This document shows, in pieces, positions 1 through 28,240 of a DNA stretch of 28,240 nucleotides. The stretch covers positions 1-28,240 of IMG/VR virus record IMGVR_UViG_3300032462_000056; one strand, 5' to 3'. The translations under genes and the position numbers were made by a program. The notes beneath the pieces are model-generated. The model was given only the letters and a program-made list of their open reading frames with translations. It did no database searches and was not told where the DNA came from. The stretch is from a virus. Position 1 is the first letter of the stretch, and each line of letters begins with the position of its first letter.

Positions 1-53
1 TCGACAAAAAAATTCGAAAACTGCGGTCTGATTGGTTCAGAAAAATAAAATGA
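1..53 (+). CDS. 3' end of a PDWF-repeat protein (5' end outside window)
   Basis: The first 53 bases read in frame as DKKIRKLRSDWFRKIK followed by TGA. This is the end of the same module that fills the next gene, so the upstream gene belongs to the same family. Its TGA overlaps the ATG of the next gene as ATGA, which suggests co-translation. Function unknown; only the last ~16 residues are visible. Confidence 0.6.
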   Translation, partial: DKKIRKLRSDWFRKIK

Positions 54-1054
54 CACTCAAAACATGGCAATTACAACTCTTAGAATCAATTGACGGCTGG
101 GAGAAGTTCTGCTTAACTCAATCTGATATTGCTGACCAGAAGAAACAACAGTTTTTGGACATGGCTAAGAATGGCGAGCCAAGACCGGATCAAAGAAAGC
201 ATCCTTTTGGAAAATCTTTGACTCATTATACAAGTCAAAAAAGTAAAATATACGATCAAAACTTTGATGGGCAAATTCGCAATTTAAGACCTGATTGGTT
301 TGTGTTTCGATCTGACATTGCCAATCAAAAAAAACAAAAAATTCTGGAGATGGCTAAAAACAACGAGCCAAGACCAGTTCAAAAGCTGCATGAATTGGGA
401 CTTGCCTTGAGTTCTTATTCAAGTCCAAGTTCTGGAAGTTATGATCCAATCTTCGACAAACAGATTCGCAAACTCAGGTTTGATTGGTTTGTATCAATGT
501 CTGACACTGCGAATCAGAAGAAACAACAACTTCTGGAAATGGCACACAATGGCGAGCCAAGACCAAATCAAAAAACCAATCTTGGAATTGCTCTCAGCAA
601 CTACAAAAATCCGAATAATTCATGCTACGATCCAGAGTTTGTAGCAGAAATCATCAAGCTCAAATCTGATTGGTTTGTGTCATCGTGTGATAAAAACAAG
701 AAACAACTTCTGGAAATGGCACAAAATGGTGAACCAAGACCAAATCAAAGAACTCATGAATTAGGACGGGTTTTGTGTTTCTACACAAATCAAAATAACC
801 CATGCTACGATCCAGAGTTCTCGTCAGAGATTCTTAAAGTCAAACCTGATTGGTTTGTGTCTCAGTCCGACATTGCTGAGCAGAAGAAGAAACAATTATT
901 TGAGGTGGCGAGAAACGGTGAGCCAAAACCAAAACATAGCACACATAAATTAGGACAGGTTTTATGTAGTTACATGAATCCAAATCATGGATCATACGAC
1001 CCAGACTTCAACAAAGAAATTCGCAAGCTCAGACCTGATTGGTTTAGGAGTTGA
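50..1054 (+). CDS. Five-module PDWF-repeat protein, function unknown
   Basis: A 334-residue protein made almost wholly of five tandem modules of about 62 residues, whose DWF ends fall near residues 84, 147, 209, 269 and 332. Each module has a KKQ-L-E-MA helix, the signature NGEPRP, a segment LG-x-x-L-x-x-Y, then YDPEF and a basic stretch ending RPDWF. An in-frame TTG at 32 exists, but the ATG at 50 is preferred because it overlaps the previous stop as ATGA. The general plan (basic, short, tandem, with LG..L..Y and a terminal aromatic) recalls helicase-associated DNA-binding repeats, but I cannot assign it to a named family. Nucleic-acid binding is an inference from the repeated basic modules and the nearby homing genes. 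Related copies lie on both sides, so the family grew by local duplication. Confidence 0.75.
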   Translation: MTLKTWQLQLLESIDGWEKFCLTQSDIADQKKQQFLDMAKNGEPRPDQRKHPFGKSLTHYTSQKSKIYDQNFDGQIRNLRPDWFVFRSDIANQKKQKILEMAKNNEPRPVQKLHELGLALSSYSSPSSGSYDPIFDKQIRKLRFDWFVSMSDTANQKKQQLLEMAHNGEPRPNQKTNLGIALSNYKNPNNSCYDPEFVAEIIKLKSDWFVSSCDKNKKQLLEMAQNGEPRPNQRTHELGRVLCFYTNQNNPCYDPEFSSEILKVKPDWFVSQSDIAEQKKKQLFEVARNGEPKPKHSTHKLGQVLCSYMNPNHGSYDPDFNKEIRKLRPDWFRS

Positions 1055-1078
1055 CACTCAATAATCTTTTGTTATGAT
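1051..1078 (+). promoter_or_regulatory. Near-consensus sigma70-type promoter
   Basis: TTGACA at 1051-1056 and TATGAT at 1073-1078 are separated by 16 bases. The -35 overlaps the stop codon of the five-module gene. It faces the broken repeat copy at 1120, whose GGAG ribosome site is at 1107-1110. Confidence 0.6.
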
Positions 1079-1119
1079 GCGTAGTGGTTACTTAATTATC
1101 TGATTTGGAGAATGTAGCG

Positions 1120-1286
1120 ATGAGTGACGAAGCAAAGGCGAAGAAGCAAAGGCGAAGAAGCAACAACTTATGGAAATGGCTCGTAATGGCGAACCACGAC
1201 CACGACCACGACTAGGATCATATGACCCAGATTTCGACAAAGAAATTCGAGAACTGCGACCTGATTGGTTTACAAAAAACAACTGA
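1120..1286 (+). pseudogene. Broken single-module PDWF-repeat gene
   Basis: From ATG 1120 the frame reads MSDEAKAKKQ and then runs into an out-of-frame TAG. A second frame downstream continues the family pattern (QQLMEMARNGEPRP, then GSYDPDFDKEIRELRPDWF) to a TGA at 1284-1286. The two frames are split by a 14-bp tandem duplication (1130-1157); removing one unit joins them exactly. The remaining module also lacks about 15-17 residues between NGEPRP and YDPDF compared with full modules, so it was already shortened. Promoter and ribosome site look intact. Either a dead copy or a slippage-switchable one. Confidence 0.65.
1130..1157 (+). repeat. 14-bp tandem duplication causing a frameshift
   Basis: The unit AAGCAAAGGCGAAG occurs twice head to tail at 1130-1143 and 1144-1157. 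Fourteen is not a multiple of three, so the duplication shifts the reading frame of the surrounding repeat gene. Confidence 0.85.
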
Positions 1287-1299
1287 TTAGCTGAATATA

Positions 1300-1329
1300 A
1301 AACCCGTAGTCGGAAACGACTACGGGTTT
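1300..1329. terminator. Strong bidirectional intrinsic terminator
   Basis: A perfect 13-bp stem (1300-1312 with 1317-1329) closes on a GAAA loop and is followed by a T-run on the plus strand; the A-run on the left gives a shorter U-run on the minus strand. It ends the PDWF-repeat cluster and could also stop the minus-strand endonuclease transcript. Confidence 0.85.
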
Positions 1330-1459
1330 TTCTTTTTTCAAATTTTTGAAAACTTTTTTGACCCGTACTCTCCCCAGTTTCCCACTTTCCAAGTAAGCTA
1401 TCAGATTTGAAAAATTAGGCAATGCAGAAAACTTATCATAAGTAACAGTTTGGAAAAAT

Positions 1460-2899
1460 TTATATATTAAACAACCAACGCTTCTTGCCACAATCCCAAA
1501 TTCTTGCCAATCCTCTTGCATGTGCCCAATCATATTCTGTCATGCCTTCTGGACAATTCACAACGCCTTTCTTTTGACTTTGCTTGCTGATGCGTTCATT
1601 AGGTTTCTTAATGTCAACATAACTGTAGTCTGGATTGTAATCCTTGACCATTTCAAAGTTTAATGCAAGGTAAACTTTGCCAAGACTCCAGCGATTGTCG
1701 CTAAAACTGATTATTTCTGTATGACCTCTGTCTTTTGCCCAAGAGACACATTTTGAAAACAACTTGCTTGCACCACCAGTAATCTGAAATCCATGTTTGA
1801 AGCAAAGTCTGTCTAACACAAGAGCATTGACTTGACGATTGTGACGACCAAGAGACATGACTCCAATAAGCTCTGAATCATGAAATAAACCAAAGAAAAC
1901 AACTCCAAGATTATTCTTTCCTTGAATGTGATAATCGCTAAAAAACCTTCTCCCAACTTCTTTGTCAATTTCTTCAACAATACATTTTCTTGCATAAAGT
2001 CGTGTGTCATTGATTCCTAAAATTGATTTTATATGTCCTTTACATTGCAATTCTCTTTTCTCCCATTCATCTGAGAATATTGTTAAAAGTTGAACGCCTT
2101 GTTCTAAACATTTTTTGTATTTGTTATGATGATATTTATTGTTTCGTGATGCAGATGAAAATTCATGGTGCCAGTGTAAACCACAATACTCTATTCCTAA
2201 TTTTCGATCATCATCATAAATGTCAATTTCAAAACCGGGTATTAATTTCCTTGTCGAACTGAAATTGAATCCAAAAGAGTTTAACCATTCTTCAATGCTC
2301 TTTTGTGTTTTTCCATAATTATTGGCTGGGAATTTTCCAAAATTTGCAACACAAGTATCCATTGCTTTTTTTCTTAACTCTGGATCTTGTAGAGCATGTG
2401 ACACTCCGTAAATTGACATTAGCGTTTGTTCTTGTTTGTTTTTAATATCCTTGTTCTGAGTTGGATTTGATGCACCGTACTTGTCTTGTATAATTTTCTT
2501 TATTTTGTCTTTAATATCAGAGTTTTGAAAAACATTATCAGTTCCATAACGCTCCCGACATGTTTTATTTTGTTTTTCTTTAATACGAGCATTTTGCATA
2601 GGATTTTCAACGCCGAAGGCTTCCAGATTAGTCTTGGCTATCTTATCTTTTATTTCTTTATTTTGGAAAGCATTGTCAGTGCCAAATACCAATTTATTGG
2701 TTTTTACTCGTTTCTTTTGTATACATTTTTTATCACTACAACTGTCTGATTTTATATGTTGCCATGATCTTAAAATATTGTTTTTGAGTCTATCGAAAAC
2801 ATTACCACAATAATCACACTGACAAACAATCTTTGCTTTCTTAGAAGCTTCTTCAAACTGTTTGCCAAGTTTTTCAAATGTTTCTTTTTCTAATATCAT
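1460..2899 (-). CDS. Homing-type endonuclease, Vsr-like EDxHD class with DUF723-type repeats
   Basis: A 479-residue protein. Residues ~26-60 carry Cys pairs (CDYC, then C54 and C59) that look like a zinc finger. Residues ~70-190 hold about five copies of a YG-x-x-N-x-x-QN-x-x-IK-x-K unit, as found at the N-terminus of phage homing endonucleases (DUF723 type). Residues ~220-280 contain PGFEIDIY, then GIEYCGLHWHHEF and later LLTIFSDEW, matching the very-short-patch-repair fold of EDxHD enzymes such as I-Bth0305I. The last ~150 residues resemble an acetyltransferase-like domain that often follows this core. The ATG at 2899 is chosen because it overlaps the HNH gene's TGA as ATGA and has AAGGAAA upstream; a longer start at 2935 lacks these. 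Likely role: DNA cleavage promoting its own spread. Target site unknown. Confidence 0.75.
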   Translation of the reverse strand: MILEKETFEKLGKQFEEASKKAKIVCQCDYCGNVFDRLKNNILRSWQHIKSDSCSDKKCIQKKRVKTNKLVFGTDNAFQNKEIKDKIAKTNLEAFGVENPMQNARIKEKQNKTCRERYGTDNVFQNSDIKDKIKKIIQDKYGASNPTQNKDIKNKQEQTLMSIYGVSHALQDPELRKKAMDTCVANFGKFPANNYGKTQKSIEEWLNSFGFNFSSTRKLIPGFEIDIYDDDRKLGIEYCGLHWHHEFSSASRNNKYHHNKYKKCLEQGVQLLTIFSDEWEKRELQCKGHIKSILGINDTRLYARKCIVEEIDKEVGRRFFSDYHIQGKNNLGVVFFGLFHDSELIGVMSLGRHNRQVNALVLDRLCFKHGFQITGGASKLFSKCVSWAKDRGHTEIISFSDNRWSLGKVYLALNFEMVKDYNPDYSYVDIKKPNERISKQSQKKGVVNCPEGMTEYDWAHARGLARIWDCGKKRWLFNI

Positions 2900-3648
2900 G
2901 ATATTTCCTTTATAAATGTAACTGATTTTAGCCATAATTTTAATTCTGACATAAAGTCTTCATCAAGTTTATCCATCTTCATTACATTTATCCAAAGATG
3001 AACAAATCGTAAATTAACAATATCATGAGTGCCACCTTTGGATAAAGGAATAATATGATCAAGTGAAGCTGTGTCGCCAAGTATCAATGGATTGTTTGTA
3101 ACAGCACACAATCCATGTTGAGATTCGAAAAGATCACATAATTCTTGATGGCGATTTCTCGAACCAAAATGATTTGCTGATAAATTTTTGAAGAAACAAA
3201 TTCTACAAGAATTAACAGATTCCAATGATTGGCTTTTCCCACAATAAACACAAATTCCATTAGTTTTACGTTCGATGTATTCTTGCCTTTGTTGTTCTTT
3301 TTGTTTTGAAAAACATTCAGCACATAATCGTTTTAATGATTGGTCTCGTTCCTTTCCACAGGCAGTACACAAACCTTGTTGGATTCTAGTATCAGTTACC
3401 TTTTTTGACTTTTTTCTATTGTTCAACATATGTTTTTCACAATAGACATGATTTTCTACGACTTTACTAAGGCATCTTCTACATGTGCTTTTTTCATCTC
3501 TCTTTTGATGAAATTTTATTTCATATTCTTTTATCTTATTAACACAAATTTCACATGTTTGTCTTCCTGCATGAAATGTTCTTAAACCACATCTGAAACA
3601 CAATCCTTGTGACAAACGTTTTTCTTTTGTTGCTTTAGAAACTCCCAT
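2896..3648 (-). CDS. HNH endonuclease with multiple zinc-knuckle pairs
   Basis: A 250-residue protein. The first ~155 residues hold a series of CxxC pairs (C17/C20, C32/C35, C56/C59, C94/C97, C109/C112, C133/C136, C148/C151), predicting three or four zinc ribbons for DNA binding. Residues ~180-225 form an HNH nuclease core: LDHIIPLSKGG supplies the DH pair (H198), followed by N212 in IVNLRFVH and a downstream Asn/His. A homing or group-I-intron-associated role fits the family and the position next to the capsid gene. The start has AAGGAAT upstream. It is coupled by ATGA to the Vsr-like endonuclease, making a two-enzyme operon. Confidence 0.8.
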   Translation of the reverse strand: MGVSKATKEKRLSQGLCFRCGLRTFHAGRQTCEICVNKIKEYEIKFHQKRDEKSTCRRCLSKVVENHVYCEKHMLNNRKKSKKVTDTRIQQGLCTACGKERDQSLKRLCAECFSKQKEQQRQEYIERKTNGICVYCGKSQSLESVNSCRICFFKNLSANHFGSRNRHQELCDLFESQHGLCAVTNNPLILGDTASLDHIIPLSKGGTHDIVNLRFVHLWINVMKMDKLDEDFMSELKLWLKSVTFIKEIS

Positions 3649-3670
3649 TTGATTATTCCTTAAAAAATAG

Positions 3671-3822
3671 TTTCATATAGAGTATAATAGTTTCATATGG
3701 AGTAAATTTCAATAAAAAAATTTCATATTGTTGAATTTTTAATGAAAAGATTTTCATTAAAAATTGTTTCATAATATTGCAAAACATTGAGGTTTCATAT
3801 GGTGTAAATTTAAATAAAAAAA
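3671..3822. repeat. AT-rich repeat patch built on TTTCATATGGAGTA units
   Basis: A 30-base unit beginning TTTCATATGGAGTAAATTTC and ending in an A-run occurs at 3691-3720 and again at 3793-3822 with two differences. A partial copy (TTTCATATAGAGTATAATAG) precedes the first at 3671-3690, and weaker TTTCATATTG and TTTCATAATATTG copies lie between. Read on the minus strand these give ACTCCATATGAAACTAT and ACTCTATATGAAACTAT just upstream of the HNH gene, so they may be promoter or binding sites. Confidence 0.7.
3734..3765. repeat. Long AT-rich inverted repeat
   Basis: Perfect 15-bp arms (3734-3748 and 3751-3765; left arm AATTTTTAATGAAAA) separated by two bases, inside the repeat patch between the capsid terminator and the HNH gene. 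No T-run follows, so it is more likely a protein-binding or cruciform site than a terminator. Confidence 0.7.
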
Positions 3823-3850
3823 GCCATGTTAGCTTTCACTAACATGGCTT
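3821..3850 (-). terminator. Intrinsic terminator of the capsid operon
   Basis: A 12-bp stem (3821-3832 with 3839-3850, six-base loop) with core GCCATGTTAG/CTAACATGGC is followed on the minus strand by a run of seven T. It lies 29 bases beyond the major capsid stop codon. Confidence 0.85.
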
Positions 3851-3878
3851 TAAGTGCTTTGTTTTCAACAACTTATGT

Positions 3879-5330
3879 CTAAATTATGAAATTAGCAATC
3901 GACATTCTTGCGTAAAATTTAGCTCCCTCACGCAGCAACTTTTTCCCATACCGAGTTAAAATTCCTTTTCTTGGACAGAATGATTCTGGGTCAAGAACAA
4001 CTGGCGTTTGAGTGAGTGGTACGTATGGGCAATAAAAATAGCCACTGTCCATGTAAGAGTCACCCTTATACCCCATCAGGATCTGGCCCTGTGGGAAGAG
4101 TGGATCTTTGTACAGTCTCCAACGATTATTAATAGTACCTACGTACTGAATACCCAAGCTACTTGTGAAGGTTTCTGAAGGTGCCGGTGCGAATCCTGCT
4201 GTTGCAGTTTCGAACACAGACGCAACTTCAGGAGAAGTGACAAGCCAGTTACATCCGCCACGGAGGGTCTTACGATGAACGACGTTAGAAACTTCAACAA
4301 CCTTAACATACAGAGACTCGTACTTCTCTTTGATAGTATCCCCTAGTGCTGTGTTGAAGTCCCACACTGCGATAGTACCTGCGTTGTTACGAAGGTCTGT
4401 CAACACTTCACGATCGATTTCGAGGTTAATTTCCTGAGCAAGAACTGCTGTGAGTTCAGCTTCGGCATCAAGGTTGTGTTGTGATCGAAGATCTTGTTGA
4501 GCTTCGTATGACCAAACAGCCTTTAGCTTACGTGTCTTAGCGGCAATTTCTTCCGATTCGACAACGAGGTTAACTTCTGGAAGATCTTGGTTACATTCCA
4601 TGTTGTATTCGTAAGAAGTTACAATACGGTTTGCACCCGGATCATTATTCCATGACATTGTCATTTCGCCAGTCACTAGATCAAGAGTTCCACCAGTAGC
4701 CTTGTTGGCTGGTGCTCCAATATCTGTGAAGGTGAATGTTCCGCTTTCTGCAACGACGAAAGTCTGAACGGCAACAGAGCCATCATAGATAGTTCCTGTC
4801 ATTGTTCCGGCGAGAACTGGAGTGTGTTCCAGAGGAGCATAGATTGAGTTGGTGTCTCCACCAGCGTCAGTGCTAGATGTTTCGTTCTGGATGAACTGGT
4901 GTGTGTAGAAGATATCAAGGTTGCCATCACCAGAGGCCAACTGCTGCAACGATGTTGCGTCGTCAGATGGATAGCCGCTGTTCAGATCGGCTCCTCTCAT
5001 TGCTCCCTTGTTGCTGCTATATCGGAATCTCAGGTAGTACACCAAACCTGTTGGACCGAGCAGAGGCTGAACGCTAACAACTTTGTTGGCGATCAACTGT
5101 GGATAAATACGACGAACAAGTGGAATTGAGATTCTCTTGAACTGAGCGATGTCACCGGTATCGGTCATAGCTTCGTTCATAAGTCTCTGATTTTCCAGAA
5201 GTACAGAGGCCGTGGCTCTTTCATAGCGGTTGCTGATGCCATCAAGCATCGACTTACCGTTTCTCAAAGGCTTTGACCATCTGGCTTCAATTTCTCTTGC
5301 TTCGTTTAGATAACGTGCATTAAAAGACAT
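3879..5330 (-). CDS. gp23: Major capsid protein, T4 gp23 type
   Basis: A 483-residue protein that forms the head lattice. The N-terminus has the LLENQ region typical of T4-like capsid propeptides, followed by ISIPLVRRIYPQLIANKVV and the hallmark VQPLLGPTGLVYYLRFRY. The N-terminal ~50 residues are probably removed by the prohead protease; candidate hydrophobic-x-Glu sites are LLE at 44-46 and MNE at 51-53, the latter at the boundary where the conserved body begins. RNA start: AGGG six bases before the ATG. Last gene of the core/protease/scaffold/capsid operon and followed by a strong terminator. Codon choice is less AT-biased than in the accessory genes, as expected for a highly expressed gene. 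Confidence 0.93.
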   Translation of the reverse strand: MSFNARYLNEAREIEARWSKPLRNGKSMLDGISNRYERATASVLLENQRLMNEAMTDTGDIAQFKRISIPLVRRIYPQLIANKVVSVQPLLGPTGLVYYLRFRYSSNKGAMRGADLNSGYPSDDATSLQQLASGDGNLDIFYTHQFIQNETSSTDAGGDTNSIYAPLEHTPVLAGTMTGTIYDGSVAVQTFVVAESGTFTFTDIGAPANKATGGTLDLVTGEMTMSWNNDPGANRIVTSYEYNMECNQDLPEVNLVVESEEIAAKTRKLKAVWSYEAQQDLRSQHNLDAEAELTAVLAQEINLEIDREVLTDLRNNAGTIAVWDFNTALGDTIKEKYESLYVKVVEVSNVVHRKTLRGGCNWLVTSPEVASVFETATAGFAPAPSETFTSSLGIQYVGTINNRWRLYKDPLFPQGQILMGYKGDSYMDSGYFYCPYVPLTQTPVVLDPESFCPRKGILTRYGKKLLREGAKFYARMSIANFII

Positions 5331-5371
5331 TGTTTTCCCTCTTTTTTCTTAAGCTAAAAGCTTATGTTAAA

Positions 5372-6268
5372 TTATCTGGACTCTTGTAGTCCAGAAAGTA
5401 CCAGAAGATCGGTTAGGGGATCAGAGCCTTCCATCAGGTACTGATCTTTGCCTTCCGAATTTGGTGCGGCGTATTCAGACATGATCTGATCGGCACCAAC
5501 TCTATTGCCACGCCCACTTGCATTCTTTACTTTGCTTGCTCTTTCTTTTCTTTCTACTTTAGCTGCTTCTGTCAGCAAGCCATTAGCTTCACGAACTTGC
5601 TCATTGAGCTTGTTATTGTGAGCCGACAGTCTGACATTCTTGGCTTCAACAATTCGGATTTGTCCTTTGATGAATTCCAATTGCTTATGTGTTTCTTCGA
5701 TCTTGGCAGAAGAGACTCCTCCGAGATCGTCATTATCAATATAGTCTGAAAGCATTTCTGCCATCTTGGAGACAACAACTCTATGTTCTGCGATGCGTGG
5801 ATCGCTAAGAACATCACGTTTAGCGTGTTCGTAGATTTCTTCTTCTTGGAGACCAAGGAACTGATCGACTTTTTCAACCATGAATTCCTTCATCTCATGC
5901 AGCTTCTTGTCGAACTCTTCGTAGAGTTCTACTTCGATGCCGCCATTCTTGCCTTTTTCTCCCTGAAGTTCTTGGTAGGCTTCTTCGAAACCTTCTTCAA
6001 GAGCGGTTTCGAATTCTGAACGCTGTTCGTCAAGTCGTGTCATCAATGAGCCAATAATTTCATAGGCTTGTTGATAACCTTGTTCGGCTACGATTTCTGT
6101 ACGAGATTTTTCATCTGAGATTTGAGAGTAAGCTTCTTCAAGCTTGCTCTGGAACTCTGATTCCAGTCCCTTATATTGTTCAGCCATCATATCTTCCACG
6201 GCTTTGCGAACCTCGTTCACATGCTCAGCCGGGAGGATCTTCTTCAGTGCTTCTGTGATCTTGTCCAT
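5372..6268 (-). CDS. gp22: Prohead scaffolding core protein, T4 gp22 type
   Basis: A 298-residue, highly charged, helix- and coiled-coil-rich protein (many Glu/Lys/Gln heptads through residues 20-235) with a C-terminal tail rich in Gly/Asn/Asp. Length, composition and place between the protease and the capsid gene match T4 gp22, the internal scaffold that is degraded by gp21 during maturation. Its ATG shares one base with the protease stop (TAATG). No catalytic motif is present. Assignment rests on synteny plus composition rather than on a sharp sequence motif. Confidence 0.85.
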   Translation of the reverse strand: MDKITEALKKILPAEHVNEVRKAVEDMMAEQYKGLESEFQSKLEEAYSQISDEKSRTEIVAEQGYQQAYEIIGSLMTRLDEQRSEFETALEEGFEEAYQELQGEKGKNGGIEVELYEEFDKKLHEMKEFMVEKVDQFLGLQEEEIYEHAKRDVLSDPRIAEHRVVVSKMAEMLSDYIDNDDLGGVSSAKIEETHKQLEFIKGQIRIVEAKNVRLSAHNNKLNEQVREANGLLTEAAKVERKERASKVKNASGRGNRVGADQIMSEYAAPNSEGKDQYLMEGSDPLTDLLVLSGLQESR

Positions 6269-6960
6269 TAGTTTAACCTCGACTTAATTTTATCTGCTTG
6301 AGATTTCACAAAGCCGCCTAAACAAGCGATCAATGCTTCTTTGTTAACGGTATCTATGCTGCTGGTCTCATTTTTGTTAACTGTTTTAGCAACTTCTTTG
6401 CGAAGTGATTCTTCACGAGAATGAATCACACTTTCTTTCTTACTTGTTACTTTTTCTTGGAATGCTGAGAAAGTGCTAGGATCAGCAACTGCATCAAAGG
6501 TAATAAGTTTATAACTTTCACCAATAACTAAAATGCCATCTTCATTAACTTTCCCATTGCCCACCCCTCGTGAGCTAATTCCGACTTTCACCCCATCTTC
6601 AATTAAAGCTTTTAGAACTTTACCGTGAGGTGTGTTAAGAATTTCTCCTTCGCCCATTAAGATGTTGCCTTCCCACCATAGTTTAGTAACAATGTGAGAT
6701 GCGTTAGCGAAGTGTATAATACTATCAGTAGGATGATCTAGTTCTCCGATAAGTCTGCGATCAGAAATAGCTTCTTGCAGACGACTCAGATTTTCATCAA
6801 GAACATCATACGGATACATTCTTTTATTTTTGTTGATCGCCTCTGCTTCTTGGAACTTACCTCTAAACTTCACGAGACCCTTACTTGATGTAGTGCCTTC
6901 GTGAAGTTTAAATTCGAAGCCGGAGTGCGTACAACAATCGACTAATAACATTTCATCCAT
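6268..6960 (-). CDS. gp21: Prohead maturation protease, T4 gp21 type (S80)
   Basis: A 230-residue serine protease. The family signatures are all visible: KNKRMYP near residues 44-50, the catalytic His in GELDHP (H76), the catalytic Ser in GISSRG (S129/S130), and ITFDAVADPS near 153-162, which carries the acidic position. In T4 the enzyme cuts scaffold, capsid propeptide and packaged internal proteins at hydrophobic-x-Glu sites. The Ser/Thr/Lys-rich C-terminus (~170-230) is likely the self-removed part. The start has GGAGTG six bases upstream. Confidence 0.92.
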   Translation of the reverse strand: MDEMLLVDCCTHSGFEFKLHEGTTSSKGLVKFRGKFQEAEAINKNKRMYPYDVLDENLSRLQEAISDRRLIGELDHPTDSIIHFANASHIVTKLWWEGNILMGEGEILNTPHGKVLKALIEDGVKVGISSRGVGNGKVNEDGILVIGESYKLITFDAVADPSTFSAFQEKVTSKKESVIHSREESLRKEVAKTVNKNETSSIDTVNKEALIACLGGFVKSQADKIKSRLN

Positions 6961-6979
6961 GGCTACACTCCTTAATGAT

Positions 6980-8722
6980 TTATCTGTCTACAACGAGATC
7001 TGTTTCTTTACCATTTTTCATTTTGTAGCCCTTACCGCCAGTGCCTACAACTTCTTTCGGAACGTATGGGTTCTTCAATTCTGGCCATGTGTCACCGGAC
7101 TGCCATGTGGCTCCGTGTTGACCTGTGGCACCTTTATCAATTCCCTTTTCGCCCTTCATTGTGTAATCACCGAATGGTTTTGGAACATACGGGTTCTTAA
7201 GTTTAGGGAAGACATCGCCTCCGCCTTCTTGACCCCAACTGTCATTTCTCATCTTCTTGGAGTGTTTTCCGCCCTTATAAGACATATCATCTTGTCCTAT
7301 GGAAGGAGCCTCATCGCCCCAATCTCCTTCGTACTTGCCGGGAACTGCACCAACTTTTGCTTTCTTAGCCATATCTGGGTGATCGCCATTGATGGTCATG
7401 TGTGGTTTATTTGACACACTCCATGTATTGCTGCTACCTTCGACATTAGCTTCGATTAAACGCATAAGCCAAGTTGCACTTTCTTCGATTGTCTGAACAT
7501 CTGGACGAACTTCTCCATTAAGAACGGACGCCAAATCATTCAACTGTTGTCCTGTTTGGTGTTGGAGAGCCGTGTCGCCACGTCTATCAGCTTGTTTCCA
7601 AACGTTTTCGAGAACTTCATATAGATCGGTGTAAGCCTTACGTTCCAATCCGAATTGTTCATCGAGAGATGGGAAGAATGTTTCTACAACTGTCTGGAAG
7701 TGAGCGTATGGATCATTTCCTTCAGCTACTTGTGGAGCAGAAGCCAGATGTAGAATTTGGTTAACTCGTTCGGTGTAAGAAGAGTGAGCACGACGAAGGA
7801 TTCCTTCAGCCATGAATTCACATGTTTCGTCATCGTAATTGGCAACGCCAACATGAGATAAAGCTTCACCGATAATTCCAGAGAGTTCACTCTGTGTGAC
7901 CATGAGAACCTGTGGGTACTTCTGAACAATAATGTCCAGTGCTTCTTCGAGACCTTGCTGATCTGAGAAAGCGTTTTGACGCTTCAGATTTGCAATTGCC
8001 TTGCAGAAGGCTTGTTCTTTTACGAGTTCCGTAACTTTCTTTCGAACGTCATGGTTGTCGGAATTTGTAACTGTGTAGCCGAGTTTCTTAATTCGGCCAT
8101 CATTACGTGCTTCGCATGTTGGAATGCGGATATCTGTGATATTCCCTTTTTCATCTCGCTTGGAGATTGACTCATTAAGAGCCGGTCCATGCTTCATGAA
8201 TTGAACATAATCAAGGACATTTTTAGCAACGCTATATGCTTTTTGAACTTCTCTTCCAGAAGTTTCTACAGCTTCGCTGAGAACAGCATAGCGATGTGAT
8301 TCTTGAAGATTTTTCTTGTGTTTCTTGCTGATCTTGCTTTCATTTTTGTTCCACTGAACCATGCTGAGATAGCTTTCAAACAATCCTTTGGCTTTTGCGT
8401 GTTCAGATGAAAGCACGTTGTCAATCATTTGTGAGAGGAGACCTCTCATCTTGTCTTTACGAGTCGTCTCGTCAATTACAAGTTCTTCAATATTATTGAA
8501 GGTGACATGACCGTTATCAATCTGATAACCAGCGTGTACATAGGTGTTGTCAAGTGTTTCATAAACCACTGTGGCTTCTGTGAAACAATGAAGTGACATT
8601 GGACCCTTGTTCAACGCTCTTGAAAGTACATTTGCAGCTTCGACTAATTCACGCTCAGCCGTAGTTGCGGATTCTTTGATAATGCTGTCAAAGGCATCTT
8701 GCTTAATGAGTTTACGTCTCAT
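6980..8722 (-). CDS. 580-residue head-operon protein in the gp67/gp68 position
   Basis: No domain recognised. ATG 8722 (MRRKLIKQDAF) is chosen because GAGGAGTG lies just upstream; an in-frame TTG at 8764 has no ribosome site. The first ~450 residues look largely helical and charged. The last ~130 residues are low-complexity, Gly/Lys/Asp rich, and contain two copies of a GD-x-(F/W)P-x-LKNPYVPK unit. In T4 the genes between portal and gp21 are the prohead core proteins gp67 and gp68, so a core or internal head role is inferred from position. It is the first gene of the operon that continues with protease, scaffold and capsid. Length is far above gp67 (80 aa) or gp68 (~140 aa), so it may be a fusion or a new core protein. 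Confidence 0.8.
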   Translation of the reverse strand: MRRKLIKQDAFDSIIKESATTAERELVEAANVLSRALNKGPMSLHCFTEATVVYETLDNTYVHAGYQIDNGHVTFNNIEELVIDETTRKDKMRGLLSQMIDNVLSSEHAKAKGLFESYLSMVQWNKNESKISKKHKKNLQESHRYAVLSEAVETSGREVQKAYSVAKNVLDYVQFMKHGPALNESISKRDEKGNITDIRIPTCEARNDGRIKKLGYTVTNSDNHDVRKKVTELVKEQAFCKAIANLKRQNAFSDQQGLEEALDIIVQKYPQVLMVTQSELSGIIGEALSHVGVANYDDETCEFMAEGILRRAHSSYTERVNQILHLASAPQVAEGNDPYAHFQTVVETFFPSLDEQFGLERKAYTDLYEVLENVWKQADRRGDTALQHQTGQQLNDLASVLNGEVRPDVQTIEESATWLMRLIEANVEGSSNTWSVSNKPHMTINGDHPDMAKKAKVGAVPGKYEGDWGDEAPSIGQDDMSYKGGKHSKKMRNDSWGQEGGGDVFPKLKNPYVPKPFGDYTMKGEKGIDKGATGQHGATWQSGDTWPELKNPYVPKEVVGTGGKGYKMKNGKETDLVVDR

Positions 8723-8814
8723 AATTTTTTTCACTCCTCGACTTCTTAAGTTACTGGCATCCAAAGCACTACAGCTTTGATTTCTTTCCGTTATATATTA
8801 AGACAAAGGTCGTT

Positions 8815-8831
8815 TTAGGTAAGAAGTCAAT
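8815..8831 (-). promoter_or_regulatory. Weak copy of the shared late-operon element
   Basis: On the minus strand this reads ATTGACTTCTTACCTAA, matching the TTGAC-TC--CCTAA part of the element found upstream of the portal and terminase genes. It sits about 95 bases before the 580-residue gene that opens the capsid operon. Nearby on the plus strand (8843-8860) CCTATTATAACTAAGTA, facing the 8899 gene, resembles the second half of the element. Confidence 0.4.
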
Positions 8832-8898
8832 AAATAGATGGTGCCTATTATAACTAAGTATGCACGATGCCATCATTTTTGATAATTAAGGAGCCAGA

Positions 8899-9255
8899 AT
8901 GTTGATGTTTAAAGAGTGGATGAGGAGAAAAAATCTGAAAGAAGGACTAGGAGATTCAGGAGAACCAGTTGATGGTTTTAAACTTAATGGCGATGATAAT
9001 GATTCTGCTCAAGACCATGAACATCTTCAAAAAGAATTATTCAAAGCCATTATGAATAAATATCCAGATGAAATGATGCAATTTGTAAATGGAATTGCTC
9101 AAAGAGGCGATGAAGAAGTGGCTTCAATTCTTAGTAAATTAAGAAGAGAAAAGAAGCCTCAATTTAGCGAACCACGCCACCCAACAGATGGGCATGAAGT
9201 GGTGCCATCAAATGCTGACGGAGGGTATAACAATGAATTTGGCGGAGACGCATGA
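8899..9255 (+). CDS. Small acidic protein with capsid-targeting-like leader
   Basis: A 118-residue protein of unknown function. It opens MLMFKEWMRRKNLKEGLGD, an aromatic/basic leader followed by L-K-E|G, similar in shape to the T4 internal-protein capsid-targeting sequence that ends at a gp21 cleavage site. The middle is helical (HLQKELFKAIMNKYPDEMMQF) and the tail is polar and Gly/Asn rich. AAGGAG precedes the ATG by six bases. Its TGA overlaps the next ATG as ATGA. Packaging into the head is an inference. Confidence 0.75.
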   Translation: MLMFKEWMRRKNLKEGLGDSGEPVDGFKLNGDDNDSAQDHEHLQKELFKAIMNKYPDEMMQFVNGIAQRGDEEVASILSKLRREKKPQFSEPRHPTDGHEVVPSNADGGYNNEFGGDA

Positions 9256-9962
9256 TGAATCTAAGTCTAAAATCAATGGAAGTTTATGAATGTGATTTTA
9301 CAAAGATCAGGCTTGGTAGCCATCATGATGGCGGTTATGTCATTTATGAAATTGGCGATTATGATGCTTTGTTATCATGTGGCATTGGCTGGTCGATTGA
9401 GTTTGAATTAGACTTTATTAAAAGATACAAAACACATTGTATAGCATTTGACAACACAGCAGACAATCACACAGTAGACACATTATCAGAACTAGGAATA
9501 GAGTGGCACAAGAAATTTGTCGTTAGAAAAAACACAGATTCAGAAACCAATCTACATGAATATTTATCGAAATATAAAAATGTTTTTTTGAAAATGGACA
9601 TAGAAGAATCTGAATACAGTTTTTTTGAAAGTCTCAACACAGAATTGCTTAATAATATAAAACAAATGGTTGTTGAGTTTCACTATCCATATTCCAGCGA
9701 CAGGATAAAAGTGTTTGAAAAAATAAAACAAACACACAAAATATTTCATGTTCATGCAAACAATTGGGCTGGTTTCATTGAAGTGAACGGCGTTAAAATG
9801 CCGCAGGTCATTGAAGCAACATTCATTAGAAATTCAGAGGAATTGTTTGCCAGATATAACACAATAACATTTCCAACTTCTCTTGATTCTCCCAATAATT
9901 CAGACACGCCAGATATAGAATTGAAAAAATATCCTTTTGTTCAAAGAATCAAATTATGTTAA
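9252..9962 (+). CDS. FkbM-like SAM-dependent methyltransferase
   Basis: A 236-residue protein. The region LGSHHDGGYVIYEIG, then LLSCGIGWSIEFELDF, then CIAFDNTADN resembles the SAM-binding half of FkbM-family methyltransferases, and VFLKMDIEESEYSFFESL matches their conserved K-x-DIEG-like acidic strand. These enzymes methylate sugars or small molecules. It is coupled to the 8899 gene by ATGA and overlaps the following glycosyltransferase by seven bases, so the three genes form an operon. Likely substrate: a glycan made or modified by the neighbouring glycosyltransferase, on the virion or host surface; this is inference. Confidence 0.7.
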   Translation: MMNLSLKSMEVYECDFTKIRLGSHHDGGYVIYEIGDYDALLSCGIGWSIEFELDFIKRYKTHCIAFDNTADNHTVDTLSELGIEWHKKFVVRKNTDSETNLHEYLSKYKNVFLKMDIEESEYSFFESLNTELLNNIKQMVVEFHYPYSSDRIKVFEKIKQTHKIFHVHANNWAGFIEVNGVKMPQVIEATFIRNSEELFARYNTITFPTSLDSPNNSDTPDIELKKYPFVQRIKLC

Positions 9963-10981
9963 GTGTTGTTGTGCCTATTGGTGGAAATTGCCTATATTTC
10001 GTGCATACAATTCTCGGCAACATATCAGACACATGCGGACTTAGCTTCAATGATTTTGATATGGTATTCTTGACTGGCAGCAAGATCAATGAGCAATTAG
10101 AACTGGGATTTGAAGAAGCTTCAAAAAATTTCAAATTTCGAGTTATCAGAGCACCATTTGAAAGCGACATATTGCTTGAATTGCTTGATTGGGCTTTTGT
10201 AAATGGCAATCTTAGTGATTGGGTTTTTATTCAACACATGGACACATTCTGGATTCCAGAATGTTTACCTTGGCTCACAATCACCAAATCAATCATAAAT
10301 GGCAATCCAGATTTAATTGCCATTGGTTCTTTCGACGATCACAAAGCTTTATTGGACGGACAAACATTTACTCAATTTTATGATTATTGTTCTGCATTCA
10401 ACAGACAAAAGTTTGTTGACAGCAATTTGTCATTTATGTGGGGTTCATTAGGTGAATTGAATTTGTCTCCACAAGTCAGGGAGTGTTTGGAAAACGGAAG
10501 ATTTTCAGAACATAATTACAATAAGATAAAATGGTTAGATGGAAGCGTGGCACTTGGAATGGAAATAGCTATGAGGTTTCCAAAGAGCGCTGTGTCAAAA
10601 TACAATTACAACAGATTGCATGTGCATCCTTGGGCTATTATCAGACCTTGGTTTAACATTAAAAGACAAAAAAACAAATTGCTGATTTGTTCGCATACCA
10701 GACAGGATTTCTATGCTGACTCAGAAAGATATTCAAAAATTTCTTACATATCATCTTTTCATTTTGACTCAACAATTCCAAATCAGAACATATTTCCTTG
10801 GAAATTGTTTAATGAATTGTGTCCTCAATATGATTTGAAATATGTAAGAAATGATCCTTTGATAAAGATTATGTCGAAGTATTATATGCCAGACAATATT
10901 GTTGGTGCTGAAAAATCAATGGGCATCAGCAGGGTCGTTTTCATAGGCGACCCTGCTGAAAAAATCAAAATCTTTTCATAG
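9956..10981 (+). CDS. Putative GT-A (GT2-like) glycosyltransferase
   Basis: A 341-residue protein that begins MLSVVVPIGGNCLYFVHTIL, the usual first strand of GT2-type nucleotide-sugar transferases. DWVFIQHMDTFW near residues 88-99 is in the place of the DxD metal-binding motif, with HMD instead of a perfect DxD. The C-terminal half does not match anything I recognise. It overlaps the FkbM-like gene and converges on the TylF-like gene 28 bases away. Probably sugar transfer in virion or cell-surface decoration. The variant DxD leaves activity uncertain. Confidence 0.6.
   Translation: MLSVVVPIGGNCLYFVHTILGNISDTCGLSFNDFDMVFLTGSKINEQLELGFEEASKNFKFRVIRAPFESDILLELLDWAFVNGNLSDWVFIQHMDTFWIPECLPWLTITKSIINGNPDLIAIGSFDDHKALLDGQTFTQFYDYCSAFNRQKFVDSNLSFMWGSLGELNLSPQVRECLENGRFSEHNYNKIKWLDGSVALGMEIAMRFPKSAVSKYNYNRLHVHPWAIIRPWFNIKRQKNKLLICSHTRQDFYADSERYSKISYISSFHFDSTIPNQNIFPWKLFNELCPQYDLKYVRNDPLIKIMSKYYMPDNIVGAEKSMGISRVVFIGDPAEKIKIFS
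10926..10959. other. Hairpin inside the glycosyltransferase 3' end
   Basis: A 12-bp stem (10926-10937 with 10948-10959; arm TCAGCAGGGTCG) within the last 20 codons. On the plus strand it is followed by A-run, not T-run, so it is not a classical terminator; it may slow or protect the transcript end between two convergent genes. Confidence 0.5.
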
Positions 10982-11008
10982 TCTAAAGCTTCAGATGTAA
11001 TTGATGGT

Positions 11009-11587
11009 TCATTCATATAACTTAAAACTTCGGCGGAATTTTATAGAACAATTTTCATAATTGTCATCAATTGAAAAATTGTGCTCCGAACAAAACTCAT
11101 GCACTGCTTTGTTCACTCCATTGACCCAATAGTCATCCACTACAATGACTCCTCCTGCAACCATTCTCGGCAAGAAAAAATTCAACGAGTTAATTGTTGA
11201 TTGGTACAGATCAACATCCAAATGAACGAAGAAGAATTTTTTCTCATACATCTCTTGATGAATGTTCAAATCTGGGAAAAATCCCTTGATCAATTTTATG
11301 TTCGGTCGTGACGACAAATATTTCTTGACATCTTCGTATGATGTTTCAAAATCCTTGTGTTTGAATCCATCTGTATCTTCTTGTGTCGGATTGGGCAGTC
11401 CATTAAAACCATCACAAGAAAACAATGTACAATCAGGTCTCAAAAGAGACAAAATATAGCTGGTGCCGCCGTTATAGACGCCGATCTCTGCAAAACATCC
11501 ATTCATTTTGTTAGTTTTGCCAATGCTTTTGGCAAGCAACAAAAGTTTTTTGTGACCAATTAACATGTTTCCAATGTTTTCGCCCAT
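11009..11587 (-). CDS. TylF/macrocin-type O-methyltransferase
   Basis: A 192-residue protein close to the compact TylF/MycF family: FAEIGVYNGGTSYIL (SAM loop), CDGFNGLPNP, FETSYEDVKKYL, IKLIKGFFPDL, FVHLDVDLYQSTINSLNFF, and GGVIVVDDYW, where the paired Asp residues bind the metal. The family methylates sugar hydroxyls. AGAGAG precedes the ATG. Together with the FkbM-like and glycosyltransferase genes it suggests a methylated glycan. It is transcribed toward the capsid operon but lies beyond the portal gene with a tRNA remnant in its leader. Confidence 0.85.
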   Translation of the reverse strand: MGENIGNMLIGHKKLLLLAKSIGKTNKMNGCFAEIGVYNGGTSYILSLLRPDCTLFSCDGFNGLPNPTQEDTDGFKHKDFETSYEDVKKYLSSRPNIKLIKGFFPDLNIHQEMYEKKFFFVHLDVDLYQSTINSLNFFLPRMVAGGVIVVDDYWVNGVNKAVHEFCSEHNFSIDDNYENCSIKFRRSFKLYE

Positions 11588-11614
11588 AATCTCTCTGTAG
11601 TGCGTCAGTCAAAG

Positions 11615-11660
11615 TACAATATGTCGGAATCGAACCGACGACTACACGTTGGAAGCGTGT
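11615..11660 (-). tRNA. tRNA-Gly(TCC) 3' half, probable remnant
   Basis: On the minus strand the anticodon arm ACACG-CTTCCAA-CGTGT (11644-11660, anticodon TCC at 11651-11653), a four-base variable loop, a full T-arm (11623-11639, GTCGG-TTCGATT-CCGAC) and an acceptor 3' strand ATATTGT plus A are visible. No partner ACAATAT strand and no proper D-arm lie upstream; only GTAGAAC (11679-11685), a common piece of Gly D-arms, is found, displaced by about 15 bases. It is probably a decayed tRNA with an insertion and a lost 5' end. Confidence 0.5.
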
Positions 11661-11743
11661 TGTGTCTTTATTTAGAATGTTCTACGAATTTTCCCAAGGA
11701 GCAAGATCTTTTGAACCAATATTCATGAATGACGTTTAGACTT

Positions 11744-14290
11744 TTACGATTCGCTCCGATCAATTTCTTCTTCATCGATTTCGGAATCGAAATTTTGAAT
11801 GTCGAGGTTGAATTTTTTGATATCTTCATGATCTGGTGTTGGAATAGGATTTCCTGATCCTGATATTGGCGGAGTGTCTTGAGATGGCATTTCCATGTCT
11901 TCTCCTCCATCATCCATAAATTTCTTCATTCCTGCTGGTGGAGCACCGGGTGCTGGTGGTTGTCCTCCAGCATCTTGGCCAAGCATTGGATTTGGTCCAC
12001 CCGGTTCTGTTCCGATTTCTTTATCATCTGGACCCGGCAAACCAACGCCTAACAATGTTGGATTCTGAGCAATAATTTGCAATTTGAGATCATCCAATTT
12101 CTGTATTTTAAGTCTAGCCAACATTTTAGACACTTCCTCTTCTGGATATTTTAAAAACTTGGTGAGGATGTCAAAATCACTCATTAGTTGCGATCCTTTT
12201 AAGTTTGAGGCATTACCGAGACGATTGGTAAGAACTTCTGCTCTTGTTAGTTCTCTCCAATCACTAGGTGCTGTCATTTTTACAGCAAGATCTTCATATG
12301 CCTCTTCTGGATATCCAAGAAGCTTCAAATGACGATCACAAATTTCCCAGAATGCGTCTTCGATGTGACTTTGGAATCTTTCAATCATGCGAGCAAATTT
12401 AACATCTTGAGCAGATAAAGAGATTCTTGTACTTTGAGCATCTTCATTGTTGAAGTAATTCTTTGGGAAATTCAATGCTGTAAACAATTTATTCCTGAAG
12501 TAAACTGTGTCATCAATTTCTCCGAGATTTTGAGCACCGGGCAATGTTTCAACACGAGTATTTGCATTGGCACGAATTGGAATCCAATAATCCTCATCCG
12601 CAGCCGGTGCGTGCCATCTTTCTTCAACAGAAGATGCTCCCGGTCCACCACGATTACTTGCAACTTTTTTCTTTTTGAACTGATCTTTCATTCTATCAAT
12701 AAAGGCTTCAGCTTTGTAAGGCGGAAGATTTTGCACATCGATATAGAACACACGTCTTTCTGGTGCTCTTGTCAATCTGTAGACCACCATAGCGTCTTCC
12801 ATTAATCTTAATTGGTGTGCAGGTCCACGTGCGGCTTCAATTAATGACACGCCATAAGGGTAGAATGTCTTGCGATCATCGCCTATTTTAATGTGAATGA
12901 TTTGTTCTGGAGCGAATCTAACGGCTGCGGCTTGTTGTAAATCGGCATCTGTTGCTTGAGTGATTTCAACTTTAGCCAAACTTTCATAATCAGGACCTTC
13001 TTTGCTCTGCTGGAACTCAATAAGTTTGCCTTTTGTTGATTCGATTCGATACATGCTATCGGCTGGCAACGGAACCAAATTTAACACACCGTCTTTTGGA
13101 TTTTCTGGATCAATTACGATTTCCCAAAAGAAATCACCCATGATGAACAATTGCTTTGCTGCATTCCAAATTTTCTTCTGATCGAAATTTAGCATTTTGC
13201 GATGAAATAGTAGGTATTCAAGTTCATCTTTGATTTCTTGACTGGCACACTCGACAGCCATGACTCTTCCTTCATCGTCTTTTTGACAATTATGTGCAAC
13301 GCCCCAGTTGGTGCAGAAGTTCTTATGTTTTTCAACAGATATATCATATACATCAATTTCTTTGTGCTGTTGAACACCAATAACTCTACGACGATCAGAT
13401 TTTTTTCCAAGCCACTTAATTTCTCGATTTGAGAATCCAGCACGTTCGATTCTGTTTCTTATAGTCTCAAAGTCATTTCCTGTAAGTTGCGTAATTTTTC
13501 GTACAGATAATCCTTCAGAAATCATACGGCAATAACTATTGACGATCTCTAAGTCTTCTTTTTGTCTTCCCGTGCTCCACTCATCTACAAATTGTCTTTC
13601 GTGAATCCAACCTTTGTCGTGTGTCCATATTCTAGGAAATTGATTTGTCTTTTGATTTGTGAATTCTTGACGAGCAGCTAGTCTGTAGAATGGCATCAAT
13701 TCTGATCCATACTCTAATTTTCCTGCATCTAACCAAGATCCGTCTATCAACATAATCAAATGGTCTGGAGTGCAAATAAAGTAATTGCCATCATCCAGCA
13801 TAATTCTAATTGTATTGGCACGTTTTGTTTTCCTTGGATTGTATGCCCATCCAAGCGTATAATCTTTCTTGTTTGAATCGTAACAGTAAACTAAGAATCT
13901 TTCATCTTTAAGGTTCTCAGCAAGCCACTTAAGGGTAACTGTTCCATAAGATGGAGTTTCAACTTTTGTTTCGCCAGCAAAGCAGGCTTCGTCTGCAAAA
14001 ACAGTCATAGCCATTTCTATTTCTGCCATATTTCTAAGTCGTTCATATTCTTTATATCTATGAATGCGATTTGTTACAGTCGAAAGATCTACAAAATCGT
14101 TTGTATCTCGCAAGCGAACTGATCCTCGACCACTACCGCCTGAAAACCCGTCCTGTCCGCCACGAATATCTGGTATAGCATCAGGTTGTGAAGTACCAGC
14201 ACCACCCATATCTCTTCGACTTCGCTTTGTAAGCGGATCTTCAGTGAATGCGTAAGTGAATATTTTGAAAAAGTCCCACCAAGCGGCCAT
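11744..14290 (-). CDS. gp20: Portal protein, T4 gp20 type, with in-frame intein
   Basis: An 848-residue precursor; removing the intein (residues 103-334) gives a 616-residue portal. Extein signs include the early motif IHRYKEYERLRNMAEIEMAM, QLFIMGDFFWEIVIDPENP, VEVxxx-type threads and the wing/stem region with QDVKFARMIERFQSHIEDAFW. The portal is the dodecameric ring at the head vertex through which DNA is packaged by the terminase. The C-terminal ~110 residues are Pro/Gly/Asp-rich and likely disordered. AGGGAG lies seven bases before the ATG. In T4, gp20 is 524 residues, so this one has extra tail sequence. It has its own upstream region with the shared late element. Confidence 0.92.
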   Translation of the reverse strand: MAAWWDFFKIFTYAFTEDPLTKRSRRDMGGAGTSQPDAIPDIRGGQDGFSGGSGRGSVRLRDTNDFVDLSTVTNRIHRYKEYERLRNMAEIEMAMTVFADEACFAGETKVETPSYGTVTLKWLAENLKDERFLVYCYDSNKKDYTLGWAYNPRKTKRANTIRIMLDDGNYFICTPDHLIMLIDGSWLDAGKLEYGSELMPFYRLAARQEFTNQKTNQFPRIWTHDKGWIHERQFVDEWSTGRQKEDLEIVNSYCRMISEGLSVRKITQLTGNDFETIRNRIERAGFSNREIKWLGKKSDRRRVIGVQQHKEIDVYDISVEKHKNFCTNWGVAHNCQKDDEGRVMAVECASQEIKDELEYLLFHRKMLNFDQKKIWNAAKQLFIMGDFFWEIVIDPENPKDGVLNLVPLPADSMYRIESTKGKLIEFQQSKEGPDYESLAKVEITQATDADLQQAAAVRFAPEQIIHIKIGDDRKTFYPYGVSLIEAARGPAHQLRLMEDAMVVYRLTRAPERRVFYIDVQNLPPYKAEAFIDRMKDQFKKKKVASNRGGPGASSVEERWHAPAADEDYWIPIRANANTRVETLPGAQNLGEIDDTVYFRNKLFTALNFPKNYFNNEDAQSTRISLSAQDVKFARMIERFQSHIEDAFWEICDRHLKLLGYPEEAYEDLAVKMTAPSDWRELTRAEVLTNRLGNASNLKGSQLMSDFDILTKFLKYPEEEVSKMLARLKIQKLDDLKLQIIAQNPTLLGVGLPGPDDKEIGTEPGGPNPMLGQDAGGQPPAPGAPPAGMKKFMDDGGEDMEMPSQDTPPISGSGNPIPTPDHEDIKKFNLDIQNFDSEIDEEEIDRSES
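13289..13984 (-). other. Mini-intein inserted in the portal gene
   Basis: Residues 103-334 (232 aa) of the portal precursor. Block A starts at C103 (CFAGETKVETPSYGTVTLKW); block B has CTPDHLI with the T-x-x-H residues; block F is DVYDISVEKHKNF; block G ends GVAHN, and the first residue after it is Cys (C335). All splicing residues (N-terminal Cys, B-block His, penultimate His, terminal Asn, +1 Cys) are present, so splicing is expected. The middle (~211-300) has GWIHERQFVDEW and a helix-turn-helix-like stretch (ISEGLSVRKITQLTG) but no complete HNH or LAGLIDADG motif, so the homing nuclease appears lost or degraded. The flanking exteins FADEA and CQKDDE rejoin into a continuous portal sequence. 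Confidence 0.9.
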
Positions 14291-14316
14291 ATTTTCTCCC
14301 TATAAACCCTAAGAAC

Positions 14317-14357
14317 TACTTGTTACCTACTTTAGTTATTAGGGCGACGTCAATTTT
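14317..14357 (-). promoter_or_regulatory. Shared late-operon element upstream of the portal gene
   Basis: Minus strand: AAAATTGACGTCGC, then CCTAATAACTA (14333-14343), then AAGTAGGTAACAAGTAG. About 40 bases align with the region before the terminase gene with few changes. The core lies 43-53 bases before the portal ATG, suiting a promoter or activator site. An adjacent CGAGT-CAC-ACTCG hairpin (14361-14373) faces the plus-strand gene. Confidence 0.6.
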
Positions 14358-14393
14358 GAGCGAGTCACACTCGTATTACAGTAAGGAGAATCA

Positions 14394-14693
14394 ATGAATT
14401 TTTGGATTATAAGAAATCATAAGAGACAAAATGACATCATAATCTATTATTTGATGTCTTATTCCCCGATAATTAGCATCGGTCTTAATTTATATTTAAG
14501 ATTTAATCATACAATTGAAGTTATTTGTAATGGAAGCCATTTTTTAATTGTCCGTAATGACAAACAATGGCATATCAGACTGGCAAACAATTCTGTTCAT
14601 GTTTTGGGAAAATTTGGATCTGACAACTTTTGGAAAGATTTAGATTCAGTAGTTTACAGCTTAATGACAATTAAAAAATCGAAGGATGAATGA
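14394..14693 (+). CDS. Hypothetical protein (99 aa)
   Basis: No family recognised. The first ~45 residues are hydrophobic and aromatic (IIIYYLMSYSPIISIGLNLY) but interrupted by charged residues, so a clear membrane helix is doubtful. AAGGAG lies six bases before the ATG. Its TGA overlaps the next ATG (ATGA), so both are co-translated. It is an isolated plus-strand pair inside the minus-strand virion block, typical of a late insertion. Confidence 0.65.
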   Translation: MNFWIIRNHKRQNDIIIYYLMSYSPIISIGLNLYLRFNHTIEVICNGSHFLIVRNDKQWHIRLANNSVHVLGKFGSDNFWKDLDSVVYSLMTIKKSKDE

Positions 14694-15100
14694 AAAAAAC
14701 ATTGTTCCTTATGACTCATCCCGGATCTGGATGGCAAAATTTAGTCAATATATTGAATTCAGACCCAAGAATAGAGATTTCAATGACAGGGCTAGAATAT
14801 CATCATCCTGATGATATTGATTACTTAACCAGACAGCCTCACAAAAGTTCTAATTCGGTTGCTATCTGGGGCGATGTTCTTTTACATAATCAAAACTTTA
14901 CCTGTCAATCACTTTTCAATCACAGCTACTTTATATTTTTGCAGTCTGAATTTGATGTAAATCATCCAGACTGGAAATCATATACAGATGCCTTTTCTTA
15001 TTACCGATTGCGACTGTCTGGAATGAATCAATATTTTCGCAGAGCATCTAAAACAATGTGGAATCCTGTTGTTGAAGAAATTGCTGCACTTTTGAATTGA
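14690..15100 (+). CDS. Sulfotransferase-like small protein
   Basis: A 136-residue protein. KKTLFLMTHPGSGWQNLVNIL looks like the first strand and PAPS 5'-phosphosulfate loop of sulfotransferases (usual form YPKSGTTW), and SYFIFLQSEFDVNHP lies where the 3'-phosphate-binding strand would be, but without its Arg and Ser. At 136 residues it is about half a normal sulfotransferase, so it may be a truncated or highly diverged member, or a P-loop-like protein of another kind. Coupled to the 99-residue gene by ATGA. Possible link to the surface-glycan genes nearby is inference. Confidence 0.55.
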   Translation: MKKTLFLMTHPGSGWQNLVNILNSDPRIEISMTGLEYHHPDDIDYLTRQPHKSSNSVAIWGDVLLHNQNFTCQSLFNHSYFIFLQSEFDVNHPDWKSYTDAFSYYRLRLSGMNQYFRRASKTMWNPVVEEIAALLN

Positions 15101-15141
15101 CTCTAAAAAGGGACAATAATTACCTGTTGAATTTCATTATG

Positions 15142-15690
15142 CTAAATTTTTATTTTTTTCTTAGTTCCATTTTTAGATGAGAACACAACATAATCAGCAG
15201 TGAATTCTTTGCCTTTCCATTGATTAATTCCATGATAATTCCATCCCTTACCTTTTTTTACATAGGCAAGAGTGATATGCGGTTTGTATTCTTTATATTT
15301 GTTCGTGAATTCAATATTGTCTGTGAGTTTGTTGTTTAGTGACTTGAGTTCATCGCTGATAACTTTAATGACTACAACATCAAATTTCTCTGGATTTGTA
15401 AATACATCAATTTCTCCAAGTTTGACGGAGATGGGTTTTATGCCGGAAATGTATTTTGATACTTGCTCGGAGGAGTCTGCGTGAATTCCATAAAGAACAG
15501 TTACGTGCATTTCGTCTTCTCTGCCAAAACCAGCGTCTGTTTGACTTACGAATATATCTGAATCTTTAATTTTGTTTTTACCCCATTTAATTAAGTCGCT
15601 AGCCAATGGATCTGGAACATCTATATGTGTTGACGAATAGTCATATTTTATATTTTGCATTTCGAAGAACTTTCGGAATTGATGCCTCAT
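15142..15690 (-). CDS. 2H phosphoesterase (2'-5' RNA ligase-like)
   Basis: A 182-residue protein with the two H-x-T motifs of the 2H superfamily: MHVTVLYG (H62, T64) and PHITLAYV (H138, T140), about 75 residues apart. These enzymes open or form 2'-5' or cyclic phosphodiester bonds in RNA or cyclic oligonucleotides; T4 Acb1, which destroys CBASS signals, has the same fold and motifs. The N-terminus MRHQFRKFFEMQN resembles a capsid-targeting leader. The ATG at 15690 has no ribosome site; TATACAT lies just upstream, so a leaderless message is possible (a second ATG at 15660 also lacks a clear site). Transcription is separated from the upstream gene by a strong terminator. Confidence 0.8.
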   Translation of the reverse strand: MRHQFRKFFEMQNIKYDYSSTHIDVPDPLASDLIKWGKNKIKDSDIFVSQTDAGFGREDEMHVTVLYGIHADSSEQVSKYISGIKPISVKLGEIDVFTNPEKFDVVVIKVISDELKSLNNKLTDNIEFTNKYKEYKPHITLAYVKKGKGWNYHGINQWKGKEFTADYVVFSSKNGTKKKIKI

Positions 15691-15703
15691 AATGTATAAA
15701 TGA

Positions 15704-15731
15704 AAAAAGCTCCGAAATTTCGGAGCTTTTT
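15704..15731 (-). terminator. Intrinsic terminator after the Pro/Gln-repeat gene
   Basis: A perfect 28-base palindrome whose half is AAAAAGCTCCGAAA (15704-15717). On the minus strand GGAGC is followed by TTTTTT. It ends the terminase operon just before the 2H phosphoesterase gene. Confidence 0.85.
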
Positions 15732-15758
15732 GCTGTAGTTAATTAAAGTAATTCTACA

Positions 15759-16838
15759 TCATTCTAAATCGTCAGCCCAGATATTTTTATTATAACGCCA
15801 TTGGTCTTTCCAAGCGGCCAAATTATCAGCGGAGATTTGTTGAGGTGTCGGTGGAATTCCTTGATCATCGTCATCATCAATCGGTATGTATTCGATTCTA
15901 TCAGCGTAGCTTTGTGGAGGCGTTGATGCTTGTGTCGGTGGAATTTCTGCTCGTTGTTTTTTCCAATCTCCGAAATAATCCTTGGCTGCTGGTGGAGCCT
16001 GTGGTGGAGTTTGTGGTGGAGTTTGTGGTGGAGTTTGTGGTGGAGTTTGTGGTGGAGTTTGTGGTGGAGTTTGTGGTGGAGTTTGTGGTGGAGTTTGTGG
16101 TGGAGTTTGTGGTCCAAAAGCTGCATTTTGATCAAATTTTCCTTCGTCTTGTTGGATTTTAAGCTTTTCTGCGTAAGCATTTACTTTGTCCACAAATCCT
16201 TTGGCTAATTGATATCCTACAGAGTCTCTATTATTTTTGTATTTTTCTACCACTCCAGACATAGAGTCATTAAATGATTTTTTTATAGACTTCATTGCTT
16301 CCCCAACTTTAGCTTGTGAGTTTGCACTTAATGGTGGTCGTGGTGGTCGTGGTGCTTGAGGAGGAGATTGTGGTGTTTGAGGAGGAGATTGTGGTGTTTG
16401 AGGAGGAGATTGTGGTGTTTGAGGAGGAGATTGTGGTGTTTGAGGAGGAGATTGTCGTGTTGCACCGGGTTGTCCAGCTTGTTGTGGATTAAAGAAATTT
16501 CCAGCGTTTTTACCAAGTTGTGATCCAGCAAAACCTTGAGCCGCTCCCATAGCAGCCCCTCCAAGAGCTTGACCTGCGGCACCAACAGCTTGACCTGTAG
16601 GAGAATTTTTAACTCCATTCCACAAACCGCCCCAATCCCAAGAGCCGGGATTCCATCCTTCAATCAACTCTTGTTCGTTACAAGCTCCGCCATTAATAAA
16701 GAACGGTAGTCCATGTTCGATCCAGAATTGATCAAAAGTCATGCCAGATTCAATTATTGCTAAACACAGACGATCGTATTTTTGACCGAATTCAACAATT
16801 TCACGATCTTCTCTAAAGTTGTTAAAAGATTTGTACAT
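15759..16838 (-). CDS. Pro/Gln-repeat protein, function unknown
   Basis: A 359-residue protein. It begins MYKSFNNFREDREIVEFGQ, a possible capsid-targeting leader, followed by a folded segment to ~residue 60. Residues ~65-115 are Gly/Ala-rich (GQAVGAAGQALGGAAMGAAQ), a pattern seen in membrane-active or flexible segments. Two Pro/Gln tracts follow: five 7-residue units (SPPQTPQ) and ten 4-residue units (PQTP), separated by a charged helical domain of ~70 residues (SIKKSFNDSMSGVVEKYKNN). The tail is acidic (IDDDDDQ). GGAGA precedes the ATG. Probably a structural or internal virion protein, from its place in the terminase operon; no enzyme motif seen. Confidence 0.8.
   Translation of the reverse strand: MYKSFNNFREDREIVEFGQKYDRLCLAIIESGMTFDQFWIEHGLPFFINGGACNEQELIEGWNPGSWDWGGLWNGVKNSPTGQAVGAAGQALGGAAMGAAQGFAGSQLGKNAGNFFNPQQAGQPGATRQSPPQTPQSPPQTPQSPPQTPQSPPQTPQSPPQAPRPPRPPLSANSQAKVGEAMKSIKKSFNDSMSGVVEKYKNNRDSVGYQLAKGFVDKVNAYAEKLKIQQDEGKFDQNAAFGPQTPPQTPPQTPPQTPPQTPPQTPPQTPPQTPPQTPPQAPPAAKDYFGDWKKQRAEIPPTQASTPPQSYADRIEYIPIDDDDDQGIPPTPQQISADNLAAWKDQWRYNKNIWADDLE
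15991..16110 (-). repeat. 12-bp minisatellite, ten units
   Basis: Ten head-to-tail copies of GGTGGAGTTTGT (plus-strand form; the first reads GGTGGAGCCTGT). They encode PQTP nine times plus PQAP. Being 12 bp, copy changes keep the frame. Confidence 0.95.
16351..16455 (-). repeat. 21-bp minisatellite, five units
   Basis: Five nearly identical 21-base units (plus strand begins GGTGTTTGAGGAGGAGATTG) that encode the 7-residue repeat SPPQTPQ. Frame-neutral, so length variation would only change the tract length. Confidence 0.95.
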
Positions 16839-16878
16839 GATTTCTCCATTTAATTTTCATTATCTATGATTTAATTTA

Positions 16879-17253
16879 TCAATCTTGAAAAAGTTGATCT
16901 TTTGAATTCTCTTTTATTTTTGATGATTTGGTTTCAATTTCATCAATTTTAGATTGTTCTTTGTCGATCATTCCGTTTAGTTGATTTAAACTTTTTTGAC
17001 AAGCTTCTAAACTCATAGCACCGAGTGGCACTCCTGATTGAACATTTCCCCACCAATTTTGAAATTGAGATTCAGAAGTTTTTATTTTTTGCATTTGCTC
17101 TTGTGAAACTTCATCAATTTTACGAATTGCTTTTCGAATATCTCTAGTTGCTTCAATAATCTTTTGGTTGTTTGGCATTGAAGATAAAGCTGATTCTAAA
17201 GCTTGTGATAAAAGAGATTTTGTCTTGTCTAGTTGTTTTGATTTTTTGCTCAT
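16879..17253 (-). CDS. Small coiled-coil protein of the terminase operon
   Basis: A 124-residue, mostly helical protein (Lys/Glu/Gln/Ser rich) with two long amphipathic stretches separated by FQNWWGNVQSGVPLGAMSL around residues 68-86. No family recognised. It directly follows the terminase gene and has AGGAAA before its ATG. Small terminase (gp16) is helical and of similar size, but lies before gp17 in T4, so that assignment would be a guess. Confidence 0.75.
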   Translation of the reverse strand: MSKKSKQLDKTKSLLSQALESALSSMPNNQKIIEATRDIRKAIRKIDEVSQEQMQKIKTSESQFQNWWGNVQSGVPLGAMSLEACQKSLNQLNGMIDKEQSKIDEIETKSSKIKENSKDQLFQD

Positions 17254-17286
17254 GTGTTTCCTTTTGATGTTGATGAATTCTTTATT

Positions 17287-19137
17287 TTAGTGTTGTACCA
17301 ACCAAATGAAAAACAAAATTGCCCAGCCAAATTCACGAATCAACTTATCATTGAATCTTGCATATTCAGATATTGAAGAAGGATTGATATTAAATCCGTC
17401 TTTAAGAAGATCGAAATCATCTGGGTCGATCCATTCATCTGGCGTAGCTTTAGCGAGTTCTCTCTTAATTTCATCATATATTTCTGCTTTGAACTTTTCT
17501 TTATACTCTTCTTCTGATTCTCCCGAACCAATTGGGAGTTGACGCATTCTGGCATCTCTGGCATACAATGCTAAACAAAGTGCCATAATTGCATCATCAT
17601 GGAAACCTTTAGTTGCTTCAGCCCTTTTTGTCTGAGTGTTCCAAATGAATCCTTTTAGCTCTTTAACAAATCTACGACTACGAATAGCAATGCTTTCATT
17701 AATAAGTCTGGTTTGCATTGTTTCCAAGAATTTTGGTCGAGTGCTTCTACTTGTTTTTATTCCAACAGACAATGTTTTGCTATTTCCGCCTTGAGAACAT
17801 TCAAACAGATTTTCATAGAAGAAATCGTGTTGAAGTTTGTCAAGAACTGTAAGACCAGCACTTTGAGATTCAACAATTATAAGAGCATTGTTATACATTC
17901 TGCCAATCATCGCTACAACTTGTGAAAAGTTGTGCGGAGGACATATGTTGCTATAGAATTCAGCAACTTGTTCACAAGTCACTGCATCGATTACTTCAAA
18001 ACAACTATTGTCATTTTCTTCATCCATGCCTTCAGCGGCATCAACTCCAATTATGTATTCTCTGCCATCTATTGGCTCTCTCCAAATATGCAAAGCACCA
18101 CGTTCCCATGTGTCAACGTCTGTAACTCTGTTTTCTCTTGCTTCATAATGATTGTTCCATTGCGGGAACAACATTTTTATTGGTTGAATTTCTTTAGCGA
18201 TGAGATCCAAATTATTGATAATTGAATTTGGAATAAATGATTCACCAGATCCAAGAAAGTCACGAAGAACTTCTTGTCGCCAACCTTTTTCTCCAAGCTG
18301 TGCTCTTGTGGCTTTTACCCAATCTTCATCATCATAATCTGGGTGATCCCAATAATCTAATTCGATAATGTGAAAGTCATTTTGGTTCTTCTCTGCTCCA
18401 GCAAATATGTCATAATACCAGTTGCCAACACCATTAACTGTAGAAATACAAATACAGTGTCCACCGGTACTTATAGTTGGAAACATAGCTTTCCAATATT
18501 TGTCCATATTTGGAATAAACGCAGCTTCGTCAAGAATAAGATATGTGATAGATCGTCCACGAGCAGCTTCTGGTGTATAGAAGAATAATTTACATCCTGT
18601 ATCTGAGAATAGCTTCTGATGGTCGTTATTTTTTTCCATTTCTGGCTTCATCCAAATTGGCAATTCGATTAACGCTCTTTTGACAATTTCGCCAGAAGCG
18701 ATAGCTTCACGGTCAGACTTAGATAAAACCATGATTGTTTCATCTAACTTAAACAAACATCTCCATAAAGACCAAATTACAGTAACTGTAGTCAAACCAC
18801 CTTGACGAAACTTGGACAATATGTTAAATCTATTATTCTCGTATTCTTGAATACAACGTCTTTGATATTTGTACATAACAAATGGCAACAATCCACGTTT
18901 AGGATGGGTAATTTTTACATACTTATGACACCAATATGTAAAAGACATTGCACACTTAACAAGTTCTTTTTGTTGTACTTCTGCTGGATATGCTTCGATG
19001 TCCTCAAACGGCTCCATCGGGTCAATATCAAGTTCGAATTTGTTGAATGAATAGTATTTCTTATCATATTCACGATCATAAAACTCTTTTAGAGTACGAT
19101 ATCGTTTCTTCCATTCAAAATCTATGTCTTCACGCAT
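17287..19137 (-). CDS. terL: Terminase large subunit, T4 gp17 type
   Basis: A 616-residue DNA-packaging motor. ATPase: adenine-binding region around KYQRRCIQEY (90-99), Walker A-like KFRQGGLTT (109-117), Walker B YLILDE (199-204, D203/E204) and the coupling motif CISTVNG. Nuclease (RNase H fold): D365 in IIGVDAAEG, E423 in IIVESQSAG, D514/D515 in FHDDAIMAL, as expected for the three metal-binding acids. The Walker A lacks the usual GKT/S lysine and has Lys109/Arg111 at the loop start instead, a deviant form also known from other terminases. It docks on the portal during packaging. GAGGGGG lies upstream of the ATG. First gene of its operon. Confidence 0.95.
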   Translation of the reverse strand: MREDIDFEWKKRYRTLKEFYDREYDKKYYSFNKFELDIDPMEPFEDIEAYPAEVQQKELVKCAMSFTYWCHKYVKITHPKRGLLPFVMYKYQRRCIQEYENNRFNILSKFRQGGLTTVTVIWSLWRCLFKLDETIMVLSKSDREAIASGEIVKRALIELPIWMKPEMEKNNDHQKLFSDTGCKLFFYTPEAARGRSITYLILDEAAFIPNMDKYWKAMFPTISTGGHCICISTVNGVGNWYYDIFAGAEKNQNDFHIIELDYWDHPDYDDEDWVKATRAQLGEKGWRQEVLRDFLGSGESFIPNSIINNLDLIAKEIQPIKMLFPQWNNHYEARENRVTDVDTWERGALHIWREPIDGREYIIGVDAAEGMDEENDNSCFEVIDAVTCEQVAEFYSNICPPHNFSQVVAMIGRMYNNALIIVESQSAGLTVLDKLQHDFFYENLFECSQGGNSKTLSVGIKTSRSTRPKFLETMQTRLINESIAIRSRRFVKELKGFIWNTQTKRAEATKGFHDDAIMALCLALYARDARMRQLPIGSGESEEEYKEKFKAEIYDEIKRELAKATPDEWIDPDDFDLLKDGFNINPSSISEYARFNDKLIREFGWAILFFIWLVQH

Positions 19138-19153
19138 TTAAGATTTACCCCCT

Positions 19154-19195
19154 CTACTGTTTACCTACAGTAGTTATTAGGAAGAATTCAATTTT
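19154..19195 (-). promoter_or_regulatory. Shared late-operon element upstream of the terminase gene
   Basis: Minus strand: AAAATTGAATTCTT, then CCTAATAACTA (19171-19181), then CTGTAGGTAAACAGTAG. The core is 34-44 bases before the terminase ATG and matches the portal copy in almost every position outside two short variable spots. Confidence 0.6.
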
Positions 19196-19236
19196 TTAAA
19201 TTACTATGAAAGGACTCAATAAAAATTAGACATTTA

Positions 19237-19265
19237 TTGTTAGTTTTATTGACTGTAAGTATAAT
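19237..19265 (+). promoter_or_regulatory. Sigma70-type promoter for the ferritin-like gene
   Basis: TTGTTA (19237-19242), 17-base spacer, TATAAT (19260-19265). The message would begin about 70 bases before the ATG at 19344. Confidence 0.6.
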
Positions 19266-19343
19266 TTCAAGAACTTCCATACACGCACGACCATGGGCAT
19301 CCAGAAATGCCATTTCACAATTATCATCAACACGAGGAGAAAC

Positions 19344-19772
19344 ATGAAAAATAATCAACTGATATCTTTCTTGCAGAAAGATTTAGAAAATGAAAGAATG
19401 CACTGTTTGTTTTATCAACAGGCAGCAGCTACAGTTAGAGGACTTCATAGAGAAGAATTCCGAGAATTATTCTTAAAGGAAGCTGAAAGTGAACTTCATC
19501 ACATTGATGAGTTTGCTACACTTATTGTACATCTTGGCGGAGTCCCAGATGTAAAAGTGGCAAGTCTTCCAAGTGACATGTCTCCATCTCCAGAGAATTT
19601 GTGTCGTCAGGCACATTTGATTGAGTCTTCTGTATCTGAAACTTACTCAAAGAGACTTGATGAAACAAATCAAGCAGGATGCGAATCTTCTTATGTCAAT
19701 TTGTTTTATGAAGATCAATTGACAGATTCCAAAAAAGCTTCATTTGAGTTTAAACTTATGTGCGAAGGATAA
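19344..19772 (+). CDS. Ferritin-like four-helix protein
   Basis: A 142-residue protein (MKNNQLISFLQ...), started at 19344 because GAGGAG lies just upstream; a longer in-frame start at 19293 lacks a ribosome site. The layout fits the bacterioferritin/ferritin-like fold: a first helix with LENERMHCLFYQQAA (E15 or E17), a second with EAESELHHIDEFATL giving E-x-x-H (E50/H53) and LGGVP at the helix end, a third with HLIESSVSETY (E94), and a fourth with FYEDQLTDS, where the usual E-x-x-H has lost its His. A complete di-iron site is therefore doubtful. Possible iron or oxygen handling, or a structural role. Opens a plus-strand operon-like group. Confidence 0.7.
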   Translation: MKNNQLISFLQKDLENERMHCLFYQQAAATVRGLHREEFRELFLKEAESELHHIDEFATLIVHLGGVPDVKVASLPSDMSPSPENLCRQAHLIESSVSETYSKRLDETNQAGCESSYVNLFYEDQLTDSKKASFEFKLMCEG

Positions 19773-19828
19773 AAATGACATTGAAAATTCCAGCAAAGGA
19801 TAGGCGGATGCTTAATGAATGAAAATCA

Positions 19829-19856
19829 TTGGCTGTTTCAAATGATTTGCCATAAT
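19829..19856 (+). promoter_or_regulatory. Promoter with an inverted repeat in the spacer
   Basis: TTGGCT (19829-19834), 16 bases, CATAAT (19851-19856), leading to the CYTH gene. AAATCATT (19823-19830) and AATGATTT (19841-19848) form an 8-bp inverted repeat covering the -35 and spacer, as an operator would. Confidence 0.45.
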
Positions 19857-19889
19857 GTATGAATTACAAATTTGGATTAGGAGATTCAA

Positions 19890-20450
19890 TTGCCAACAGA
19901 ACTTGAGTATAAAACAATGATTTCTTTAGAAATTGTTAATGATTTTGATCATCTGACTTTGCTTGAGATTTCAAAAAATTATTATGACATTAAGCAAGGA
20001 TATTTGGACTCCGGCGATGGAATGACCACTAGAATTCGTTGTATAGACAATCAAAAATGGATTTTGACTTTCAAACAGAAAGTAGGAGATCGCATTATTG
20101 AGATTGAACAAGAATTAGATGATCGTGATGGTCAAGATTTATGGTCAATTTGCGTTAGAAAATTAAAGAAAAATCGTTATGTAATCGAAGATAATGGTAT
20201 CAAATGGGAGCTTGATTTCTTCAAGAATGGGAACAATATTTACTTTGTTTTATTAGAAGTAGAATTGCCAGAAGGATCTAGTAGACCAAAAACAGTGCCA
20301 GACTTTATTAAAGAATATGTTCTTTATGAAGTGCCATTGACTGATTCTCAATTTTCGAATAGATTGTTGTCTGAAGTCGATTTCGCAACTGAAATTCACA
20401 AACAATATTTCTTTAAGAAGCATAAAATAAAATACTTGACGGAGACTTAA
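19890..20450 (+). CDS. CYTH-domain triphosphate-binding enzyme
   Basis: A 186-residue protein with the full CYTH pattern: ELEYK (E-x-E-x-K) at residues 4-8, TTRIRC, WILTFKQK, IEIEQEL, IKWELDFF and FVLLEVELP, which supply the Lys/Arg and Glu residues that line the metal-triphosphate tunnel. The family covers inorganic tripolyphosphatase, thiamine triphosphatase and class IV adenylate cyclase; most bacterial members hydrolyse tripolyphosphate. The substrate cannot be told here. The start is TTG at 19890 with TAGGAG six bases upstream; no in-frame ATG comes before the ELEYK motif. The next gene starts immediately after its TAA. Confidence 0.85.
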   Translation: MPTELEYKTMISLEIVNDFDHLTLLEISKNYYDIKQGYLDSGDGMTTRIRCIDNQKWILTFKQKVGDRIIEIEQELDDRDGQDLWSICVRKLKKNRYVIEDNGIKWELDFFKNGNNIYFVLLEVELPEGSSRPKTVPDFIKEYVLYEVPLTDSQFSNRLLSEVDFATEIHKQYFFKKHKIKYLTET

Positions 20451-20780
20451 ATGAAGAAGAAAAAAACTTACAATCTAGTGACACAAAAACCAGTTGCAAG
20501 GTTTTATTACAAAGGAAAGCACAGTCATCCTGTTCGCAGAACAGTCTTGATCATTGAAGATCGAGACAATATGATTGTCGGATATGAAATAAGAGAAGGT
20601 ACAACAGTAAGAACTGTTGCAGAAACACTTGGCAATGTCAAGAGCTACCGAAAAGACAGAATCGCTAAATGGGGTGATTACAAACGTTTGAGAATGTCTT
20701 CAAAGACATTTATGAAAGATCCAAACGAGTCAACACTCGAAAGATCTGGAATTATGACAATGTTCACAGACGGAGCGTAA
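20451..20780 (+). CDS. Hypothetical basic protein (109 aa)
   Basis: Not recognised. The N-terminus is KKKKTYNL, the middle is beta-like (RRTVLIIEDRDNMIVGYEIREG), and the rest is basic (SYRKDRIAKWGDYKRLRM). The ATG directly abuts the stop of the CYTH gene, so translation is probably coupled and the two products may act together. Basic character would allow nucleic-acid binding; this is a guess. Confidence 0.75.
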   Translation: MKKKKTYNLVTQKPVARFYYKGKHSHPVRRTVLIIEDRDNMIVGYEIREGTTVRTVAETLGNVKSYRKDRIAKWGDYKRLRMSSKTFMKDPNESTLERSGIMTMFTDGA

Positions 20781-20805
20781 TGCGTCATAACTGTTGTGCT
20801 GTCAC

Positions 20806-20833
20806 AGCCCTTCGCATGATCATGCGAAGGGCT
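20806..20833 (+). promoter_or_regulatory. Perfect 28-base palindrome covering a ribosome-binding site
   Basis: AGCCCTTCGCATGA followed at once by its reverse complement. Its right arm contains GAAGGG (20826-20831), which is the only Shine-Dalgarno-like sequence before the GTG start at 20838. No T-run follows, so a terminator is unlikely; the folded RNA would hide the ribosome site. Confidence 0.6.
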
Positions 20834-20837
20834 TAAA

Positions 20838-21263
20838 GTGGATTTAAAAATAAATATGGATATTTATAAAACAATAATGAATCATGGTTTTTTGATTTTC
20901 GAGTACAACGCAAAATTTGTACTCAACAAGATGCCAACGCCAACCAATCAAATGTCAATGTCTGGCGGACAAAATTGGGAGTTCAATTCTTTTGATGATG
21001 CGTTGGATACTGTCAAGAATATAATTAAATGGAAAGACCCATCAAATCTCACGCAGATAATATCATGGGAAGCAAGCATGATGTATCGTCACATTGGTCT
21101 TGGAGAAAAGTGTGTGGATCTTGGATATGTAGAGTCTACATCATTTGAAAAAGCTCTGTCAGAAGCTAGAAAATGTGCAGAGTTATATATTGCTAAGAAT
21201 GATTTGGAGAAATCCATAAATGGATTTGACGTAAAGATTCGCCCATGTCGCAATCAGAAGTAA
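20838..21263 (+). CDS. Hypothetical protein (141 aa), GTG start
   Basis: No family recognised. The sequence starts MDLKINMDIYKTIMNHGFLIF and includes TSFEKALSEARKCAELYIAKN, a likely helix; two internal FDDALDTVK / FEKALSEA stretches are alike in form. GTG 20838 is preferred because GAAGGG lies six bases upstream; the ATG at 20856 has none. Translation may depend on opening of the palindrome at 20806-20833. A bidirectional terminator follows at 21398-21430. Confidence 0.7.
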   Translation: MDLKINMDIYKTIMNHGFLIFEYNAKFVLNKMPTPTNQMSMSGGQNWEFNSFDDALDTVKNIIKWKDPSNLTQIISWEASMMYRHIGLGEKCVDLGYVESTSFEKALSEARKCAELYIAKNDLEKSINGFDVKIRPCRNQK

Positions 21264-21277
21264 CATACAGTAATTTC

Positions 21278-21457
21278 CTAACGTTTCAAAGACGAAAAAC
21301 GCAAAGGTCGTGAGTGCGACTGAGTTAATGGCTTCTTTTGAAGGGACATCATCTCTTCAAATAGATCATTAATATCTAATTCATCGTCGTCTATAAAAAA
21401 ATCAAGGCGTCCAATGGACGCCTTGATTTTGACTTCATAGGACGGAAAGTTGTACAA
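21278..21457 (-). CDS. Doubtful small coding frame crossing a terminator
   Basis: A minus-strand frame stays open from above 21502 down to TAG at 21278. Its middle reads FFIDDDELDINDLFEEMMSL, which has a protein-like look, followed by a basic tail LRFSSLKR. The only start codon in the visible part is TTG at 21455-21457, with no ribosome site, and the frame runs through the terminator hairpin. It could be a gene remnant or be reached by frameshift from the gene above. Low confidence. Confidence 0.2.
   Translation of the reverse strand: MYNFPSYEVKIKASIGRLDFFIDDDELDINDLFEEMMSLQKKPLTQSHSRPLRFSSLKR
21398..21430. terminator. Bidirectional intrinsic terminator
   Basis: A 15-bp stem (21398-21412 with 21416-21430; core TCAAGGCGTCC/GGACGCCTTGA) with a three-base loop. 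Minus strand: followed by a run of seven T (end of the tail-anchored gene). Plus strand: the stem ends in TTTT (end of the 141-residue gene). Confidence 0.85.
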
Positions 21458-21489
21458 CTTGTATTTTGTCCAAATTTTCCACCTACTTT

Positions 21490-22077
21490 TTACATTATAA
21501 AAAACATATATCCGAAGAATACTATTTGCGCCAATAGAATGACTGCAATCACAATGTTAACAGTCGAGTCGCCTTTTTTATTCTCTGCTACGTTGTTTTC
21601 AACTACTGATTGTGCTCTGAAAATTGGTTGAAAATTTTGTGGTGATTCTTCTCTTTGATGGATAGGCTCCATATTTTCCATCAAAGCAGAGACGCCAGCC
21701 ACGACACTGTCTGCAACCATCTTTCCAATTTCTTCTTTTCGAATATAGTCTCCATCGACTATTTTCGCATGGTCTGCTATTCCGATTCTTTCAACGACTT
21801 TGAGTGGCACTTCAGATTCGGTTGAACGAACCTCAACATGTGCAACTTCTCCATCTTTAATTGTTTCATGTGTTTCTTTTGATACAACATTTCTGAATTC
21901 ACGATGAATTCTTTTTTCTAGCTTTAGGGGACGCTTTTCTTCGGCGAAGATTTCAACTACTTCGTTGCCCTCTTCATCTACAGAAACGTGCCTTTCAGCA
22001 TGGCGACCATCGTCAAGAGTCATTTTATTAACTCTAATTTCTTCGTGGTCGTCTGAGCAGCAGTGCTTTTTTGACAT
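21490..22077 (-). CDS. Tail-anchored membrane protein, function unknown
   Basis: A 195-residue protein with a single C-terminal membrane helix (VNIVIAVILLAQIVFFGYMF, ~residues 173-192) and only a few residues after it, so the body should face the cytoplasm. The body is charged, beta-like and Glu/Lys/Val rich (DDGRHAERHVSVDEEGNEVV; two related KLEKRIHREF / LKVVERIGIADHA stretches hint at an internal duplication). The N-terminus KKHCCSDDHEE could bind metal. GGGAGGGG precedes the ATG. No signal peptide. No known holin or superinfection-exclusion motif; such a role is only a possibility. Confidence 0.75.
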   Translation of the reverse strand: MSKKHCCSDDHEEIRVNKMTLDDGRHAERHVSVDEEGNEVVEIFAEEKRPLKLEKRIHREFRNVVSKETHETIKDGEVAHVEVRSTESEVPLKVVERIGIADHAKIVDGDYIRKEEIGKMVADSVVAGVSALMENMEPIHQREESPQNFQPIFRAQSVVENNVAENKKGDSTVNIVIAVILLAQIVFFGYMFFIM

Positions 22078-22106
22078 AATTCCCCTCCCGTTGGTAAAAC
22101 CGAGAT

Positions 22107-22124
22107 GATCAACTTGATCAACTT
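22107..22124. repeat. Two tandem 9-bp repeats before the tail-anchored gene
   Basis: GATCAACTT repeated at 22107-22115 and 22116-22124, followed by GATT, 30-47 bases upstream of the ATG at 22077. Possible binding site. Confidence 0.45.
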
Positions 22125-22204
22125 GATTCTTACTCGTATCTATGATTAAGAATTGTTTTTTTTAATCAATGTAGTTTCAGAAAAAGTTAATATGTTTTAA
22201 ATTA

Positions 22205-22804
22205 TTAAACGCCCCAACGCATTTTAAGACGGTTCCAAAAAGAAGCTTTTTTGCGATCTACTGCATCAGATAATTCTGCATATTCTTGATCTTTGATGTT
22301 TTTGTATTTTTCTTTCGCATTTTTGTATAGACGAAAAATTATTTCTTCCCATTCTGGGAATGGGCCATAAGCATTTAATTCTCCTGCGACTTCTCTGTAG
22401 ACTTCATATCCTTTGTAATGAACTCTCAATATATGTTCATGACGCATGTATTGAATCTCAATATGGATTCCACGACTTAATCCATCAAAAACATATCCTA
22501 AAAAATTTGGATTTTCTTCATGTACAACTCCAGCCCCACTTTCATTGTGACCAATTTGATCACGCCAAGCTACAGGTCCATCTTGTCCGCTAACTGTTTG
22601 TTCATATTCTACATCAACAAAATCATCATATGGATTTTCCAAGTAATTTGTATCAACATATGTTCCGCCTTCTGACATAATCGGACTTCCCAATGCTCGA
22701 ACAATAATGCCAATTTTACCTGATGGTCCCATCAAGTTTTTTTTAGTAGCTTCAATTGTTCTTCTCTCTCTGATAATTTTTTCTTTTTGCGACAAACTAC
22801 TCAT
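22205..22804 (-). CDS. Hypothetical protein (199 aa)
   Basis: Unrecognised. The N-terminal ~30 residues are basic (SQKEKIIRERRTIEATKKN), the centre holds GTYVDTNYLENPYDDFVDVEY and a beta-rich part (IHIEIQYMRHEHILRVHYKG), and the C-terminus is helical and basic (FWNRLKMRW). ATG 22804 is chosen because GAGGT lies seven bases upstream; an in-frame TTG at 22816 lacks one. It is divergent from the metalloprotease gene with 61 bases between start codons. Confidence 0.7.
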   Translation of the reverse strand: MSSLSQKEKIIRERRTIEATKKNLMGPSGKIGIIVRALGSPIMSEGGTYVDTNYLENPYDDFVDVEYEQTVSGQDGPVAWRDQIGHNESGAGVVHEENPNFLGYVFDGLSRGIHIEIQYMRHEHILRVHYKGYEVYREVAGELNAYGPFPEWEEIIFRLYKNAKEKYKNIKDQEYAELSDAVDRKKASFWNRLKMRWGV

Positions 22805-22814
22805 CTCATACCTC

Positions 22815-22849
22815 AAGTGTTAAGAATATATACAGTTGAAGGAACACTT
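22815..22849. promoter_or_regulatory. Inverted repeat in a divergent control region
   Basis: AAGTGTT (22815-22821) and AACACTT (22843-22849) flank an AT-rich ATATATAC core between the 199-residue gene and the metalloprotease gene. A second small hairpin, GAAGG/CCTTC (22838-22842, 22852-22856), leads into the GGGGG ribosome site of the protease. Confidence 0.4.
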
Positions 22850-22865
22850 AACCTTCGGGGGTAAA

Positions 22866-24341
22866 ATGAAATTTATTGACAACGTCAAGAAGTTTTTTGG
22901 TTTTTTAAATTCAGAAGCCAAAGGAGCTATTGTGTTAAGAAGAAGACCGGGTGCTCCTCGTCCTCGTCCTCAACCACAAGAGAAACCTCGTTTAATTGTT
23001 ACAGATAAACCAATTGAGTACATTCTTAATGATCCTGAAACACGAAATCTTATTTCATTTGTTCCAGTGCCAACGGTAGCACCAACTCCTAATTTTTCAG
23101 TTCAAAATTACAAAGGCGGCGGATTTCCTTTAGAAAGTTTCGAAGGACAGGCAGCGGGCGTCGTTGTAACATTATCTCATACAATTGAATTTCTTAACAA
23201 ATATACTGATAAGCCTTGCAGAAAATGGGCAGCAACTTCGATACTTTCTGTGCTTCCAAGAGCAGGAAGTGATTTAAATGCGTATTACGATCGAAGACAC
23301 CTGAAGTTCTTTTCTTTTACACATGAAAGAACGGGAACAATGCACACATGCGAGTCAGCAGATATTGTTTCACACGAACTTGGACATGCTGTTTTGGACT
23401 TCTATCGTCCAGATATGTGGAGTGCAGCATTTCTTGAAGTAGCTGCTTTTCATGAAGCATTTGGAGACTTTGTAGCGATGATGAAAAGTTTGTCTCATGA
23501 CGAAGTATCATCTTATGCTTTATCTCAGACTGGTGGAGATTTTACAAAAGAAAATGTTGTATCAAATCTTGCAGAGCAAATGGGAAAGGTTATTTACAGT
23601 ATTTCTGGACCAAATAGCGGAAAAAATCCAAATTGTTTGCGTTGTGCAATTAACAATTTTAAATATGTCAATCCGGGAACTCTTCCTGAAGATGCCCCAG
23701 ATAATCAATTGGCTGCTGAATGTCATAGTTTTGCCAGAATATTTGTTGGCGCATTTTATGATATATTCGTAATGATTTACAATGATGTAAAATTTACTGG
23801 CGTTTCAGAAATTAAATCTGTTCATCAAGCTCGTGATACAATTTTAAGATACGTTATGAAGGCTATTCAATTTGCTCCTTTGAATGCAAACTTCTTTGAA
23901 TCTATGTCAAGAACAATTTTATGGGCAGATGTTACATTAAATGACTGGAAATATCATGATCGAATTCAAAATATATTTTTTCATAGGAATATGTTGACTC
24001 CTCAAGTAAAAATGCTGTCTGCTCCATCTTGTAATAATGAAGATGGAATCGTAAGTATTCAAAGTTCCAAGTGTATCAAACTTGGAGATCACTTGATAAG
24101 AATTCAATCAGAGGTTGAAAATCCTTTATATGATGTAGAAGTTGAAATTCCACAAAGTCAGGCATATTTGTATGACAATGAAAAGAATTTTGTTGATAGC
24201 ATAATGGTGTCTGAAGATGAATCTCTGAGCGGTGCTCAAGATATGATTTCATATTTATACAAAACAAAATCTGTAAGTGACGATCCAATGACTCCATTTG
24301 AAGTTAAAGAAGGAAAACTTGTAAGAACACATTTTATTTAA
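22866..24341 (+). CDS. Thermolysin-like (M4-type) zinc metalloprotease
   Basis: A 491-residue protein. The zinc site is SHELGHAVLD (H170, E171, H174), followed 23 residues later by FHEAFGD (E197), which is in the position of the third ligand in thermolysin-like gluzincins (usual N-E-A-x-x-D). The N-terminus has a helix, then a Pro/Arg-rich linker (RRRPGAPRPRPQPQEKPR), and no signal peptide. The C-terminal ~120 residues form a separate beta-like domain. ATG 22866 is preferred over TTG 22836 because GGGGG lies just upstream. Role unknown: processing of virion proteins, host lysis or attack on a host protein. The lack of a secretion signal suggests action in the cytoplasm or from within the virion. 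Confidence 0.85.
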   Translation: MKFIDNVKKFFGFLNSEAKGAIVLRRRPGAPRPRPQPQEKPRLIVTDKPIEYILNDPETRNLISFVPVPTVAPTPNFSVQNYKGGGFPLESFEGQAAGVVVTLSHTIEFLNKYTDKPCRKWAATSILSVLPRAGSDLNAYYDRRHLKFFSFTHERTGTMHTCESADIVSHELGHAVLDFYRPDMWSAAFLEVAAFHEAFGDFVAMMKSLSHDEVSSYALSQTGGDFTKENVVSNLAEQMGKVIYSISGPNSGKNPNCLRCAINNFKYVNPGTLPEDAPDNQLAAECHSFARIFVGAFYDIFVMIYNDVKFTGVSEIKSVHQARDTILRYVMKAIQFAPLNANFFESMSRTILWADVTLNDWKYHDRIQNIFFHRNMLTPQVKMLSAPSCNNEDGIVSIQSSKCIKLGDHLIRIQSEVENPLYDVEVEIPQSQAYLYDNEKNFVDSIMVSEDESLSGAQDMISYLYKTKSVSDDPMTPFEVKEGKLVRTHFI

Positions 24342-24350
24342 GGAGGAATT

Positions 24351-24650
24351 ATGTGCTGTAGTAGAAATCTATCGACAGAAGCACCAGAATATAATAAGAG
24401 ATCAAAGCCAGAAAGCAACAATGGATGTTGCAATGGCGGATTAGATAGTTGCGACTATCCATCTAAGGCTCGTAAAGGATCTCCTTTATGGGAGTGGGAA
24501 CAAATTCATGGTCGTTTAATTGGAAAATTTACAGAAGAAACTGGTCCAGATGGAAGGATACGCACAATTTATGTAAAAATAATTTGCCCAGAAGTAAAAA
24601 AAAGAAAAAGCAAAGGCTGCTGTTCTTTAAGTTATCGTGCAATACGTTGA
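24351..24650 (+). CDS. Cys-rich small protein (99 aa)
   Basis: Unrecognised. Three CC pairs (residues 2-3, 26-27 and near 90) plus single Cys residues suggest metal binding or disulfides. The centre has SPLWEWEQIHGRLIGKF and a beta hairpin-like DGRIRTIYVKIICPEV. AAGGAGG lies just upstream, nine bases after the metalloprotease stop, so the two are one transcript. Confidence 0.7.
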   Translation: MCCSRNLSTEAPEYNKRSKPESNNGCCNGGLDSCDYPSKARKGSPLWEWEQIHGRLIGKFTEETGPDGRIRTIYVKIICPEVKKRKSKGCCSLSYRAIR

Positions 24651-24708
24651 TTTTTAGCATAGACACTAATCTTGATTTCTGTAATAATCTTTGAATGTCG
24701 CCTGCAAA

Positions 24709-24746
24709 AATGGTGGTAGCGTTCTATTAATATCACTGCCACCATT
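24709..24746 (+). other. Hairpin before the poly-Asp gene
   Basis: AATGGTGGTAG (24709-24719) pairs with CTGCCACCATT (24736-24746) with one G-T pair and a 16-base loop. No T-run follows. It may be a weak terminator, processing site or leader structure. Confidence 0.4.
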
Positions 24747-24795
24747 ATGCTTTAATGGCATCAAGTTCTTACACCGTTAAGAGGAGGAATGAAAA

Positions 24796-25164
<369 letters not shown>

Positions 25165-25174
25165 TCGCCATGAT

Positions 25175-25207
25175 AAAAATAGTCGGTCTTACAAGCCGAC
25201 TATTTTT
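25175..25207. terminator. Bidirectional intrinsic terminator
   Basis: AAAAATAGTCGG (25175-25186) pairs with CCGACTATTTTT (25196-25207). The plus strand ends in a T-run, closing the poly-Asp gene; on the minus strand it follows the stop of the 69-residue gene, which overlaps the stem edge. Confidence 0.85.
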
Positions 25208-25415
25208 ATTTTCTTTTCATTCTTTTGCGATGTGCCGGATCAAGATACTTATCCGTTGGCGATTTTTCAAATTTTGGAGGATAATTTCCAATCTGAGGCA
25301 GTGCTCCGGCTGATCCTTTATTCGCCAAATACATTCTGGCTAAATCAAAAGGAGCCGAATCTGGACCCCCTCCGGGACCAGCTAAATTTTCTTGAATCCA
25401 TAATTTGAATCTCAT
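25206..25415 (-). CDS. Small protein with capsid-targeting-like leader (69 aa)
   Basis: Starts MRFKLWIQENLAGPGGGPDS: an aromatic/basic leader with I-Q-E, which fits the hydrophobic-x-Glu rule for the prohead protease. The rest is Pro/Gly rich, with GNYPPKFEKSPT and a basic C-terminus YLDPAHRKRMKRK that could bind DNA. There is no ribosome site before the ATG; a TATATA box lies seven bases upstream, consistent with a leaderless message. Small, basic and with a cleavable leader, it looks like an internal head protein; inference. Confidence 0.65.
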   Translation of the reverse strand: MRFKLWIQENLAGPGGGPDSAPFDLARMYLANKGSAGALPQIGNYPPKFEKSPTDKYLDPAHRKRMKRK

Positions 25416-25421
25416 TATACT

Positions 25422-25429
25422 CTATATAG
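25422..25429. promoter_or_regulatory. Palindromic -10 box shared by two divergent genes
   Basis: CTATATAG lies in the 17-base gap between the ATG of the 69-residue gene and the ATG of the 171-residue gene. The TATATA is four bases from one ATG and seven from the other. Neither gene has a Shine-Dalgarno sequence, so both messages may be leaderless. Confidence 0.45.
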
Positions 25430-25432
25430 ACT

Positions 25433-25948
25433 ATGAGCAATTGGAACGGCATTCTTACAATCATAGAAATTGAACATAGAGATTCTAAAGGCAATCTTCT
25501 ATGGAAAAAAAATAACATTAATAACATTCTCCATCAAGAAGGAGAAAGATTTTTGTTGATGGCAGCATTTACAGGCGGACAATCCAATACAATTATCCCA
25601 GAATATTATCACTTGGGACTTGATAACAGAAGTGTTGTTGAAGCCGATAATACTTTAGATAGTTTAATCGGAGAGCCTTCTTCTGGAGGCTATGAAAGAC
25701 AATCTATCAGTTCTTCGGGAATTTTCTCAGTCAACTTAGAAGGCTCACATTATGTTGCCACAAGTCCAATTGTTGCATTCCGAGCTACGGTTGGTGACTG
25801 GGGACCAGTAACCAATTTATTTTTAACAACAACTAATGACGATACAGGAATATTAATTTCAACAGCTATTCTTGGCACTGCTGTATCTTTGTTGTCTGGA
25901 GACAATGTAACAATGAGAATTGGAATGCGTCTTAGAGACTGTTCTTAA
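25433..25948 (+). CDS. Possible virion structural protein (171 aa)
   Basis: Unrecognised. Sequence is beta-rich with few charged helices: WNGILTIIEIEHRDSKGN, then ALFLTTTNDDTG-type Thr/Ser/Gly strands and a final SGDNVTMRIGMRLRD strand, a pattern common in phage tail-fibre, neck or decoration proteins. No membrane segment or catalytic motif. No ribosome site; the upstream ACTCTATATAGACTAT resembles the element before the HNH and serine protease genes. Its end overlaps the convergent 161-residue gene by four bases. Confidence 0.65.
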   Translation: MSNWNGILTIIEIEHRDSKGNLLWKKNNINNILHQEGERFLLMAAFTGGQSNTIIPEYYHLGLDNRSVVEADNTLDSLIGEPSSGGYERQSISSSGIFSVNLEGSHYVATSPIVAFRATVGDWGPVTNLFLTTTNDDTGILISTAILGTAVSLLSGDNVTMRIGMRLRDCS

Positions 25949-26430
25949 ATTAAACTTTTTGTCAATTCTTCAATTTCTACCATGTTGATAAAATGAATGA
26001 CATTAATTGTTTCATTTTCAATTTTGTTGTGCTCTCTAAAACTAAGATGCTTAGAGCCTCCGTCAATTGTATCTAATAAATTATTTGAATTGACAGCTTT
26101 ATCGCATTTTGAATAATGGTTTTTAAGATTGTCTGGATTATTCAAATTTAGATCTCTCCATTCTTCGTCTGTTAGATTTGGTAAATTACCTTGTCTGTTT
26201 GGCAATGTAATCTCATATCCATCTTTAACAATTTGAATCTGTTCATCGGTTTTTGGATTTTTTAAGTAATACTTACAGAATAATTCTTTTGCCGGTTCAG
26301 AAGTGGCTCTTTGATTTGAAACCCATACTGGAACATATAATCCGACCACAACAAGATCTATTCCATCGTGTAGGGCATATCTTTGGTCTCTGGTCAACCA
26401 CACATTGTGATGAATCGCTAGGCTTAACAT
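25945..26430 (-). CDS. Hypothetical protein (161 aa)
   Basis: No family recognised. The N-terminal third is hydrophobic and globular (VWLTRDQRYALHDGIDLVVV), the middle carries NLPNLTDEEWRDLNLNN, the rest is polar. GGAGTG lies five bases before the ATG. Divergent from the serine protease gene (56 bases apart) and convergent with the 171-residue gene. Confidence 0.7.
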   Translation of the reverse strand: MLSLAIHHNVWLTRDQRYALHDGIDLVVVGLYVPVWVSNQRATSEPAKELFCKYYLKNPKTDEQIQIVKDGYEITLPNRQGNLPNLTDEEWRDLNLNNPDNLKNHYSKCDKAVNSNNLLDTIDGGSKHLSFREHNKIENETINVIHFINMVEIEELTKSLI

Positions 26431-26486
26431 CTTAACACTCCATATATACTATCGTCATTTTAGCATGTTTTATGGAGTGAATCAAT

Positions 26487-27395
26487 ATGCTTCAAAGAAT
26501 TATTGTTTGTATATCTGTATTTTTTATCTTTTTTGCAATTGGAATATCTGTAAAAGGTATCCGTAATTATCAAACATCTAATTTAATTGAAAACATGCCT
26601 TTGGTTCATAATGACGATGATCCTTACGCATATTTGGCAAAAGGATATTTCCCTATAGAACAAAGAGGGGATGAATATAAGAAATGGTTAGCCGCTGGGG
26701 TAAAAATAAATGTTTCTGGAGCCTCTGGATCAGGAACAATAATTTATTACAGCGAAGTTGATGGATATGCTTACATTCAGTCTTGTGGTCATTTGTGGGA
26801 CGGAAATATGACGGCTGAAGAAGGTAAATCCCAGATGATGACCTGTAAAATAACAACATGGTATCATAACAGCAATAAATTAACCTCTCCAAAAACCTAT
26901 TCAGCAGATGTTATTTACTATAGCAATAGTGAAGGAAGAGATTGCAGCTTGTTGAGATTCAAGCCCGATTGGATTCCAGAATACTACCCTATTGCACCAG
27001 AAGATTTTGAGTTTCCTGAAAACACAAGATTCCACTCTATTGGATGTGATAGTGGCGGAGAGATTGCTCATTATGATGTAAGATATGTTGGTATGCGTGG
27101 AGATACATGGCCAGATCTGATTACAACAGAAAACAGCCCTCGACCGGGACGTTCCGGTGGAGGGCTGCTAAGTGATAGCTTCTATGTCGGAATTTGTTGG
27201 GGAACATCTGCATTTGATGGCGGTGGAAATGGGTTCTTTACACCGCTCAAAACTATTCGTGTCTACAATAAAATGAATGGTTTTGGCTGGTTGAATGAAG
27301 TTGGATATAGCCTTGCAAGACAAATTCCAATTATAGATCGAAACAATCCACAAAATAAATACCCCAAAGATTACATTCCTTTGCCAAACAATTAG
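26487..27395 (+). CDS. Signal-anchored trypsin-like serine protease
   Basis: A 302-residue protein. Residues 1-25 (RIIVCISVFFIFFAIGIS) form a signal peptide or membrane anchor, so the catalytic part should be outside the cytoplasmic membrane. The S1-type triad is visible: H102 in SCGHLW, D152 in GRDCSLL, S223 in PGRSGGG. The body is beta-rich, of normal size for a chymotrypsin fold, and several Cys residues could form disulfides. GGAGTG precedes the ATG. Upstream ACTCCATATATACTAT matches an element also seen near two other genes. Possible roles: degrading envelope proteins, blocking competing phage, or acting during lysis. The Gly-rich GFDGGGNGFF near the end lines the usual substrate strand. 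Confidence 0.85.
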   Translation: MLQRIIVCISVFFIFFAIGISVKGIRNYQTSNLIENMPLVHNDDDPYAYLAKGYFPIEQRGDEYKKWLAAGVKINVSGASGSGTIIYYSEVDGYAYIQSCGHLWDGNMTAEEGKSQMMTCKITTWYHNSNKLTSPKTYSADVIYYSNSEGRDCSLLRFKPDWIPEYYPIAPEDFEFPENTRFHSIGCDSGGEIAHYDVRYVGMRGDTWPDLITTENSPRPGRSGGGLLSDSFYVGICWGTSAFDGGGNGFFTPLKTIRVYNKMNGFGWLNEVGYSLARQIPIIDRNNPQNKYPKDYIPLPNN

Positions 27396-28240
27396 TTTTC
27401 ATGTAAAAGCTTGTGTTCGGACCAAGGATCATCCGAATGACCAAGATCAACCAGTTCTCCGCTCCAACTTGCCTGTTCGGCAGTCTGTGGAGAATAAAAT
27501 GGACATATCGTGGCATAATCACAATTTTTACAATGCCATCCAACCTTACCCCATACCTTGTCTGGATCTGAATTCTCGATATGGATGAAAGCATTCTTTA
27601 AGTCTTGTTCTACCTGCAACAAAGATTCTTCGCTATATTGGCAGGCAATCAAATTTTCGCCTTCTAAATAGTACAAAGCAGCCTTTATGTTTTCTGCTTT
27701 GATGCCGAATTCCCTTTGAACTACTCGTGAATAACAACGAAGTTGCAGATCTTCCTTGACAGTTTCTTTGTCTACTCGAAACTTACCTTTTTTAGTTGTT
27801 TTATAGTCAATGATGAAAGCTTTGTCATCTTTAATGATCAAACGGTCAACAAATCCAGTAACATGTCTGCCGTTCGGCGGATCAAGATCATATCGAAATT
27901 TCCATTCCACAAAACCCGTTGTTCCAATCCTATCTGTAAGATTCTGAATTGCCTTTAGATGCTTCTGAAACTTTTTGTGATATTCTTCCGGCAAACTTGT
28001 AGGGCAGGTTTTTCCTTCTTCAAATGGATATTTTCCACGAAGAACATCTTTGGCGATTTCTCCAATTGGAATCTCTCCACGATTTTCAACATAAATTTCT
28101 GAAATCTTGTGAACGATAGTTCCATAAACAAAGTAAAATGGTTCTTCTCCCGGACGAGGAAGCTTAAGATGATAACGATACTTGTACTGTTGCGTGCATG
28201 TGTCAAAACACTTCTTTCGACTCACTGAAATGTGATTGAT
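27392..28240 (-). CDS. RecB/Cas4-like PD-(D/E)XK nuclease with Fe-S Cys motif (5' end cut)
   Basis: The frame is open to the window edge (INHISVSRKKCFDTC), so the true start lies outside; the GTG at 28225 is probably internal, since RecB-family proteins usually begin with such an SVS-x-x-x-x-F/C-x-x-C stretch. Nuclease motifs: GTIVHKISE (His of motif I), GFVDRLI (Asp), IIDYKTTKKG (D-x-K) and QLRCYS (Gln-x-x-x-Tyr). C-terminal CKNCDYATICP gives three Cys, and the N-terminal C-x-x-x-C adds others, matching the Fe-S cluster of AddB/Cas4-type nucleases. Such nucleases process DNA ends. It converges on the serine protease gene with a four-base overlap. Confidence 0.85.
   Translation of the reverse strand: MNHISVSRKKCFDTCTQQYKYRYHLKLPRPGEEPFYFVYGTIVHKISEIYVENRGEIPIGEIAKDVLRGKYPFEEGKTCPTSLPEEYHKKFQKHLKAIQNLTDRIGTTGFVEWKFRYDLDPPNGRHVTGFVDRLIIKDDKAFIIDYKTTKKGKFRVDKETVKEDLQLRCYSRVVQREFGIKAENIKAALYYLEGENLIACQYSEESLLQVEQDLKNAFIHIENSDPDKVWGKVGWHCKNCDYATICPFYSPQTAEQASWSGELVDLGHSDDPWSEHKLLHEN

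Follow-up and report, generated by a model that had tools for sequence, protein, structure and literature searches.

The window analysed here, a virus record taken over its whole length of 28,240 bases, carries the genes of a T4-type head module, all on its minus strand. The genes identified on that strand are those for the terminase large subunit (gp17-like, 17287-19137), a conserved 124 aa protein encoded between terminase and 2H (16879-17253), a 359 aa PPQTP-repeat protein considered as a candidate internal head protein (15759-16838; N-terminus MYKSFNNFRED), a 2H phosphoesterase of 182 aa with an ATG start (15142-15690), the portal protein with an intein (gp20-like, 11744-14290), the prohead protease (gp21-like, 6268-6960; phrog_207, E 7.7e-51), a 298 aa protein whose gene lies between those of the protease and the major capsid protein, in the place of the scaffold gene (gp22; 5372-6268), and the major capsid protein (gp23-like, 3879-5330; phrog_138, E 1.5e-82). 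A 594 aa protein is also encoded between the portal and the prohead protease. The 298 aa protein has a match in the related locus L005 and no convincing family match of its own. The gp21-type protease, encoded in the same window as the 2H gene, would be responsible for cleaving a targeting leader.

Some other features of this region were recorded. The portal intein (PF14890) occupies residues 154-334, and the related portals are similarly large (about 850 aa); the intein may be old and widely kept. The number of PPQTP repeats varies among near relatives, the protein being 359 aa in the window and 330 aa in L004. Two small genes on the plus strand (14394-15100) lie between 2H and portal, one of which, coding for 136 aa, recurs in almost every syntenic locus though opposed to the head genes. 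Two homing-type HNH endonuclease genes (1460-3648) follow the major capsid gene immediately on its downstream side.

Relatives of the 2H protein were collected by profile scans of IMG/VR and a phage collection, giving about 100 loci (L numbers); in the widest IMG/VR scan 430 stretches were confirmed by tblastn, and the best 80 of these 430 were used. The order terminase-2H-portal was detected in 32 loci, some of them near-duplicates, down to about 40% identity, and in 10 truncated contigs besides, 2H is accompanied by one of terminase and portal. The closest assembled genome, the 595 kb uncultured phage LR756511.1, shows the same order with 40% identity for 2H and 47% for the terminase. Cellular homologues were found on two metagenome-assembled contigs only.

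Immediately before the 2H start codon lies a terminator-like hairpin (AGCTCCGAAATTTCGGAGCTTTTTT) followed by CATTTATA (15695-15740, minus strand), and no clear Shine-Dalgarno sequence was seen ahead of this codon. A similar element of hairpin plus CATTTATA precedes the gene in L003, L004, L013-L015, L020 and L022, and CATTTATA is also present in L018; it is not enriched in the window. The T4 late promoter TATAAATA was rejected as a candidate signal, its two matches in the window being no more than expected by chance and neither being at the 2H gene.

The predicted catalytic residues of the 2H protein are H62/T64 and H138/T140. The first motif, H62-V63-T64 (15499-15507, minus strand), lies inside GREDEMHVTVLYGIH, and the second, H138-I139-T140 (15271-15279, minus strand), inside YKPHITLAYVKKG. 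No exception at H62, T64 or H138 was seen among 78 aligned relatives, and T140 is found in 77 of them; because of this near-invariance, the two motifs are not chance occurrences. The protein matched the Pfam families Acb1 (PF23474, 40.5 bits) and 2_5_RNA_ligase2 (PF13563, 38.0 bits), each with a gathering cut-off of 27, and PHROG 755 'RNA ligase' (57.5 bits), into which T4 Acb1/57B also falls. The top match by phmmer against the PDB was 9q2g, an Acb1-labelled phage enzyme (E 0.0023); no paper on this BCSR5 phosphodiesterase was found in the literature search. The AlphaFold model (pLDDT 92, pTM 0.86), disordered at residues 1-12 (pLDDT below 50), has the bilobed 2H fold, which together with two H-x-[T/S] motifs defines the superfamily. 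By VIA-align it fits Acb1 (7t26) with Z 13.4 over 135 residues at 3.0 A, LigT and cyclic phosphodiesterases (CPDases) with Z 14-15.7, Usb1 with 14.2, MHV ns2 with 12.4 and poxvirus cGAMP PDE with 12.1, the highest values being those of RNA cyclic phosphodiesterases. With its conserved motifs and this confident model, the open reading frame is a complete 2H phosphoesterase of the LigT/Usb1/Acb1 fold. The sequence-only reading, which had placed such an enzyme at 15142-15690 with two H-x-T motifs and a fold common to T4 Acb1, was borne out on all these points. Since the model is close to all 2H enzymes, the fold gives no choice of substrate.

The possible substrate was approached through comparison with Acb1. 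The T4 enzyme acts via H44, T46, H113 and T115, stacks the bases on Y12, W74, F107 and W147, and reads adenine by E141 (Hobbs et al. 2022, PMC9117128). The family profile aligned with 7 Acb1s over both motifs (probability 97.3, E 1.6e-11). F97, present in 77 of the 78 relatives, aligns with W74, a position occupied by F or W in Acb1s. F107 of T4 Acb1 aligns with Y132, where 54 of the 78 relatives have Y or F and 21 have H; Y12 falls outside the aligned region. The stretch Y135-x-P-H-x-T-x-A-Y143 is common to the window protein and Acb1. E141 is present in 7/7 and W147 in 5/7 of the aligned Acb1s. The last 19 residues of the window protein, in contrast, contain no Glu or Trp, so that the E141/W147 lid has no counterpart, and the family carries FSSKxGxK there. 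PF23474 was matched by 79 of 86 relatives at E <= 0.001, but PF13563 matches all the same proteins, and the Acb1 family match is thus not specific. An outright Acb1, as the Pfam match alone would name it, was ruled out for these two reasons, and on sequence the window protein is an Acb1-like 2H that should not be filed as Acb1. The proposal of an anti-CBASS role was upheld in part: resemblance to Acb1 extends over the catalytic tetrad and some of the base-stacking pocket, whereas the lid residues are absent and RNA cyclic phosphodiesterases are equally close, leaving anti-CBASS activity plausible.

The main rival to a nucleotide signal as target is that the 2H enzyme, either packaged or made late, acts on RNA ends, opening 2',3'-cyclic phosphates on tRNA cut by host anticodon nucleases, or working as a Usb1-like RNase, in RNA repair or translation rescue. 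Its appeal lies in the structural Z values to LigT/CPDases and Usb1 given above, in the match to TIGR02258 (RNA 2',3'-cyclic phosphodiesterase; 42.7 bits, residues 23-166) and in an ATP-dependent RNA ligase (PF09414, over cut-off) encoded in 5 of 8 related phage records. The TIGR02258 score, however, is below the curated equivalog cut-off of 65.7, for which reason identity as an RNA cyclic phosphodiesterase was ruled out; the ligase gene is far from the 2H gene in the three records where both were located; RtcB is absent from all related phage records searched; and Iyer et al. state that 2H domains of this type lack linkage to ligases (PMC5512222). Taken together, we regard action on RNA ends as rather unlikely.

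A candidate capsid-targeting leader, MRHQFRKFFE, is encoded by codons 1-10 of the 2H gene (15661-15690, minus strand). Mutagenesis of the T4 IPIII leader MKTYQEFIAE assigned targeting to residues 4 and 7 and processing to residues 8 and 10, and targeting survived a block of cleavage (PMC9026906). In the window leader, MRHQFRKFFEMQ, the paired aromatics of the T4 targeting sequence (aromatic-x-x-aromatic) are kept but shifted by one residue, as F5-x-x-F8 in place of an aromatic residue at 4 and F at 7, positions that are kept exactly in L031, L054 and L079. In place of the processing site [L/I]-x-E at residues 8-10, the window reads F8-F9-E10, its Glu lying one position early. Leaders of standalone relatives include MKTWQQFLQEKK (L031), which resembles the T4 IPIII start MKTYQEFIAEA, MKTWTQFLDEK (L046), MKSWTQFLAET (L079), MLNFKQFLLEK (L054) and MIKKYLEFMKES (L010), and those of the close clade of the window are MRHQFRKFFEM (window), MQRFRKFLEM (L013) and KFRNWLLEM (L021). 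Where a locus has the PPQTP-family gene just upstream of 2H, this gene also begins with a comparable aromatic-x-x-aromatic leader, such as MYKSFNNFRED in the window, MYKTFLEYNE and MTYTKFGTFLEE. The resemblance to a capsid-targeting sequence, claimed at the outset from the window alone, holds for the aromatic pair and for the canonical form in homologues, and fails for the exact [L/I]-x-E site.

The association between leader and family was examined with the pattern aromatic-x-x-aromatic-hydrophobic-x-E, motivated by the IPIII mutagenesis. Among non-redundant sequences, the strict pattern is carried by 11 of 48 standalone 2H proteins and by 19 of 876 further genes from these loci (Fisher p 6e-8); when one residue is allowed to be missing, which brings in the window, the counts rise to 14 and 32, respectively (p 1e-8). 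These p values serve as a guide and not as a pre-registered test, the family leaders having been known before the pattern was fixed and a looser version having been tried first, and the 48 sequences are partly related. As a control, 149 ORFs in 99 kb of T4 gave matches for ipII and ipIII only, and in the related records G001, G004 and G005 the motif was present at 12 of 751 gene starts against 1 of 2705 internal methionines. By these sequence counts, the T4-type leader is statistically tied to the standalone 2H family. In a separate observation, at least six other genes within 16 kb of L009 (LR756504.1 116065-132421) start with [FY]xxF[IL]xE, and huge phages such as this one may package many proteins.

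The leader behaves as an N-terminal module, present or absent among the relatives. It is absent in many of them (L016, L017, L022 and L024), and in L018, L020 and L022 an ATG is located at about the same distance from the conserved CATTTATA but the body of the protein begins directly. This bears on a second alternative, in which the 2H protein is a late cytoplasmic enzyme that is not packaged, its gene riding with late genes and the 10-residue extension being due to chance or neutral. In its favour, many syntenic relatives start without leader at the equivalent of M11 (M-x-N-V-K-Y-D), the leader of the window is non-canonical, and T4 Acb1, although its gene adjoins ipI, was detected in infected cells as an enzyme (PMC9117128). 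Against it, the codons for FRKF[FL]E have changed in L002, L003, L004 and L013-L015 while the amino acids stayed the same; canonical leaders are scattered on the family tree in several separate lineages (8 changes for the canonical label); and direct portal fusions exist. We consider an unpackaged enzyme improbable on this evidence. That the leader is merely untranslated DNA upstream of M11 is unlikely, since FRKF[FL]E persists through synonymous changes.

Among 13 Acb1 N-termini compared, that of Aeromonas phage Ah1 (MLKSFSEFTEA) alone is clearly similar to the leader, and most are without it; T4 Acb1 starts with MMEFKDFS, in which the aromatic pair is present, and its gene is next to ipI. 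The Ah1 protein (L110, 265-759) begins with MLKSFSEFTEANKQD, close to the T4 IPI leader MKTFKEFTST. Some true Acb1s may be packaged too.

The 2H domain was also found in fusions. It is joined to portal proteins in L082 (Phage_portal), L097 (Portal_Mu) and L078 (portal, 2H and a MuF-like domain). Proteins combining two or more unrelated domains, as defines the polyvalent class, are encoded in L008 (Tunturi_5, a Tunturiibacter phage; a large protein with ART-PolyVal, GNAT and SprT), L062 (Eco57I methylase and SNF2), L066 (LPD38) and L083 (SLT and strawberry-notch (SBNO) helicase), while the window protein consists of a single domain and a leader. In a 635 kb phage record (L007, 7989-9305), 2H with the leader MKLKKYKQFIKES is fused to an RNase_T-type exonuclease domain, and in phage proteins of about 410-460 aa (L037, L041, L042 and L093) a nucleoside 2-deoxyribosyltransferase-like domain is followed by 2H. 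A third alternative, that the protein serves the portal vertex structurally or in its assembly, is conserved because head assembly needs it and has enzymatic activity as a secondary property, could draw on these portal fusions and on a position between terminase and portal unusually stable for an accessory gene, but is very improbable given (near-)invariant catalytic residues, needless for a purely structural role, the same domain in enzyme-rich polyvalent proteins and the occurrence of 2H as a separate gene at another place in other phages (L011 and L012).

The best reading of the sequence evidence, to which we give a little less than even weight, is an Acb1-like 2H enzyme that is packaged, injected and directed against nucleotide signals. 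The 2H protein would be a metal-independent phosphodiesterase made together with the head proteins; its short N-terminal T4-type leader would probably direct its loading into the prohead core, and the loaded enzyme would then be injected along with the DNA. Inside the new host it would open or trim a nucleotide phosphodiester by 2'-OH/HxT acid-base chemistry, the likeliest target being a small nucleotide alarm signal, for instance a cyclic oligonucleotide from CBASS or a comparable pathway. What the analysis shows directly is the 2H fold with its intact tetrad, a place in the head module kept in many huge phages, the statistical link of the leader to the family and the portal and polyvalent fusions in other phages. 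Head targeting by the slightly atypical leader of the window, packaging, injection and the substrate are steps that we infer. The main uncertainty lies in the window's own leader, in which the targeting pair is kept and the standard cleavage site is not.

For carriage in the head, where the leader idea turned out stronger than expected, the leader statistics, head-module synteny, the leader-bearing neighbour, the portal fusions and the polyvalent proteins speak in favour and the atypical leader of the window speaks against; on these sequence grounds packaging appears fairly probable. A search of the literature on virion proteomics of 2H proteins found nothing. If the enzyme is packaged, destruction of a nucleotide signal would be somewhat favoured as its function. 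Taken as a whole and in its broad form, the combined proposal falls slightly short of an even chance, and a strictly CBASS-directed version is less likely than that. CBASS often responds late in infection, and early delivery is for this reason not obviously needed.

A wider picture is more tentative: in T4-like huge phages, a signal-destroying 2H nuclease may be pre-loaded via a T4-type leader and may erase CBASS or type III CRISPR alarms from the onset of infection, as a capsid-delivered counterpart of Acb1 that would have evolved in parallel to delivery by portal fusion and by polyvalent proteins. As far as is known, Acb1-type enzymes are synthesised once infection has begun; with a capsid-delivered enzyme, the phage need not out-race the host alarm by new synthesis. 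If a single enzyme domain reaches the particle in three ways, as the sequences suggest, by T4-type leader, by portal fusion and within polyvalent proteins, this would strongly indicate selection for early delivery as such. The leader pattern also provides a simple and testable means to list the injected proteins of uncultivated T4-like huge phages.

The internal proteins of T4 are small basic proteins, and IPI is a restriction inhibitor. The present system resembles IPI, IPII and IPIII in the leader aromatic-x-x-F-hydrophobic-x-E of many relatives and in the adjacent head and prohead protease genes; unlike the T4 internal proteins, the window protein bears an intact 2H enzyme domain. With Acb1 (T4 gp57B) it shares the 2H fold, the HxT/HxT tetrad and Y-x-P-H-x-T-x-[A/S]-Y, and aromatic residues align with the W74 and F107 sites, but it is about 30 residues longer and has a different conserved C-terminus, FSSKxGxK, without the E141 or W147 lid; its gene is located in a head module and encodes a candidate targeting leader, whereas that of T4 Acb1 is beside the tail-fibre chaperone gene 57A. 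LigT/ThpR (TIGR02258) is the closest solved fold by Z and matches over residues 23-166, but the phage family has conserved motifs of its own, GREDE-H and FSSKxG, and scores under the cut-off.

That an injected phage 2H enzyme possibly destroys nucleotide signals is already a published general idea: the text of Iyer et al. (2017, PMC5512222) on these domains describes 2H in polyvalent proteins and in MuF/portal fusions, proposes that such domains are RNases or destroyers of nucleotide signals, and proposes that polyvalent proteins as a class are injected. No paper describing a T4-type leader on a standalone 2H protein was found in a limited literature search. The proteins in that account and the relatives of the window protein belong to the same domain family and have the same predicted role. 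The window protein, in contrast, is small and standalone, with a T4-type leader and in a T4-like head module, a delivery route other than those in the cited text, and by its sequence such a leader on a standalone 2H adds an apparent third route into the phage particle.
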